Source: Barnesiella intestinihominis YIT 11860 (GTDB lineage: Bacteria; Bacteroidota; Bacteroidia; Bacteroidales; Barnesiellaceae). Taken from it: a stretch of DNA of 64,000 nucleotides. The position numbers and the translations under genes are program-made. The stretch lies in the NCBI RefSeq assembly GCF_000296465.1, contig NZ_JH815203.1:1-64000 (forward strand), in the 5' to 3' direction. Of the stretch, positions 1 to 64,000 are shown piece by piece. The notes below the pieces were generated by a model. The model was given only the letters and a program-made list of their open reading frames with translations, did not search any database and was not told the origin of the DNA. Within the stretch, counting starts at the first letter, position 1. Each line of letters begins with the position of its first letter.

Positions 1-1195
1 CGACATCCACAGCTTCGGTAAAGGGCTTATGCCCGATTATTATCCATGCAAAACTCCTCGACTAGTGAGCTGTTACGCACTCTTTAAATGAATGGCTGCT
101 TCCAAGCCAACATCCTAGCTGTCTTTGCAGTTTTACTTCGTTTGTTCAACTTAGCCCTTATTTCGGGACCTTAGCCGGTGGTCTGAGTTGTTCCTCTTTC
201 GGACATGGACCTTAGCACCCATGCCCTCACTCCCGAAGACCAAGTGATAGTATTCGGAGTTTGTCAAGACTTGATAGGCGGTGAAGCCCTCGCATCTTAT
301 CAGTCGCTCTACCTCTATCACTCTGCTTCGAGGCTGCACCTAAATGCATTTCGGGGAGTACGAGCTATCTCCAAGTTTGATTGGCCTTTCACTCCTACCC
401 TCAGTTCATCCGTAAGCTTTTCAACGCTTATCGGTGCGGTCCTCCAATTGGTGTTACCCAACCTTCAACCTGACCAAGGGTAGATCACTTGGTTTCGCGT
501 CTACTCCCGCTGACTGTACGCCTTGTTCGGACTTGCTTTCGCTTCGGCTGCGCGACTGAATCGCTTAACCTTGCCAGCGAGAGTAACTCGTAGGTTCATT
601 ATGCAAAAGGCACGCCGTCACACTTTAACATGCTCCGACCGCTTGTAGGCGCATGGTTTCAGGGTCTGTTTCACTCCTCTGTTCGAGGTTCTTTTCACCT
701 TTCCTTCACAGTACTGGTTCGCTATCGGTCTCTCGGGAGTATTTAGCCTTACGGGATGGGCCCCGCTGATTCGCCCCGGATTTCTCGTGTCCTGGGTTAC
801 TCAGGTGTCCACTGGGCTTCTGTCGGTTTTCGCGTACCGGGCTGTCACCGTCTCTGGCTACGATTTCCATCGTATTCCGCTAACTTATTTCTTGCCGTGT
901 CGTGGATCCTTCTACCCCACTCGTGCCGTAACACGAGTGGTTTGGGCTGTTCCGCGTTCGCTCGCCACTACTGGCGGAATCATTGTTATTTTCTTTTCCT
1001 GCGGGTACTTAGATGTTTCAGTTCCCCGCGTTGGCTTACCGCTTGGCGGTATGGCCATTGCTGGCCGGGTTGCCCCATTCGGATATTTACGGGTCTACGG
1101 CTATTTGCGCCTTACCGTAACTTTTCGCAGCTTATCACGTCCTTCTTCGCCTCCGAGAGCCTAGGCATCCTCCATGCGCCCTTGTTTACTTTCTT
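1..1195 (-). rRNA. 23S ribosomal RNA, 5' part (runs off window start)
   Basis: Read on the minus strand, the 5' end near 1195 carries the conserved start region, with GGATGCCTAGGC followed by GGCGAAGAAGGACGTG. The rest reads as domains I and II of bacterial 23S. Only about 1.2 kb of the roughly 2.9-kb gene lies in the window; the remainder and any 5S gene lie beyond position 1. The 5' boundary is approximate. Translated open frames in this stretch are not genes. Confidence 0.95.
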
Positions 1196-1204
1196 CCGCG
1201 TCTT

Positions 1205-1224
1205 CCGTCTCTGCTTAGAGACGG
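1205..1224 (-). other. hairpin in the rRNA spacer between tRNA-Ala and 23S
   Basis: CCGTCTCT at 1205-1212 pairs perfectly with AGAGACGG at 1217-1224 around a four-base loop, just upstream of the 23S 5' end on the transcribed strand. It may be part of the precursor processing structure; that role is inferred. Confidence 0.4.
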
Positions 1225-1296
1225 CGACGTTAGGGGTTGATATGGGTTTGCTTTGCTCGTTTACTCTTCTTTTTCCATCATGTCAAGGATCTTTCG

Positions 1297-1370
1297 TGGA
1301 GAATAACGGATTCGAACCGTTGACCCCCTGCTTGCAAAGCAGGTGCTCTAGCCAGCTGAGCTAATCCCCC
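1297..1370 (-). tRNA. tRNA-Ala (anticodon TGC)
   Basis: The minus strand reads GGGGGATTAGCTC with a full cloverleaf: a 7-bp acceptor stem (with G-U pairs), D arm GCTC/GAGC, anticodon loop TTTGCAA giving TGC, and T loop TTCGAAT. It is 74 nt long with discriminator A, and the CCA tail is not encoded. It lies in the rRNA spacer, the usual place for tRNA-Ala after tRNA-Ile. Confidence 0.97.
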
Positions 1371-1393
1371 CTTTTACCACCTGACCTCCGGCC

Positions 1394-1470
1394 TGGTAGT
1401 CCCAGGCAGATTTGAACTGCCGACCTCTACATTATCAGTGTAGCGCTCTAACCTACTGAGCTATAGGACT
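1394..1470 (-). tRNA. tRNA-Ile (anticodon GAT)
   Basis: The minus strand begins AGTCCTATAGCTC and folds into a cloverleaf with anticodon loop CTGATAA (GAT). The acceptor pairs AGTCCTA with TGGGACT, followed by discriminator A. The CCA end is encoded at 1394-1396, unlike in the neighbouring tRNA-Ala. It sits between 16S and tRNA-Ala in the spacer. Confidence 0.97.
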
Positions 1471-1585
1471 ATTCTTCAAATCGTGCCTGCGGCGGGTTGT
1501 TTTCCTTCTTTTTATATTGAACGAAGCGTGTAGTACCAAGAGAGAGCTTGGTCTTTTCCAGTCTTATTGCAGGTTTTGCTTCTCC

Positions 1586-3117
<1,532 letters not shown>

Positions 3118-3277
3118 GTATCTTCTTCTTTTTCTTTATTATACCTTCGAAGCGTTACCTGACTGAATTGACTTCTTTCTCTCTTCTTTTACTGTACTAC
3201 ACTTGCTTCTTCAATTCCTTCAATGAACTTGACAAAAAAGTTCCCCGGAGCGTGCCCCGTTTCCTCTTTTGCGGTTG

Positions 3278-3310
3278 CAAAGTTAATTCATTTTCCTACT
3301 CCGCTCCAAA
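3278..3310 (-). promoter_or_regulatory. rRNA operon promoter
   Basis: On the minus strand TAACTTTG (3278-3285) matches the Bacteroidota -7 element TAnnTTTG. TTTG (3307-3310) lies 21 nt upstream, where the -33 element belongs. This is about 160 bases upstream of the 16S 5' end, leaving room for a leader. Confidence 0.75.
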
Positions 3311-3638
3311 TTTTTTTCCCACTTTTTTATGCTATATAACATAACTTTCTTGCAATGGACTGTACCTCACGATTTTATACTTAAACATTTTTTCCCAAAA
3401 AAATCCCAATGCTATTTAAGTGAGCTACACCTAAACGCTAGTTCGGCTGATAATTTGTGGAGATTGTCCTTGTATATTACAACTCTTCTCCTCAGAAACT
3501 ATCGCTTCTTGGGTTTCTTCCCCATACTATTTCCCGGCACAGGGGAGAAGATATGACGCCCTCGGTAACGAAGACAAAGTCGAACGTAATCTATTCCTCC
3601 TATCATTTTTATCGAATTTTTTTCTTTCCTCCTAATAA

Positions 3639-3830
3639 GAAGCTGTTTTAAATTTATAGAGAAATAATATTATCATTGCAAGCAGGTATGTTCCGGCCAT
3701 ATTGAGCCCCTGTCTGGCATCTTGAATCCCTTGATTTTTGTCAATAGCCCGCTATTGACTGCATATCTCGGACTCCAATCTGCTTCAACATAGGGCTCAA
3801 TCTGTCTCGGAATAAATTTAAAACAGCTTC
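3639..3830. mobile_element. probable MITE, 192 bp, 19-bp terminal inverted repeats, TAA target duplication
   Basis: The left end 3639-3657 (starting GAAGCTGTTTTAAA) is the exact reverse complement of the right end 3812-3830. Both ends are flanked by TAA (3636-3638 and 3831-3833), the 3-bp duplication expected of some IS5-family elements. Inside, ATTGAGCCC (3701-3709) pairs with GGGCTCAAT (3793-3801), and a perfect 9-bp hairpin (3740-3759) lies near the middle. There is no room for a transposase. It abuts the T-run of the adjacent terminator. The family assignment is inference from the target duplication only. Confidence 0.65.
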
Positions 3831-3868
3831 TAAAAAAAAAGAGTCCCATTCTCTAAACGGGACTCTTT
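3831..3868 (-). terminator. terminator of the coiled-coil gene
   Basis: On the minus strand AAAGAGTCCC (3859-3868) pairs with GGGACTCTTT (3838-3847) over 10 bp, followed by a run of T (3832-3840). It lies 18 bases after the stop codon. Confidence 0.85.
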
Positions 3869-3886
3869 CCATACATTACATTTATT

Positions 3887-5458
3887 TTACCAAAGAGACA
3901 TTTGCGAGGAATCAACTTGCTGCGCTTTCTTTTGCTCCACGGCAGCCTGTTCTTCGGCTTCGCGTTTCTTTTTCTCCTCTTCTTTCCGTTTTGCAATCAT
4001 CTCGGGTGTATCGGGTCTGGTAGGAATTAACCAGTTATCATCGAATGAATCGAGACCCGGAAAATCGTCTTCCCCTGTGTTTGTATCAACACTCTTAGGG
4101 GAATTCTCCGTAACTTCTTTCGATTCCTCTACCGAAGTTTTTACATTGCTTTTTGTTTCACTTTCGTCCTGACGAACTTCAAAACTAATTACGGACGATG
4201 TGTCTTGTTTCTCTTCGACTGGCGTAACGGTTTCCGGCTCTTGCTTTTCATTAGTGTTTTTCACAAATTTCAAATTCTCTATCTGTGCTAATAGTTCTTG
4301 TCGTTGATTTCGCAATGCAGCTATCATTGCATTGGCATTTTCTAAATCGCTTTTCAACGACTCAATTTCGTTTTTGTTACCGACATTTCCCTGTGTCACA
4401 GTCTGTTCTAATTTTTCTTTTTGTTCTATCAGATCATTCAGTCGAGCTTGGAGTTGTTTGTTTTCTTCCTCCACGGATTGCAAGTTGTCTAAGAGTTGTG
4501 CTATTTTTTCATCTTTCGATGCTTTTATCTGCTCAAACTGTTGCAATTTAATTTCGACTTCGTCTACTACCTTCAACCCATTCTGTGCTTCGGATAGCTG
4601 AATTTCGAGATCCTTTATCTGCTTTAAGAGTTGTGAATTTTTATCTTCTCGTTGCATTAAGTCTTGTCGAGCTGCTTCCAACTGACTTGCAATCTCGGTC
4701 TCTTTATCTTTTGCCTGTGATAGTTCTTTGCGAGCCTGCTGTAAATCCATGCGAAGTTGCTCTACATCGGATATATTTTCTTTCTGTGTTTTAAGTTCGG
4801 CTCTTAACCTCTCAATTTCGGCAGAAGCTGCCTCCAATTCTTCTTGATGAACATTAGAGACTTTCAATTTATTCACCAAACTTTTATTTTCCAGTTCAAA
4901 CTGCTCTTTTTCGGCTTCTAACGCAGCGATACGAGCTTCCAGCTCATGCACTTTTTCCGCCACCGCCCGTTTCTGTCGTTCGGCGCTTAATTGAGCACTT
5001 TGCATAGTATTACGCTGCTCTTCCAATTCTTTCATTTTTACCCGTGCCTCTTCCATTTCTTTCGTTAAATTGAGGTGTTCTGTTTTCCATTTCCGTGAAA
5101 CGGATTCACGGGCACGCTCATTTACCGCACAGATAAATTCTTTAAACGGTTTATCTAATCGATCGAAGAGATATTTTTTCTCCGCTTCCTTATCCAATGC
5201 GGCCAATATATAATCGGGAAGCGATTTGTTCAATAATTCTAACAATGTATCGAGCAGCGTATCGGGGAGTTGCAGTTCCTCCTCTTTGTCTTCTCCAACT
5301 CTCGAAGCAGACGGAGTAACGTCACTCTCATTATCCTGTCTCTCTTTTTCCCGAATACATGCATTCGTAATATTTTCAGCAGTATAAGGTTGAGCCTCGA
5401 ATTCATCATCTTCGCCAGAAAACCCCAACGCTTTCATCGTTTTTCTAAATATAGACAT
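3887..5458 (-). CDS. long coiled-coil protein of unknown function
   Basis: This protein of 523 aa has no signal peptide or membrane segment. Residues about 1-60 are acidic and low complexity, about 65-115 form a short, possibly folded segment, and about 125-400 form a continuous heptad-rich coiled coil full of E, K, Q and L. The tail is acidic with a charged KRKEEEKKKREAEEQ stretch before the end. It starts 11 bases after the stop of the receiver/PEP-synthase-like gene, so the two are probably co-transcribed and may work together as scaffold and enzyme. A terminator follows. No family is recognised; the function is unknown. Confidence 0.85.
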   Translation of the reverse strand: MSIFRKTMKALGFSGEDDEFEAQPYTAENITNACIREKERQDNESDVTPSASRVGEDKEEELQLPDTLLDTLLELLNKSLPDYILAALDKEAEKKYLFDRLDKPFKEFICAVNERARESVSRKWKTEHLNLTKEMEEARVKMKELEEQRNTMQSAQLSAERQKRAVAEKVHELEARIAALEAEKEQFELENKSLVNKLKVSNVHQEELEAASAEIERLRAELKTQKENISDVEQLRMDLQQARKELSQAKDKETEIASQLEAARQDLMQREDKNSQLLKQIKDLEIQLSEAQNGLKVVDEVEIKLQQFEQIKASKDEKIAQLLDNLQSVEEENKQLQARLNDLIEQKEKLEQTVTQGNVGNKNEIESLKSDLENANAMIAALRNQRQELLAQIENLKFVKNTNEKQEPETVTPVEEKQDTSSVISFEVRQDESETKSNVKTSVEESKEVTENSPKSVDTNTGEDDFPGLDSFDDNWLIPTRPDTPEMIAKRKEEEKKKREAEEQAAVEQKKAQQVDSSQMSLW

Positions 5459-5469
5459 AATTTTCTATC

Positions 5470-8448
5470 TTATTTATTTTCAATTTGTTCCACTCCGGGC
5501 TTTGTCACCAGACCTTTCCCTTTGCGTCCGTTTATCTCTATCAGTACAGGAGCATCAAATTTAACAATTCTCAAAGATTCCGATTCGTACACAGCAGGGA
5601 GCTCATTCAGATAACTTTCATCGTAATAGCCATCGCCTGCAAATGTATTTACCGTAAAATAGCCAACACCAAACGAAGTCAAATTCTGAAAGAAATGCGT
5701 TCCTTGACTTGGTTCTATCCTATAATTATCAAGTGCGGACTCTACAATGAGACGGGCTGATGATATATGCGGCCATTTAACTGGAATTCCCAGTGAAGAG
5801 TCACTCGACCCCCATCGCCCGGGCCCTACCAAAATATAGTTTTCTTCCCGCTCGGTAAAGGTACGATTTATTTTCTCTATTTCACGTGCTATATTTACAT
5901 TATTTGAGGACTTAAAACTCGATGATTTTACATAGACAATATGAGATACATTATCCATCACGCCGTGTCCTAATGCCGTATTGCTTTTAAGAATGGTTCT
6001 TTCGTCGGGTAAATCCATTACTTCGTCGCTAAGCATTTCCTTCATATCGACAATAGGCCTTATCTGCAACCAATAAACTGTACCAGGAGTATTACCCGGC
6101 CCTACAAGATTTCCTGCAAACTCTATTTCTACCGGCCGTCCCATTTCGCGACTGCCAATGGTAAGCATGGAATCGAGAATAGAGGCTAACGGAAAGGCTT
6201 TATGTTGCAAGATATTGGCAAACGTAACGACTTTGCGCCCCCCATCATAGTAACCGTCCCGGATCATCTGATCGACAGGATCGTAAGTAGAAACCATCAA
6301 ACGAAGGGAATTGTCTTTCTCGGCATCGCGAACGGAGAGTTTCAACAAATTGAAGCCATCGTCAATAGAGAAAGGTTTTTCACCTCTATTCATATCCAAC
6401 GCGTAGAATCGTGTTTGGGTATCTCTCAACGCCAAATCGAGTGTACTGGTTTGCAATACTTTATTGGGATGCCGTGGAGAGAATCGTAAACTGCGTCCTC
6501 CATCGACAATATATTTTCCTAACCCAATAGCCAAATCGACAACTCCATCTTCGGCCTTTTCGTCATTAATAGGATAGTAGTTTATCGAACGGCCTACTCC
6601 TGCAAACGACGGATAATAACGATCGTTGTATTGCGTACCTACCACTTCCTGCAATATAATCGCCATCTTTTCTTGATCGATAACATTCGACGTAGCTGTC
6701 ATATAGGCTTTACTATCGGCGTAAAAAACCGAGGCATAAACTGCTTTTATAGCATCTAACAGTAAACGGAGCATCTCGTTCTTATCGTCCAACGAGGGTA
6801 TCATATAGGTAGAATAGATACCGGCGAAAGGTTGATAGTGGGAATCTTCCAACAGACTCGACGAACGAACGGCAATGGGCTTACCCACCACATCGAAAAA
6901 TGCCAAAAAATCGGGCTTTAATTCTTCGGGGAGCTTCGCTTTAAGAAAATGCTCCAAAATTTCTTCATCGGAAATATCGGAAAGAGCTATTTGATAGAGA
7001 TTATTACTCTCCATAAAGGTATCGAATATATCGGTACACAAAACTACCGTTTTGGGAACGGTCACATTCACGCCTTCGATATTATCGAAAGTCGGATTTC
7101 TTTTTATCATGGCGTCGATAAACGCCAAGCCTCGTCCTTTCCCCCCCAAAGAACCATTACCAATACGAGCAAAATTGGAGTATTTGTCAAAACGGTCACG
7201 CTTGAAAATGGCAACTACTCCCCTATTCTTCATTTTTCTATACTGTACAATAGCGTCGAAAATGAGTTTACGAATCTCAGATATCTCGCTCAAATCGGTA
7301 ATTTGTCGAGGCTGCAAGGCTTCGGCCATAGGGAAAATGGCCCGCGAATAGAGCCATCGGGATATGTGATTACGAGAGGCATGATAATAAAGAGAGTCGT
7401 CGGGAATAATATCTATATTGTCTTGTAAATCTTTTAGATTTTTTATTGTCACGATAGGCTCTCCCGTATTAGGATTGATGAATGTAAAATCACCGAAGCC
7501 GAAATTTTTCAATATCGTTTTTCTCAAATCAACCGGCAATTTCTTAGAATTTTTATCTAAGAACGAAGCGTTGAGCTTAATGGCTTCTTTTTGATTTTCG
7601 CGTTCGGAAGACTCAATAATAAGAGGCAAGTAAGGATCGCAAGAGCGCACATAGGTGCAAAATTTTATTCCTGCTTTTTTATCTTTTTCGCCTGCCCTAA
7701 CGAACGAAACATCGGATACGATACCCAGCATGTTTCCCGAATATTTTTCATATATCTGCATAGCTTCCTCATAAGTTCGTGCCAACATTACTTTGGGGCG
7801 TCCCCGCATGCGCAGCATTCGCTCGTGATCGTTCAAGGCTTCGGTCGAAAATATTTGGGATTGCTTCAACACAAAATTATACAAATTAGGCAAAATGGAA
7901 GAATAGAACCGGATAGAGTCTTCTACCAATAGAATGAGCTGCACACCTACCGAAGTAATATCGACTTCGGCATTCATTTTATCTTCGATCAGCTTAATAA
8001 TAGCCACTAACAAATCGACATTACCCAACCAACTGAACACGTAGTCCACCCCACTCAAATCTTCCTTTGCTATACGCCTTGAAACTTCGTGAGAAAAAGG
8101 GGTCAGAACGACAATAGGGATATAAGGGTAGAGACGTTTCATCGCCTTTGCCTGCGTAAAGGTCTCGGAACAATCGACTCCGGGCATAGTTATAATCAGG
8201 TCATAACGTTTCAAAGCCAATTCCTCGAAGGCTTCCTCATTGGTCGTTACCTGTTTCACCCGAGGAGGCGAACTCAGATTCAGGGAAACATATTCGAAGT
8301 AAATTTGTTCCTCCACCCGCCCATCTTCTTCCATGATAAAAGCATCATATCGGCTCGCAACAAGTAAGACATTGAACACTCTTTTTTGCATTAAGTTAGC
8401 AAAAGAGGTATCTTTCAGATATAATTGGTTAATATTCGGTCGATTCAT
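5470..8448 (-). CDS. tandem receiver-like + PEP synthase-like ATP-grasp protein
   Basis: This protein is about 992 aa from the ATG at 8448; an upstream in-frame TTG at 8475 is less likely. The N-terminus (about 15-320) reads as two CheY-like receiver domains. The first lacks a clear phospho-acceptor (YDLIITMPG), while the second keeps an acidic pair (LVEDS) and an Asp after a beta strand (GIVSDVSF). The rest (about 415-980) resembles the nucleotide-binding half of PEP synthase/PPDK, with SLGGKGRGLAF and IAVRSSSLLEDS followed by the QPFAGIYST block. The phosphohistidine swivel and PEP barrel are absent. It is therefore probably a regulatory or kinase-like relative, not a true PEP synthase. Databases often call this family PEP/pyruvate-binding protein. 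Confidence 0.85.
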   Translation of the reverse strand: MNRPNINQLYLKDTSFANLMQKRVFNVLLVASRYDAFIMEEDGRVEEQIYFEYVSLNLSSPPRVKQVTTNEEAFEELALKRYDLIITMPGVDCSETFTQAKAMKRLYPYIPIVVLTPFSHEVSRRIAKEDLSGVDYVFSWLGNVDLLVAIIKLIEDKMNAEVDITSVGVQLILLVEDSIRFYSSILPNLYNFVLKQSQIFSTEALNDHERMLRMRGRPKVMLARTYEEAMQIYEKYSGNMLGIVSDVSFVRAGEKDKKAGIKFCTYVRSCDPYLPLIIESSERENQKEAIKLNASFLDKNSKKLPVDLRKTILKNFGFGDFTFINPNTGEPIVTIKNLKDLQDNIDIIPDDSLYYHASRNHISRWLYSRAIFPMAEALQPRQITDLSEISEIRKLIFDAIVQYRKMKNRGVVAIFKRDRFDKYSNFARIGNGSLGGKGRGLAFIDAMIKRNPTFDNIEGVNVTVPKTVVLCTDIFDTFMESNNLYQIALSDISDEEILEHFLKAKLPEELKPDFLAFFDVVGKPIAVRSSSLLEDSHYQPFAGIYSTYMIPSLDDKNEMLRLLLDAIKAVYASVFYADSKAYMTATSNVIDQEKMAIILQEVVGTQYNDRYYPSFAGVGRSINYYPINDEKAEDGVVDLAIGLGKYIVDGGRSLRFSPRHPNKVLQTSTLDLALRDTQTRFYALDMNRGEKPFSIDDGFNLLKLSVRDAEKDNSLRLMVSTYDPVDQMIRDGYYDGGRKVVTFANILQHKAFPLASILDSMLTIGSREMGRPVEIEFAGNLVGPGNTPGTVYWLQIRPIVDMKEMLSDEVMDLPDERTILKSNTALGHGVMDNVSHIVYVKSSSFKSSNNVNIAREIEKINRTFTEREENYILVGPGRWGSSDSSLGIPVKWPHISSARLIVESALDNYRIEPSQGTHFFQNLTSFGVGYFTVNTFAGDGYYDESYLNELPAVYESESLRIVKFDAPVLIEINGRKGKGLVTKPGVEQIENK

Positions 8449-8508
8449 TATTTTTGTGTCGATTCCGGCTTTCAAATTGCCATTTTATTTTTTTGCGATT
8501 TTATTGTT

Positions 8509-8516
8509 CAAAAGTA
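8509..8516 (-). promoter_or_regulatory. promoter -7 element for the receiver/PEP-synthase-like gene
   Basis: The minus strand TACTTTTG matches TAnnTTTG, about 60 bases upstream of the ATG at 8448. No clear -33 TTTG is seen. It lies back-to-back with the gdhA promoter. Confidence 0.5.
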
Positions 8517-8548
8517 GTAAAAAAAATTTTTTTATCCATATAAATATG

Positions 8549-8556
8549 TACATTTG
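8549..8556 (+). promoter_or_regulatory. gdhA promoter -7 element
   Basis: TACATTTG matches TAnnTTTG, 68 bases upstream of the gdhA ATG. The -33 region is a T-run without a clean TTTG. Confidence 0.55.
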
Positions 8557-8624
8557 CGATAAGAGAAACGAGCATCTTCCAAAGAGATGCCCAATCAAGA
8601 ATTTAACTTAATAATATCGCGACT

Positions 8625-9959
8625 ATGAACATCGAGCACATCATGACATCATTGGCGGCAAAGCACCCCGGTGAGTCGGAGTATTTACAAGCGGTACACG
8701 AGGTGTTACTTTCCATAGAGGAAGTTTATAACCAACACCCCGAATTCGAAAAAGCCAAATTGATAGAAAGGCTTGTCGAACCCGACAGAATCATCACCTT
8801 CAAAGTGCCCTGGGTAGATGATAACGGCGAAATACAAGTAAACTTAGGATACCGGGTACAATTCAACAATGCCATAGGCCCATACAAAGGAGGAATAAGA
8901 TTCCATGCATCGGTAAATCTTTCCATATTGAAATTCCTCGGATTCGAACAAACATTCAAAAATGCACTGACCACTCTACCTATGGGTGGTGGAAAAGGTG
9001 GTTCGGATTTCAGCCCTCGTGGTAAATCAGATGCCGAAATCATGAGATTCTGCCAAGCATTCATGTTGGAATTGTGGCGTCATTTAGGCCCCGACACCGA
9101 CGTGCCTGCGGGCGATATAGGCGTAGGAGGCCGTGAGGTCGGCTACATGTTCGGTATGTATAAAAAACTGACGCACGAGCACACCGGAACGTTTACCGGA
9201 AAAGGTCTCGAATTCGGAGGTTCCCTTGTTCGTCCCGAAGCAACCGGCTACGGTGGACTTTACTTCGTAAAACAAATGCTGGCAACCAAAGGAATAGACA
9301 TCGCCGGAAAGAGAATCGCCATCAGTGGATTCGGCAACGTAGCATGGGGTGCGGCATCAAAAGCTACACAATTAGGAGCGAAAGTAGTCACCATTTCGGG
9401 ACCTGACGGTTATGTATATGATCCAGACGGTATTTCAGGCGAAAAGATAGACTATATGCTCGAACTACGCGCATCGGGCGAAGATATAGTCGCACCTTAT
9501 GCCGAAAAATACGGAGTACAATTCTTCCCCGGAAAACGCCCCTGGGAACAAAAAGTCGACATCGCTCTTCCTTGTGCTACACAAAACGAACTCGACGAAG
9601 AAGATGCCAAGAGGCTTATTGAAAACGGCGTTATCTGTGTGGGTGAAATCTCCAATATGGGTTGCCGCCCCGAAGCTATCGATTTATTTATCAAACATCG
9701 TATCATGTACGGACCAGGCAAGGCTGTCAATGCGGGCGGCGTAGCCACTTCGGGATTGGAAATGACACAGAACGCCATGCACATTTCATGGAGCGCCGAA
9801 GAAGTTGACCAACGTCTGCACCAAATCATGAGCGACATTCACACTCAATGTGTAAAATACGGAACCGAAACGGACGGATACATCAACTATATGAAAGGAG
9901 CCAACATCGCAGGTTTCATGAAAGTAGCCAAAGCCATGATGGCACAAGGAGTCATTTAA
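8625..9959 (+). CDS. gdhA: NADP-type glutamate dehydrogenase
   Basis: This enzyme interconverts 2-oxoglutarate plus ammonia and glutamate in the cytoplasm. At 444 aa it has the length of the bacterial hexameric NADP-dependent class. Hallmarks are seen in order: PYKGGIRFH, the catalytic lysine block LPMGGGKGGSDF, the catalytic aspartate block PAGDIGVGGREVGYMFG, and the Rossmann turn ISGFGNVAWGAA. The gene stands alone, diverges from the PEP-synthase-like gene, has its own promoter and is closed by a strong hairpin. Cofactor choice is inferred from the family subtype. The start is the only ATG fitting the family N-terminus. Confidence 0.97.
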   Translation: MNIEHIMTSLAAKHPGESEYLQAVHEVLLSIEEVYNQHPEFEKAKLIERLVEPDRIITFKVPWVDDNGEIQVNLGYRVQFNNAIGPYKGGIRFHASVNLSILKFLGFEQTFKNALTTLPMGGGKGGSDFSPRGKSDAEIMRFCQAFMLELWRHLGPDTDVPAGDIGVGGREVGYMFGMYKKLTHEHTGTFTGKGLEFGGSLVRPEATGYGGLYFVKQMLATKGIDIAGKRIAISGFGNVAWGAASKATQLGAKVVTISGPDGYVYDPDGISGEKIDYMLELRASGEDIVAPYAEKYGVQFFPGKRPWEQKVDIALPCATQNELDEEDAKRLIENGVICVGEISNMGCRPEAIDLFIKHRIMYGPGKAVNAGGVATSGLEMTQNAMHISWSAEEVDQRLHQIMSDIHTQCVKYGTETDGYINYMKGANIAGFMKVAKAMMAQGVI

Positions 9960-9981
9960 GATTTCGAATAATGCGAACATA

Positions 9982-10020
9982 GAGAAAGGGAGGAGATAAA
10001 AATTATCTCCTCCCTTTCTC
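9982..10020 (+). terminator. gdhA terminator hairpin
   Basis: An 18-bp perfect stem (9982-9999 with 10003-10020) with a three-base loop lies 22 bases after the gdhA stop. The T-tail is weak (ATTTAT). Confidence 0.75.
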
Positions 10021-10099
10021 ATTTATAATGAAGTTGCCTACGAACCAAGTCTTACATATAATTGTTTCTCCAACAGAAAAACCCATAAATGCCATACGT

Positions 10100-11944
10100 A
10101 TGAAAAAGATATTCCTATCATTCCTGCTATTCTGCACCCTAAGCACAAGTTATGCAAAGATAGATATAGAACGAATCGACCCTCCATTCTGGTGGACCGG
10201 AATGCAAGACCGAGAGCTACAAATCATGTTATACGGGAAAAATATCGCCGACTGTAAAATTAAGATAGATTACCCGGGCGTAACCTTAACAAAAGCTGTC
10301 AGTCTGGACAGTAAAAATTATTCATTCCTTTATCTGAGTATCGCCCCTGAGACCCAACCCGGCAATTTCGATATTCAACTGAGCCGAAAACGAGAGAAAC
10401 AAAATATCCCATACACACTCAATGCAAGAACCATACAGGGAAAAAACCGGAAAGGATTCGACGCAACGGACGTACTTTATCTGATTATGCCAGACCGTTT
10501 CGCCGATGGCGACCCGTCTACAAACGTCATTCCGTCCATGCGATTTCCTTCACCCGTAAATCGGAACAATCCCGATGCCCGGCATGGAGGGGACTTAAAA
10601 GGTATCGCCGAGCACTTGGACTATATCGAAGACTTAGGCGTAACGGCCATTTGGCTGAATCCGGTTCTCGAAAACGATATGCCCGGAGGGTCGTATCATG
10701 GATATGCAACAACCGATTATTATCGGGTCGATCCTCGGTTCGGGACAAACATGTATTACCGGGATTTGATAACCGAATGCCATAACCGGGGTATGAAAGT
10801 CGTCATGGATATGATATTCAACCATTGCGGAGACCAACATATCTGGTTCTTGGACCGACCGTCGCACGATTGGTTCAACTTCCCCGACGGTTATCGACAA
10901 ACGTCCTACCGTCTTACTCCCCACTTCGATCCTTACGTATCGGAATATGACAAAAGCATGACCGTAGAAGGTTGGTTCGTAGAGAGCATGCCAGACTTGA
11001 ACCAGCACAATCCGCATTTGATGAAATATCTGACTCAGAACAGTATCTGGTGGATAGAATTCTCGGGAATCGACGGCATACGTATGGATACTCACCCGTA
11101 TGTGTTTTTCGATTCCATGTCCGAATGGTGTGCCGCCATCAACCGGGAATACCCTAATTTCAACATCGTGGGAGAATGCTGGTACGGAACCGAAGCCGGT
11201 TCGGCCTATTGGCAACGGAACAGCATTTTGGATACGTCGCGTAACTCCCACTTGAAAAGCGTTATGGATTTTCCGCTACAAGGTATAGCCCGTGATGCGT
11301 TTACTTCGCAAACCGACAGTTGGGGCGGGTTGAATCTGATTTACGACCACCTTGCACTCGACTTCATGTTTGCCGACCCAATGAATGTACTCAACTTCCT
11401 CGACAACCACGACACCGATCGTTTTCTGTTGTCCGAACCCTCCCACTTGGGCTTTTACAAACAAGCCATCGCATTCCTATTGACAACCCGTGGGATTCCC
11501 CAAATCTATTACGGGACAGAAATTCTAATGCATGGGAGCAAGCAAAAGACCGACGGATTAGTCCGCCTCGATTTTCCGGGAGGATTTCCGGGCGATACGA
11601 TTAACGATTTCTTATCCCAAGACCGCACCCCCCTGCAAAACGAAGCCTTCGACTTTTGCCGGACTCTCTTGAAATGGAGACAAAACAATCCCTGTCTGTC
11701 ACACGGGGAAATGATGCACTTCATGCCGAACAACGGATTGTATGTATATCGCCGCAGCTACGAAGGGAAAAATGTGTTGGTTATCATGAACGGGAACGAC
11801 TCTCCACTGACGGTCGACATGAGCCGTTATAACGAGATTTTATCGGAAGTACAATCCGCCCATGATATTATTACACACAGACAGATCGAGTTCTCCCCCG
11901 TTATGGAGTTTCCCCCCAGAGCTTTATATATCTTAGAGTATTAA
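10100..11944 (+). CDS. GH13 alpha-amylase / neopullulanase (SusA-like)
   Basis: This is a secreted alpha-glucan hydrolase of 614 aa from the ATG at 10100. That start gives the signal peptide MKKIFLSFLLFCTLSTSYA; an upstream in-frame ATG at 10028 would bury it. Residues about 20-120 form the N-terminal beta domain typical of cyclomaltodextrinase/neopullulanase. The catalytic barrel begins DVLYLIMPDRFADGD. The catalytic triad is visible: D330 (GIRMD), E359 (VGEC) and D438 (DNHD). A short beta domain ends the protein. It resembles periplasmic SusA of the starch utilisation system, but no susCD lies next to it. The exact linkage preference is not readable. Confidence 0.92.
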   Translation: MKKIFLSFLLFCTLSTSYAKIDIERIDPPFWWTGMQDRELQIMLYGKNIADCKIKIDYPGVTLTKAVSLDSKNYSFLYLSIAPETQPGNFDIQLSRKREKQNIPYTLNARTIQGKNRKGFDATDVLYLIMPDRFADGDPSTNVIPSMRFPSPVNRNNPDARHGGDLKGIAEHLDYIEDLGVTAIWLNPVLENDMPGGSYHGYATTDYYRVDPRFGTNMYYRDLITECHNRGMKVVMDMIFNHCGDQHIWFLDRPSHDWFNFPDGYRQTSYRLTPHFDPYVSEYDKSMTVEGWFVESMPDLNQHNPHLMKYLTQNSIWWIEFSGIDGIRMDTHPYVFFDSMSEWCAAINREYPNFNIVGECWYGTEAGSAYWQRNSILDTSRNSHLKSVMDFPLQGIARDAFTSQTDSWGGLNLIYDHLALDFMFADPMNVLNFLDNHDTDRFLLSEPSHLGFYKQAIAFLLTTRGIPQIYYGTEILMHGSKQKTDGLVRLDFPGGFPGDTINDFLSQDRTPLQNEAFDFCRTLLKWRQNNPCLSHGEMMHFMPNNGLYVYRRSYEGKNVLVIMNGNDSPLTVDMSRYNEILSEVQSAHDIITHRQIEFSPVMEFPPRALYILEY

Positions 11945-11975
11945 CCGGACGAAACCGAGAACGACACCAAGCGAT

Positions 11976-12016
11976 ATTTTCCCTATCTTCGACAATCATC
12001 GGAGTAGGGGAAAAAA
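11976..12016. terminator. shared terminator between convergent genes
   Basis: The left arm TTTTCCCTATCTTCGA and the right arm TCGGAGTAGGGGAAAA pair with minor wobble. The hairpin sits between the amylase gene (plus) and the 127-aa gene (minus), with T-rich sequence on both sides, so it may serve both. Confidence 0.55.
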
Positions 12017-12074
12017 TTGAATACTTTTTTCTCACCAGCTAAAACATAATCATGCTGATAAAACAAGAGTCTGT

Positions 12075-12458
12075 TCAGAGTACTTTCACCAACGTGAGTT
12101 CGTCGTCTCTCAACCGAGCCGTCGCCCAATTTATCGATGTGACAGTATACAGACTGCAAGGGGCGATGTCGTCGGCCATATTACGAAGATAGACGGGATT
12201 ATGAATAATAGCCTCTCCTACCGTGAGCAAAGGATTGCCGGAGAGCTGTTCCCGCAATATGCGACAGAACTCCTCTTTTTCCTGTTCGAAACCGGGCGAC
12301 ACGACAAACAACACACCTTCACAAAAGGTAGTCAAGGATACTTCTCGCTGAAACGGCAATATATTATCAACTTTATTGTCGAAAGTGAGATAGAGAATGT
12401 GTTTATTGAGCAACGACCGCCTATAACACAACTGATGCGAAAAGAATCCTTTCTTCAT
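12075..12458 (-). CDS. hypothetical protein, 127 aa
   Basis: No family is recognised. The protein is soluble, mixed alpha/beta in appearance, with no signal peptide or membrane segment. It starts 17 bases after the stop of the DUF4296 lipoprotein gene and is the last gene before the shared terminator, which makes it the likely final member of the ileS-dksA-lspA-DUF4296 run. Support is its length, its position in the operon and the lack of a better frame. An overlapping plus-strand open frame is judged a shadow. Confidence 0.6.
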   Translation of the reverse strand: MKKGFFSHQLCYRRSLLNKHILYLTFDNKVDNILPFQREVSLTTFCEGVLFVVSPGFEQEKEEFCRILREQLSGNPLLTVGEAIIHNPVYLRNMADDIAPCSLYTVTSINWATARLRDDELTLVKVL

Positions 12459-12475
12459 AATCCAATGATCTTCTC

Positions 12476-13336
12476 TTATGAACCTAACTTTTTTAATTTG
12501 GTAACCCGTTTTGCAACGGCTTTCTTAGATTCGCCACTTACGACCGACTGCTCTGGCATATACACCTGATTATCCACATCAAGAATACGATCGTTATAGT
12601 GCTTACGAATCAACATCAAACTATCGATATATACCTTCTCCCGAACCGATTGCTCCGGAAGAACGATATATCCGTAAAGACGGGACAACGCCGTAGCAGA
12701 ATCGGATTGTAACGGCAAAGAGAACCACCCTCCCTTATCTATATCGATTCTGTTGTATGCCACCCCATTATCGGTATGACGTACGGCCATATATACTTGC
12801 GGGTTCACGCTTAATTTAGGTAGCATGACGACTTTAAATTTCAACTCGAAATAATCGCGAGTACGGAAGTTTTCATCGGGAGCGATATCGAACGCTAACA
12901 AATTGGTAGATAACCGGGAGTCGAAGATATGGCTCCGCCTTTGTTTCCATACATCTACACTATCGCCCGGCTGCGACATCGTTTGGGAATTTTCTTCCGC
13001 TAACAGTTTTTTGGCCTCCTCATTTTCGGCTTTCAATCGTTCCACCACACGATCGTATATTTTCATATAGATTTCAATATGATGCCCATACCATACAAGA
13101 GTCGTGTCGAACTGTTCCCGAGTGACTCCATGACGCAAAAATACGGCTTCTCTTATCTTTTTCTTATCGGCATTGTTGTTATAGATATTATAGTTCGATT
13201 CTATGACAGCTTCGGATTTGTGTATATCGACTAACAAATCCTCCATATCTTTCTCATTAATGACATAATCCGGAGTACGGCTGCCACATGCCGACAAACA
13301 TAAAATCAACCATATGATCCATATCGGATTTTTCAT
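12476..13336 (-). CDS. DUF4296-type lipoprotein
   Basis: This lipoprotein of 286 aa starts at the ATG at 13336, giving MKNPIWIIWLILCLSACGS, a classic lipoprotein signal with lipobox LSAC. An ATG at 13357 would add seven residues and overlap lspA. The N-terminal mature part (VINEKDMEDLLVDIHKSEAVIE, then REQFDTTLVWYGHHIEIYMKIYDRVVERL) fits DUF4296, a helical domain known from Bacteroidota. The C-terminal half is beta-rich with no known role. It lies directly after lspA, whose product would process it, an order that recurs in Bacteroidota genomes. Its function is unknown. Confidence 0.85.
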   Translation of the reverse strand: MKNPIWIIWLILCLSACGSRTPDYVINEKDMEDLLVDIHKSEAVIESNYNIYNNNADKKKIREAVFLRHGVTREQFDTTLVWYGHHIEIYMKIYDRVVERLKAENEEAKKLLAEENSQTMSQPGDSVDVWKQRRSHIFDSRLSTNLLAFDIAPDENFRTRDYFELKFKVVMLPKLSVNPQVYMAVRHTDNGVAYNRIDIDKGGWFSLPLQSDSATALSRLYGYIVLPEQSVREKVYIDSLMLIRKHYNDRILDVDNQVYMPEQSVVSGESKKAVAKRVTKLKKLGS

Positions 13337-13340
13337 AAAG

Positions 13341-13976
13341 CTATTCGGATTTCTCAACTTGTTTATTTTCGGAAGAGAGATAACGATGATAAAAGAGAAT
13401 CATACAAACCACTCCGACCGAAATCGCCGAATCGGCAATATTGAATACCGGACGGAAAAACTCGAACCGCTCACCTCCTATCCACGGTATCCAATCGGGC
13501 CAATAAAAACTGAACAGAGGGAAATAGAGCATATCCACAACTCGCCCATAGAACAGCCCGGCATACCCGTCTCCCGGCACAAAAGAAGCGACCAAAGGGG
13601 GGACAGGATCGTTAAACATCAATCCATAGAACAGGCAGTCTACAATATTTCCCGCAGCTCCCGCTATAATCAAAGCCAAGCAAACGATGAATCCCGTAGC
13701 GACTTGGGGACGATTCTTAATTTTCAGCATCCACCACGACAGAAAAACAACGGCAACAATACGGAACAGAGACAAGAACAGCTTGCTTCCCACTTCCATG
13801 CCGAAGGCCATACCGTTATTTTCGATAAACGCTATATAAAACCAATCGGTCACTCGTATAGATTCACCGATATACATATGAGTTTTCACCCATATCTTCA
13901 CGGCTTGGTCGACAATGAGTACAAGAACAATCGTAATAAGAGCAACCTGCCCTTTGGTCAATTTCTTCATATCCAA
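13341..13976 (-). CDS. lspA: lipoprotein signal peptidase (signal peptidase II)
   Basis: This inner-membrane aspartyl protease cuts prolipoproteins at the lipobox after lipid attachment. It has four membrane segments. Family motifs are present: FIENNGMAFG, AGAAGNIVDCLFYG with the first catalytic Asp, and GRVVDMLYFP with the second. At 211 aa it is slightly longer than the E. coli enzyme, as is usual in Bacteroidota, with a longer loop before the second Asp. It is the third gene of ileS-dksA-lspA-DUF4296; the next gene encodes a lipoprotein and starts 4 bases downstream. Confidence 0.96.
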   Translation of the reverse strand: MDMKKLTKGQVALITIVLVLIVDQAVKIWVKTHMYIGESIRVTDWFYIAFIENNGMAFGMEVGSKLFLSLFRIVAVVFLSWWMLKIKNRPQVATGFIVCLALIIAGAAGNIVDCLFYGLMFNDPVPPLVASFVPGDGYAGLFYGRVVDMLYFPLFSFYWPDWIPWIGGERFEFFRPVFNIADSAISVGVVCMILFYHRYLSSENKQVEKSE

Positions 13977-14152
13977 AATAAAAAGATTCTCACTTTTATC
14001 CTATCTCAAAAAGATTCGACCTTCGTGCTTTCTACCCAAAGAACAGCCCCCAAAGGTCGAATTTTAATATCACTTTTCAGTAAGTTTCATAAAAACTGCC
14101 AATCCTCTTTACCTGTTTCCCCAAAGAACAGATTGATATGGATATCGGCAAA

Positions 14153-14536
14153 CTATTTTCTTTTTCCATCTTCCTTCGCGTCAATTCCCAAAGTTGCATG
14201 AGGAACAGCACGAAGTCTCTCTTTCGGAATCAGCTTACCGGTCTCCCGACAAATCCCGTATGTTTTATTTTCTATGCGTACAAGCGCAGCCTGCAAGTGC
14301 TGAATAAACTTCATCTGCCGTTGCGCCAATTGTCCTGCCTCTTCTTTGGAGAGAGTGCTAGCACCTTCTTCCAACACCTTAAATGTAGGCGATGTATCGG
14401 TAACATCGTTGCCATCGGTATTCATAATCGAGGCTTTCAACAAATCATAATCACGATATGCTTTTTCGAGCTTTTCATTAATAATCTGCCGAAATTCTTC
14501 AAGTTCAGCATCGGAATAACGTGTTTTTTCACTCAT
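14153..14536 (-). CDS. TraR/DksA-family RNA polymerase-binding protein, zinc-less
   Basis: This protein of 127 aa has a long N-terminal coiled-coil hairpin (about 8-85) followed by the DksA C-terminal block YGICRETGKLIPKERLRAVPHAT. In DksA this block carries four zinc-binding cysteines; here only one cysteine (GIC) remains and the others are replaced by T, P and H. It would be expected to bind the RNA polymerase secondary channel. It lies between ileS and lspA, a common Bacteroidota arrangement. Whether it responds to ppGpp cannot be read. Confidence 0.9.
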   Translation of the reverse strand: MSEKTRYSDAELEEFRQIINEKLEKAYRDYDLLKASIMNTDGNDVTDTSPTFKVLEEGASTLSKEEAGQLAQRQMKFIQHLQAALVRIENKTYGICRETGKLIPKERLRAVPHATLGIDAKEDGKRK

Positions 14537-14644
14537 AATTATTGCTACTTAAAATTCCACATTCAATTATTCAAAGAACCGACCACAAACGGAAATTGTT
14601 CTATATCCGGTCAAATATAACAGAAATATCCCTATGGACCTCCA

Positions 14645-17600
14645 TTATTTCAAGGATTTAACAATTCTGATATTCACCTTAAACGTATCGAAGTCCAGCT
14701 CGGTGACAGACTCTCCGGAAAGAGCGCCCAATATCTCAAACGTATTGGCCAAGACCTGTCGAGACATATAGTCGCGATATTCCTCCACAACCAAATCGGT
14801 CTCCCCGTTCGAAGCGATATATACATCGATTTTATCCGTAATATCGAAGCCCGAAGTTTTACGAATATTCTGTATACGGTTCACCAGCTCGCGGGCAATA
14901 CCTTCGCGGCGCAATTCGTCGGTCACCGTAATGTCGAGAGCTACTGTAAGATTACCTTCGTTAGCAACCAACCACCCCGGAATATCCTCGGAGATAATTT
15001 CTACATCGCTCGCTTCGATAGTAGCTTGTTGCCCATCTATCTCGAAAGTAAAAGTTCCGTTCTTCTCAAATTCGATAATATCCGGTTGCGACATAGAAGC
15101 TATCGTAGCTGCCAACTGTTTCATAATCTTTCCATAACGCGGACCAAGCTTTTTGAAATCGGGTTTGACCCGTTTTACCAATATACCTGCCGCATTATCG
15201 ACAAACTTCATTTCTTTCACATTCACCTCACTCAGAATCAAATCTTTCACGGCTTCGATATGATCCTGTTGCTCTTTATTCAATACCGGAATCATCAAGG
15301 TCGTGAGCGGCTGGCGTACTTTGATATTCACTTTACGACGTAAAGCCAATACCATCGAAGTCATAGTCTGAGCAATCTGCATACGCTCTTCGAGAGCCAA
15401 ATCGATATAATCGTTGCAACTTACCGGGAAATCGACCAAATGTACCGATCGAGTATCTCGTCCGGTTGCCGCAGTAAGGTCTGTATAGAGCCGATCGGCA
15501 TAGAAAGGCGCAATAGGAGCCATGAGCTTGGCAACTGTTTCGAGGCAAGTATAAAGCGTTTGATATGCCGACAATTTATCTTCCGTCATCGTTCCGCCCC
15601 AGAAACGTTTACGATTCAACCGAACATACCAGTTACTGAGATTGTCATTTACAAAATCCGATATAGCCCGCCCTGCACGAGTAGGTTCGTAAGCGGCAAA
15701 CTGTTCGTCGACTTCTTTAATCAAAGAGTTCAAAAGAGAGATAATCCAACGGTCTATTTCAGGCCGTTTTTCCATCGGAACCTCGGGTTCACTGAATGTG
15801 AAACCATCTACATTGGCATACAAAGCGAAGAAAGAATAGGTGTTATACAACGTTCCAAAGAACTTGCGACGAACTTCCTCCACACCTTCCAAATCGAATT
15901 TGAGGTTATCCCACGGCGAAGAATTGGTAATCATATACCAACGTAACGGATCGGAACCATATTTTTCGATCGTACTGAACGGGTCGACAGCGTTACCCAA
16001 TCGTTTGGACATCTTGTTTCCGTTCTTATCCAAAACAAGCCCGTTCGAAACAACTGCTTTATAGGCCACGCTATCGAAAACCATCGAGGCGATGGCATGC
16101 AACGTGAAGAACCACCCTCTCGTTTGGTCTACACCTTCGGCGATAAAATCGGCAGGATATACTTCCCGCTTGTCAAATACTTCTTTATTCTCGAAAGGAT
16201 AGTGTATCTGCGCATAAGGCATAGCGCCCGAATCGAACCAAACATCAATGAGGTCGCTCTCTCTTTTCATGGGTTTTCCCGAAGGGGAAACCAACACGAT
16301 ATCATCTACATACGGGCGATGTAAATCTATCTTATCGTAATTTCCAGCCGTATATTCGCCGGGGACAAAACCCTGTTTCTTATAAGGATTCTCATTCATC
16401 AATCCGGCAGTAATAGATTTCTCTATCTCATTATACAATTCTTCGACCGAACCAATACAAACCTCTTCACTCCCGTCTTCGGTACGCCAAATAGGTAACG
16501 GAGTTCCCCAATAACGGCTACGGGAAAGATTCCAATCTTGCAAATTTTCGAGCCACTTTCCGAAACGTCCCGACCCAGTAGACTGCGGTTTCCAATTTAT
16601 CGTGTTGTTGAGTTCTATCATGCGACCACGGCAAGCCGTCGTACGAATGAACCAACTATCGAGCGGATAATAAAGCACAGGCTTATCGGTACGCCAACAG
16701 TGCGGATAACTATGCACATGTTTCTCGATTTTAAATACTTTATTCGTTTGCTTCAACAAAACGCAAATATCGATATCGAGCGTGGCATCATCGGCCGTAA
16801 GTGCGGCATCATAAGCATTTTTTACATAACGGCCGGCATATTCGCTATAAGCCTCCACATCTATGTTCTGCTTAACGAAATCAGGATCGAGGTCTTCTAT
16901 CAGATAGAATTTACCGGTCATATCGACCATAGGACGGCGATTGCCGTCTTTATCGAGCATCATCAAAGGAGGAATACCGTTGGCTTTGGCTACACGATCG
17001 TCATCTGCACCGAATGTGGGCGCAATATGCACGATACCGGTTGTACCTTCTTCGGTTGTCACGAAATCACCGGTAATAACCCGGAAAGCTCCTTCTCCCG
17101 GATTTACCCACGGCAACAGTTGTTCATACTCCATTCCGGCCAAATCGTTACCTTTATATTCTGCAACGACTTTCCACGGAATGAGTTTGTCACCGGGCTT
17201 GTAATCTTCCAAAGAAAGGCCCTCGGCTTTCGGATTGAATAGAGTCCGCACGAGAACTTTCGCCACTATTACACTAATGGGTACACCGGTATAAGGATTA
17301 TAGCTCTGTACAAGATTGTAATCGATATTCGGGCCTACGCAAAGAGCCGTATTGGAAGGCAACGTCCACGGTGTAGTGGTCCATGCCAAGAAATAGGGTT
17401 CTCCGAAAGCGGTCATTTCCGTACGCGGATTCTTAATCTTAAATTGCGCTATACAAGTCGTGTCCTTAACATCGCGATAACAACCGGGTTGGTTCAACTC
17501 ATGTGAACTCAATCCCGTACCTGCTGCCGGAGAATAAGGTTGAATGGTATATCCTTTATAAAGATAATTTTTATTATACAACTGTTTGAGCAACCACCAC

Positions 17601-18082
17601 AAAGTTTCGATATAACGATTATCATACGTGATATAAGGATTCTTCATATCTACCCAATATCCCATACGGTGTGTCAAGTCTTCCCATTCACGGGTAAATT
17701 TCATCACGTCTTTACGACAAGTCGCATTATAATCGGCCACAGAAATGGTTTTACCGATGTCTTCTTTGGTGATACCCAAAGCCTTTTCAACCCCAAGCTC
17801 AACGGGCAACCCGTGAGTATCCCACCCGGCTTTACGTTTCACATGAAATCCCTTCATGGTTTTGTACCGGCAGAATATATCTTTAATGGAACGGGCCATC
17901 ACATGGTGAATACCCGGCATACCGTTGGCAGAAGGCGGACCTTCGTAAAATACGAATGAAGGACACCCTTCGCGCGTTTCCAGACTTTGGTGAAAAAGAT
18001 CTTGCTTATCCCATTGGTTCAAAACCTCTTTATTGATTTCCGAGAGGTCGAAACGAGAATATTCGGTGAATTTCTTGCCCAT
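14645..18082 (-). CDS. ileS: isoleucyl-tRNA synthetase, type 2 (GXHH signature)
   Basis: This enzyme charges tRNA-Ile and is 1145 aa from the ATG at 18082 (MGKKFTEYSRFDL); an upstream ATG at 18118 is less likely. The Rossmann catalytic core begins with EGPPSANGMPGIHH. The class I signature reads GIHH (residues 57-60) instead of the usual HxGH. The KMSKR loop is intact (NGNKMSKRLGN, near residue 690). Editing and anticodon-binding domains follow. The sequence is of the eukaryote-like IleRS2 class, known to be insensitive to mupirocin. It is the first gene of the ileS-dksA-lspA run. Confidence 0.96.
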   Translation of the reverse strand: MGKKFTEYSRFDLSEINKEVLNQWDKQDLFHQSLETREGCPSFVFYEGPPSANGMPGIHHVMARSIKDIFCRYKTMKGFHVKRKAGWDTHGLPVELGVEKALGITKEDIGKTISVADYNATCRKDVMKFTREWEDLTHRMGYWVDMKNPYITYDNRYIETLWWLLKQLYNKNYLYKGYTIQPYSPAAGTGLSSHELNQPGCYRDVKDTTCIAQFKIKNPRTEMTAFGEPYFLAWTTTPWTLPSNTALCVGPNIDYNLVQSYNPYTGVPISVIVAKVLVRTLFNPKAEGLSLEDYKPGDKLIPWKVVAEYKGNDLAGMEYEQLLPWVNPGEGAFRVITGDFVTTEEGTTGIVHIAPTFGADDDRVAKANGIPPLMMLDKDGNRRPMVDMTGKFYLIEDLDPDFVKQNIDVEAYSEYAGRYVKNAYDAALTADDATLDIDICVLLKQTNKVFKIEKHVHSYPHCWRTDKPVLYYPLDSWFIRTTACRGRMIELNNTINWKPQSTGSGRFGKWLENLQDWNLSRSRYWGTPLPIWRTEDGSEEVCIGSVEELYNEIEKSITAGLMNENPYKKQGFVPGEYTAGNYDKIDLHRPYVDDIVLVSPSGKPMKRESDLIDVWFDSGAMPYAQIHYPFENKEVFDKREVYPADFIAEGVDQTRGWFFTLHAIASMVFDSVAYKAVVSNGLVLDKNGNKMSKRLGNAVDPFSTIEKYGSDPLRWYMITNSSPWDNLKFDLEGVEEVRRKFFGTLYNTYSFFALYANVDGFTFSEPEVPMEKRPEIDRWIISLLNSLIKEVDEQFAAYEPTRAGRAISDFVNDNLSNWYVRLNRKRFWGGTMTEDKLSAYQTLYTCLETVAKLMAPIAPFYADRLYTDLTAATGRDTRSVHLVDFPVSCNDYIDLALEERMQIAQTMTSMVLALRRKVNIKVRQPLTTLMIPVLNKEQQDHIEAVKDLILSEVNVKEMKFVDNAAGILVKRVKPDFKKLGPRYGKIMKQLAATIASMSQPDIIEFEKNGTFTFEIDGQQATIEASDVEIISEDIPGWLVANEGNLTVALDITVTDELRREGIARELVNRIQNIRKTSGFDITDKIDVYIASNGETDLVVEEYRDYMSRQVLANTFEILGALSGESVTELDFDTFKVNIRIVKSLK

Positions 18083-18117
18083 ATATTTCTTAAATAATCT
18101 TTGCGTAAAAATCGGCA

Positions 18118-18125
18118 CGAAGATA
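18118..18125 (-). promoter_or_regulatory. possible ileS promoter -7 element
   Basis: The minus strand TATCTTCG differs from TAnnTTTG at one base and lies about 36 bases upstream of the ileS ATG. Confidence 0.35.
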
Positions 18126-18187
18126 CAAAAAAAGCTGTAACTAAGAAAGAAACAATTACATTATTACAGAAAGGGAACGAACGGAAT

Positions 18188-19030
18188 TTAATCCTCAATA
18201 GGAACGTCGACCCAATTACCTTTACAAAATTGCCAGACATTGGTGTACCCGGCTTGTGCCAAAGCGCACAAAGCCTCTATCCGGCCGGCATTTATTTTCT
18301 CGGGATAATGGGCATCCGAATTAACGACTACCCGAATTCCCAAATCATTCATCAACTCGAAATAATCATGATTCGGATAAAAACGTCCACGAGTCTCCCA
18401 AGCCTTCGTATTGACTTCGACCAATAAATTTCGAGAAGCGACTTCTTCAAGATAGTCTGTCACCCATTTTTTATACCACGATTCACGATCCAATCCCGGA
18501 CAATAGAGAGAGGCATTCAACCCTATCTTATCCAAATGTCCCAAAAAGTCGAAGCCCCCCAGCTCGATCATACGAAAGGAACTACGATAAAATCGGTGAA
18601 CTACCTCTTTAACATCTCCATCGAAATACGTATCCACATAGTTCCGAAATCGTTCCGGTGATCCATCTGTATCGACAGGCGTACCGTCGGACGCAACGAT
18701 ATAGTGTACAGACCCGATACGATAATCGAGAGGAAGGGATTGAAAATAGTCGATAGAAGGATTGAACGAATCGTCTAAGAAATCTATTTCGAGACCTATA
18801 TATAAATCTATCTCGGAGGAATACAGTCGCTTCAAACGACGAAATTCTTCCAAATAAGCCGTCATTTTCTCTTTTTGCATATTACAACCATTCTGTACAG
18901 GGAATGGAGCATGAGAGGAAATACCGTATGAGGAAAACCCTTCTTTCACAGCCTCCCGTACAAAAAGTTCCATAGGGGCATGCCCATCACAAAAATCACA
19001 ATGAGAATGATAGTTAGTCAAATTATTCAT
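18188..19030 (-). CDS. PHP-domain phosphatase, HisJ/histidinol-phosphatase-like
   Basis: This 280-aa cytoplasmic metal-dependent phosphoesterase opens with the PHP motif NYHSHCDFCDGHAP. Further metal ligands are seen in GISSHAPFP, IGLEIDFLDD, DFLGHLDKIG and the C-terminal VVNSDAHYPE. This set fits the HisJ/HisK type of histidinol-phosphate phosphatase. No other his genes are near, so the substrate could instead be another phosphomonoester. It begins 15 bases after cstA, probably in one transcript. Confidence 0.88.
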   Translation of the reverse strand: MNNLTNYHSHCDFCDGHAPMELFVREAVKEGFSSYGISSHAPFPVQNGCNMQKEKMTAYLEEFRRLKRLYSSEIDLYIGLEIDFLDDSFNPSIDYFQSLPLDYRIGSVHYIVASDGTPVDTDGSPERFRNYVDTYFDGDVKEVVHRFYRSSFRMIELGGFDFLGHLDKIGLNASLYCPGLDRESWYKKWVTDYLEEVASRNLLVEVNTKAWETRGRFYPNHDYFELMNDLGIRVVVNSDAHYPEKINAGRIEALCALAQAGYTNVWQFCKGNWVDVPIED

Positions 19031-19045
19031 AACGACACCAATCGA

Positions 19046-20482
19046 TTATCTCTTTATAGACACCCTCTTCGATAGAGTACGGAGAAACCGGATAAACAAA
19101 AATGATAATAACAACGTAACAAAGACGGCTATGCCCAGCGAAACCGAATAGGACAACCGAAACCCTTCCTGAGCAAAAAATATGTAAGTAACCGTCACCA
19201 TCGTCATAAACAACGCCGGAATCAAAGTGAGCCAATAACATTTATGTTCCTTAGCCAACCAAACAGTCAATGCCCACAATGTAAACACAGCCAAAGTTTG
19301 ATTACACCATGCAAAATAGCGCCAAAGCACTTCGAAATCGATCATCATCACGAGCCATGCAAGAATAAAAATCGGAATAGAAACCAATAGTCTATTTCGG
19401 ATTTTCTTTTGAGGAATATGCAAAAAATCGGCAGCAATCAAACGCGCCGACCGGAGCGCAGTATCACCCGAGGTTATAGGCGCCGCAATGACACCGAGCA
19501 TAGCCAAAATTCCACCGAAAGTTCCTAACCAGCCCACCGATATATCATTGACTAAAATAGCCGGAGTTTTCCCTTTCAAGAACTCAGAAAGTGCATCGAA
19601 TGACCCATTGAAAAAGGCAATCGCCGCAGCCGCCCAAATTAAAGCGACGATACCCTCGACAACCATTGCCCCATAGAATACCCGGCGTCCCATTTTTTCA
19701 TTTTTCAGACAACGAGCCATCATCGGAGATTGTGTAGCATGAAAACCAGAAATAGCTCCACAAGCTATCGAAATAAACATCATAGGAAATATGGGATTTA
19801 CATCAGAGTCCGGTCGTGTATAACCTATCGCTTCGTGAAATTCCGGTAAACTGTCTGGACGCAAAAACAAAGATATCATAATCCCAATCGCCATAAACAG
19901 CAAAGCAAATCCAAATAAAGGATAAAGCCGCCCTATCAGTTTATCGATAGGAAGCAACGTAGCCAATATATAATACCCGAATATAATAGCAGTCCACATG
20001 GTCGTGGTCGTATTTTCCCCAGTAAGTAAATCGAGTAGATTAGCCGGATTTACGACAAACACAGCCCCTACCAATATCATTAAAAGCAGAGAGAAAATCC
20101 GCATGACTTGCTTAACTCCCGACCCCAGTTCATCGCCGACTAACTCGGGCAGGCTAGCTCCATTCCGACGAACCGAAAGCATACCCGACAGATAATCATG
20201 CACAGCTCCACCGAATATAGTCCCGAACACAATCCATAAATAGGCCGAAGGCCCGTAAAGGATGCCCATAATGGCTCCGAAAATAGGCCCCAGCCCAGCT
20301 ATATTCAAAAATTGTATGAGAAAAACTCTCCATGTCGGCATAGGAATATAATCGATACCGTCTGTCGAGGTATAGGCAGGTGTCTGCCTCCCCGGATTAA
20401 CCCCAAAAACTTTTTCAACCAAAGCACCGTAAACGAAGTATCCGGCAACTAACAGCAACAAAGCAATGCAAAATGTGATCAT
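19046..20482 (-). CDS. cstA: carbon starvation protein CstA family transporter
   Basis: This inner-membrane protein of 478 aa has about 13 hydrophobic segments. The CstA signature is clear near the N-terminus: NIAGLGPIFGAIMGILYGPSAY and FGGAVHDYLSGMLSVRRNG, followed by CGAISGFHATQSPMMARCL. The family imports peptides or pyruvate under carbon limitation; the substrate here is not readable. It is shorter than E. coli CstA, like other compact CstA forms. It has its own promoter and leads into the PHP phosphatase gene. Confidence 0.93.
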   Translation of the reverse strand: MITFCIALLLLVAGYFVYGALVEKVFGVNPGRQTPAYTSTDGIDYIPMPTWRVFLIQFLNIAGLGPIFGAIMGILYGPSAYLWIVFGTIFGGAVHDYLSGMLSVRRNGASLPELVGDELGSGVKQVMRIFSLLLMILVGAVFVVNPANLLDLLTGENTTTTMWTAIIFGYYILATLLPIDKLIGRLYPLFGFALLFMAIGIMISLFLRPDSLPEFHEAIGYTRPDSDVNPIFPMMFISIACGAISGFHATQSPMMARCLKNEKMGRRVFYGAMVVEGIVALIWAAAAIAFFNGSFDALSEFLKGKTPAILVNDISVGWLGTFGGILAMLGVIAAPITSGDTALRSARLIAADFLHIPQKKIRNRLLVSIPIFILAWLVMMIDFEVLWRYFAWCNQTLAVFTLWALTVWLAKEHKCYWLTLIPALFMTMVTVTYIFFAQEGFRLSYSVSLGIAVFVTLLLSFLFIRFLRTLSKRVSIKR

Positions 20483-20607
20483 ACCAAACTCTTATGTAAA
20501 TTCATGGTCTTGACAAACTAACTTCAATGAAAATCAATTACCCGATTCATCTAAGCTATTTATCCAATCGAACAAATTTCCATACCATCTTATGTAATGG
20601 AATGTTA

Positions 20608-20639
20608 CAAAGGTAAAATCTTTTTGCCATTCTATCAAC
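20608..20639 (-). promoter_or_regulatory. cstA promoter
   Basis: The minus strand TACCTTTG (20608-20615) matches TAnnTTTG, and GTTG (20636-20639) lies 20 nt upstream as a near -33 element. It leaves a leader of about 120 bases before cstA. Confidence 0.6.
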
Positions 20640-20645
20640 TCAATT

Positions 20646-20685
20646 AAAAAAAAGCTGCATCCTTACGTCAAGAAATGCAGCTTTT
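20646..20685 (-). terminator. terminator of the VOC gene / long minus-strand run
   Basis: An 11-bp stem (20650-20660 with 20675-20685, AAAAGCTGCAT) is followed on the minus strand by a run of T, just after the stop at 20692. Confidence 0.85.
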
Positions 20686-20691
20686 CACTAT

Positions 20692-21084
20692 TTATAAAGC
20701 AATACCCTCTTTGGCTGGAAGTATCTCAATCCAATAGTCGTCCGGATCGTGAATAAAATAGAGTCCCATAACTTCATTCTCAAAGCATACGCATCCCATT
20801 TCTTTATGATAGGCTCTCACTTTATTATAATCGCCCGATACCCGCACACACAAGTGACTTTCGTTTTCGCCTAACTCGTATGCATCTTTATGGTCTCTCA
20901 GCCAAGTGAGTTCCAACAAAAACGGAGAAACTCCATCTGTAAGATACACCAATACAAAAGAACCATCGGCAGCCTCTTTTCTACGAGCTTCGGTAAAACC
21001 TAATGCCTTCGAATAAAATTCTATACTGCGATTTAAATCTGTCACATTCACATTAAAATGGTCAAATTTTGCTTTTACTTCCAT
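20692..21084 (-). CDS. VOC-family (glyoxalase-like) protein
   Basis: This 130-aa single vicinal-oxygen-chelate fold has the paired beta-alpha-beta modules. FDHFNVNVTDLNRSIEFYSKALGFTE opens the first, and YFIHDPDDYWIEIL closes the second with the usual metal-ligand Glu. It resembles lactoylglutathione lyase and methylmalonyl-CoA epimerase relatives; the substrate is unknown. It is the last gene of the run that includes the MBL hydrolase (16 bases upstream), the FAD protein and radA. Confidence 0.88.
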   Translation of the reverse strand: MEVKAKFDHFNVNVTDLNRSIEFYSKALGFTEARRKEAADGSFVLVYLTDGVSPFLLELTWLRDHKDAYELGENESHLCVRVSGDYNKVRAYHKEMGCVCFENEVMGLYFIHDPDDYWIEILPAKEGIAL

Positions 21085-21100
21085 GATTTATAAGCATTTA

Positions 21101-21808
21101 TTATATAATTACTGAATCTCCCGTACTACTTAATAAAACAAATTCTGTACCGTATCGCTTCGCTATCGGAGCAAAGGATTCGGCTTTACGCACTGCCGGA
21201 TAAAAGTGCATAGGGACAAACATACCTACATTAAATTCCCCGACAAACTGCTCTGCACCTCTCATATAATCCTTTCCCAATCGGGCATCGACCGGAAACA
21301 TCGCCACATCGATAGACTTAATAGCCCGCTTCATATAATACAATTCCGATAAATAAGCAGTTTCAGCTTCCCACACCTCTTCTTCGGTAGATTCGTCACG
21401 CCAATGCCAATTGTTTAAATCCCCAGCATGAAAAATTGTTTTACCCTCGGCTGTTACCAAATAGGACACCCCCATATCGGTGGAGCCGAATGCATTCACC
21501 CGTAATCGGTCATCTTCATAACTTTCTCCCCGATCGAGATACACGATATTGGGCAACCCCGAAAGCTCGTCCAACGAGGACATTTCGCAAGGGAAAATAT
21601 AATGTATATTGTTTTTCAAATTTTTCCAAGTCAGTATTTCGGGATTATAATGGTCGCGATGTTCGTGGGATACCAAAACATACATAGGCTGCCGCCTACA
21701 CAAAGCCTTCTCTATGATATTTTCACCTCCTCGATAATAATCGAATATGATTGAAAAATCCTCGGCTTCGATCAAAAACCCGCTATGAAAAAGATAAATC
21801 AGCCTCAT
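21101..21808 (-). CDS. MBL-fold metallo-hydrolase
   Basis: This 235-aa cytoplasmic protein has the HxHxDH metal motif VSHEHRDHYNPE. Further ligands follow in IFHAGDLNNWHW and the C-terminal FVPMHFYP, so both metal sites look intact. It resembles UPF0173-like metal-dependent hydrolases; the substrate is not known. It starts 9 bases after the stop of the FAD protein gene. Confidence 0.9.
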   Translation of the reverse strand: MRLIYLFHSGFLIEAEDFSIIFDYYRGGENIIEKALCRRQPMYVLVSHEHRDHYNPEILTWKNLKNNIHYIFPCEMSSLDELSGLPNIVYLDRGESYEDDRLRVNAFGSTDMGVSYLVTAEGKTIFHAGDLNNWHWRDESTEEEVWEAETAYLSELYYMKRAIKSIDVAMFPVDARLGKDYMRGAEQFVGEFNVGMFVPMHFYPAVRKAESFAPIAKRYGTEFVLLSSTGDSVII

Positions 21809-21817
21809 ATATTCGTT

Positions 21818-23404
21818 TTAAACAGAACGATCGAAAGACGACGATTGTTTAATTTGCATAGCCAGAGCTTCGGCACAACGTTCCCCATCGATAGCAGCCG
21901 AAACAATTCCTCCCGCATAACCAGCTCCCTCGCCGCATGGGTAAAATCCCCGCAAACGAATATGAGTCATCGACACTCTATCACGTGGTATTCGTACAGG
22001 AGAAGAGGTGCGAGTTTCCACCCCTATCATCACGGCTTCCCGGGTGAGGAATCCATGAGATACTTTCCCAAAATATTTGAATCCTTCCTGCAACCGGGCG
22101 GCGATAAAATCGGGTAACCAGAAATGCAACGGCGAAGCGATGAGTCCCGGTGAATAAGAGGAGCGAGGCAAATCGAACGAATTGCGACGATTGACAAAAT
22201 CGGTCATGCGTTGGGCAGGAGCCGTCTGTTTGCAGTTCCCGTTCAAATAGCACTGCCGTTCGAGATCCTCCTGAAATTTTATCCCCGCCAAAACTCCAAA
22301 CATAGAAAACCGGGCTCCGAAATCCTCCGGCTGCAACTCCACAACCATACCCGAATTGGCCCATACCGAACCCCTATTCGACGGGGACATACCGTTTACA
22401 ACAATTTGTTCGGGACCACTGGCTGCCGGGACTACAAATCCGCCGGGGCACATGCAGAACGAATAGACACCTCGCCCTTTCACCTGCGTGACAAAGCTAT
22501 ATTCGGCAGCCGGAAGATATTTCCCCCGACCTTCGGGATTGTGGTATTGAATGGAATCTATCAACTGTTGCGGGTGTTCCAATCTCACACCTACGGCAAT
22601 ACCTTTGGATTCCAACTCCACCCCGTTCTCGTGCAACATATAATAAACATCGCGAGCCGAATGCCCCGTTGCCAAAATAACAGGGCCGTTAAATTCACGA
22701 CCATCGGCTGTAACGATTCCACACACCTCATCGCCATCAATAATCAAACGCTCCATTCGGGTCTCGAAATGTACCTCACCACCCGATTCGATAATACGAT
22801 TCCTCATGCGCTCGATTACCCTCGGCAACTTGTCGGTCCCGATGTGAGGGTGGGCATCAGAAAGGATTGAAACCGATGCCCCATGCTGACAAAAAATTTG
22901 AAGAATACGCTCGACACTTCCCCGCTTCTTGCTGCGAGTATAGAGTTTACCGTCGGAAAACGCTCCGGCTCCCCCCTCTCCAAAACTATAATTCGACTCC
23001 GGGTCGACTCTCTGTTCCCGACTGATAAGAGCTATATCCTTGCGACGGTCATGCACGTTTTTTCCTCGTTCGACAACGACCGGACAAATACCTAACTCAA
23101 TCAAACGCAATGCCGCAAAAAGCCCCGCCGGCCCAGCCCCCACGACAATCGCCCGAGGCTTACCCGAAACATCGCCATACTCGATACGGGGGAACTCGTC
23201 GTCTTGCGGGAATTCGTCGATGTATACCCGCACTTTCAAATTCACCATGACCGTGCGCTGACGGGCATCTATCGAGCGTTTCAATACCCTCACAGACTTT
23301 ATCGACCGTATATCCATACTCTGCTCCCGAGCCACATATGCTGCTATGCTTTGTTCCGAAGCTGCTTGTTCGGGCAGAATTCTTAACTGCAATTCTCGAA
23401 TCAT
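21818..23404 (-). CDS. FAD-dependent dehydrogenase, COG2509-like
   Basis: This 528-aa flavoprotein has an N-terminal lead of about 85 residues and then the dinucleotide motif AIVVGAGPAGLFAALRLIELG. Further blocks are YSFGEGGAGAFSDGKLYTRSKKRG, GPVILATGHSARDVYYML and, near the end, GFYPCGEGAGYAGGIVSAAIDGERCAEA. These match a widespread uncharacterised family of FAD-dependent oxidoreductases. It is cytoplasmic, with no signal peptide. It lies 16 bases after radA. No specific reaction can be named. Confidence 0.92.
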   Translation of the reverse strand: MIRELQLRILPEQAASEQSIAAYVAREQSMDIRSIKSVRVLKRSIDARQRTVMVNLKVRVYIDEFPQDDEFPRIEYGDVSGKPRAIVVGAGPAGLFAALRLIELGICPVVVERGKNVHDRRKDIALISREQRVDPESNYSFGEGGAGAFSDGKLYTRSKKRGSVERILQIFCQHGASVSILSDAHPHIGTDKLPRVIERMRNRIIESGGEVHFETRMERLIIDGDEVCGIVTADGREFNGPVILATGHSARDVYYMLHENGVELESKGIAVGVRLEHPQQLIDSIQYHNPEGRGKYLPAAEYSFVTQVKGRGVYSFCMCPGGFVVPAASGPEQIVVNGMSPSNRGSVWANSGMVVELQPEDFGARFSMFGVLAGIKFQEDLERQCYLNGNCKQTAPAQRMTDFVNRRNSFDLPRSSYSPGLIASPLHFWLPDFIAARLQEGFKYFGKVSHGFLTREAVMIGVETRTSSPVRIPRDRVSMTHIRLRGFYPCGEGAGYAGGIVSAAIDGERCAEALAMQIKQSSSFDRSV

Positions 23405-23420
23405 ATTCTCTATATCCTAT

Positions 23421-24794
23421 TTATCCGAACAGTTGCCGGAAGGCCTCCTCGACCTTACGGACAGCAACTAATTCTATCGCCAATCGGGAAGTATCAAAAC
23501 CTTTCAGATTATTTTGAGGTATGAGCATACGTTTAAAACCTAATTTTTCGGCTTCAAGAATGCGTTGTTCTATCCGATTGATCGGGCGTATCTCTCCCGA
23601 AAGCCCAACCTCGCCGGTCATACAAGTTCCTGCCTCAATCGCCATATCCATATTGGAAGAAAGTATCGCGCTGATTACGGCCAAATCCATCGCGGGGTCA
23701 TTAACTTTTATGCCTCCGGCAATATTGAGAAAAACGTCTTTTTGTGCCAATTTGAACCCGACCCTCTTTTCCAAAACGGCAAGTAACATATTCATTCGCC
23801 GCAGGTCGAATCCTGTCGCCGACCGTTGCGGCGTACCGTAAGCTGCCGTACTGACCAACGCCTGTGTCTCGATAAGGAAAGGGCGTATACCCTCTATCGT
23901 GACAGCAATGGCAACACCGCTCAAACCTTCGTGATTTTGAGTCAATAACATTTCCGACGGGTTGCTCACCTCTCGTAACCCGTTTTGCCTCATCTCGTAA
24001 ATACCCAATTCGGAAGTGCTTCCGAACCGATTTTTTATCGAGCGGAGAATACGGTATAAATAGTGTCGATCTCCCTCGAACTGCAATACTGTATCGACAA
24101 TATGTTCCAACACTTTCGGCCCGGCAATGCTGCCTTCTTTGTTAATGTGGCCTACGAGAAGAACCGGCGTATTGGTCTGTTTCGCAAATTTGAGTAACGA
24201 GGCAGCACACTCCCTCACCTGTCCCACACTACCCGGTGAAGACTCCATCGCACTGGTAGCAATCGTCTGTATGGAATCGATAACGACAATATCGGGGTCG
24301 ACATTACGAATATGCACAAATATATCTTCGAGCGATGTCTCGCACACGATATAACAGTCGGGAGCATTTCCACCGATACGCTCGGCTCTCAATTTCAATT
24401 GCCTTGCGCTTTCCTCCCCCGATACATATAATACCTTCTGTCCTTTTAGAGCAAGTACAGTTTGTAGGATCAACGTCGATTTACCGATACCGGGCTCACC
24501 GCCTATCAGCACCAATGATCCCCGCACAAGACCACCACCCAATACTCGGTTCAATTCGCCGTTTCCCAAATCGATTCGCGACTCTTCTGTAATCTGAATG
24601 TCGTCTATCCGTTGCGGACGTACTTTACTCTGTTCCATCGTGCCGAACTCGCCCCGACCACCGGCCGCGGATTTCGTGCTCACTACCTCTTCCACATAGG
24701 TATTCCACTCGCCGCAAACGGGACAACGTCCTATCCACTTGGGCGACTCTGCCCCACAGTTATTGCAAAAGTAAACCGATTTTGTCTTTGCCAT
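23421..24794 (-). CDS. radA: DNA repair protein RadA
   Basis: This branch-migration ATPase acts in recombination. At 457 aa it has the full architecture: an N-terminal C4 zinc finger (CNNCGAESPKWIGRCPVCGEW), Walker A GGEPGIGKST, the RadA-specific KNRFG motif (SIKNRFGSTSELG), and a C-terminal Lon-protease-like domain (LNIAGGIKVNDPAMDLAV, TGEVGLSGEIRPI). It begins 5 bases downstream of the RNA methylase gene, in one operon. Confidence 0.97.
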   Translation of the reverse strand: MAKTKSVYFCNNCGAESPKWIGRCPVCGEWNTYVEEVVSTKSAAGGRGEFGTMEQSKVRPQRIDDIQITEESRIDLGNGELNRVLGGGLVRGSLVLIGGEPGIGKSTLILQTVLALKGQKVLYVSGEESARQLKLRAERIGGNAPDCYIVCETSLEDIFVHIRNVDPDIVVIDSIQTIATSAMESSPGSVGQVRECAASLLKFAKQTNTPVLLVGHINKEGSIAGPKVLEHIVDTVLQFEGDRHYLYRILRSIKNRFGSTSELGIYEMRQNGLREVSNPSEMLLTQNHEGLSGVAIAVTIEGIRPFLIETQALVSTAAYGTPQRSATGFDLRRMNMLLAVLEKRVGFKLAQKDVFLNIAGGIKVNDPAMDLAVISAILSSNMDMAIEAGTCMTGEVGLSGEIRPINRIEQRILEAEKLGFKRMLIPQNNLKGFDTSRLAIELVAVRKVEEAFRQLFG

Positions 24795-24799
24795 ACTAT

Positions 24800-25555
24800 T
24801 TATACGATTTGCCTCCTACGAAACTCTGCACATGTAATCGCTGCTGCAACCGCCACATTGAGCGACTCGGAAGTAGGCTGCCCGACCGGATAATTAGGAA
24901 TATACAGCCGTTTCCCAATATAAGGTTCCAACTTGGCCGATATACCATTTCCCTCGTTCCCCATCACAATTACCCCCGATTTCGTCAAAGAGGTATGATA
25001 AATATCCTCCCCATCGAGAAATGTACCATACACGACCGACGAATCCACCTGAGAGAGAAAATCGGGTAACGACGTATAATAAACATTTACCCGAGCCAAT
25101 GCCCCCATAGTGGCTTGCACAACCTTAGGGTTATAAAGATCGGCGGTATCGGGGGAACAAACGATATGGCGAATACCGAACCAATCGGCCAAGCGAACGA
25201 TAGTACCCAAATTACCGGGATCTTGCACCGTATCCAAAGCCAACACCAACTCCTTTTTCAGAGTATCGATATTTAAATGATATTCGGGTATGCGATATAC
25301 AGCCAAGACATCGGGCGGCGTAACGAGCTGAGAAACTTTCGACATCTCTTGTTCGTCGACTTCCTGTATCTTAGGCAACGATTCGTGAGCGTGTGAAACA
25401 ATCCAAGACGGAGTAGCCAATAACAAATCACACTCGAAAGCCGACAGTGTGTCTTCCACGAGTTTATTACCTTCGGCAATAAAACAGCCCTCCTCTCTCC
25501 GTCCTTTCTTTCGAGCTAACGATTGTATGCGTTTAATTTGATTTTTACTAAGCAT
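24800..25555 (-). CDS. TrmH/SpoU-family RNA 2'-O-methyltransferase
   Basis: This is a SAM-dependent ribose methylase of the SPOUT class, 251 aa from the ATG at 25555 (MLSKNQIKRIQSLARKKGRR); an upstream ATG at 25603 is less likely. A short substrate-binding N-terminal domain precedes the three SpoU motifs: ALDTVQDPGNLGTIVRLADWFG, VIVMGNEGNGIS and SLNVAVAAAI, which form the trefoil knot. The target is probably rRNA or tRNA, not readable. It leads into radA. Confidence 0.93.
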   Translation of the reverse strand: MLSKNQIKRIQSLARKKGRREEGCFIAEGNKLVEDTLSAFECDLLLATPSWIVSHAHESLPKIQEVDEQEMSKVSQLVTPPDVLAVYRIPEYHLNIDTLKKELVLALDTVQDPGNLGTIVRLADWFGIRHIVCSPDTADLYNPKVVQATMGALARVNVYYTSLPDFLSQVDSSVVYGTFLDGEDIYHTSLTKSGVIVMGNEGNGISAKLEPYIGKRLYIPNYPVGQPTSESLNVAVAAAITCAEFRRRQIV

Positions 25556-25616
25556 TCTTATCCGGTAATTCGAAACTAAAACAAGATTTTTCTCCCGAGG
25601 CAACCCAAAGGCTCTC

Positions 25617-26612
25617 TTAGTTTCCCGCCCTCATAATCCATGCATTCGCAAAAAGAGGCTGCTCCTGTACCAAACGAGAATGATATCGACGAGCTTCATC
25701 AAAATCATCGAACGATGCTACATAGAGTCGTGATTTACGTGCCGTCTCATAAATCTGTAAATCGGCTGAAACTCCCTGTCGGTGAAAACACTCGATTTGC
25801 TTCTCGGCCATCTGTTTTGACGGAAGCGAAGCCACTATAATATAGTAGGTATTTCTCGCTATTTCGATATCGTGTACAGCGGTTTCCAAAACATCTTCTT
25901 CCCCGGCGGCAATCGTATCGGGCATTTCATCGATTCCCAAAACGGATTCAAAATCATTAACGACAGCTTCGTCGGTCGTAGTATCCGTCTGACCGAATAA
26001 CTCGGCAGACAATAATCCGGCATAATTGGCGGTGGTATCGGGTGTATTGATTGGCTTAGAAAGCATTAATAAAAACACAATTATTGCCGCTGCTACCGCT
26101 GCCGCACGCACCGTACGACGATGAAACGATATATATACACGGTCACGAACTTTTTCGTCTCCAACCGTCGGTATCTCCCTATCTTCCGCATCTTCTTCAC
26201 GAGGAGCTATTTCCAATGGGGAGAAACCGAAGCGGGGATTCTCGATAGAATTATTTTCCTGTGGCTGAAAGCACACGTTACCATCGACTAAGACCAATCG
26301 TCCCAACCGCCCGAAACCATAATCGCCACCTTGCTCCAAGTGTTTATAAACAGATTCGACCTCTTCGGCAATAGCCTCAACAGCCTCGTTCCAAGAAATA
26401 AAACCGGCACGCATGACCGAACGAACCAATAACCCGGAATCTCCCGTCGCAACGGATTCAAATGCGACTTTTCTCACAGGTGGGAGAAACGATGTACCGC
26501 CCGATTGTATTTTCGCTTCGTCACGGAGAACTGTAAAACGACCCAAACCGGGGATAAAAACATCATCGTTATGCAACAATAAATACTCAATATGGCGTAC
26601 CAATCCAATCAT
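25617..26612 (-). CDS. HU-CCDC81-like and SPOR domain protein
   Basis: This 331-aa protein has an N-terminal HU-related (CCDC81-like) part (HIEYLLLHNDDVFIPGLGRFTV, about 1-70) and a second helical part to about 140. One membrane helix (about 170-187, VAAAIIVFLLMLSKP) follows, then an acidic linker. The SPOR domain (about 255-330) contains YYIIVASLPSKQMAEKQIECF. SPOR domains bind denuded peptidoglycan, so it may link the septal wall to cytoplasmic DNA or envelope partners; that link is inferred. The family is typical of Bacteroidota. The start codon lies only 4 bases after a perfect -7 element. Confidence 0.88.
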   Translation of the reverse strand: MIGLVRHIEYLLLHNDDVFIPGLGRFTVLRDEAKIQSGGTSFLPPVRKVAFESVATGDSGLLVRSVMRAGFISWNEAVEAIAEEVESVYKHLEQGGDYGFGRLGRLVLVDGNVCFQPQENNSIENPRFGFSPLEIAPREEDAEDREIPTVGDEKVRDRVYISFHRRTVRAAAVAAAIIVFLLMLSKPINTPDTTANYAGLLSAELFGQTDTTTDEAVVNDFESVLGIDEMPDTIAAGEEDVLETAVHDIEIARNTYYIIVASLPSKQMAEKQIECFHRQGVSADLQIYETARKSRLYVASFDDFDEARRYHSRLVQEQPLFANAWIMRAGN

Positions 26613-26616
26613 ACAA

Positions 26617-26624
26617 CAAAGATA
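26617..26624 (-). promoter_or_regulatory. promoter -7 element directly at the SPOR gene start
   Basis: The minus strand TATCTTTG matches TAnnTTTG exactly and ends four bases before the ATG at 26612, so the transcript would start at or next to the start codon. A CAAC/CAAA patch (26645-26651 on the plus strand) lies in the -33 range. Confidence 0.6.
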
Positions 26625-26701
26625 TATATTTTCTTTTGCCGATACAACAAAACGAATAAAAATCTCTCTTTATTCTTGTCCCAGAAAAATATAAAAAAAC
26701 T

Positions 26702-27520
26702 CTATTCCTCTTCCAATAAACGCTCGGCCTCTTTGGAATCATAACCAAGTTCCACGGCTCGTTTCAAATCGGCCTTCGCCGATTCTCTTTCATACCTCGC
26801 CAATTTGCCCAACGCCCTCAATACATATACTACCGGATCATCGGGAGCCAACTCGATAGCCTTTTCTATGTCTTTATCGGCTTTGGCATATTGTCCGGCG
26901 AACAAATAGGCTTCCGCCCGCCCTACATAGAGTATCTCCTTCTCGGGATTTACCCGAATTACCTGCGAATAGACCTCTATGGCTTCGGGATAATAACCCA
27001 TCACTTTCAACAACGAAGCAAAACCTATGCGACCGTTGGCACTCGCCGGATTCAATTTCAAGATTCGTTCAAAATCGGCACGGCTTGAAATCGTATCTCC
27101 CCGCTCCAATGCAATCAGTCCCCTGTGATACAGCGCATCTTCGTCGGCATCGTCGATTAACAGTATCTGGCTATAATCCTGATAGGCACGATCTATACTG
27201 TCTATTTCGGAAAAAAGAGCCGCCCGATTCCGCAACAAAGTGACCGAATGAGGTGTCATCAACAATCCGTTCGTATAACTCCGAAGTGCAGCTTCATAAT
27301 TACCTGCATAACGTTGTACCGTTCCCAAATTGGACATAAGCAGCGAATTTTGCCCATTCGCAGGCTCGGTTCGCAACGCACTTACCAATGCAGACTCTGC
27401 TCCCGCCCAATCTTTCGCCTTGATGCAACTATCGGCCCTCTCTACCCATTGATAATAGGACTGTGACAATACATAAAAGGGTAACCCTACCACACAAACG
27501 AGAACCAAAAAATTTTTCAT
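26702..27520 (-). CDS. secreted TPR-repeat protein
   Basis: This protein of 272 aa starts at the ATG at 27520, which gives the signal peptide MKNFLVLVCVVGLPFYVLSQ; an ATG at 27568 would hide it. The rest is about seven tetratricopeptide repeats (for example YEAALRSYTNGLLMTPHSVTLLRN and ADKDIEKAIELAPDDPVVY). It probably acts as a periplasmic protein-binding scaffold. It is the first gene of a minus-strand run and diverges from the clostripain gene. The specific partner is unknown. Confidence 0.9.
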   Translation of the reverse strand: MKNFLVLVCVVGLPFYVLSQSYYQWVERADSCIKAKDWAGAESALVSALRTEPANGQNSLLMSNLGTVQRYAGNYEAALRSYTNGLLMTPHSVTLLRNRAALFSEIDSIDRAYQDYSQILLIDDADEDALYHRGLIALERGDTISSRADFERILKLNPASANGRIGFASLLKVMGYYPEAIEVYSQVIRVNPEKEILYVGRAEAYLFAGQYAKADKDIEKAIELAPDDPVVYVLRALGKLARYERESAKADLKRAVELGYDSKEAERLLEEE

Positions 27521-27538
27521 ATCCCATATTTTATATAA

Positions 27539-27546
27539 CAAAGGTA
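27539..27546 (-). promoter_or_regulatory. promoter -7 element of the TPR gene
   Basis: The minus strand TACCTTTG matches TAnnTTTG, 18 bases before the ATG at 27520. No clean -33 TTTG is present. Confidence 0.55.
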
Positions 27547-27622
27547 CGGGTTTAGACGTTACATTCACATATTAGATATGCAAAAACGAATCAAAAGCAA
27601 CAGACATTCTAAATTTTTCTGT

Positions 27623-27630
27623 TAATTTTG
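27623..27630 (+). promoter_or_regulatory. promoter -7 element directly at the clostripain gene start
   Basis: TAATTTTG matches TAnnTTTG and ends three bases before the ATG at 27634, predicting a transcript with almost no leader. Confidence 0.5.
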
Positions 27631-27633
27631 CAA

Positions 27634-28824
27634 ATGATGAGTAATCATAAATTTATATATAGTATTTTATTCAGCCATCGGATTATTCTCCTCTTAGGAA
27701 TTGTCATTCTGTTTTCGGGATGCGCCAACGAAGATGAACCGGAACAAGGATCTGTAAACCGTACGGTACTGATTTATATGTTGTCGAACAACAACTTAGG
27801 ATCAACATACCGTTTCGATACGCAAAATATCAACGACATGTTACAAGTCGCTGCATCGGGAGGTCTAAATGGAGGAAATCTCATTATTTACCGCGACGGA
27901 TACGATACAAATCCCCAGCTTATACAGATTAGGAAAAACGAATCTGGTTCGGCTGAAAAAGCGATTATAAAGGAATACCCGGACCGTAACTCGGCTACCA
28001 CGGAAGTCATGCGTTCGGTAATCGACGAAACGAAAGAACTATTTCCAGCGAAAGAATACGGATTGATACTTTGGTCTCACAGCACCGGCTGGGCTCCGGG
28101 AAACTCCTCGTTAGCTCTTTCACCGGCTCGACGGTACGAATTGCCCACACGCTCTTTCGGGCAAGACGGAAAAAATTATATGGAAATAGACGAACTAGCA
28201 GAAGCTATACCCGATAAACAATTCCACTTTATTCTCACGGACGTTTGTTTCATGGGTGGAATAGAATGTGCCTATCAATTACGAAACAAGACCGATTATT
28301 ATATAGGATCGGCAGCCGAAGTTCTAGGAGCCGGAATGCCCTACTCGTTGACCATTCCAAAACTATTCGATTATCATCTCGATCTCAAAGATGTTTGCAA
28401 TACAATCTATACTTATTACAATGCTCAAAGCGGAGCATATCGCACATCTACCGTGGGATTGGTGGACTGCCATAGATTGGAAGCATTAGCCGATAGTATC
28501 CATGAAATTTTCGAGGCTCATCGAAACGATGCCATGCCCGATATTTCCAATATCCAACATTTCGATCGTCAACCGCCATATATTTGTTTTGACTTACAAG
28601 ATTTTCTATCGCAAATCGCTACTCCCGATGAAAATACAGGGTTGGAGCAAGCCCTCTCCCAAGCCATACTCTACCATGCGGCAACCCCTTCGGTCATGGG
28701 AGATGTCTCCATTTACAAACATTGCGGCCTGAGCTGCTACATTTTAGGAACAGGAAACACGACCCTCGACCGATATTATACGACCCTTGATTGGTACAAA
28801 CGAGTCTATCCCGACAATAATTAA
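27634..28824 (+). CDS. clostripain-family (C11) cysteine peptidase, lipoprotein
   Basis: This protein of 396 aa starts at the ATG at 27634 (a second ATG follows immediately). The signal IILLLGIVILFSGC is a lipobox. Peptidase C11 marks are present: the catalytic His in YGLILWSHSTGWAPG and the catalytic Cys in FILTDVCFMGGIECAY. C11 enzymes cut after Arg or Lys and are often self-activated; many Bacteroidota carry several. It is probably attached to the outer or inner membrane. The mscS gene follows 19 bases downstream, likely in the same transcript. Confidence 0.92.
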   Translation: MMSNHKFIYSILFSHRIILLLGIVILFSGCANEDEPEQGSVNRTVLIYMLSNNNLGSTYRFDTQNINDMLQVAASGGLNGGNLIIYRDGYDTNPQLIQIRKNESGSAEKAIIKEYPDRNSATTEVMRSVIDETKELFPAKEYGLILWSHSTGWAPGNSSLALSPARRYELPTRSFGQDGKNYMEIDELAEAIPDKQFHFILTDVCFMGGIECAYQLRNKTDYYIGSAAEVLGAGMPYSLTIPKLFDYHLDLKDVCNTIYTYYNAQSGAYRTSTVGLVDCHRLEALADSIHEIFEAHRNDAMPDISNIQHFDRQPPYICFDLQDFLSQIATPDENTGLEQALSQAILYHAATPSVMGDVSIYKHCGLSCYILGTGNTTLDRYYTTLDWYKRVYPDNN

Positions 28825-28843
28825 ACTCTTAATTCTATTCATA

Positions 28844-29770
28844 ATGTCAATTTTCAATTCTTTACAATCCTTACTGGCTCAAACGCCAGAAGTTCCGGCT
28901 CCGGAAGAGATCGCCCAAACGTGGCAACAAAAATTATCGGCACTTTCGTCTCTATCGTTCCAGCAATTCATGGAACAAGCCATCAGTGCCATATTACACG
29001 GAGCAGTAAAAATAGCTATCGCACTGGCTGTATTTTTTATCGGAAAGTGGATCATCAACCGTATCTATCATTTTATCTCCAAAGCATTCATACGCCGTAA
29101 CGTCGAACTGTCCCTGCGGACCTTTCTACTCAGCTTGATACGCATCATCTTGATGCTTATTCTCATCGTTATCGTGATAGGAATACTCGGTATCAACACC
29201 AGTTCGTTTTTAGCCATATTCGCCTCTGCCGGACTTGCCATCGGTATGGCTTTGAGCGGTACGCTTCAAAACTTCGCAGGAGGGGTCATGATACTTCTGT
29301 TCAAACCCTATAAAGTCGGAGATTTTATCGAAGCGCAAGGTTACTCGGGAACTGTAAAGGAGATACAGATATTCAATACCATACTCAATACACCGGATAA
29401 CAAAACGATTATCATACCTAACGGAGGATTATCGACAGGCAGCCTGAACAACTATTCCAAAGAGGGACGCCGACGTGTCGACTGGAAAATAGGCATCGCA
29501 TACGGCGACGATTTCGATACGGCTCGCAAAGCCATTCTCGAACTACTTGCAGCAGACAAACGAGTATTCGATGACCCGGCTCCGTTTGTAGTCCTAAGCA
29601 GTCTAGCCGATAGTGCGATCGAAATAACCGTACGAGTATGGACAGCTTCCGAGAATTACTGGGGAGTATTCTTCGACTTTAACGAACAAGTCTACAAACA
29701 GTTTGACAAATACGGGCTGCACTTCCCTTATCCACAAGTAGATGTACACATGATACAAGACAATCAATAA
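28844..29770 (+). CDS. small-conductance mechanosensitive channel (MscS family)
   Basis: This 308-aa inner-membrane channel opens on membrane tension to release solutes. The ATG at 28844 is chosen; an upstream ATG at 28787 overlaps the clostripain gene. Three hydrophobic segments are seen (about 60-85, 105-130 and 135-160). The third is the Gly/Ala-rich pore helix FAGGVMILLFKP with SAGLAIGMALSGTLQN before it. The beta domain follows (VGDFIEAQGYSGTVKEIQIFNT, IPNGGLSTGSLNNYS). Confidence 0.95.
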   Translation: MSIFNSLQSLLAQTPEVPAPEEIAQTWQQKLSALSSLSFQQFMEQAISAILHGAVKIAIALAVFFIGKWIINRIYHFISKAFIRRNVELSLRTFLLSLIRIILMLILIVIVIGILGINTSSFLAIFASAGLAIGMALSGTLQNFAGGVMILLFKPYKVGDFIEAQGYSGTVKEIQIFNTILNTPDNKTIIIPNGGLSTGSLNNYSKEGRRRVDWKIGIAYGDDFDTARKAILELLAADKRVFDDPAPFVVLSSLADSAIEITVRVWTASENYWGVFFDFNEQVYKQFDKYGLHFPYPQVDVHMIQDNQ

Positions 29771-29781
29771 TCATCGTATCG

Positions 29782-29824
29782 AACGAGAAAGGGGCGAATA
29801 AATTTTTGCCCCTTTCTCGTTTTC
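29782..29824 (+). terminator. terminator after mscS
   Basis: AACGAGAAAGGGGC (from 29782) pairs with GCCCCTTTCTCGTT (29808-29822), followed by TTTCTT. Confidence 0.85.
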
Positions 29825-29897
29825 TTATAAAACACGAACCCACGTATATAACAGTTTACCGATTTTTTATATATCCGTATCGTAAAACAGAGAAACA

Positions 29898-30386
29898 ATG
29901 ATAAGAGACGTAAAGCCACAAGATGCCACAGCAATCACAAAAATTTATAACGAATATATCACAAACAGTATAATTTCATTCGAAACCGAACCTTTAACCG
30001 AAGAAGATATGCTGTCACGTATCGTGCAAATATCGTCGAAATATCCCTATTTTGTCTATGAAACAGACGGCATAGTGGTCGGATACTGTTATGCCCATGC
30101 ATGGAAAGAAAGAGCTGCTTATCGATATACAGCAGAAACAACCGTTTATTTATCTCCCGCATACACAGGCAGAGGCATAGGGACTCTGCTCATGCAAAAA
30201 TTAATCGAAGAGTGCCGTAACAAAAATTACCGCGCATTGATAGCATGCATAACAGACGACAATATAGCCAGCAAGTCACTCCACATCAGACTCGGATTCA
30301 AACAAGTATCCCATTTCAAAAAAGTGGGACTAAAATTCGACCGATGGTTAGATGTCGTGGACTATGAATTATTACTAACGCCATAA
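29898..30386 (+). CDS. GNAT N-acetyltransferase, phosphinothricin acetyltransferase-like
   Basis: This 162-aa acetyl-CoA-dependent acetyltransferase opens IRDVKPQDATAITKIYNEYI, has the PAT-type SIISFETEPLTEEDM, and the acetyl-CoA loop GRGIGTLLMQKLIEECR. FVYETDGIVVGYCYAHAW and YTAETTVYLSP are further family marks. The natural substrate is probably an amino acid analogue such as methionine sulfoximine; this is not readable. It is monocistronic between a terminator and a gene-free stretch. Confidence 0.9.
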   Translation: MIRDVKPQDATAITKIYNEYITNSIISFETEPLTEEDMLSRIVQISSKYPYFVYETDGIVVGYCYAHAWKERAAYRYTAETTVYLSPAYTGRGIGTLLMQKLIEECRNKNYRALIACITDDNIASKSLHIRLGFKQVSHFKKVGLKFDRWLDVVDYELLLTP

Positions 30387-30672
30387 CACTATTTACACTC
30401 ATTGTTTGAAGGAGGTTAAAAATTTGAAGATTTATAATTTTAATTCCTAAAAACGGCTCAACATTGAATGTCTTTTTATAACTTTACGGCAATAATAAGG
30501 TGTAAAAGGATTGTCTGTAAAAAATACATCTCCTTCTCACCGCGATAGCCTCATGAGGGTAAGGAATTTAAGGTAATCCTACCTCGTACACTTTCCCGGT
30601 TATATCGTCGAAAATATCTTTCTCGATTATATAATGGGGCATTAAGACAGATAAAAAATAAAAAACATATAA
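30387..30672. other. stretch without an assigned gene before recJ
   Basis: This 286-base stretch holds no protein gene that can be supported. It includes a 10-bp palindrome CCTCATGAGG (30549-30558), a 24-codon minus-strand open frame (30568-30642) that looks protein-like but too short to call, and presumably the recJ leader. No clean TAnnTTTG promoter was found. Confidence 0.5.
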
Positions 30673-32394
30673 ATGATAAGTAAATGGAATTACTTACCCC
30701 TTACATCAAACGAACAACAAATAGCCCGGACATTAGGGGACCGATATCCAAAGGTCCCTGCACTCTGTAAGCTACTCGCTCAACGAGGGGTTACTTCTGC
30801 CGCCGAAGCGGAGAAGTTTTTCAAGCCCCAGCTGTCCGATCTCCATGACCCGTTCTTAATGAGAGATATGGAAAAAGCTGTAGTTAGGCTTAATCGTGCA
30901 TTAGGGAGTAAAGAAAAAATTATGATTTACGGAGACTACGACGTAGACGGGACGACTGCCGTATCTCTGGTATATAAGTTTTTACAAAACTATTATTCGG
31001 GACTCGACTACTATATCCCCGACCGTTATGAAGAGGGATACGGTATTTCCGACAAAAGTATCGACTATGCCGCCGAAAACGGTATCACGCTGTTCATCGC
31101 TCTCGACTGTGGCATCAAAGCCGTAGAAAAAATAGCTTACGCCAAAAGCAAAGGGATCGATTTTATCATCTGCGACCATCACATGCCCGATGACCAATTG
31201 CCTGATGCCGTAGCTATACTCAATCCCAAATTAGAAGGAGAAACCTATCCCTATAAACACTTATCGGGGTGTGGCGTCGGATACAAATTCATGCAAGGGT
31301 TTGCCATCAATAACGGTATCGACATAACTTCCGACCTAGAACCGCTGCTTGATCTCGTCGCCGTGAGCATAGCGTCAGACATCGTACCCATAACCGGAGA
31401 AAACCGAATCCTTGCCTATCACGGTCTTAAACGACTCAACTCCAATCCTAGCATGGGTTTAAGAGGTATATTGAAAGTATGCGGATTGAATAACAAAAAT
31501 ATTACAATCAGCGACATCGTATTCAAAATAGGGCCTCGCATCAATGCTTCGGGACGTATGCAATCGGGAAAAGAAGCGGTAGACCTGCTGGTCGCCAAAG
31601 ACATGGCAGGAGCTTTGGAAAAAAGTCAAAATATCGACCAGTACAATGAGGATCGTAAAGAGCTCGATAAACGTATCACCGAAGAGGCGAGCAGAATATT
31701 GGAAGAACATATCGACATAAATCGAAGGAAATCGATTGTTATTTACAATAAAGACTGGCACAAAGGAATTATAGGTATCGTGGCCTCACGCCTGACGGAA
31801 CTATATTATCGCCCGGCCGTCGTTCTTACCCTATCCGACGGACTGGCCACAGGGTCGGCTCGGTCGGTACAAGGATTCGATATTTATAAAGCCGTAGAAT
31901 CTTGTCGAGACTTACTCGAAAATTTTGGAGGACATACCTATGCCGTGGGATTATCGATGAAAGAAGAACACATCAAGGAATTTACGGCTCGATTCGAGGA
32001 ACACGTCGCCCGGCACATCTTACCAGACCAGATGGAACCGCAAATCGACATAGATACAGAAATCAATTTCAATGAAATCACACCCGATTTCTTTACTATG
32101 CTGAAACAATTTAATCCGTTCGGCCCGGGAAACCAAAAACCTATTTTCTGCACCCGGCGTGTAACCGATTACGGAACAAGCCGCCTTGTTGGAAAAAAGA
32201 ACGAACACGTGAAATTGGAACTGGTGGATAGCAAATCGAAAAATATCATGAATGGAATTGCATTTAATATGAGCCAGCATTTCGAACATATCAAAGCCGG
32301 CAAACCATTCGATATTTGTTACACCATAGAGGAGAACACCCACAACAATGGTTCGATACAGTTATTTATCAAAGATATGCGCCCCTCGGAATAA
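30673..32394 (+). CDS. recJ: single-stranded-DNA exonuclease RecJ
   Basis: This 5'-3' exonuclease acts in recombination and repair. It is 573 aa with all DHH-family motifs: IYGDYDVDGTTA, FIALDCG, FIICDHHMP (DHH), SGCGVGYKF, and in the DHHA1 domain GSARSVQGFDIY and NFGGHTYAVGLS. A C-terminal OB-fold segment follows. The start MISKWNYLPLTSNEQQ fits the Bacteroidota form. It is closed by a strong hairpin. Confidence 0.97.
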   Translation: MISKWNYLPLTSNEQQIARTLGDRYPKVPALCKLLAQRGVTSAAEAEKFFKPQLSDLHDPFLMRDMEKAVVRLNRALGSKEKIMIYGDYDVDGTTAVSLVYKFLQNYYSGLDYYIPDRYEEGYGISDKSIDYAAENGITLFIALDCGIKAVEKIAYAKSKGIDFIICDHHMPDDQLPDAVAILNPKLEGETYPYKHLSGCGVGYKFMQGFAINNGIDITSDLEPLLDLVAVSIASDIVPITGENRILAYHGLKRLNSNPSMGLRGILKVCGLNNKNITISDIVFKIGPRINASGRMQSGKEAVDLLVAKDMAGALEKSQNIDQYNEDRKELDKRITEEASRILEEHIDINRRKSIVIYNKDWHKGIIGIVASRLTELYYRPAVVLTLSDGLATGSARSVQGFDIYKAVESCRDLLENFGGHTYAVGLSMKEEHIKEFTARFEEHVARHILPDQMEPQIDIDTEINFNEITPDFFTMLKQFNPFGPGNQKPIFCTRRVTDYGTSRLVGKKNEHVKLELVDSKSKNIMNGIAFNMSQHFEHIKAGKPFDICYTIEENTHNNGSIQLFIKDMRPSE

Positions 32395-32412
32395 TACTAT
32401 TTGACACAATAT

Positions 32413-32455
32413 AACAGTAGGGAGAGATTTCTTGTAAATCTCTCCCTACTGTTTA
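32413..32455. terminator. hairpin terminator between recJ and the BspA-like gene
   Basis: An 18-bp perfect stem (32413-32430 with 32436-32453) with a five-base loop lies between the convergent genes. It probably terminates recJ and may also serve the minus-strand gene. Confidence 0.8.
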
Positions 32456-32502
32456 CCATTTACATTTTCAAAAATAAAATTACAAGACAAGATTGAATAT
32501 AA

Positions 32503-33267
32503 TCATATCTTTACCTTAACCGTCCTACCTGCATATTTAACAAGATAAATACCTCTTTCTTGTAACCGAATCTCCATACGCTCGCCAGTTGCCGGCAAAG
32601 TTTTTACCAATACTCCATTTATATCATAAATCCAAACATACCCTTCGGTTATACCATCTATTATTATTCGGTCTTCTTTTCCCGATATTCTCACAGAATT
32701 TTGGATTTCTACAATCCCTGAAAAATCAGATTCTACAATCATAGGAAAATCTTTCCAAACATGTGCATTCCTATAAGCAGCCAATCGTCCTTTCGGAACA
32801 TATAGTACACAATCCTTCTTATTTACATTATCAAAGCTACTAGAATCACAAACAGGTGGAACCTGTCCCAAACAATAGATTTGCACCAAAAACAAACAAT
32901 TTTGGAAAGCACATTTATTAACTGAAACGATACTTTCAGGGAAAGTCACAGTTTCCACCCCCAAACAGCCTCCGAAAGCATTTTCTTCAATCGATGTCAC
33001 TCTATACGTCTTTGAATAATCAACCACAGGTGGCCCAATAATCTCTCCACCCGGTCCAACAACAAAAATTCCATCTCCACCTTGAACTTCTTCGGGGATA
33101 ACAATTTTCCCAATATACTCAGTCGTTCCCCTATCTACACCAACGGTCGCCTCAGACTCAGATGTAATTTTATAATAAATCTTCTCATGCTCAAAGTCAT
33201 AAGCCTTTATGTTAAAAATAGTAGGGAAAAAGCAGCCGAATAATAAAATTCTCCGTATTTGATTCAT
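32503..33267 (-). CDS. BspA-like leucine-rich-repeat surface protein with sorting-type C-terminus
   Basis: This protein of 254 aa starts at the ATG at 33267 (MNQIRRILLFGCFFPTIFNIKAY gives a signal peptide); an ATG at 33285 is possible. The middle holds one or two BspA/LRR_5 repeats (VTSIEENAFGGCLGVETVTFPESIVSVNKCAFQNC) and the linked block CVLYVPKGRLAAYRNAHVWKDF. The last about 65 residues (IDGITEGYVWIYDINGVLVKTLP ... GIYLVKYAG) resemble type-9-secretion sorting domains. It is probably cell-surface or secreted. The gene is A/T-richer than its neighbours and stands alone between recJ and recQ. Confidence 0.85.
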   Translation of the reverse strand: MNQIRRILLFGCFFPTIFNIKAYDFEHEKIYYKITSESEATVGVDRGTTEYIGKIVIPEEVQGGDGIFVVGPGGEIIGPPVVDYSKTYRVTSIEENAFGGCLGVETVTFPESIVSVNKCAFQNCLFLVQIYCLGQVPPVCDSSSFDNVNKKDCVLYVPKGRLAAYRNAHVWKDFPMIVESDFSGIVEIQNSVRISGKEDRIIIDGITEGYVWIYDINGVLVKTLPATGERMEIRLQERGIYLVKYAGRTVKVKI

Positions 33268-33466
33268 CTTTCTAACTAAAAACACATATCATAATAACGG
33301 TCAAACTTTATTTTTATTATATATTGCTTTTTTTTAGATATTGCAACCCTCTTTACTTTATACTAATCAAGAACTAAAAAAATTCAAAAAACGCCCCTCT
33401 GACCTTGAACGAATCGATAACAATCAGATTTATTTCGCTATTTCTACATCATAAAAGATAAAATTG

Positions 33467-33474
33467 TAATTTTG
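33467..33474 (+). promoter_or_regulatory. recQ promoter -7 element
   Basis: TAATTTTG matches TAnnTTTG, 19 bases upstream of the recQ ATG. Confidence 0.55.
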
Positions 33475-33493
33475 CGCCGAATCTGCAAAAGGA

Positions 33494-35401
33494 ATGAACG
33501 AAATTATCCACGAAGTATTGCATAAATATTGGGGCTATTCCCAATTCCGTCCTATGCAGGAAGAGATTATCACCTCACTGCTCGACGGGCATGACACGTT
33601 GGGATTAATGCCGACAGGGGGAGGAAAATCCCTTACATTCCAAGTTCCCACCCTTAGCCGGGAAGGCATCTGTTTAGTAATTACCCCATTGGTCGCTTTG
33701 ATGAAAGACCAAGTAGATAACCTACGCAGCCGAGGGATACGGGCAGCTTATCTGCACGCCGGTATGACGCGCCGTGAGATGATCGTCACTCTCGACAATT
33801 GCCTGTACGGACGCTATAAATTTCTGTACATTTCACCGGAACGTCTGGATACGGAATTATTCATCGCTCGTATTAAAGGATTGCCGGTTTCCTTTATCGT
33901 CGTGGACGAAGCTCACTGCATTTCTCAATGGGGATACGATTTCCGTCCGGCCTATTTGAAAATAGCAGACATACGTTATATTCTGCCCGAAGTCCCTATA
34001 CTGGCACTCACAGCTACTGCTACCCCCAAAGTAGCCGAAGATATACAACGTAAGCTATCCTTCCGCAACGGGCAAGTTTTCCGCACCGGTTTCTCACGTC
34101 CCAATCTTTCATACGTGGTAAGACAAGGAGAAGACAAGCTCCAACAACTGCTACGCATACTCAACCGTGTGCCGGGCAGCGCTATCGTGTATGTGAGGAA
34201 TCGAAAACGGACGAAAGAAGTCGCCGAAGAATTGCGCAAAGCTGGTATATCGGCAGATTTTTTTCACGCTGGATTGAACTCGGAAGAAAAAGCCGATAAA
34301 CAACAAAAATGGAAAGCAGACGAAATCCGGGTTATGGTTTCGACAAATGCCTTCGGCATGGGTATAGACAAACCAAACGTAAGGGTTGTCGTCCATATCG
34401 AAATGCCGAACGCCCCCGAAGAGTACTTTCAAGAAGCGGGACGAGCGGGGCGTGATGGAACCCGTTCCTATGCGGTATTGCTTTATGCCCGAAGAGATAA
34501 AGCCACGTTGCACAAAAGGTTGACCGAGGAATTTCCCGATAAGGAATTTATATTGAAAGTTTACGAACGCGTAGGCAATTTTCTCGAAATAGCATTAGGC
34601 TGTGGCATGGATTCGATTTACGAGTTTAACTTGAAACGCTTTTGCACCACATTCAAGTATGCTGCCACACCTGTACTCAACGCGCTGAAAATACTTACCA
34701 TTTCGGGATATATCGAATTTATCGAGGAAACCGACTCTCTATCCCGGATCATGATTCTGGTACACAAGGACGAACTATACGAATTACGAGAAAGTGATCC
34801 CCAAACCGACCGTGTGCTGCAATGCCTATTGCGATCTTATACCGGACTGTTCGCCGACTACACATATATTCATGAAGATTTGTTGTGCCAACGGCTCGGC
34901 ATGAACCAGCAGGAAGTGTATGAATCGCTGCTAAAACTGAACCGCATGCATGTACTGCATTATATTCCCCGGCGTCGCACCCCATACATCGTCTATACCC
35001 GGGAACGCATGGAGCCCCGCTATGTACAAATTACCCGCGAAGCCTATGAAGAGCGTCGAGAGCGTATGGCAGATCGCATAAAAAGTATGATTACATACGC
35101 TATCTCTTCTCGCTGTCGCCAACAAATGCTCCTGGAATATTTCGGAGAAAAAGCAGATTATGAATGTGGCTATTGCGACAACTGTATCGAACGAAAAAAA
35201 CGAGAGACCGTCTCAAAAAATACTCCGATACAAATTGCGAAAGAGATACAGCGACTGCTCGGAAATGGGGCAATCAGCCGAAACAAAATCGTGGAAAGCC
35301 TCCCCTATCCAGAGAACGAGGTTATCGAGAGCTTGCGCTTTTTACAGGACGAAGGATTCATTACCGCCTGCGAAGACGGTATTCACTATAAAAATAAATA
35401 A
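33494..35401 (+). CDS. recQ: ATP-dependent DNA helicase RecQ
   Basis: This 3'-5' helicase acts in recombination and fork repair. Helicase motifs are clear: MPTGGGKSLTFQVP (Walker A), VVDEAHCISQWGYDFRPAY (DEAH), LALTATATP, and QEAGRAGRDG (motif VI). The RecQ zinc site is present in the last third (SRCRQQMLLEYFGE, CGYCDNC). At 635 aa it has no HRDC domain like that of E. coli RecQ; the C-terminus is a short winged-helix-like part. lrgA follows 36 bases downstream. Confidence 0.96.
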   Translation: MNEIIHEVLHKYWGYSQFRPMQEEIITSLLDGHDTLGLMPTGGGKSLTFQVPTLSREGICLVITPLVALMKDQVDNLRSRGIRAAYLHAGMTRREMIVTLDNCLYGRYKFLYISPERLDTELFIARIKGLPVSFIVVDEAHCISQWGYDFRPAYLKIADIRYILPEVPILALTATATPKVAEDIQRKLSFRNGQVFRTGFSRPNLSYVVRQGEDKLQQLLRILNRVPGSAIVYVRNRKRTKEVAEELRKAGISADFFHAGLNSEEKADKQQKWKADEIRVMVSTNAFGMGIDKPNVRVVVHIEMPNAPEEYFQEAGRAGRDGTRSYAVLLYARRDKATLHKRLTEEFPDKEFILKVYERVGNFLEIALGCGMDSIYEFNLKRFCTTFKYAATPVLNALKILTISGYIEFIEETDSLSRIMILVHKDELYELRESDPQTDRVLQCLLRSYTGLFADYTYIHEDLLCQRLGMNQQEVYESLLKLNRMHVLHYIPRRRTPYIVYTRERMEPRYVQITREAYEERRERMADRIKSMITYAISSRCRQQMLLEYFGEKADYECGYCDNCIERKKRETVSKNTPIQIAKEIQRLLGNGAISRNKIVESLPYPENEVIESLRFLQDEGFITACEDGIHYKNK

Positions 35402-35437
35402 CAGAAGGTATTCAGGTATTATCAAGATTAAGTAAAA

Positions 35438-35803
35438 ATGATTAAAGGTTTTTGTTACATCATGCTTTTCTATGTATTAGGAGAGATGATGAGTCTGCTA
35501 ATCGGGAAACTCATTCCCGGCAGCGTATGCGGCATGATATTGCTATTCATCGCGCTCACTTTAAAATGGATCCGTCCGCACGATGTAGATAAAGCAGCCT
35601 CGGCACTCACCCGCAATATGGCTCTGTTTTTCGTTCCCGCCAGCATAGGGCTAATGCACGAATATAAAATACTCATGAGCAATTGGGTAGTATTACTCAC
35701 CGTATCGGTTGTGACAACATTGCTGGTAATCGTTGTCGTCGGAGTAACCGAAGAACAGCTCGACCGCAAATTATCCCATAAGAAAGGAGGTGAAAAAATA
35801 TGA
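35438..35803 (+). CDS. lrgA: LrgA/CidA-family membrane protein
   Basis: This 121-aa protein with four hydrophobic segments has the holin-like CidA/LrgA signature GKLIPGSVCGMILLFIALTLKW and NMALFFVPASIGLM. LrgA-LrgB pairs affect murein hydrolase activity, and some relatives export metabolites such as pyruvate or glycolate. It overlaps lrgB by four bases (ATGA), indicating translational coupling. Confidence 0.92.
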   Translation: MIKGFCYIMLFYVLGEMMSLLIGKLIPGSVCGMILLFIALTLKWIRPHDVDKAASALTRNMALFFVPASIGLMHEYKILMSNWVVLLTVSVVTTLLVIVVVGVTEEQLDRKLSHKKGGEKI

Positions 35804-36492
35804 GTGAAATATTTTCTTCTACTCCCTTTATACTCCTATTGGTATTGGGAAGCTATTTAGCCGGCTGCAAATTGTACCGAAAAAAACACATAGCTCTGTT
35901 TCACCCTCTTCTAGTCGCTATGGTGCTTATCATAGCTCTCCTTTCATTACTGGACATTGACTATGACACGTTTTGCGCAGGTAGCAGTTTCATCAGCTTT
36001 CTTTTAGGACCCTCGGTCGTTGCACTGGGATATGCCCTTTACGAACAAATCGAGCAAATCAGAGGAAAAGAGATACCCGTACTTACTGCTGTCTTTGCCG
36101 GCGGTATCGTAGGTATAGTAAGTGTCATAGCTATTTGCAGAATCATGGGAGTAGACGAGGCTATCACCTCGTCACTGCAACCCAAATCGGTAACCATACC
36201 CATCGCTATCTCCTTGTCGGAACACTCGAATGGCATACCGTCGCTCACCGCAGTTATCGTATTTGGCTGCGGGCTTTTGGGTGGTATCGTCGGTCCTGCC
36301 ATTCTCGACCGCTGCCACGTCAACAGCCGAGTAGCCAGAGGGCTTGCCTTAGGTTCGGCGGCACATGGGCTAGGAACGGCACGAGCCATCGAATTGGGAG
36401 CCGTCGAAGGGGCTATCAGTGGCTTGGCCATCGGGCTGATGGGAGTTATCACCTCTTTACTTATACCTCTCTTTGAAAGTATTATGCGCTAA
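35800..36492 (+). CDS. lrgB: LrgB-family membrane protein
   Basis: This 230-aa protein with about seven membrane segments has the LrgB family blocks LGPSVVALGYALYEQ, LQPKSVTIPIAISLSEHSNGIPSLTAVIVF, and ARGLALGSAAHGLGTARAIELG. It is the partner of the preceding LrgA. Its role (holin-antiholin-like or metabolite export) cannot be decided from sequence. Confidence 0.95.
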   Translation: MSEIFSSTPFILLLVLGSYLAGCKLYRKKHIALFHPLLVAMVLIIALLSLLDIDYDTFCAGSSFISFLLGPSVVALGYALYEQIEQIRGKEIPVLTAVFAGGIVGIVSVIAICRIMGVDEAITSSLQPKSVTIPIAISLSEHSNGIPSLTAVIVFGCGLLGGIVGPAILDRCHVNSRVARGLALGSAAHGLGTARAIELGAVEGAISGLAIGLMGVITSLLIPLFESIMR

Positions 36493-36561
36493 TAATCAAA
36501 GCATAAAATAAAAATATGACTTTATACCGATAAAATTAAGTATAATAATTTACAGATACCG

Positions 36562-36592
36562 CTTGCATATTCCAATAAAAGCCGTATCTTTG
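36562..36592 (+). promoter_or_regulatory. tRNA-Lys promoter
   Basis: TATCTTTG (36585-36592) is a perfect -7 element, and CTTG (36562-36565) lies 19 nt upstream as a near -33 element. It is 30 bases before the tRNA. Confidence 0.7.
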
Positions 36593-36621
36593 CAACGCTT
36601 TTACAAAAAGCAACAAGGTTA

Positions 36622-36694
36622 GATTCGCTAGCTCAGCTGGTAGAGCACAACACTTTTAATGTTGGGGTCTTGGGTTCGAGCCCCAAGCGGATCA
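36622..36694 (+). tRNA. tRNA-Lys (anticodon TTT)
   Basis: A 73-nt cloverleaf has acceptor GATTCGC/GCGGATC, D arm GCTC/GAGC, anticodon loop CTTTTAA (TTT), T loop TTCGAGC and discriminator A. CCA is not encoded. Confidence 0.97.
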
Positions 36695-36733
36695 CAGAAA
36701 CGCTGGACAGAAATGGACAGTAAATGTACAACT

Positions 36734-36767
36734 ACTCCTACAATATTTGATATTGTAGGAGTTTTTT
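36734..36767 (+). terminator. terminator after tRNA-Lys
   Basis: ACTCCTACAATA (36734-36745) pairs with TATTGTAGGAGT (36751-36762), followed by a run of T. Confidence 0.9.
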
Positions 36768-37374
36768 CGTATAATGTCTGTGACCTGTCTCCTCCCTAAA
36801 ATTAGATTAATGTCCAAAATCGTCGGTTTGTTGTCTTAATTTATCCATTCTATAAATCATCGTCATTACTTTTATCCCAAAATTTAAAGGCTCTTCTAAA
36901 TGAAAAGCCTATTATAAATTTATAAAATATTCATATAATATAGAAAACTGTACTCCCAACACCACTTTTTGCATCGAAATGTACATTATTTCTCGCTTTC
37001 TAACCCTGCTTTTAAACGTATCTCCAACTTCCATTTAATAGTTGCTCAAGCATTATCTAAACACAGACCTAGCGCCGTAATTTTACATTTATCTTTCCAT
37101 ACAAGTCTTTTTTGACTTTTTGTGAAGTATTCTTACAAAAAAGAGAATACAATAGAGCCTATCGACCTCTCAAAACATAACCGATATTAAGAGGATCTAA
37201 TCCCAATTAAATACGAATTAAACAGATGTTATCTCAAAATTAAATTGAATTTAGACCTTGTGTTTGCTTCATTTTCTTGCCCCTACAAAGAAAAATGAAA
37301 ACAAAACCGCCCAACTTGAAATACATCGAGTTCGGGCGGCTTCTATAAAACAAGCTCCCCTCCGGGGAAATCGA
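36768..37374. other. A/T-rich gene-free stretch between tRNA-Lys and the PUL
   Basis: About 600 bases have no convincing open frame, integrase relic or RNA gene. A weak 7-bp inverted repeat (GTATTCT at 37127-37133, AGAATAC at 37144-37150) and the terminator of the last PUL gene (37302-37341) are the only structures seen. Confidence 0.6.
37302..37341 (-). terminator. terminator of the minus-strand PUL operon
   Basis: On the minus strand GCCGCCCGAACTCG pairs, with a mismatch and wobble, with CAAGTTGGGCGG, followed by TTTTGTTTTC. It lies about 35 bases after the stop at 37375. Confidence 0.65.
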
Positions 37375-38958
37375 TTAATGCAACATCATTTTTTGTACTT
37401 TCTTGCTTACACCGTCAGTCAACACAAAGATTACGCAATGAGCGTCGATGTCTTGTTTATTGACCGTCATCATGCCAGCGCCATTTCCGGCGTAAACCGC
37501 ACGACCCAACATATCTACCACGGTCAACGTGAAGTTGCGGTCGGCCGTATTCATGACAGAGATTTGGTCGCCATTGGCCACAATCACGAAGTCCGATTCA
37601 TCGGCTGCAACCGACGAGATAGCCGACGGGTCGGTAGCGCCGTATTCATAGGCACCGATGTCTCTCGTGCCCACAACGGCCAAGCCACGAATGTCGGTAG
37701 TGGGGACAAGGTCGACATATTCGCCTGTGGCATAACCGGCGTTCACAGCACTGCTGTTCTCGGCGGTCAACGCCAAGTAGGGTACGAAGTTGTCGGTAGA
37801 CAATACGGTAGACAAAGCCACATTCGATAGCGGGTAGGTAGCCAAAGTCTCTACCGTGTTGTTGTACTGGGCTTTTCCACTGTTGAAGCACTCGTCGTCG
37901 ATAGCGTCATTAACACCCTGCTCAGCGCCTACGATAATGTTGTTGTAACCTTCGATAGGAGTGCGCAAATTGGCTACCGTGTAGCTGGGATCGCCAAAAA
38001 TACCGGCTCCGTTGGCAAAGATCAGGTTGTTGAGCATCACAAGCTCACCTTTATAAATATCGCCGATACGCAATGCGCCATCGTTGTCGTAGAAGGTGTT
38101 GTTGATCACATATATCGTCGCATCGGCAGATTCTGTCACATCGATAGCTCCTTGATTGGAAACAGAACTCTCTATATCGGGAGTATAGACGGCTTCGGAG
38201 GTATTGCCTACAAAGGTACAATTGACAACCTTTACACTTTCCACATTGGAGTATCCCACAGCTGCATCGGAAGTCGAAATCGCTGTTCCCGCTCCCGGCA
38301 CATCATTGCGATAGAAAGTACAGTTTTCTACCAGCAGCGACCCAGCATCGCCATTGTTTACACCGGCTTGTATAAGGGCGGCACCCGTACCATAATTACT
38401 GTACACATAGTTGCCGTCGAAATAGGAGTTGCGCACGGTCACATCTTTGGCGCGAGCGCATATACCCGAACCTCCTGAGCCCGACTCGTTGTCGATAAAC
38501 TGGCAGCTGTCTACCACCAACGTATTACCGGCAAAGTAAAGGCCTCCGGCCGGTTGATAAGTAACTTGGCGACCATTGAGGAAAGTAAGGCCTTTTACCG
38601 TAAGGTTGCAACCGGTCGCGGCACGCATAATACGAGCGCCCTCACCGCCGTCCTTACCAGCTTGTAAAGCGGCGCGAAGCGTCGTATTTTCCCCAATAAT
38701 AGTTACGTTTTTGTTCTCACCGAAATCCAATTGGCCGCCCGTATCGAAAGTAGTATTGGCTTCCAAATAGATAATGGTCTCTTCGTTCTCTTTTACACTG
38801 GCTACCGCATATTGCAAGGTTTTATAAGCGGTTTCCCACGAAGCGCCGTTGTAACTGTCGTTACCCGTCGAGGCGCTCACATAGATTTCTGTGGCCGCAA
38901 AGGCGTTCATACCGAAACAGCCGGCCAACAATCCTACAAATAATACTTTTTTGTTCAT
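37375..38958 (-). CDS. parallel beta-helix surface protein, choice-of-anchor-Q type
   Basis: This 527-aa protein has the signal peptide MNKKVLFVGLLAGCFGMNAFA. Then come IYVSASTGNDSYNGASWETAYKTLQYAV (the common opening of this class) and repeated beta-helix coils rich in N and V (VKVVNCTFVGNTSEAVY, IYVINNTFYDNDGALRI). The DIGAYEYG block follows near residue 435, then a C-terminal domain of about 80 residues resembling type-9 sorting signals (FTLTVVDMLGRAVYAG). Beta-helices of this kind bind or cut polysaccharides, but no catalytic site is recognised. It is the last gene of a five-gene operon and a paralogue of the gene just upstream. Confidence 0.88.
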   Translation of the reverse strand: MNKKVLFVGLLAGCFGMNAFAATEIYVSASTGNDSYNGASWETAYKTLQYAVASVKENEETIIYLEANTTFDTGGQLDFGENKNVTIIGENTTLRAALQAGKDGGEGARIMRAATGCNLTVKGLTFLNGRQVTYQPAGGLYFAGNTLVVDSCQFIDNESGSGGSGICARAKDVTVRNSYFDGNYVYSNYGTGAALIQAGVNNGDAGSLLVENCTFYRNDVPGAGTAISTSDAAVGYSNVESVKVVNCTFVGNTSEAVYTPDIESSVSNQGAIDVTESADATIYVINNTFYDNDGALRIGDIYKGELVMLNNLIFANGAGIFGDPSYTVANLRTPIEGYNNIIVGAEQGVNDAIDDECFNSGKAQYNNTVETLATYPLSNVALSTVLSTDNFVPYLALTAENSSAVNAGYATGEYVDLVPTTDIRGLAVVGTRDIGAYEYGATDPSAISSVAADESDFVIVANGDQISVMNTADRNFTLTVVDMLGRAVYAGNGAGMMTVNKQDIDAHCVIFVLTDGVSKKVQKMMLH

Positions 38959-38981
38959 ACGTTTTAATTGTTATCTTTGAT

Positions 38982-40604
38982 TTATAAAATTACTTTTTTG
39001 GTGATTTGCGAAGTTCCGTTATTAGCTACGACCAACAACACGCCGTGCGGAAGGGCGCTCCCGTCGATGACAGCCGTTTGTTGCACCTTCATGGCAGCTA
39101 CCTGGCGGCCGTCGATTTGTACCAAACGTACCTCGAAGGCGGCATCGGTATGATTCTCGACAACCACGTTACCGGCCTGTACATAGACCGTGAGTTCATC
39201 GCTCAATTCGTTACCTGCTATACCGGTGGGATCGTCGTCATCGACATACTCATACGCACCTATATCGACATAACCGTCTTCACGGGTAGTGCCCACGACG
39301 TCGAACTCGGGCACGATGTTCTCCTCGGCAACCAAATATTCGTTGGCACCGGCATTCACAAGCGGGCTCGTTTTTTCCATGGCCAGATAGGGCACGAAGT
39401 TATCGTCGCTCAACTCTGCGACCAATCCAGCCGAAGACAACATAGCGGTCAAGTTGTCGATATCCTCGACAACAGGGTCACCAATATTGGCCACACGGGC
39501 GGTCGACAACACGTTGCCGTTCTCACCATCGGCCAATTCGGATACAAAGCCATGAGGTTCCAGCACCACGCAGTAATTGTTTTGGCAAACGATGGTACGG
39601 CCAGTAGCGGCGGGGGTGATCACAGCACTGCGCAAGCCCACGACCACGTTGTTGACAAAGTGCAAAGCGTTGTCGCCAGTCTCGGCGATATTGACCGCCG
39701 AGGTTCTGCGATACACATCTTTCATCATATCGGCTCCGCTCTCGGTTTCGTCTGTTTCCTCTCTCAAATCAAAATAGAAAGTATTGTTGGCCACCGCAAC
39801 CGTATTGGAGGAGCCTTTTATCAAAATATTGGGCACCGATCCCGAAGGAACTCCCGTTGTCGTATTGTTATAGAAGGTGTTGTTGACCAAGCGGGCCTTC
39901 ACATTCGAACCGTTGTCAAAGCCAATGGCCGTAGCGCCATTATTCGAATTGACGGCATTATTGTGAAAAGTGGAGTTTTCTACGACAAAGTTCCCGTCCT
40001 TCCCTTGGAAACGGATAACGGCACCGCTCATCGTAGAGGAATACTTGCCGGCCTGATTGTTCTTGAACACACTATTGGTAATGATCACATTCATGGCGTT
40101 GGTTCCGGTAGCGATAGCAGCTCCGCCCTCGGCTCCCTCGGTCAAAGTGTTGCTGTCAAAGACACAGCTATCGATTACCAACTCGGAAGCGGCACCGGAA
40201 TTTCCTGCAAAGTAGAGCACACCGCCCATGCTCGAATAGTTCTTCACCCCGGTGAAAGTGATGCCTTTCAACACCAACCGGGCTGCCTCGGTGCGCAATA
40301 TACGTTGCGCCGCATTGGCATTGATCGTGGTGTTCTCGCCGATGATGGTCAGGTCGATCCGGTTTGTATTGGTATTCATGTTGTTCTCCGAGAAGACATG
40401 CCCCGGTTTCAAATAAATGGTCACAGGCTCATCAGCCGTCACATTGTTTATAGCTGTCCCAATCTTGGTATATACAGCATCTACGGTCATACCCTCGGGA
40501 TTATTCCCGTCGGGCTCCACATAATACACTTTATCCGCATGGACGGACAAACTGCATACGGCAGCCACGAGGGCCGCCCTTACAAGCGTAATCGGTTTTT
40601 TCAT
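38982..40604 (-). CDS. parallel beta-helix surface protein, paralogue
   Basis: This 540-aa protein has the same architecture as its downstream neighbour: the signal peptide MKKPITLVRAALVAAVCSLSVHA, beta-helix coils with NNTFY-type turns (VENSTFHNNAVNSNNGATAIGF, ARLVNNTFYNNTTTG), the late block DIGAYEYV, and a C-terminal sorting-like domain (FEVRLVQIDGRQVAAM ... LLVVANNGTSQITKKVIL). It is probably exposed at the surface and handles or binds the PUL glycan. No catalytic residues are assigned. It lies 31 bases after the GH16 gene and 23 bases before its paralogue. Confidence 0.88.
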   Translation of the reverse strand: MKKPITLVRAALVAAVCSLSVHADKVYYVEPDGNNPEGMTVDAVYTKIGTAINNVTADEPVTIYLKPGHVFSENNMNTNTNRIDLTIIGENTTINANAAQRILRTEAARLVLKGITFTGVKNYSSMGGVLYFAGNSGAASELVIDSCVFDSNTLTEGAEGGAAIATGTNAMNVIITNSVFKNNQAGKYSSTMSGAVIRFQGKDGNFVVENSTFHNNAVNSNNGATAIGFDNGSNVKARLVNNTFYNNTTTGVPSGSVPNILIKGSSNTVAVANNTFYFDLREETDETESGADMMKDVYRRTSAVNIAETGDNALHFVNNVVVGLRSAVITPAATGRTIVCQNNYCVVLEPHGFVSELADGENGNVLSTARVANIGDPVVEDIDNLTAMLSSAGLVAELSDDNFVPYLAMEKTSPLVNAGANEYLVAEENIVPEFDVVGTTREDGYVDIGAYEYVDDDDPTGIAGNELSDELTVYVQAGNVVVENHTDAAFEVRLVQIDGRQVAAMKVQQTAVIDGSALPHGVLLVVANNGTSQITKKVIL

Positions 40605-40635
40605 GATTTCAAATTTTAGTTCGTATTATTCAGGT

Positions 40636-41907
40636 TTATTGATATATCCTCACATAGTCGATCACATACTCCAAGGGAAGAGCCGTCACGTCGATTCCTT
40701 CACGACCGCCCCAACCTCCGCCAAAGGCGAAATTGAGCAACAAATAGAAATCTTTGGTATAAGGCCAGTTGGTATTGGAATAGGTTCTTCCACGCAAAAC
40801 GGTGGCTTGCAGCTCCCCGTCGATGAACCAAAGCAACCGATCGGGGTGCCACTCAAAGGAATAGACATGCCAATCCTCGGGGTTCTCGATGGGAGCGCTG
40901 TTAGCGTAGCGGTTGGGCTGGTTGTTGCTATTGAAGTCGGCGCAGTGAGCCGTGAAGTAGATGTTGTTGGGGTCATATCCCACATGCTCAATGATGTCGA
41001 TTTCGCCACAAGCGGGCCAGTCGCTACGGTCTTGCGGGAACATCCAGATAGCGGGCCACGAGCCCAAGCACACCGGAAGTTTGGCACGCACCTCCACCCG
41101 GCCATAGGTAAAGGCGAATTTCCCTTTGGTCACGACGCTGGCCGAGGTAATGGGAATAATCGTATCGGCGCGATAACCATGCGACCCACTCCACTGCTGC
41201 TCATACAACGCGTCTTCTATCAAGGCGCTGTCGTTGCGGCACACGATGTGCAGACAGCCGTCGGCCATATAGGCATTTTCTTCACGAGCCACCGTATAAT
41301 ATTGATCCTCGCCGTTGCGCACATAGCCTTCTTCATAACCCCATTTGCTGTCGTCGAGCAAACCGGTGCCGTCGAACTCGTCGGAGAAAACCAGTTTGGT
41401 AAAGCGCTCGGGAATCGCCACGGCTTTCAACGTGCCGTCGTTATCGCACTCCAAGCTCCATTGTGTGCCGTCGTCCGATTTCAGCAACAAAGCATTCTCT
41501 GCCGACAAAGCGTAGGGCACTGTGCCCAACTCTTGAGTGGAGGTAAATACCGCCTCGCCGCTACCGGCCAGTTCGATCTCGGTCTCGATAGAGACTTTGC
41601 CCCACCAGTCGACCGCACCGAAAGAACCTTCGATAGGTGTACCCTCGCCCACTTGCAGGCGCACCAAACCGTTGGCGTCGCTCGTGGCCGTGTGGGTCTC
41701 GCTGTACAGGGTGACCGGTTGGGCACCGGAGCGTGTCGACAGCGTGCGCTGAATGTAGAACCGCACAGTCAATTCTTGGTCGGCCACGGGATTGCCCTGC
41801 TCATCGCGCACAACCGTTTGATAGGGAATGCCCTTTATAGTTTGGGCACACAACTCGACCACAGGAAACAGAGCCATGGTCAATATGATTAATAGGATCT
41901 TTTTCAT
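40636..41907 (-). CDS. GH16 endo-beta-glucanase (laminarinase-like) with an N-terminal accessory domain
   Basis: This 423-aa secreted enzyme has signal peptide MKKILLIILTMALFPVVELCAQ. Residues about 22-165 form a domain shared with the 164-aa protein two genes upstream (GIPYQTVVRDEQGNPVADQEL, VGEG, LGTVPYALSAENA). Residues about 170-423 are a GH16 catalytic domain with the motif GEIDIIEHVG near residue 305 (two catalytic Glu and the assisting Asp present) and the closing FGGGWGGREGIDV ... YVIDYVRIY. This bulge-type motif is usual for laminarinases. It probably cuts beta-1,3-glucan outside the cell; specificity is inferred. Confidence 0.93.
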   Translation of the reverse strand: MKKILLIILTMALFPVVELCAQTIKGIPYQTVVRDEQGNPVADQELTVRFYIQRTLSTRSGAQPVTLYSETHTATSDANGLVRLQVGEGTPIEGSFGAVDWWGKVSIETEIELAGSGEAVFTSTQELGTVPYALSAENALLLKSDDGTQWSLECDNDGTLKAVAIPERFTKLVFSDEFDGTGLLDDSKWGYEEGYVRNGEDQYYTVAREENAYMADGCLHIVCRNDSALIEDALYEQQWSGSHGYRADTIIPITSASVVTKGKFAFTYGRVEVRAKLPVCLGSWPAIWMFPQDRSDWPACGEIDIIEHVGYDPNNIYFTAHCADFNSNNQPNRYANSAPIENPEDWHVYSFEWHPDRLLWFIDGELQATVLRGRTYSNTNWPYTKDFYLLLNFAFGGGWGGREGIDVTALPLEYVIDYVRIYQ

Positions 41908-41914
41908 CTGTCAC

Positions 41915-42373
41915 TTATTTTTTAATAATCAAAACCGAACGGCTACCGACCTCGTTCGTAATCTTCAACACATACTCCCCTGTCGTCTTATCGGAGAAAT
42001 CAATCACGGCTTGTGTATCGGCCAACTCGCCCAAACCGAGCAAACGCCCCTGCATGTCGTATAACCACCACGAAGTGGCACGGCTCCCCGAAATCGAGAG
42101 ATACAACTCGTCGACTACGGGATTGGGGCCGGCAGTAAAGGTGAGGTTATCGCCCTTGATATTCAGGATACCCGAGGTCGATATGGCTATAGGTTGATTG
42201 AATCCTTGCGAGAAACGCACGACATTGGAACGCATCACCGACTCGGTGAATACCTCGCCCAGCGTCCATGTCAACATGTCGGTACTACCGCCGGCACTCG
42301 ACACGACCGATTGAGCCACCGACTTTCCGCACAAAGCCGACGCTATACATAATAATAGGATTGCCTTTTTCAT
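41915..42373 (-). CDS. small secreted protein with type-9 sorting domain
   Basis: This 152-aa protein has signal peptide MKKAILLLCIASALCGKSVAQ. A short N-terminal part (SVVSSAGGSTDMLTWTLGEVFTESV ... FSQGFNQP) is a pattern common in small Bacteroidota secreted proteins. The C-terminal half is a type-A sorting domain (FTAGPNPVVDELYLSISG ... WWLYDMQGRLLGLGEL ... GEYVLKITN). With so little else in it, it may be an anchor or partner for other surface proteins of the operon. It starts 12 bases downstream of the 164-aa gene. Confidence 0.85.
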   Translation of the reverse strand: MKKAILLLCIASALCGKSVAQSVVSSAGGSTDMLTWTLGEVFTESVMRSNVVRFSQGFNQPIAISTSGILNIKGDNLTFTAGPNPVVDELYLSISGSRATSWWLYDMQGRLLGLGELADTQAVIDFSDKTTGEYVLKITNEVGSRSVLIIKK

Positions 42374-42385
42374 AAAACCGCTGTT

Positions 42386-42880
42386 TTATTCTGTTACGGC
42401 TTCGGCCGAAACCGTTCCGTCGTTACTTACTTTGATTTTCCACAATTTCCCATCGGGCGATTTCACATGCACGTTGTCGGCGGTTACCGCACATTTGGCA
42501 TACGGCACACTCAGCAACTGCTGGGATCCCAGCGATTCGTAACCGGTACCCCGGTTGACCAGCGTCTCGAAGAAATAAACGCCTTCGCTCCAATCGACAT
42601 CGACAAACAAAGTTTCGCGCGAGGTGTTCACACCCTCGCCCACTTTCAAGGTGATAATTCCCGAAGCGTTGCTCGATGTAGTGTGGTCTTCTTCATAGAC
42701 TACCGTGCCATCGGCCGCGCCTTGGTGGATTCGCACTCTCACTTCGAGCGGTTTATTGGAAGCTATACTACCGTCGTCATTGCGGAGCACAGCCTGATAC
42801 TGAAACGAACCCGGCACCTGTGCCGACATTCCTATAATACAAAGGAAGGTGGATAAAACCGAAATAATTTTCTTTTTCAT
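42386..42880 (-). CDS. secreted stand-alone copy of the GH16 N-terminal domain
   Basis: This 164-aa protein has signal peptide MKKKIISVLSTFLCIIGMSAQ followed by a single domain matching residues about 25-165 of the GH16 protein two genes downstream (FQYQAVLRNDDGSIASNKPLEVRV, TLKVGEG, LLSVPYAKCAVTADNV, then DGKLWKIKVSNDGTVSAEAV). In Bacteroidota this module often precedes fibre-like or adhesin regions; here it ends there. Its role is unknown, perhaps binding or assembly. It is the first gene of the five-gene minus-strand operon, with a candidate HTCS operator 144 bases upstream. Confidence 0.85.
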   Translation of the reverse strand: MKKKIISVLSTFLCIIGMSAQVPGSFQYQAVLRNDDGSIASNKPLEVRVRIHQGAADGTVVYEEDHTTSSNASGIITLKVGEGVNTSRETLFVDVDWSEGVYFFETLVNRGTGYESLGSQQLLSVPYAKCAVTADNVHVKSPDGKLWKIKVSNDGTVSAEAVTE

Positions 42881-43204
42881 GAATAAAAATTTAAATTTAT
42901 AATTCTACTAACATAATGTATTTGTCACACACTTTTTAACATGACAAATATAAATTCAATTGCAACAACCGTTTTACAACGAATAAGACATTGTTTGAAG
43001 TTTTGCATTCGCAGTTGAAAAATTGTAGCGAAAATTTAGATTTATGTTGCAGCGAGGCTTTCGACCGCCTCAAACAGAGGTTTTCGCCCCGTTTTTCCGT
43101 TTCGCCCACAAGGCTCGCCGGGTCATCGTTTTTCGCCACAGCACCCCATGGAGTTAAGGGCAAACGGCGTTTCGGCAGCGAGCCCCCGGCAGGGCCTGTT
43201 CACG
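42881..43204. other. intergenic stretch upstream of the five-gene operon
   Basis: These 324 bases contain the candidate HTCS operator (43024-43048) and no supported gene. No clean TAnnTTTG element was found for the operon. Confidence 0.6.
43024..43048 (-). promoter_or_regulatory. candidate HTCS operator, copy 1
   Basis: Read toward the 164-aa gene, the 25-bp site runs from AACATAAAT to CGCTACA. It matches copy 2 at 20 of 25 positions and shares 16 invariant positions with copies 2 and 3. It lies 144 bases upstream of the start codon. Confidence 0.6.
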
Positions 43205-44041
43205 TCAGCGATACACCCTCACATAATCGATAATGTACTCTTGCGGGAGCGCGTCGAGGTCGACACCCTGACTTCCGCCCCAGCCTCCGCCGAAAGCGAA
43301 ATTGAGTATCAGATAAAACGGACGGTCGAACGGCCATGCCTCCCAGCCGTTTTCGTCTTTTGTTACCGAATAGGTTTCAACCCCGTCGAGATACCATGTG
43401 AGTTTATCCTCCCGCCATTCAAAACCATATACATGAAAATCGGTGGCCACCGTGGCGCAATCGACGGTATGGCATTTTTGATTGTTTTTGGTATGGTTGT
43501 ATTTTTCGGTATGTATGGCATAATGGACTTTGGGCAATTCATATCCTACATTCTCCATAATATCCATCTCACCGCTCTTGGGCCATTCGCCATAGGTATC
43601 GTCGGCGGGCATCATCCAAATAGCGGGCCAAGTGCCTATTCCATCGGGCAATTTGGCGCGCACCTCTACCCGGCAATATTTCCATTCGGCAAGACCCTTG
43701 GTGGTAATGCTGGCCGAGGTAATCGGGGCAACCGCCGTGCTGCGGGTCGTATCGACCGGCGTCTCCCACTGTTTGGCGAACAGTCCGTTCTCTATCACCG
43801 CACTGTCGCGACGAACCACGATGTGCAGATAGCCGTCCTGCCGATAACAGTTCTCGGGACGGGCTACCGTGTAATATTGTAATTCGCCGTTACGCACATA
43901 GCCTTCTTCGTAATTCCAGCGCAAGGAATCGGGGAGCCCGGTTCCCTCGAAATCATCTTCAAACACCAACTCATTTGTCGTACCACATGCCACCGAGAGC
44001 GCCAGCGGCAGGCTAGCTAAAAACAATTGCACTTTTTTCAT
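43205..44041 (-). CDS. GH16 endo-beta-glucanase lipoprotein (laminarinase-like)
   Basis: This enzyme of 278 aa starts at the ATG at 44041, which yields the lipoprotein signal MKKVQLFLASLPLALSVAC; an ATG at 44110 lies upstream of the -7 element. The single GH16 domain has GEMDIMENVG near residue 160 and ends FGGGWGGSQGVDL ... YIIDYVRVYR. It closely resembles the catalytic half of the other GH16 (shared RWNYEEGYVRNGELQYYTVARPEN block). It is probably anchored on the outer membrane to start glucan breakdown. It has its own promoter and candidate operator downstream of the HTCS gene. Confidence 0.93.
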   Translation of the reverse strand: MKKVQLFLASLPLALSVACGTTNELVFEDDFEGTGLPDSLRWNYEEGYVRNGELQYYTVARPENCYRQDGYLHIVVRRDSAVIENGLFAKQWETPVDTTRSTAVAPITSASITTKGLAEWKYCRVEVRAKLPDGIGTWPAIWMMPADDTYGEWPKSGEMDIMENVGYELPKVHYAIHTEKYNHTKNNQKCHTVDCATVATDFHVYGFEWREDKLTWYLDGVETYSVTKDENGWEAWPFDRPFYLILNFAFGGGWGGSQGVDLDALPQEYIIDYVRVYR

Positions 44042-44075
44042 GATAAATATCCATTCGTTATAAAGGTTTGTGTCG

Positions 44076-44083
44076 CAAAGATA
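44076..44083 (-). promoter_or_regulatory. promoter -7 element of the GH16 lipoprotein gene
   Basis: The minus strand TATCTTTG matches TAnnTTTG, 34 bases before the ATG. The operator copy lies 30 bases further upstream. A TTTG lies at 44108-44111, 24 nt away. Confidence 0.6.
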
Positions 44084-44113
44084 GAGACTATACGACGGCG
44101 GGATTTTCAAATA

Positions 44114-44138
44114 TGTAGCGCAGATTTCAATTTATGTA
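44114..44138 (-). promoter_or_regulatory. candidate HTCS operator, copy 2
   Basis: Read toward the GH16 gene, the 25-bp site runs from TACATAAAT to CGCTACA, with TACA repeated 21 bp apart. It sits 30 bases upstream of the -7 element. Confidence 0.65.
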
Positions 44139-44206
44139 TAAAGCACACCCCAACGCCGCCGGCTCGTCCCGACGGGGGATTTCACCGCCGTCTCCAAAAG
44201 ACAGGT

Positions 44207-47200
44207 CTATGGCTCCTCCTTGTCGTCCACGGCCTTCAACGGAGGTTGCCCCGAATCGCGGTTCAACTCCACATAACGGCTGGGCGACATGCCGTAGAAA
44301 TCGCGGAAACTGTTAGAGAAATGTGACAGCGACGAAAAACCGGCTTCATAGGTCACCTCGGAAATCGAAAGGTTTTTCGTGACAAGCAACGAAGCGGCAT
44401 AGCGCAACCGGGCTGTTTTGAGGTAATCGCTCGGATTCTGGTTGGTGAGTTGCTTGAATTTGCGTTGCAATTGCGAGCGGCTTACCCCGATTTGCCGGCT
44501 GAGGGTCTCGACCGAAAGATTGGGGTCGGAGATTTGCTCTTTGATAATCTGGTCGATTTTCTCGAGCATTTTTTCATCGACCGATTTTATCTTGATGTCC
44601 TCTTCCCGCAACTCGTGTTTTCCCTCGTATTTTTCCTTGATCGAGCGCCGCAGCTCGATGAGCTTGCGCACCCGGGTTCTCAGATGCGTCACATTGAACG
44701 GCTTGGGGATATAAGAGTCGGCGCCCACTTCCAGCCCCTCGATACGCTGCTCGATAGCGGTTTTCGCCGTGAGCAGAATCACCGGGATATGGCAGGTTTT
44801 CTCGTTGGTCTTTATCTTCTTGCACAATTCGATACCGTCCATCTCGGGCATCATCACATCGGTAATCACACAGTCGGGCAATTCCTTGATGACGAGTTCG
44901 AGCCCTTGCAACCCGTCTTCGGCCTCAAGCACTCGATATTCACGCCCCAGAATCTCTCTCAAATATTTGCGTATCTCTTTGTCGTCTTCCACCACCAAGA
45001 GTTTGTAGCGGAACATCGAGGCGGCTCCTTGCAACGGTTCTTCCTGTACCTCCTCTACAAAATCCTGCAAAGCGGGCTGCACGAGCGTGGCCAAGCTGTC
45101 TTCCGAGGCCTCGGTCTGCATCTCCTCTTTCTTCAAATAATCGTTGTTCAGCGGCAATGTGACGACAAACACCGCCCCACCAGCCGAGGAATCTTCTACA
45201 TAAATGCGCCCGTGGTGTATCTCCATAAGGCTGCGGGAGAGGTGCAACCCTATGCCCGTACCCATTTTATTGCGGTTGTTCTTTGTAGGTATTTGATAGA
45301 ACCGATTGAATATCAATTCCCGCTGCTCGGCCGGGACACCCTCGCCAGAGTCGGCGATACGGATTTTCAAGTCGCCGCCGTCCTTCCCTATCTCAATTGT
45401 TACCTTCCCGCCCTCGGGGGTGTATTTAAACGCATTGGAAAGGACATTGAACACCACCTTGTCCAATTTTTCTTGGTCGATCCAAACCGTGGGCAAGCCC
45501 GGCTCCACATGTATCTCGAACTGTATATGCTTCTCCTCGGCGATGTTGTCGAACGACGAAGCTATCGCCCGGAAGAACGTATCGACATCGGTGGGCACGG
45601 TCAACAGCCGCACCTGCCCGCGATCGAGTTTCCGCATTTCCATCACTTGGTTGATCAGCCGCAAAATGCGTTGTCCGTTCTGGTTAATCATTTTATACAC
45701 ATTTTGCAAAGGGCCCTCGGGAGTCTCTTTAATGAGCGCCTCTATGGGCGAGAGAATCAAGGTCAAAGGAGTTCGGATTTCGTGCGATATATCGGTGAAG
45801 AATTGAAGTTTGGACTGCATGATGAGATTGTCGTTCTCCTTTTGTATATCTACTTTCTTGCGGCGGATACGGCGCTCCATCATGTAGACAAACAGGCACA
45901 ATGCGGCCAAGACACACAAGAGATAGAATGTCTTTGCCCACCATGTGAGCCAAAATGGGGGCGTCACGACAATCGACAGGCTCCGCTCTACCGGTTTGGT
46001 TCCCGGCAAGAAAGCCCTCACCATAAAGGTATATGCACCGTGATTCAAATTGGTATAGGTCGCCAGACGGCTACCGGTCGGCAAGGTGCGCCACTCGGTG
46101 TCGAAGTTGTCCATCTTTACTTGATAGACGACCTTCTCGGGCGAATTGTATTCCAAGGCGGCAAACTCGATCGAGAAGCTCCGTATGTCGTAGCCTATCT
46201 TTATCCGCTCCGTCGCATTGATATTGCGTTTCAACACAGCGGCCTCATCATCGCCCACCTTTATTTTCTCGTTGTAGAAATAGAGGTTGGTAAACATGAG
46301 GTGCATCAATTCATGCTCGGCATGAAGGGCAAACGGATAAAACGCCGTAAGACCGACTATCCCGCCGAAAAACATCTCGCCCGTCTTTGAGCGGAAGTGC
46401 GCCCCCCGCCTAAACTCGTTGTTCTGCAAGCCGTCGGAGGTGTAAAAATTGGAAAACGTGTGGCTTTTCACATCGTAAAACGATAGCCCCAGCGACGTGC
46501 TTATCCACAGATTTCCACGATCGTCGATTTCTATCCCGGCGATAGAGGCGTTGGACAGGCCGTCGGCCTCGGTATATAGCAAGGTGGTGTCCCTCGTCAA
46601 GTCGATATAGTGCAAACCGCCTTTCGTGCCCACCCAAACGTTGCCAGCCGAATCTTGCGCCACGGCATAAATGTTGTTGTTTTTCAGCTTCCCGTTTTCG
46701 ACATTGTAGTCACGAAACTGGCCGGTTTTCTGGTCGAAACAAGCGATGCCGGCACTGCTGGTACCAATCCACACCAAACTGTCACTCCCGAAGAGAATCG
46801 TATGCACCGAGTTGCTGGGTATCTGATTGCCTTTGGACAACATGTCGTAGGTGTAGCTTTCGAGTTTTTTCGTGTCGTGGTTATACAGGCACAAGCCGTT
46901 TTCGTTGGTTCCTATCCAAAGGGTTCCATCGGTATTTTCCTCGATAATGTAAATATCTTTTATCTCTCTCCCTCCGGTCTGCAACCGTATGCTTTGGAAA
47001 CTGTCGGAGCGCTCGTCATACAGAAACAGCCCGTGCAAATAGGTTCCCAGCCAAATGCGCCCGCGGCTATCCTCAAAAATCGTCAGCACCACTCCGGCAG
47101 GCAGTTTGTCCGCGGTATAGTGGCGATCCACTTCACGGTCGGCGTTCAACCGGTATATCCCGTCGCCGTCGGTTCCTATCCACACCCTGCGCGACGAGTC

Positions 47201-48289
47201 CTCGAGAATGCTCAGCACACACTCCGACCCGATATTCAACTCGGGGTGAAAGAAGTTCAATCCCCAGTTATGGAAAATACGTTCCTGCTGGGGTACCATC
47301 AGAATACCTTTCTGGTACAGCACAAGCCACAAATTGTCTTGCCGGTCTTCGAGTATCCCATGCACCTTGGCGTGATGCATGTCGATGCTGGTCAAATCGG
47401 AATCATATGTGCTCACTTCCCGAGTGCGATAATCGAACTTTTTAAGCCCGTTACCGTCGGTTCCTATCCACACATTATTGTCCTTTCCTTCTTTCAAAGT
47501 GAAAGCCCCCTTGACCGAAGGGATATAATTGCGTATAAACTTCTTGGAAGAATAGTCAAAGAGGTCTATTCCGCCATCGATCATGCCTATCAACATGTTG
47601 CCATCGGGCAACTCGACAAACGAAAACACTTTGTTGCTCGACAAGGAGTTCACATCGGCAGGGTCGTGCGCATAATTCACAATCGTGTGTGTCTCCATAT
47701 TCAACACACTTATTCCGTTGTCCTGCGACCCGATCCATATATTCCCAAACCGGTCTTCGTATATCGTGTTGATTTTATCGGAACATATATTGCTGTTGGT
47801 AGGCAAATAGTAGACCGGGCTATGCTCGTCGCCCTTCAAACAAATGGCGCCGGCCCGGCTGGTCGACAGCCAAATGTTCCCACGGCTGTCTTCGATAATG
47901 CAACTCACATAACTGAAATCGGTTATATACGGATACGAGAAATGCACCGTCGAGAACCTGTCGGTTTCCCGGTCGAGCCGTTGCAAACCGCCCGTCGTGC
48001 CCACCCACAGATTGCCCTTGGTATCGTCGTAAATCGACAAGACCGAATTGTTCCCGAGCGAGGTCGTGTCGTCCAAGACGTGATAATAGGTCTTAAATTC
48101 CACCCCGTCGAAACTGTTCAATCCATTATCGGTACAAATCCATATAAGCCCCGTGCGATCCTGATAGATGCTATTGACATGGCTATTGGACAATCCCTCC
48201 TGCAAACCATAGAATCTATCGGTATTGGCGGCAACCGGAAAGACCGTGAAGTATAATAATATTAAGAAAATTGTTTTATATATCCTCAT
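44207..48289 (-). CDS. hybrid two-component system regulator (HTCS)
   Basis: This one-protein sensor and regulator of the PUL is 1360 aa. It has a signal peptide (to about 22), then a two-propeller periplasmic sensor with repeated WIGT-type Reg_prop blocks (about 25-690), a Y_Y_Y domain (about 700-770) and a membrane helix near 790. A histidine kinase follows with the H-box FFTDISHEIRTPLT (His near 834) and an ATPase part (GTGIGLHLSRSLME). A receiver domain has the Asp near 1144 (CVITDVMMPEMDG). An AraC-type DNA-binding domain lies at about 1230-1340 (ETLSRQIGVSRSQLQRKF, EAGFSSLSHFSNSFRDFYGMSP). It diverges from susC. The ligand is probably an oligosaccharide of the target glucan. Confidence 0.97.
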   Translation of the reverse strand: MRIYKTIFLILLYFTVFPVAANTDRFYGLQEGLSNSHVNSIYQDRTGLIWICTDNGLNSFDGVEFKTYYHVLDDTTSLGNNSVLSIYDDTKGNLWVGTTGGLQRLDRETDRFSTVHFSYPYITDFSYVSCIIEDSRGNIWLSTSRAGAICLKGDEHSPVYYLPTNSNICSDKINTIYEDRFGNIWIGSQDNGISVLNMETHTIVNYAHDPADVNSLSSNKVFSFVELPDGNMLIGMIDGGIDLFDYSSKKFIRNYIPSVKGAFTLKEGKDNNVWIGTDGNGLKKFDYRTREVSTYDSDLTSIDMHHAKVHGILEDRQDNLWLVLYQKGILMVPQQERIFHNWGLNFFHPELNIGSECVLSILEDSSRRVWIGTDGDGIYRLNADREVDRHYTADKLPAGVVLTIFEDSRGRIWLGTYLHGLFLYDERSDSFQSIRLQTGGREIKDIYIIEENTDGTLWIGTNENGLCLYNHDTKKLESYTYDMLSKGNQIPSNSVHTILFGSDSLVWIGTSSAGIACFDQKTGQFRDYNVENGKLKNNNIYAVAQDSAGNVWVGTKGGLHYIDLTRDTTLLYTEADGLSNASIAGIEIDDRGNLWISTSLGLSFYDVKSHTFSNFYTSDGLQNNEFRRGAHFRSKTGEMFFGGIVGLTAFYPFALHAEHELMHLMFTNLYFYNEKIKVGDDEAAVLKRNINATERIKIGYDIRSFSIEFAALEYNSPEKVVYQVKMDNFDTEWRTLPTGSRLATYTNLNHGAYTFMVRAFLPGTKPVERSLSIVVTPPFWLTWWAKTFYLLCVLAALCLFVYMMERRIRRKKVDIQKENDNLIMQSKLQFFTDISHEIRTPLTLILSPIEALIKETPEGPLQNVYKMINQNGQRILRLINQVMEMRKLDRGQVRLLTVPTDVDTFFRAIASSFDNIAEEKHIQFEIHVEPGLPTVWIDQEKLDKVVFNVLSNAFKYTPEGGKVTIEIGKDGGDLKIRIADSGEGVPAEQRELIFNRFYQIPTKNNRNKMGTGIGLHLSRSLMEIHHGRIYVEDSSAGGAVFVVTLPLNNDYLKKEEMQTEASEDSLATLVQPALQDFVEEVQEEPLQGAASMFRYKLLVVEDDKEIRKYLREILGREYRVLEAEDGLQGLELVIKELPDCVITDVMMPEMDGIELCKKIKTNEKTCHIPVILLTAKTAIEQRIEGLEVGADSYIPKPFNVTHLRTRVRKLIELRRSIKEKYEGKHELREEDIKIKSVDEKMLEKIDQIIKEQISDPNLSVETLSRQIGVSRSQLQRKFKQLTNQNPSDYLKTARLRYAASLLVTKNLSISEVTYEAGFSSLSHFSNSFRDFYGMSPSRYVELNRDSGQPPLKAVDDKEEP

Positions 48290-48335
48290 CTAAATAAAAA
48301 TCCTCTTAAAAAAACACATCGGCGTGTTTCAAATA

Positions 48336-48343
48336 CAAATGTA
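48336..48343 (-). promoter_or_regulatory. HTCS gene promoter -7 element
   Basis: The minus strand TACATTTG matches TAnnTTTG, about 46 bases before the ATG of the regulator. No well-spaced -33 element is seen. Confidence 0.5.
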
Positions 48344-48382
48344 ATATTTTTTATTCAAATATAATAAATGTAGCAACCGGGC

Positions 48383-48407
48383 TACAAATCTTTAACTCTT
48401 CGCTACA
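48383..48407 (+). promoter_or_regulatory. candidate HTCS operator, copy 3 (upstream of susC)
   Basis: The 25-bp site runs from TACAAATCT to CGCTACA; GCTACA occurs at 48381-48386 and again at 48402-48407, exactly 21 bp apart. An inverted TGTAGC (48369-48374) faces the first copy. It lies 166 bases upstream of susC, with a weak -7-like TATATGTG at 48448-48455. Confidence 0.65.
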
Positions 48408-48573
48408 TTTTTACAAATGTCCGTCCCGATACGAAAATAGTAATAGGTATATGTGCAAGCCATAAAGAGAATAAGCGACTATTTTTGACATACGAAATTT
48501 CCCGGAATTTCAATCGCAAGAAAAATAAAATAACAGTGCAAAAACAAAAATAATTATTACACACAATCTAATC

Positions 48574-51500
48574 ATGGAAAAAGAGATTCTAACCAAAAGA
48601 CACACAAGGAACAAAACGAAACGTTTTCTTGTCTTCTTGTTGCTTTTCGTGGCTTGCAGCAGTTCTGTATTTGCCCAGTCGAAAACCATTTCGGGTGTTG
48701 TCACTTCGGCAGGAGAACCGCTAATCGGAGCCAGCATCGCAGAAAAAGGAACAACCAATGGAACCATTACCGACATCGAAGGCCGCTTCTCCATCAAAGT
48801 AGCGCCCAACGCAACCCTGCAAGTATCCTACTTGGGATATGAGACCCGGTCGATAGATGTAAAGGACCAAACGTTTTTAGACATCGAACTGCAAGAAGCC
48901 GTCAACATGCTCGATGAGTTTGTGGCTATCGGTTACGGTGTACAACAGAAGAAATTGATCACAGGCGCTACCGTGCAGGTCAAAGGCGACGACATCGCCA
49001 AGCTGAACACGGTGAATGCCCTCGGAGCCTTGCAAAGCCAGACTCCCGGTGTGAACATTACCAAACAAAGCGGTAAACCGGGCGAAGGATTCAAGGTGAC
49101 GATTCGTGGTCTCGGAACAATCGGCAACTCGGCACCTCTTTATATTATAGACGGTGTACCCAACGGCGACATCGGCATGCTGAACCCCTCGGACATCGAG
49201 TCGGTCGATGTATTGAAAGACGCCGCTTCGGCCGCTATCTACGGTGCCCGCGCCGCCAACGGTGTAATCTTGATTACGACCAAACAATGGAAAAAGGGAA
49301 AAGCCTCTATCCAATACGACGGCTACATCGGGTTCCAGAATTTGGCCAAAACAGCCACTCCGCTCAACGCCGAGCAATATCTGGAAATCCTGAACGAAGC
49401 CGGCTATGACCGACAATATTTCGCCGACCGTATCCCGGAAAGCATTCTGGAAGGTGTCGACAACGGTACTTTCAAAGGGACCAACTGGCTGAAAGAAATG
49501 ACTCTCGAGAACGCCCCTCAAATGGGACACGCCGTGAATGTGACCAGCGGCGGTGACATTTCTACTTTCTCGTTTGGTTTCTCCTACACCTCGCAAGAGC
49601 CGGTCATCGGTTTGGAAGAGCCTGAGATAAAACAGATGTATGAACGCTACACCCTGCGGTTGAACTCGGAACACAACATTATCCGCAACGGCGACCGCAA
49701 CATACTTACCTTCGGTGAAACCTTGACCGCCGGTCACACAAGCAGCACGGGTCTGGGTATGGGAACCGGAAACCTCTATTGGAACGACGTGCGTAGCGCC
49801 TTGGCCGGAAACCCGTTGCTCCCCGTCTATGACGACGAAACCGGAGATTATCACAAACCCCTCGAAGGCCTCGATTATCAGTCGGTCAACCCGATTGCAC
49901 AAATGGATTACCTGCGTTCGCGCGTGAACAGCAAAAACTACTCGATTCGCGGTAGCCTCTACCTGATATTCGAGCCGATTAAAAACTTGAAATGGCGCTC
50001 GACCTTCGGCTATGCCTACAACGGCGGCACCAGCCGGGAATATGTTCCGGTGCATTACCTCAACTCAGTGACCTTCGAAGATCTCGACAAAGTGACTCAA
50101 AGCTCGTGGAACGGATTGCAATGGAGTTGGGACAACACGGTATCGTATGATTTCAAACTGGGCGACCACAAGTTCACCGCTTTGGTAGGTAACTCGCTCG
50201 AGCGCTGGGGCTTCGGCGAGAACTTGGGAGGCTCGAACAGAGGCTCGGAATTTAACTCTTTTGAATTTGCCTATCTGAACAATGTGAAAACCGTAGCCAG
50301 CGGGACAACCACAGTGACCGGCTCGCCGTGGGACGACGGTGGTCTCGTCTCGTTCTTCGGCCGTGTCAATTACGACTATGCCGGCAAGTACATGGCCAGC
50401 GTGACCATGCGCGCCGACGGTTCGTCCAACTTTGCCCGTGGACACCGTTGGGGCTACTTCCCCTCGGTATCGGCCGGTTGGAATATCCACGAAGAGAACT
50501 TCTTCAAAGAGAATGTCAATTTCATGGACCAATTGAAAATCCGTGCCAGCTGGGGTGAAAACGGTAACTGCAACATAAGCCGTCTCGCCTATCTCGAAAC
50601 AATCGCCATCGGCGGCGCATCCAATGCCGCTATCTATTACTTCGGCGAAGACAAATCGCAATATGCCATCGGTGCATATGCCGACAGAATCGCCAATCCC
50701 GACCTGACGTGGGAAACTTCCCGCCAAACCGACATCGGATTGGATACCCGCTTCTTCCAAAGCCGATTGGGATTCTCGTTCGACTGGTATGAAAAACTGA
50801 CACTTGGCTGGCTCGTTCAACCCACAGGATTGGGTATTTGGGGTACAGCGGCTCCCTATATCAACGGCGGTGACATCAGAAATACCGGTGTCGAAATCAG
50901 TTTGGACTGGACCGACAACGTAGGCGATTTCAGTTACAGCATCAAAGGCAACATGTCGTACAACCGCAACGAAGTACTCAGCATCGACAATGACCAAGGA
51001 TTCATCAACGGTACTTCAAACATATTGACCCACAACACCACTTATCTGGCACGCGCCGAAGTAGGGCAACCGTTGGGCTTCTTCCACGGTTACAAGACCG
51101 ACGGTATCTTCCAGAATCAAGAGCAGGTAGACGCATACATCTGGACCGATCCCGAGACTGGAGCCACTCAAAAAATCATGCCCGACGCTCAACCCGGCGA
51201 CGTGATTTTCAAGGATTTGAACAACAACGGCGTTATCGATGACGGCGATAAAACCTTTATCGGCGACCCGCACCCCGATGTAACCTACGGACTCTCCATC
51301 ACGTTGGGATACAAAGGATTTGACTTCGCGGTTACAGGTTACGGAGTAGCCGGCAACCAAATTGCCAAATCGTACCGCAACAATACCAATACCACCTTCG
51401 ACAACTATACGACCGAAATCTTAGGCCGCTGGCATGGCGAGGGTACTTCCAACCGGTTGCCCGCAATCGACGGAAGCGCCATCAACTATGGCTATGTATC

Positions 51501-51762
51501 GGATTTGTATATCGAAGACGGCGACTACTTCCGCATCAGCAATGTCACGCTGGGATATGATTTCACCCGCTTGTTCAAGTCGAAATATATCTCGCAACTG
51601 CGCCTGTATGCAAGCGTGCAAAATCTCTTCACCTTCACCAACTACTCGGGCATGGACCCCGAAATCGGCTATGGAGGCGGCGACGATTGGACCTCGGGTA
51701 TCGACCTCGGTTACTATCCCGGAGCCCGCACCTATATGTTTGGTGTCAACCTCAAATTCTAA
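48574..51762 (+). CDS. susC: SusC/RagA-type TonB-linked outer membrane transporter
   Basis: This 1062-aa beta-barrel imports oligosaccharides using TonB energy. The signal sequence ends near SSVFAQ. The carboxypeptidase-regulatory-like domain follows (KTISGVVTSAGEPLIGASIAEKGTTNGTITDIEGRFSI), then the TonB-box/plug start (EFVAIGYGVQQKKLITGAT) and the plug core (VTIRGLGTIGNSAPLYIIDGVP ... VLKDAASAAIYGARAANGVILITTK). The barrel fills the rest and ends YMFGVNLKF. It is the first gene of the plus-strand PUL operon; susD follows after 44 bases. Confidence 0.97.
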   Translation: MEKEILTKRHTRNKTKRFLVFLLLFVACSSSVFAQSKTISGVVTSAGEPLIGASIAEKGTTNGTITDIEGRFSIKVAPNATLQVSYLGYETRSIDVKDQTFLDIELQEAVNMLDEFVAIGYGVQQKKLITGATVQVKGDDIAKLNTVNALGALQSQTPGVNITKQSGKPGEGFKVTIRGLGTIGNSAPLYIIDGVPNGDIGMLNPSDIESVDVLKDAASAAIYGARAANGVILITTKQWKKGKASIQYDGYIGFQNLAKTATPLNAEQYLEILNEAGYDRQYFADRIPESILEGVDNGTFKGTNWLKEMTLENAPQMGHAVNVTSGGDISTFSFGFSYTSQEPVIGLEEPEIKQMYERYTLRLNSEHNIIRNGDRNILTFGETLTAGHTSSTGLGMGTGNLYWNDVRSALAGNPLLPVYDDETGDYHKPLEGLDYQSVNPIAQMDYLRSRVNSKNYSIRGSLYLIFEPIKNLKWRSTFGYAYNGGTSREYVPVHYLNSVTFEDLDKVTQSSWNGLQWSWDNTVSYDFKLGDHKFTALVGNSLERWGFGENLGGSNRGSEFNSFEFAYLNNVKTVASGTTTVTGSPWDDGGLVSFFGRVNYDYAGKYMASVTMRADGSSNFARGHRWGYFPSVSAGWNIHEENFFKENVNFMDQLKIRASWGENGNCNISRLAYLETIAIGGASNAAIYYFGEDKSQYAIGAYADRIANPDLTWETSRQTDIGLDTRFFQSRLGFSFDWYEKLTLGWLVQPTGLGIWGTAAPYINGGDIRNTGVEISLDWTDNVGDFSYSIKGNMSYNRNEVLSIDNDQGFINGTSNILTHNTTYLARAEVGQPLGFFHGYKTDGIFQNQEQVDAYIWTDPETGATQKIMPDAQPGDVIFKDLNNNGVIDDGDKTFIGDPHPDVTYGLSITLGYKGFDFAVTGYGVAGNQIAKSYRNNTNTTFDNYTTEILGRWHGEGTSNRLPAIDGSAINYGYVSDLYIEDGDYFRISNVTLGYDFTRLFKSKYISQLRLYASVQNLFTFTNYSGMDPEIGYGGGDDWTSGIDLGYYPGARTYMFGVNLKF

Positions 51763-51806
51763 TTCAAATTTCAAAACACGTTTAATCTGCAAAAAGAATC
51801 AACGAT

Positions 51807-53483
51807 ATGAAAAAGATATTGTATTTTATAATCGGTGCCATGTTGCTCACCAGTTGTGAAGATTTTCTCGACTCGAGCAACAAAACCAAAAAAGACTCGA
51901 GCAACTTCCCGCAAACCGAAGCCGATGTCTCGCAACTGCTGACGGGTGTATATTCCATTCTGGGTCGTCCCGAGCCGCTCGGAAGCCTCTTCTTCGTTTC
52001 CGAACTGATGTCGGACGACCGCTTGGGCGGCGGTGGCACCGACGACAAAAGCTGCAAAGCCATAGACCAGTTCAAGAAAGACGGCGACGACACATTCAAC
52101 AACCCGTGGCGCGCCATGTACTTCGGGGTGTATCGCAGCAACTACCTGTTGTCCAGCTTGGACGATGTGGAATGGAACAGCGAGGAGTCGAAAAACAAAA
52201 TCCTCGGCGAGGCTCATTTCTTGCGGGCTTATTTCTACTTCGACCTTGTCCGCATGTTTGGCGAAGTGCCTTTGATGATCGATCCCGAGCCGGTCAACAT
52301 ACCCAAATCGCCGGCTTCCGAGATCTATGCCCAAATCGCCACGGACTTGAAAACCTCCATCGAGTTGTTGCCCAGTGTAAAATTCCAAGACATAGACCGC
52401 GCCAAAGACCTCGGCCGGGTAACCAAGTGGGCGGCCGAAGCCTTGATGGCTCGTGTATTCCTGTTCTACACAGGATATTACAGAACCGACGCTCTGCCCC
52501 TGAACGACGGCGGCCAAGTGACCAAAGACCAAGTAGTCACTTGGATTGTCGACTGTATCGAAAACAGTGGCCACGACTTAGTGGAGGACTTCCGCAACCT
52601 GTGGGCCTACTCCTATGTGAAAGATTACAAATACACGGCCGACAACAACCTCGAATGGGTGGGCGACGGCAGCAAAGAGACGGTGTTCTCCATTAAATAC
52701 TCGGCTTTGGCCAATGACTGGAACTCGCCTCAACAAAAGAGCAACCAAATATGCCTCTACTCGGGTTTCCGCAACCAAAACTACACCAAAACATTCCCCT
52801 TCGGACAAGGCTGGGGCATGGGTACGGTCAATCCCAAAATCTATGAAGACTGGGATCCCAACGACCTGCGCCGCGACGCCTCGGTTCTCGATGCAAGAAA
52901 TACCGACGAGGTCGCAGATTTCGATTTCGGTGGAGGCAACCAACAGGACCTCACTTGCTATTGGCAAAAGAAATACATTCCCATAAACGTGTGGACCGAC
53001 GAGACGAAAACCGACGTATATAATTTCAGCCACGAATTGTACAGCATGACCGGTACTGATTACCAACGCGACAACATTCAAGACTTGATTCTTATACGTT
53101 TCTCCGATGTATTGCTGATGGCTGCCGAGCTTGGAGCGCCCAACGCCCAACAATATCTCGACCGGGTAAGAAACCGTGTAGGGCTGGCATCGGTGCCTGT
53201 CACCCTCGAAAACATCAAAGCCGAACGCCGTTTCGAGCTGGCCTTTGAGGGCGTGCGTTACTACGACTTGTTGCGCTGGCACGACGAGGACCTGATTACC
53301 ATCAACCAAACCGGTATCGTAACCTACAACCGCCGTGGCCAAGCCAATGCCGAGACAAAATCGATTACATTCCGTAAAGAGACCGGCGGATTCCTGCCTA
53401 TCCCGCAAACTCAAATCGACTTGTCGGGTGGCGTGCTGACTCAAAACGCCGGCTGGGAAGGCGGAGACATCTATCTGAATTGA
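51807..53483 (+). CDS. susD: SusD/RagB-type outer membrane glycan-binding lipoprotein
   Basis: This 558-aa lid of the SusC transporter has lipoprotein signal MKKILYFIIGAMLLTSC, with acidic residues right after the Cys (EDF), typical of surface lipoproteins. SusD features are the TPR-like helices (ILGEAHFLRAYFYFDLVRMFGEVPLM), YLDRVRNRVGL, and the closing block AERRFELAFEGVRYYDLLRW ... FLPIPQTQIDLS. It pairs with the preceding SusC. The specific glycan is inferred from the locus only. Confidence 0.96.
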   Translation: MKKILYFIIGAMLLTSCEDFLDSSNKTKKDSSNFPQTEADVSQLLTGVYSILGRPEPLGSLFFVSELMSDDRLGGGGTDDKSCKAIDQFKKDGDDTFNNPWRAMYFGVYRSNYLLSSLDDVEWNSEESKNKILGEAHFLRAYFYFDLVRMFGEVPLMIDPEPVNIPKSPASEIYAQIATDLKTSIELLPSVKFQDIDRAKDLGRVTKWAAEALMARVFLFYTGYYRTDALPLNDGGQVTKDQVVTWIVDCIENSGHDLVEDFRNLWAYSYVKDYKYTADNNLEWVGDGSKETVFSIKYSALANDWNSPQQKSNQICLYSGFRNQNYTKTFPFGQGWGMGTVNPKIYEDWDPNDLRRDASVLDARNTDEVADFDFGGGNQQDLTCYWQKKYIPINVWTDETKTDVYNFSHELYSMTGTDYQRDNIQDLILIRFSDVLLMAAELGAPNAQQYLDRVRNRVGLASVPVTLENIKAERRFELAFEGVRYYDLLRWHDEDLITINQTGIVTYNRRGQANAETKSITFRKETGGFLPIPQTQIDLSGGVLTQNAGWEGGDIYLN

Positions 53484-53530
53484 TAACTCCTGTCAACCGC
53501 ATATTGTCGTCATACCGAACCTAAAAGAAA

Positions 53531-54664
53531 ATGGGAAATTACGCAACCAAGTTTCTATTTGTCCTGACCGTGACACTCTCTATTTCGTGCGCTTCGAGCC
53601 ACAAAATAGACGAAAACGCCCTTGCCTTATCCGACAAGAAAGCCTCGGCCGAAACCGTGGAGCTATACCTCAAACTGCAAGAGAACTTAGAACGAGGTAT
53701 CATGCTCGGGCATCAAGACGCTTTGGCCTATGGCAACAACTGGTTCTTGGACGAGGGGCGCTCCGATGTAAAATCGGTGTGCGGCGATTATCCGGCCGTA
53801 TTCGGCTGGGACATCGGCGACATAGAAAAAGGGAATTTGGCCAACTGCGACTCGATTCCATTTACGACCCTCGCAAACTATGTGCACAAGGTGGAACAAT
53901 GGGACGGTATATCGGTATTCACTTGGCATGCGAGCAACCCCGTCACAGGGAAAACCGCCAATGATTGCAGTACACAAAATGCGGTCAAACAGGTTATCGA
54001 AAATGATTCGGTTCAAAAGAAATTTCTTGCTTCGTTGGACAAGGTTGCCCAGTTTCTGGGCAACCTGAAAGACGAGGCGGGAGAACCGATTCCGGTGATA
54101 TTCCAGCCATTCCACGGCCACGACTCCGACACCGCTCTATGGTGGAGCACCACTCAATGCTCGGCCAGTGACTTCAAGAATCTTTGGAAACTGACCGTCA
54201 ACTACTTACAAAACGAGAAAGACGTGCACAACCTATTATACGCCTACTCGGTTTACAGCAATGACCCGGCCGACATATTGCCGGCATACTACCCCGGTAA
54301 CGATTTTGTGGATATCATCGGCATCAATTCGCTCCTATTACAAGGCGACGGTTGCAGCGGACGCGAATTTATACAAGAACTCAACGAGGGCATCGCTTTC
54401 GTTACTCAATTTGCAGCGAAAAATAAAAAAATAGCCGCCGTCACTTCGACCGGGCTGGAAGGGATAAAGATATCCGATTTCTTTTCGAAGTATCTCTATC
54501 CTGTCATTTCACAATACAAACTGTCGTTCGTGCTGTTTGAAAAAAACGCATGGAACCAAGAGAAGCACTATTTCATACCGGTTCCGGGACATCCGGCCAG
54601 TGAAGATTTCATTCGCTTTGTCTCTTATCCCGACATTCTTACTTGCGACGACATCAAAAAATAA
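53531..54664 (+). CDS. GH26-fold protein lacking both catalytic glutamates (probable glycan-binding pseudoenzyme)
   Basis: This 377-aa protein has a lipoprotein-like signal (FVLTVTLSISC). The fold is clearly GH26: IMLGHQDALAYGNNW, VCGDYPAVFGWDIGDIE, FTWHASNPVTGK and, later, NLLYAYSVYSNDPADILPAYYPG. In active GH26 enzymes the acid/base sits in a RPxHE block; here the block reads FQPFHGHDSD, with Gly at residue 196. The nucleophile block normally reads TExG; here it is AVTSTG, with Ser at 306. It sits right after susD, where PULs usually encode a surface glycan-binding protein. Binding rather than cutting is inferred. Confidence 0.85.
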   Translation: MGNYATKFLFVLTVTLSISCASSHKIDENALALSDKKASAETVELYLKLQENLERGIMLGHQDALAYGNNWFLDEGRSDVKSVCGDYPAVFGWDIGDIEKGNLANCDSIPFTTLANYVHKVEQWDGISVFTWHASNPVTGKTANDCSTQNAVKQVIENDSVQKKFLASLDKVAQFLGNLKDEAGEPIPVIFQPFHGHDSDTALWWSTTQCSASDFKNLWKLTVNYLQNEKDVHNLLYAYSVYSNDPADILPAYYPGNDFVDIIGINSLLLQGDGCSGREFIQELNEGIAFVTQFAAKNKKIAAVTSTGLEGIKISDFFSKYLYPVISQYKLSFVLFEKNAWNQEKHYFIPVPGHPASEDFIRFVSYPDILTCDDIKK

Positions 54665-54690
54665 CACTCACGATAACACACAAAAGGACT

Positions 54691-56088
54691 ATGAAACCCA
54701 CGAATATAAACAGACGAAATTTCATTAAAAAAAGCGGCATGCTCTTAGCGGCCACTTCTGTACCCTCGTTTTTACAGGCTGGGGAGAAACAGCCTACCCT
54801 CTCGATCAAAAACCAAAAAATCGCAATCGACAGCCAATGGGACGTGATTGTGGTAGGTGGCGGCCCCGCCGGCTGTACCGCAGCTACCGCCGCCGCCCGT
54901 GAAGGAGCCAAAACCTTGCTCATCGAAGCGACAGGCCAACTGGGCGGCATGGGTACTACCGGAATGATTCCCGCTTGGTGCCCCTTCTCCGACGGAGAAA
55001 AAATCATCTACCGGGGATTGGCCGAGAAGGTATTCCGCGCCGCTAAAAAAGGGGTACCCCATGAACCGGCCGATAAACTGGACTGGGTATCTATCAACCC
55101 CGAGCAACTCATGACCGTCTATGACGATATGGTCTGCTCATCGGGTGCGAAGGTATTGTTTTTCTCCCGCTTGGCCGATGTGGAAATGGCATCGGACGAC
55201 ACCATCGAGGCCATTATCGTCGCCAATAAAAACGGGCTGACGGCGTTCAAAGCCAAAGTATTCGTCGACTGTACCGGCGACGGAGACCTCTCGGTATGGG
55301 CCGGAGCCAACTATTTCATGGGCAACAACAGCGACCAAGTGCAGCTCTCCACCCTCTGTTTCTCGGTGGCCAATGTCGATTCATACGGCTACACGACAAA
55401 TCCCAACCTTTATTGGGAAAACAAGGATAGCCCCATTCACGACGCTTTGAAATCGGGCAAATACCCGTTGATAGACCAACATAGCTGCAACAACCTCATC
55501 GGGCCGAGTGTGGTGCAATTCAATGCAGGGCATATCGCCATGACCAACTCGACCGACCCGTGGCAAATATCGGACGCCATGGTGAAAGGGCGAAAGGTGG
55601 CCGCCGAATACCTGCGCATGCTCAAAGATTATCAGCCGCAAGTGTATGGAAACGCATTTATCGTCAAGACCGCTTCGTTACTGGGAATACGCGAAAGCCG
55701 GCGCATCGAGGGCGACTATGTGTTCACGATTCAAGATTGGTTGGACCGCAAGAGCTTCGACGACGAGATTGGCCGGAATTGCTACTTCGTGGATATACAC
55801 ATCAAAGGCTACGAAGCCAAGCATTACGGACGAGGCGAGTCGCACGGTATCCCCTACCGGATACTTACCCCCAAAGGCATAAAGAACTTGCTGACAGCGG
55901 GACGCTGCATCTCGACCGACGAGGAGGCTTTGGGCAGTTTGCGTGTCATGCCCCCTTCGCTGGTCACCGGCGAGGCCGCCGGTCTGGCCGCAGCATTGGC
56001 TATCAAACAGTCCAAAAACGATGTTCACAATATAGATGTCGATTTCCTGCGCAAACGGCTGCAGGAAGAAGGACAATATTTCAAATAA
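54691..56088 (+). CDS. Tat-type secreted FAD-dependent oxidoreductase
   Basis: This 465-aa flavoprotein starts at the ATG at 54691, giving the twin-arginine-type signal INRRNFIKKSGMLLAATSVP; an upstream ATG at 54643 would overlap the GH26 gene. The FAD motif is DVIVVGGGPAGCTAATAAAREGAKTLLIE, with the FAD_oxidored-type block GQLGGMGTTGMIPAW and LLTAGRCISTDEEALGSLRVMP near the end. It is probably periplasmic. Its place inside the PUL suggests oxidation of a sugar or a sugar substituent, but no substrate can be read. Confidence 0.9.
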   Translation: MKPTNINRRNFIKKSGMLLAATSVPSFLQAGEKQPTLSIKNQKIAIDSQWDVIVVGGGPAGCTAATAAAREGAKTLLIEATGQLGGMGTTGMIPAWCPFSDGEKIIYRGLAEKVFRAAKKGVPHEPADKLDWVSINPEQLMTVYDDMVCSSGAKVLFFSRLADVEMASDDTIEAIIVANKNGLTAFKAKVFVDCTGDGDLSVWAGANYFMGNNSDQVQLSTLCFSVANVDSYGYTTNPNLYWENKDSPIHDALKSGKYPLIDQHSCNNLIGPSVVQFNAGHIAMTNSTDPWQISDAMVKGRKVAAEYLRMLKDYQPQVYGNAFIVKTASLLGIRESRRIEGDYVFTIQDWLDRKSFDDEIGRNCYFVDIHIKGYEAKHYGRGESHGIPYRILTPKGIKNLLTAGRCISTDEEALGSLRVMPPSLVTGEAAGLAAALAIKQSKNDVHNIDVDFLRKRLQEEGQYFK

Positions 56089-56130
56089 TATCGTCTGTGT
56101 CGATAAACCTATTTTTCACTAAAAATCATT

Positions 56131-58347
56131 ATGAAGCATTCATTTTTAAGAATCAACACTCTTTCGGCTGTTCTGCTGGCCATGACAGCGCAAGTGATGG
56201 CACAAGAACCTACGCCGCCCTATCTGGACGACAATCAACCCATCGAGGTTCGTGTCGAAGATGCCTTGTCGCGCATGACCTTAAAGGAAAAAATCGCCAT
56301 CATACATGCCCAATCCAAATTCAGTTCACCCGGCTGCCCGAGGCTGGGTATCCCCGAATTGTGGATGAGCGACGGCCCCCACGGCGTGCGCATGGAATTT
56401 GTATGGGACAACTGGGATCATGCCGACTGGACCAACGATTCTTGTACAGCATATCCGGCACTGACCTGTCTGGCGGCCACGTTCAATCCCGAATTGGCAT
56501 TCAAATATGGCAACGCCATAGGCCAAGAAGCCCGCTATCGGGAAAAAGACGTCATTCTCGGGCCGGGGGTCAACATCTACCGCACGCCGCTGAGCGGACG
56601 CAACTTTGAATATATGGGCGAAGACCCCTATCTGTCGTCCCGCATGGTTGCCCCCTATGTAAAAGGTATGCAACAAAATGGTGTCGCCGCCTGCTTGAAA
56701 CACTTTGCCTTGAACAATCAAGAGAAAGACCGAGACAAAATCAACGTCGAGGTAAGCGACCGGGCTTTATATGAAATCTATCTGCCGGCATTCAAGGCAG
56801 GTGTACAGGAAGGTGGAGTGTGGACAGTGATGGGTTCATACAACAAGTTCCGCGGCCAGTATTGCAGCCACAACGACCTGCTCATCAACCAAATCCTAAA
56901 AAAGGATTGGGGCTTCGACGGGGTTATGATGACCGACTGGGGCTCGGCTCACGATACCGATGAGGCGGCGCGCAACGGGCTCGATCTCGAAATGGGCTCT
57001 TGGACAAACGGATTGACTTGGGGGTTGAGTTCGGCCTACGACGATTATTATCTGGCTCAACCGTTCTTGAAAAAGATAGAGAGCGGAGAACTACCCGAAT
57101 CGCTGTTGGACGAGAAAGTGCGCCGGGTATTGCGCCTAACCTTCCGCACCAGTATGAACCGAAACCGTCCCTACGGGTGTAAACTTACCCCCGAACACGC
57201 CGAGATTGCCCGTAAAATAGCCGAGGAGGGTATTGTGCTGCTGAAAAACGAAAACCATTTCTTCCCTATCGAGAAAGGCCGCTACCAGAAAATCGCCGTC
57301 ATTGGCGAGAATGCGGTCAAACAGTTGAGCCTCGGTGGCGGGTCCTCCGAATTGAAACCACAAAAAGAAATCTCGCCGTTGGAGGGCATGATCGAAAAAT
57401 ACGGCAAAGAGCATATTCTGTTCACGCTGGGCTATGCTTCGGGCGAGCCCAATTACAGTAACGAACTACCCTCGGGACTCGACGCCGACTCGCTCGTGCA
57501 AGAAGCCTTGAAAGTGGCTCGCGAAGCCGATGTAGTACTGTTCTTCGGAGGCCTCAACAAAAACTTTCAACAAGATTGCGAAGGCGATGACCGCCGGAGC
57601 ATGGATCTGCCTTTCGGACAAAACGAGTTGATCGAGAAAATTATTCAAGTGAATCCCAATACCGGTGTCATACTGATTAGCGGCAATGCCGTGAGCATGC
57701 CGTGGCTCTCGCAAATCGACGGGCTCATGCAATCGTGGTATTTGGGTTCCCAAGCCGGTACGGCTACCGCCAATATCATCTGCGGCGAAGCCAATCCTTC
57801 GGGAAAATTGCCGTTCTCCATTCCGGTAAAACTGGAAGACAACAGCGCCCACTATTTCGGGGCAGAGTCCTACCCGGGTGTAAATGGCACGCAATATTAC
57901 AAAGATGATATTCTGGTGGGTTATCGCTGGCACGACACAAAAAAAATAGATCCGCTGTTCCCCTTCGGATACGGGCTCTCATACACGACATTCCAATATG
58001 GGAAGGCTCGAACCGATAAAAAAACATACCGTGCCGACGAGTCTGTAAAGATTTCGTTTACCCTGAAAAATACAGGCGACACGCCCGGAGCAGAAACCGT
58101 GCAGGTATATATGAGCCAGAAAAAGCCCAGTGTGCTGCGCCCGGTCAAAGAGCTCAAAGGATTTAAGAAAGTTTTCCTGCAAGCCGGAGAAGAGCAAGTA
58201 GTGGAAATAGAAATACCGGTTCGGTCGTTCGCTTTCTATGACGAGCAAACAGCCGATTGGAAATTGGAGAACGACAGTTACTCGCTCCACGTCGCTTCAT
58301 CGTCGAAAGCGATACAGGCCACCGCAAAAATCCAAGTGAAAAATTAG
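56131..58347 (+). CDS. GH3 beta-glucosidase
   Basis: This 738-aa exo-acting enzyme has signal peptide MKHSFLRINTLSAVLLAMTAQVMAQ and is expected in the periplasm. The GH3 barrel is marked by GPGVNIYRTPLSGRNFEYMGEDPYLSS, KHFALNNQEKDRDKINVEVSDRALYEIYLPAF and the nucleophile block GVMMTDWGSAHD (Asp near 269). The second alpha/beta domain and a fibronectin-III-like C-terminal domain (PGAETVQVYMSQKKPS ... LKGFKKVFL) complete the three-domain form. It probably releases glucose from imported oligosaccharides. Confidence 0.95.
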   Translation: MKHSFLRINTLSAVLLAMTAQVMAQEPTPPYLDDNQPIEVRVEDALSRMTLKEKIAIIHAQSKFSSPGCPRLGIPELWMSDGPHGVRMEFVWDNWDHADWTNDSCTAYPALTCLAATFNPELAFKYGNAIGQEARYREKDVILGPGVNIYRTPLSGRNFEYMGEDPYLSSRMVAPYVKGMQQNGVAACLKHFALNNQEKDRDKINVEVSDRALYEIYLPAFKAGVQEGGVWTVMGSYNKFRGQYCSHNDLLINQILKKDWGFDGVMMTDWGSAHDTDEAARNGLDLEMGSWTNGLTWGLSSAYDDYYLAQPFLKKIESGELPESLLDEKVRRVLRLTFRTSMNRNRPYGCKLTPEHAEIARKIAEEGIVLLKNENHFFPIEKGRYQKIAVIGENAVKQLSLGGGSSELKPQKEISPLEGMIEKYGKEHILFTLGYASGEPNYSNELPSGLDADSLVQEALKVAREADVVLFFGGLNKNFQQDCEGDDRRSMDLPFGQNELIEKIIQVNPNTGVILISGNAVSMPWLSQIDGLMQSWYLGSQAGTATANIICGEANPSGKLPFSIPVKLEDNSAHYFGAESYPGVNGTQYYKDDILVGYRWHDTKKIDPLFPFGYGLSYTTFQYGKARTDKKTYRADESVKISFTLKNTGDTPGAETVQVYMSQKKPSVLRPVKELKGFKKVFLQAGEEQVVEIEIPVRSFAFYDEQTADWKLENDSYSLHVASSSKAIQATAKIQVKN

Positions 58348-58368
58348 TCGCTATTACAAAAAACACAA

Positions 58369-60153
58369 ATGAATATGAAACGTATTGTCTTAGCGGGGAT
58401 TTTATCCCTTTTTGCCCTGTTTTCATACGCACAGGAATATCAATACCACTTCCTGCTTGCCGGGGCCTCGTTTGCAGTCCCCGAGAACGGGTGGTTCGAA
58501 CTGGTGTGCGACGCCTTCAACGCCGAGGCCATGAACAAAGCCGTATCGGGCGACGCCATTAAACACACCGCCTCCGATATGTTCTACGACAGGTTTTACA
58601 CCGACGAAGAACTCGAACGCAACGACGCATTCATCATCATGCATGTACACAACCAAGACGTAGCCAGCACAACCGGCATCAAAGAGAATTACGAAGACTA
58701 CACACACGCCGACATTCAACAATACAACACGGCGTATGACTATGTAATCAAGCGATACAAAGCCGACTGCTACAACTTGAAAAACAACCCCAACTCGAAA
58801 TATTACCAAACCGAGAACGGCAAGCCCGCCACGATTATCCTGTGTACCCACTGGCACGATTCCCGCATCTCGTACAACCAAAGCATCAGGGAATTGGCCG
58901 AACGCTGGCAACTGCCCCTCATCAAATGGGACGATAATATAGGCTTCACCCGCAAAGTGGTAGACGAAGACGGCCGGCAGCCGAGTATCAAGTATGCCGC
59001 CGACACCGAGAAGATATACGACATTACATTCGGGTGGCACCCGCTGCGCGGAAAAGAGCAATACATACAACAAAAAATGGCTGCCATTTGCATGGAAGAA
59101 CTGGAAAAATTGTTTGAACCCATGCCCGCCTTGGTCGAAATTTCTGAAAAGAACAGCGTTGTCGAAAGCGGCGAAAACGCCTCTTTCATTTGCCGCTTCA
59201 CCGGGGTTTCGCCTTGGAATCTCATCTACTCGGTCAACGGGGTGGAAAAAAAGTTGGACAGCATCATGGAAAACCCGTACATCGTAACGGTTCCTACCGT
59301 AACAGCCCAAACCTCTATCTTGCCCGTGGCCATAAGCAACCGCACCACCGAGAGCGGCGAGGTTGCTGGGAAAGCCGAAATCTTTATCGGCAAACAAGCG
59401 ATCTCGCCTACTTTCGACACCTATGTGCACCAAGCCAACAAAACAACGGCTTATGTAGACGATGACCATTTGGAGGTAAAAGGAAACTCCGACACCCATA
59501 CCCGCGAGGCATATCTATCGTTCCCAATCGATAAAATCGACCCCGAAGCCAACCGCATCGTATTGCGTGCCTACTATTACGACTGCATCTACCCGAGTTG
59601 GGTGCGGAAAGAGACTCACCCGGTAGGCATAGCGGGCAATACCCAGCAATATACCACCATGACTTGGGACACGAAACCCACCGATTTCACCACCATCGGC
59701 GAAACGAAAGTTTTGGGCAATGAGCTCGACAGTTATGTGGAATGGAACGTGACCGACTGGGTAAAAGAGCAAATCGAAGCCCAACAATCCCTCGTCACAT
59801 TACAGTTGAAGATGAACGATACCGACGCCACCGGCCTGCTCTATTTCTATTCGTCGGAGGCCGACGACACACGGAAACCGCAACTGCTCGTATCATCGGA
59901 CAACTCATCGGGCTATACCGAAATGACAAAATCAAATATCGAAGTATATACCCGACCGGTCGAAAAAGAACTCGTCATAAAGGGGATAGACGGGAGTTGC
60001 CTTGTTTCGTGCTACTCGTTATGCGGACAAACCCTGTTCTCCAAAACGATAGAAAACGACGAAACGATACAATTGCCCGCCAACGCTTCGGGCGTCTATC
60101 TGCTCCAACTGCGCAACGCGACACAACATCATACTTGCAAAATAGTTTTATAA
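58369..60153 (+). CDS. SGNH-like (DUF5040-type) and DNRLRE domain protein with sorting-type C-terminus
   Basis: This 594-aa protein has signal MKRIVLAGILSLFALFSYAQ (a second in-frame ATG lies at 58375). Residues about 22-245 resemble DUF5040: the opening FLLAGASFAVPENGWFEL has a Ser in the place of an SGNH nucleophile, and NKAVSGDAI, HVHNQDV and THWHDSR follow. Residues about 250-330 look like an Ig-type linker. Residues about 340-515 match a DNRLRE carbohydrate-binding-like domain (DTYVHQANKTTAYVDDDHLEVKG ... REAYLSFPID). The end resembles type-9 sorting domains (LVSCYSLCGQTLFSKTI ... GVYLLQLRN). A surface esterase that removes acyl groups is one possibility, unproven. Confidence 0.8.
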   Translation: MNMKRIVLAGILSLFALFSYAQEYQYHFLLAGASFAVPENGWFELVCDAFNAEAMNKAVSGDAIKHTASDMFYDRFYTDEELERNDAFIIMHVHNQDVASTTGIKENYEDYTHADIQQYNTAYDYVIKRYKADCYNLKNNPNSKYYQTENGKPATIILCTHWHDSRISYNQSIRELAERWQLPLIKWDDNIGFTRKVVDEDGRQPSIKYAADTEKIYDITFGWHPLRGKEQYIQQKMAAICMEELEKLFEPMPALVEISEKNSVVESGENASFICRFTGVSPWNLIYSVNGVEKKLDSIMENPYIVTVPTVTAQTSILPVAISNRTTESGEVAGKAEIFIGKQAISPTFDTYVHQANKTTAYVDDDHLEVKGNSDTHTREAYLSFPIDKIDPEANRIVLRAYYYDCIYPSWVRKETHPVGIAGNTQQYTTMTWDTKPTDFTTIGETKVLGNELDSYVEWNVTDWVKEQIEAQQSLVTLQLKMNDTDATGLLYFYSSEADDTRKPQLLVSSDNSSGYTEMTKSNIEVYTRPVEKELVIKGIDGSCLVSCYSLCGQTLFSKTIENDETIQLPANASGVYLLQLRNATQHHTCKIVL

Positions 60154-60175
60154 CCCACTTAATTCCTCTTATACA

Positions 60176-62404
60176 ATGAAAAAAGGATTGTTTGTCATCT
60201 GCATGGCCGCTTTATTCGCTACAAGCTGTACACAAACAGGAAAAACCGAAGAAGATCGTTTTATAGAAGATCTGTTGAGCCAAATGACGCTCGAAGAGAA
60301 AATCGGACAAATGAACCAAATCCATTTCGATAAATCCTTGGACTCCATCAAAGCCCAAGTGCGCAATGGTGAGTTGGGCTCGATGCTCAACATAGACCCG
60401 AAACTAATCAACGAAATACAAAAAACTGCCGTCGAAGAGTCACGGCTGGGTATCCCCCTCATCATCGGGCGGGATATTGTCCACGGCTACAAAACGGTAC
60501 TGCCCATTCCGCTGGGCATGGCAGCCTCGTTCGACCCGCAACTCGTGGAGAAAGGCACCCACATGGCCGCTACCGAAGCCCGCGAGCAAGGTATTACATG
60601 GACCTTCGCTCCCATGCTCGACATCTCTCGCGACGCCCGCTGGGGACGTATTGCCGAGAGTCTGGGCGAAGACCCCTATCTGACCAGTGAACTGGGTGTC
60701 GCCATGGTGCGTGGATTCCAAGGGGACAACCTCTCTGACAACGACGCCATCGCCGCATGTGTGAAGCACTTTGTCGGCTACGGCGCCTCGGAAGGCGGAC
60801 AGGATTACAACTCGACCAATATCCCCGAGCGCCTATTGCGCAACGTCTATCTGCCTCCGTTCCAAAAAACGGTCGAAGCCGGAGCCGCCACGCTAATGAC
60901 CTCGTTCAACGACAACGACGGGGTTCCCGCCTCGGGCAACGATTTCCTCCTGCGCACGGTATTGCGCGATGAATGGGGATTCGACGGTTTTGTCGTTTCG
61001 GACTGGTGCTCCATGGTCGAAATGATTAACCACGGATTTGCCGCCGACCGAAAAGATGTGGCCCGCCTCTCGGCCAATGCCGGTCTCGACATGGAAATGG
61101 TGAGCCAGACCTACGTCGACTACTTGCCCGAACTAATCGCCGAGAACAAAGTTTCCATAGACGTCATCGACAATGCGGTTCGCAATATCCTGCGCATTAA
61201 ATATCGGCTGGGATTATTTGAAAATCCCTATGTCGACGAAGTGGAAACTTCGACAATCTACTCCGACGAACATTTGCAAACGGCTCGGCAAGCCGCTACC
61301 GAATCGGCTATCTTATTGAAGAACAACGGTGTGCTTCCGTTGAAAGAGAATAAGACCGTAGCCATTATCGGCCCTATGGCTCACGCACCCTACGACCAAC
61401 TGGGCACATGGTCGTTCGACGGCGACAAAAACCACACCGTAACTCCGTTGAAAGCCTTGCAAAGCGACGAATACAAACACATAAAATACTACTACGAGGC
61501 CGGGCTGGGTCATTCGAGAGACGAGAGCACCCGTAATTTCGAAAGAGCAAAAAGCATCGCCCGCCAAGCCGATGTGGTTGTTGTCTTTGTCGGCGAAGAG
61601 GCTATCCTGTCGGGAGAGGCTCACTCGTTGAGCGACATCAACTTGATAGGCAAACAATCGGACCTGCTCAAAGCCATAAAAAGCACCGGCAAACCGGTCG
61701 TTATGGTCGTTATGGCCGGCCGGCCGCTCACGATCGAGCGCGACCTGCCCTATGCCGACGCGGTTCTCTATAACTTCCACCCGGGTACGATGGGCGGATT
61801 GGCTATCATGGACTTGCTCTACGGAAAGGCCAACCCCAGTGGAAAACTACCGGTGACCTTCGTACGCGAAGTGGGACAAATCCCCATGTATTACAATCAC
61901 AACAATACCGGCCGTCCGGCACAGGATTGGATTACCCCGATAAACGACATTCCGCTGGAAGCCCCGCAAACATCGCTCGGCAACACATCGTTCTACTTGG
62001 ATTCGGGGAAAGACCCGTTGTTCGCATTCGGATACGGTCTCTCGTATAGCACATTCGAATACTCCGATCTTAACCTGTCGAGCAACGAGGTGAACGCCAA
62101 CGATACGCTCACAGTCACCGCTACGATCAAAAACACGAGCGACATCGACGGTACCGAAGTCGTGCAACTTTATGTTCGCGATTTGGTAGGATCTATCACT
62201 CGACCTGTCAAGGAGTTAAAAGGTTTCCAACGCCTTGCCTTGAAAGCCGGCGAAGCTCAAACCGTATCGTTCAAATTGCCCATCTCGGAACTGGCCTTCT
62301 ACGGTAAAGATTTAATCAAGAAGGTAGAAGCCGGACAGTTTGACATCTGGGTTGCCCCGAACAGTACCGAAGGACTTAAAGGCTCTTTCACCGTGAAGGA
62401 ATAA
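60176..62404 (+). CDS. GH3 beta-glucosidase lipoprotein (BglX-like)
   Basis: This 742-aa protein has lipoprotein signal MKKGLFVICMAALFATSC. It has the BglX-type layout: LLSQMTLEEKIGQM, GRDIVHGYKTVLPIPLGMAASFDPQ, FAPMLDISRDARWGRIAESLGEDPYL, KHFVGYGASEGGQDYN, and the nucleophile block GFVVSDWCSMVEM (Asp near 276). A C-terminal fibronectin-III-like domain ends it. It is the last gene of the plus-strand PUL operon. It differs clearly from the other GH3 of the locus, so the two probably split linkages or chain lengths. Confidence 0.95.
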   Translation: MKKGLFVICMAALFATSCTQTGKTEEDRFIEDLLSQMTLEEKIGQMNQIHFDKSLDSIKAQVRNGELGSMLNIDPKLINEIQKTAVEESRLGIPLIIGRDIVHGYKTVLPIPLGMAASFDPQLVEKGTHMAATEAREQGITWTFAPMLDISRDARWGRIAESLGEDPYLTSELGVAMVRGFQGDNLSDNDAIAACVKHFVGYGASEGGQDYNSTNIPERLLRNVYLPPFQKTVEAGAATLMTSFNDNDGVPASGNDFLLRTVLRDEWGFDGFVVSDWCSMVEMINHGFAADRKDVARLSANAGLDMEMVSQTYVDYLPELIAENKVSIDVIDNAVRNILRIKYRLGLFENPYVDEVETSTIYSDEHLQTARQAATESAILLKNNGVLPLKENKTVAIIGPMAHAPYDQLGTWSFDGDKNHTVTPLKALQSDEYKHIKYYYEAGLGHSRDESTRNFERAKSIARQADVVVVFVGEEAILSGEAHSLSDINLIGKQSDLLKAIKSTGKPVVMVVMAGRPLTIERDLPYADAVLYNFHPGTMGGLAIMDLLYGKANPSGKLPVTFVREVGQIPMYYNHNNTGRPAQDWITPINDIPLEAPQTSLGNTSFYLDSGKDPLFAFGYGLSYSTFEYSDLNLSSNEVNANDTLTVTATIKNTSDIDGTEVVQLYVRDLVGSITRPVKELKGFQRLALKAGEAQTVSFKLPISELAFYGKDLIKKVEAGQFDIWVAPNSTEGLKGSFTVKE

Positions 62405-62433
62405 CCTCATTATTTAAAATTAGAATATTCAAA

Positions 62434-62474
62434 ACACAGAGTGCCTCTCCCCATGAGACACTCTATGTTTTTTT
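62434..62474 (+). terminator. terminator of the plus-strand PUL operon
   Basis: ACACAGAGTG (62434-62443) pairs with CACTCTATGT (62459-62468) with one mismatch, followed by a run of T. Confidence 0.75.
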
Positions 62475-62696
62475 AAAGAGTAATAGTTTTTAACTTCTGT
62501 ATTCCACAGCCCCTCCGGCTACGCCACCCTCCCTATATTTTCTTGCAGGAAACACAGGGGAGGAGGTTTAAAATATCTACGATAATGAAAACTGAAATAC
62601 TCCGTAGCATTACGGAGTAATTTTCAGAAACGAACTTAAACGATGTTCCTTTCCTTAGAATAGCAGTTTTGCCGTTGATAACTATTTTCATAGTAC

Positions 62697-62728
62697 AAAA
62701 AAATTAGAGTACCACAAAGATACTCTAA
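62697..62728 (-). terminator. terminator of the 170-aa secreted protein gene
   Basis: TTAGAGTA (62704-62711) and TACTCTAA (62721-62728) pair over 8 bp; on the minus strand a run of seven T follows. Confidence 0.75.
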
Positions 62729-62754
62729 CTTTTCATGCTATTAAAAGACGAAAA

Positions 62755-63267
62755 TTATTTCAAATCTCTATACATGCCTAAAACAAACTCACAATAATCT
62801 AATGAAGATTGCAGTGTTGATAAACAACGATCAAGAGTTCCACAACCTTTCATCAAAACGTCTATTTCATTTTGGGTAAAATTAGAAGAAAGAATCTTTA
62901 ATCTTACTGCCCTTTGACCAACTTCAATCCTTTCCTTAACAGAGTCATATAAGTCAACCAGTGCGTTGTAAGAACTTCTATAAGCAGAGTATAAACCAGA
63001 ATCATATCCCCCATGATAGCAACTGATAAGAATAGCATTTGACCTAATATTTACATCATGCTGTAAATCGTTAAGTTCAGACTGTAGCTGATTAATTTCA
63101 TGACGACAATACAGGTAATCATAATCATGTTGCAATGTATTTAACTTTGTAGAAAGGCTATCTACATAAGCTTTTAAGTCGGAAGTTTGAGATGGATTAT
63201 TGTCTTGAGCAACTACACGACTCATTCCGAATAAAGTAAGGATAAATAATAATATTAATTTTTTCAT
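62755..63267 (-). CDS. secreted helical protein of unknown function
   Basis: This protein of 170 aa starts at the ATG at 63267 (MKKLILLFILTLFGMSRVVAQ gives a signal peptide; an ATG at 63273 adds two residues). The mature protein is helical with coiled-coil character (LSTKLNTLQHDYDYLYCRHEINQLQSELNDLQHDV). It contains five cysteines, mostly in the second half. The gene is A/T-rich compared with the PUL next to it, and has its own promoter and terminator. No family is recognised. Confidence 0.75.
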   Translation of the reverse strand: MKKLILLFILTLFGMSRVVAQDNNPSQTSDLKAYVDSLSTKLNTLQHDYDYLYCRHEINQLQSELNDLQHDVNIRSNAILISCYHGGYDSGLYSAYRSSYNALVDLYDSVKERIEVGQRAVRLKILSSNFTQNEIDVLMKGCGTLDRCLSTLQSSLDYCEFVLGMYRDLK

Positions 63268-63578
63268 AATCAATGGTATTAACTTTTCACAAAAATACTA
63301 ATAATAATCAACATACCAATCATTTTCATTTAGGTGTTTTGTTCTTTATAACCAAACATTTTAATATGTTTTTTAGCACAAAAAGGGAAATAACGCTTAC
63401 CCGATTGATAACTAAACGATATTTTTCAGAATCAATAGTCTTTATAACCTTTTAAGTTTTCAAATTTAGATAAAAAGAAGGATTTCGCAGTGTTAATTCA
63501 TAAAGTTGAAACAGATGTTAAGATAAAAAGGAAGACAACTATTTAACTAAAAATAGAATAATGCATACTACTTTTCAA
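63268..63578. other. gene-free stretch between the 170-aa gene and the GH95 gene
   Basis: This A/T-rich stretch holds the promoter of the 170-aa gene (63290-63297) and otherwise nothing that can be supported. Confidence 0.6.
63290..63297 (-). promoter_or_regulatory. promoter -7 element of the 170-aa gene
   Basis: The minus strand TATTTTTG matches TAnnTTTG, 22 bases before the ATG at 63267. No clear -33 element is present. Confidence 0.45.
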
Positions 63579-64000
63579 CTACAACAATCTTTTCTTCTCA
63601 CCGGCTTTAAATACGACTTTTTTCGAAACTCCATTGAAGCAAATCTCAGTTCGTCCTCCTTTAAGGGAAGAGACAATTAATGACACAACTTCTCTATTTT
63701 TCCATTCCATATCGACGACAAACCCGCCACGAGCACAAATACCTTGTACTCTACCATCGGCCCAAGACTCTGGCAATGCCGGAAGAAGAACGATCTTATT
63801 GGTTGAAGATTGCATGAGCATTTCTATAACACCCGAACACCCTCCAAAGTTACCATCTATTTGAAAAGGCGAATGAGCATCCAACAAATTCGGGTAAGTT
63901 CCACCCCCACGCCGCGCATCTTCTCCTTTATAGTTATCGGGACTGACATACCGAAGAAGCCTACGATACATATGATAGGCTTTTTCTCCGTCTCGTAACC
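63579..64000 (-). CDS. GH95 alpha-L-fucosidase, C-terminal part (runs off window end)
   Basis: The frame is open from the stop at 63579 to the window edge, so the gene continues beyond 64000; the ATG at 63971 is internal. The visible part, about 140 aa, has the GH95 hallmark NLLDAHSPFQIDGNFGGCSGVIEMLMQS and the following LLPALPESWADGRVQGICARGGFVVDMEWKN block, then the C-terminal beta domain. GH95 enzymes remove alpha-1,2-linked fucose (some act on L-galactose). It probably belongs to another glycan locus beyond the window. Confidence 0.9.
   Translation of the reverse strand, partial: LRDGEKAYHMYRRLLRYVSPDNYKGEDARRGGGTYPNLLDAHSPFQIDGNFGGCSGVIEMLMQSSTNKIVLLPALPESWADGRVQGICARGGFVVDMEWKNREVVSLIVSSLKGGRTEICFNGVSKKVVFKAGEKKRLL

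Follow-up and report, generated by a model that had tools for sequence, protein, structure and literature searches.

Direct repeats of 21-bp spacing upstream of three PUL transcription units in Barnesiella intestinihominis are probable operators of the linked HTCS

Gut Bacteroidota control a large part of their glycan diet through HTCSs, and to our knowledge few HTCS operators are known at base resolution. In Escherichia coli, AraC-type domains occupy direct half-sites 21 bp apart at araI1-araI2, beside the promoter, and each AraC half-site offers two contacts about one turn apart. AraC, a cytoplasmic protein, forms a loop with a distant site, whereas the regulator considered here is a membrane-bound HTCS that would act as two adjacent dimers. 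For Bacteroides thetaiotaomicron, the predicted HTCS operators are direct repeats of two conserved half-sites at an average distance of 21 bp, found in front of susC and further units of the HTCS-encoding PUL and interpreted as targets of a dimer that occupies one side of the DNA (Ravcheev 2013, PMC3878776). Experimental precedent for HTCS DNA-binding domains that bind susC promoters and are held back by the receiver comes from BT4124 and BT4663, whose receiver-DNA-binding domain fragments bind the bt4114 and bt4662 promoters (PMC11253607). Neither a constant spacing from the −7 box nor an array of four half-sites appears in the passages of PMC3878776 on HTCS operators, and nothing on either was noticed in the literature beyond these two papers, which is weak evidence of absence as most subscription papers lay outside the search. 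Excerpts of PMC6874557 give no operator geometry, and those of PMC12125979 deal with a different regulator.

The window analyzed here, 64,000 nucleotides of contig NZ_JH815203.1 of B. intestinihominis YIT 11860, encodes on its reverse strand (44207-48289) an HTCS of 1360 aa. It joins in one chain a periplasmic Reg_prop/Y_Y_Y sensor, HisKA, HATPase, a receiver, and an AraC-type HTH_18 DNA-binding domain (residues 1263-1340; 44270-44503, reverse strand), all above the Pfam cut-off. Its receiver contains CHIP, as do those of BT4124 and BT4663, for which binding has been measured (PMC11253607), whereas the window HTCS is known from its sequence. The gene is flanked by PUL transcription units: the main target unit starts with susC (48574-51762, forward strand), and two further units start with the gene of a 164-aa protein (42386-42880, reverse strand) and with a GH16 gene (43205-44041, reverse strand).

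Upstream of these units lie three 25-bp sites, identified by direct reading and by pattern search: site 1 (43024-43048, reverse strand, AACATAAATCTAAATTTTCGCTACA) precedes the 164-aa operon, site 2 (44114-44138, reverse strand, TACATAAATTGAAATCTGCGCTACA) the GH16 gene, and site 3 (48383-48407, forward strand, TACAAATCTTTAACTCTTCGCTACA) susC. An earlier sequence-only reading had proposed them as operators of the HTCS, and its description is borne out: hand counts give 16 of 25 positions common to all three sites and 20 of 25 identical between the first two, the orientation relative to the downstream gene is the same at all three sites, an internal WACA...TACA repeat with 21-bp spacing can be read directly, and site 2 ends 30 bp before a −7 box (TATCTTTG, 44083-44076). 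The 25-bp motif is thus real, although the conserved unit proved longer than claimed, about 36 bp, consisting of two 15-bp half-sites, roughly GCnACAwnTwTnmAA, that start 21 bp apart. At the 164-aa operon promoter these are h1 (43036-43050, reverse strand, GCAACATAAATCTAA) and h2 (43015-43029, reverse strand, GCTACAATTTTTCAA), and at the susC promoter h1 (48381-48395, forward strand, GCTACAAATCTTTAA) and h2 (48402-48416, forward strand, GCTACATTTTTACAA). The GH16 promoter carries a first half-site at 44126-44140 (TATACATAAATTGAA) and a second at 44105-44119 (GCTACATATTTGAAA), both on the reverse strand; this first half is the most degenerate, because it starts with TATACA instead of GCnACA.

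Since the motif was first picked by eye and CGCTACA alone occurs about twice as often as expected (10 in the window vs. 5.2; 3 of 100 shuffles equal the count), which disqualifies this heptamer as a signal by itself, the possibility had to be considered that AT-rich promoter DNA produced the likeness by chance. Shuffling, conservation, and whole-genome specificity refute it. When the three upstream regions (324, 165, and 284 bp) are compared without gaps, the top-scoring set of three 25-mers has 17 common columns and coincides with the three sites, shifted by 11 bp, whereas 200 dinucleotide shuffles of these regions reached at most 13. All three sites are kept in the four other genomes of the genus that carry the locus, and the repeat spacing is 21 bp in 15/15 sites of the five genomes. 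In the window genome, G004, G006, and G007, 30/36, 26/35, and 33/36 columns are invariant inside the sites vs. 81/307, 23/158, and 123/287 outside, and no other segment of equal length in these upstream regions scores above the sites. Rather than many unrelated matches, a scan of the complete 3.44-Mb genome with a 35-bp pattern, allowing up to three mismatches, yielded three, all at the locus; the reversed control pattern gave one match in the same genome, which counts against the operator reading. Each of the five genomes with an orthologous HTCS has three matches to the pattern, 15/15 of them in this locus. One match in G002 is located inside an ORF and is probably due to chance. An inverted GCTACA next to the susC site (48369-48374) was dropped as an operator element because it is confined to the window genome and G005.

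Beyond the genus, the repeat follows the HTCS. A search of 393 genomes that combined the repeat with a TAnnTTTG box and used no protein input retrieved an orthologous locus in G038, a member of another family, where susC and a 164-aa-like gene are preceded by sites, so that the operators are conserved in 5/5 genus genomes with an orthologous HTCS and in this one; as a validation set, the G038 family comprised only three genomes and added nothing new. The repeat also recurs with a sister HTCS (55–58% identity), in the promoter region between its gene and a divergent GH26-like gene, in 3/3 loci with sequence there, and L004 carries it too, at 22 bp. Next to HTCSs whose DNA-binding domains differ, the repeat is mostly missing according to a first survey, which used 71 of 80 loci (those with a partial HTCS match or no upstream region were left out, as they were in later comparisons of loci and boxes, and L004 was left out afterwards). 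A second set of 36 matches supplied 26 new loci for testing, besides four seen before and six without a locus.

Could the sites belong to a regulator other than the linked HTCS? The linkage is circumstantial. In G008 a deletion has spared only some 50 residues of the HTCS, from its DNA-binding domain, and both downstream sites persist: the GH16 site is decaying (three mismatches to the pattern), whereas the 164-aa site, with one mismatch, is not, so that it might still serve another factor. The sister HTCS gene is, however, present in G008, split by overlapping frames. Against a foreign regulator, the repeat accompanies this HTCS clade to a sister locus, where the target genes are different, and to other families, and it is absent from the 450 bp upstream in 23/24 HTCS loci whose DNA-binding domains are at most 59% identical. 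As for competitors of the same class, two HTCSs were found in the genome at the thresholds used. We regard such a regulator as improbable. Genome specificity and the association with one HTCS clade across genomes, into the sister locus, support the original proposal, and the three sites are very probably operators of the linked HTCS (44207-48289). The 21-bp direct repeat itself is an HTCS operator architecture already described in 2013, and the window shares both this repeat and its placement upstream of susC and PUL units with the B. thetaiotaomicron operators; the genus differs, and the comparison extends to the architecture (PMC3878776).

The geometry relative to the TAnnTTTG box may be new. 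Counted from the h2 GCTACA, the −7 box of the 164-aa operon (42945-42952, reverse strand, TATATTTG) follows at 71 bp and that of susC (48480-48487, forward strand, TATTTTTG) at 72 bp, whereas at the GH16 gene (box at 44076-44083, reverse strand) the distance from GCTACA is 30 bp. These values are kept among orthologs: 71 bp in 6/6 164-aa promoters, 72 bp in 5/5 susC promoters, and 30, 30, 31, and 31 bp (after adding 5) in the four genomes measured for GH16. Distal and proximal distances differ by 41–42 bp, equal to two repeat steps. The sister promoters show 71, 72, and 71 bp, and L004 72 bp. In the 393-genome scan, for which 120 matches were parsed and seven at this locus in the window's genus were left out beforehand, 15 of 85 matches form a lag-21 peak at 71–72 bp, while the other 27 bins average 2.6. 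Nine of the 15 stem from three genomes (four from G376, two from G038, three from G245), and the remaining six are at about background level; five of these six loci (L171, L172, L174, L175, and L176) were inspected, and apart from one weak partial match they show no HTCS gene. No weight was given to a lag-22 peak at a gap of 71 bp, as five of its six matches read as one conserved coding sequence, presumably FtsK-like as judged by eye. A second, promoter-proximal class of sites was not recovered in other genomes: the 393 genomes gave one match, with a gap of 37 instead of the predicted 21–22, and the pattern could not have matched the GH16 site of the window, because its first half begins with TATACA. 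The proximal class therefore rests on the GH16 orthologs of the window and on one outside locus, L069 (L024 is doubtful).

At the distal promoters, the gap between repeat and box holds two half-site remnants in register; two of the three sites thus resemble the first, upstream pair in an array of four parts that keeps a constant distance to the promoter. At the 164-aa operon (reverse strand), the putative h3 (42995-43009) starts 20 bp after h2 and retains a conserved 3' part, CTTCAA, and the putative h4 (42974-42988) retains TTGTAA; at susC (forward strand), the predicted remnants are h3 (48423-48437, GTCCCGATACGAAAA) and h4 (48444-48458, TAGGTATATGTGCAA). AA occupies the contact position of h4 in 8/9 promoter families and that of h3 likewise in 8/9, compared with a mean of 1.0 and a maximum of 5 families at other offsets, and none of 20,000 shuffles reached the observed level. 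This test left out G005, which is nearly identical to the window, and four G376 promoters, which belong to HTCSs with other binding domains.

From this geometry the following mechanism can be proposed. Each operator is a direct repeat of a 15-bp half-site composed of GCnACA and a second contact, nAA, and the 21 bp between half-site starts would place two AraC-type domains on one face of the helix. By analogy with the family, the HTCS would phosphorylate its own receiver when the periplasmic sensor meets a glycan fragment, whereupon its DNA-binding domains would pair on the repeat. At the GH16 gene the pair of half-sites adjoins the promoter, 30–31 bp from the −7 box, whereas the strong pair of the susC and 164-aa operon promoters lies two repeat steps farther upstream (71–72 bp), with two degraded half-sites in register in the gap. 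In the simplest mechanism, which we judge somewhat better than even, the dimer that binds h1-h2 first would recruit another to the weak h3-h4 pair, and this second dimer would contact RNA polymerase. Alternatively, h1-h2 alone might bind the HTCS, and the AA positions of h3 and h4 might be promoter elements, namely a −33 element and an A-tract for the alpha domain of RNA polymerase. The h4 AA indeed lies about where a −33 TTTG element is expected (PMC7366714), and the window's own distal promoters retain only the AA part of h3 and h4. The four G376 promoters also keep the 72-bp distance without the remnants (by eye, AA at h4 in 1/4 and at h3 in 0/4), which counts against the array. Promoter elements would, however, hardly account for a spacing of exactly 21 bp between the two AA positions, which share the register of h1-h2, for the complete GCnACA...AA half-sites that G038 and G245 C30 have at h3 and G245 C174 has at h4, or for the strong GH16 pair, which occupies the same h3-h4 register or is one base off. 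We therefore consider the promoter-element explanation unlikely, if far from negligible, and infer an array of four half-sites that would serve two HTCS dimers.

The register may extend further. Among 65 −7 boxes of unrelated HTCS promoters, lag 21 and the register d=36 stand out, a level reached by 2 of 20,000 AT-matched draws; a fresh set of 34 −7 boxes again shows lag 21, with a register that is not sharp. A ruler common to HTCS promoters across Bacteroidota, with four 20–21-bp steps from the −7 box (h4 starting 36 bp and h1 98–99 bp upstream) and two HTCS dimers whose strong pair lies upstream or downstream, is a tentative idea that we hold somewhat more doubtful than probable, and our estimate was lowered because in the G376 promoters the distance is not accompanied by the remnants. 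A clade-specific operator at a fixed distance from the −7 box supplies the exact bases to mutate. If the four-step register is general, operators could be read from the promoters of uncharacterised loci, and if the common ruler is true, HTCS operators would be predictable from PUL promoters via the register alone.

As for the inducing glycan, the best PDB match of the GH16 enzyme is a laminarinase, and laminarin is a plausible candidate judging from GH16 and GH3. A GH26-family protein is also encoded in the locus, and its solved relatives are mostly mannanases.

The hybrid two-component system (HTCS) gene at 44207-48289 (minus strand) encodes 1360 aa with Reg_prop repeats, Y_Y_Y, HisKA, HATPase and receiver domains and an AraC-type HTH_18 DNA-binding domain (DBD); at the thresholds used, the genome encodes two HTCSs whose sensors are of the Reg_prop type, along with a single Reg_prop protein of 793 aa. 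The gene faces susC-susD and the genes for a GH26-family protein, an FAD oxidoreductase, a GH3 and a CBM96 protein. Its other flank holds a GH16 enzyme and then a gene run starting with a 164-aa protein; the run also encodes a second GH16 protein, two proteins matching choice-of-anchor Q and a T9SS-tailed protein of 152 aa. The closest solved relative of the GH16 enzyme is a laminarinase (3iln) and the named solved relatives of the GH26 protein are mannanases for the most part; the target glycan of the locus is likely a beta-glucan. A 423-aa protein (40636-42880) appears to be fused from two parts, one akin to the 164-aa protein (~35%) and the other a GH16 domain that is ~51% related to the neighbouring GH16 enzyme.

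The sequence-only reading had proposed that three 25-bp sites, at 43024-43048 (minus strand, before the 164-aa operon), 44114-44138 (minus, before GH16) and 48383-48407 (plus, before susC), are the operators of this HTCS. Direct reading and pattern search returned the same positions and strands, and hand counts reproduced the 16 of 25 columns common to all copies, the 20 of 25 shared by copies 1 and 2, and the WACA/TACA cores 21 bp apart. The best 25-mer triple in the three upstream regions has 17 common columns and is located at these sites, versus a maximum of 13 in dinucleotide shuffles of these regions (n = 200). According to the alignment, the conserved unit is longer than first described: a 15-bp half-site, approximately GCnACAwnTwTnmAA, occurs twice at a 21-bp spacing. 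With its two contacts some ten bases from each other, each half-site would match what is expected of the two HTH motifs in one AraC-type domain. Since HTCS motifs were predicted as direct repeats averaging 21 bp in a 2013 comparative study (PMC3878776), and gel shifts showed binding of BT4124 and BT4663 fragments to susC promoters (PMC11253607), these predicted operators join a known class. Added here are the extended half-site, comparative support and a testable model of HTCS placement on the promoter; no description of a fixed promoter distance or a four-step array was found in the passages of these papers examined or among the literature search results.

Orthologs of the HTCS (84–100% identity) occur in five of the nine genomes of the genus, the window's own included. 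Gene order is alike in these five as far as the fetched stretches extend, and each has all three sites. Among the window and the three genomes that have diverged more, 30/36, 26/35 and 33/36 columns are invariant inside the sites, compared with 81/307, 23/158 and 123/287 elsewhere in the same upstream regions, and no stretch of each region is better conserved than its site. The nine genomes were scanned with a 35-bp pattern (≤3 mismatches), using the reversed pattern as control. The window's genome was matched at the locus only (three matches), and each ortholog-bearing genome likewise has three, so that 15/15 lie at this locus. Since these sites were the source of the pattern, they are expected to match, and the informative part is the absence of matches elsewhere. 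G003, which lacks an orthologous HTCS, has no match; the one in G002 lies inside an ORF and is probably due to chance; the single match in G001 is at a sister HTCS. The control matched once in the nine genomes, in the window's own. G008 has two matches, before GH16 and the 164-aa gene, and is a natural case of regulator loss: HTCS, susC and susD are gone from its locus (L121, 15917-16066), about 50 DBD residues being left, and GH16 and the 164-aa operon are kept together with their sites, of which the GH16 site is decaying and the 164-aa site is not.

The repeat also follows the HTCS clade. The sister HTCS, 55–58% identical, lies in another locus next to a divergent GH26-like gene, and the gap between them contains a GCnACA repeat at 21 bp in all three genomes with sequence there (G001, G005 and G008, the last with one change); the fourth sister locus, in G004, stops at a contig edge. 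Two genomes have an interrupted sister HTCS, with overlapping frames in G008 (L100, 10245-14332) and an in-frame stop in G004 (L092). In L004, a locus of a Dysgonamonadaceae MAG (55% identity), TTGCGACAAAT occurs twice, 22 bp apart. A protein search of 393 genomes gave 36 HTCS matches and 26 new loci, among which G038 provides the one same-clade locus with a full upstream region, and it has the repeat; in G245, of the same clade, none was seen in an upstream stretch of only 111 bp. At DBD identities ≤59%, 1/24 new loci has it (G376). Across 71 usable HTCS loci of an earlier set, a loose GCnACA repeat stands upstream of four HTCS genes, L004 included, one of which (L024) is doubtful because the repeat abuts the called start codon; the remainder of that DNA gives an expectation of 0.35. 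Judged from this comparison of sequences, the three sites very probably belong to the HTCS of the locus, and conservation, specificity and clade link alike argue for the operator prediction.

The main Bacteroides sigma factor uses a TAnnTTTG element at -7 (PMC7366714). The spacing between this box and the end of the second GCnACA is 71 bp in 6/6 164-aa promoters (G008 included), 72 bp in 5/5 susC promoters, 71, 72 and 71 bp for the sister HTCS promoters and 72 bp in L004; in the GH16 promoters of four genomes it is 30, 30, 31 and 31 bp. When 393 genomes of the order were scanned for GCnACA, GCnACA and TAnnTTTG with a free distance of 58–86 bp, an excess due to G376, G038 and G245 appeared at 71–72 bp. 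With the AA contacts included, 14 matches remained over 31 allowed distances (reversed control, 3), 12 of them with a 62–63-bp gap equivalent to 71–72 bp (seven in the window's genus, five in G038 and G245) and two with gaps of 60 and 53. The locus in G038, a genome of another family, is orthologous and has sites before susC (70% identical) and a 164-aa-like gene. In G376, the four matches fall in a 54-kb stretch around two other HTCSs (32–33% identical): one between HTCS and susC, one directly after the other HTCS gene, and two ahead of genes whose products have 574 and 515 aa. These promoters (L167-L169) have a common GCnACA repeat at 21 bp, exactly 72 bp from the -7 box; the gene after one of them, read by eye, is presumably a transketolase.

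As the proximal (GH16) and distal distances differ by 41–42 bp, or two repeat steps, the gap was examined for two more half-sites (h3 and h4, counted toward the box after the strong pair h1-h2). Promoters, chosen without any role for h3 and h4, were aligned from the -7 box, and a family scored only if every member had AA. Among nine families, partly dependent since G245 contributes three and G038 two and the others have common ancestry, AA occupies the second-contact position of h4 in eight and of h3 in eight (exceptions: G245 C59 and L004, respectively); at other offsets the mean is 1.0 families and the highest value 5. For pairs of positions 21 apart the best score is 16, versus a top score of 11 in 20,000 shuffles (2-base blocks, one promoter per family). 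G038 and G245 C30 retain a complete h3, and G245 C174 a complete h4. G005, being nearly identical to the window, was not counted, nor were the four G376 promoters, which lie beside HTCSs with different binding domains; by eye, the latter have AA at h4 in 1/4 and at h3 in 0/4, and the putative remnants are therefore documented in this HTCS clade only. Two G245 promoters (L182, L188) carry strong tandem arrays of three or four GCGACATTTATGCAA-like half-sites before a TAnnTTTG box.

As a motif-free measure, 21-bp self-similarity was taken upstream of 64 TAnnTTTG boxes located near 43 other HTCS genes. Its maximum is at lag 21, 36–41 bp ahead of the box; it rises again, less strongly, near 71–80 bp and shows no rise at 57. 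When 750 boxes from other parts of these loci serve as the reference, 65 boxes give a z of 5.25, a value reached by 2/20,000 AT-matched draws. In a fresh set (34 boxes, 20 loci) the lag-21 excess was repeated, 0/646 other lag-offset cells reaching it, and is spread over 22–90 bp before the box, so that the sharp register was not replicated.

Within the window, a TACATTTG/TATATTTG box at 48336-48343 (minus strand), ~38 bp from the susC operator, is kept in the aligned genomes. It is probably the -7 box of the HTCS gene itself, and shared control is possible.
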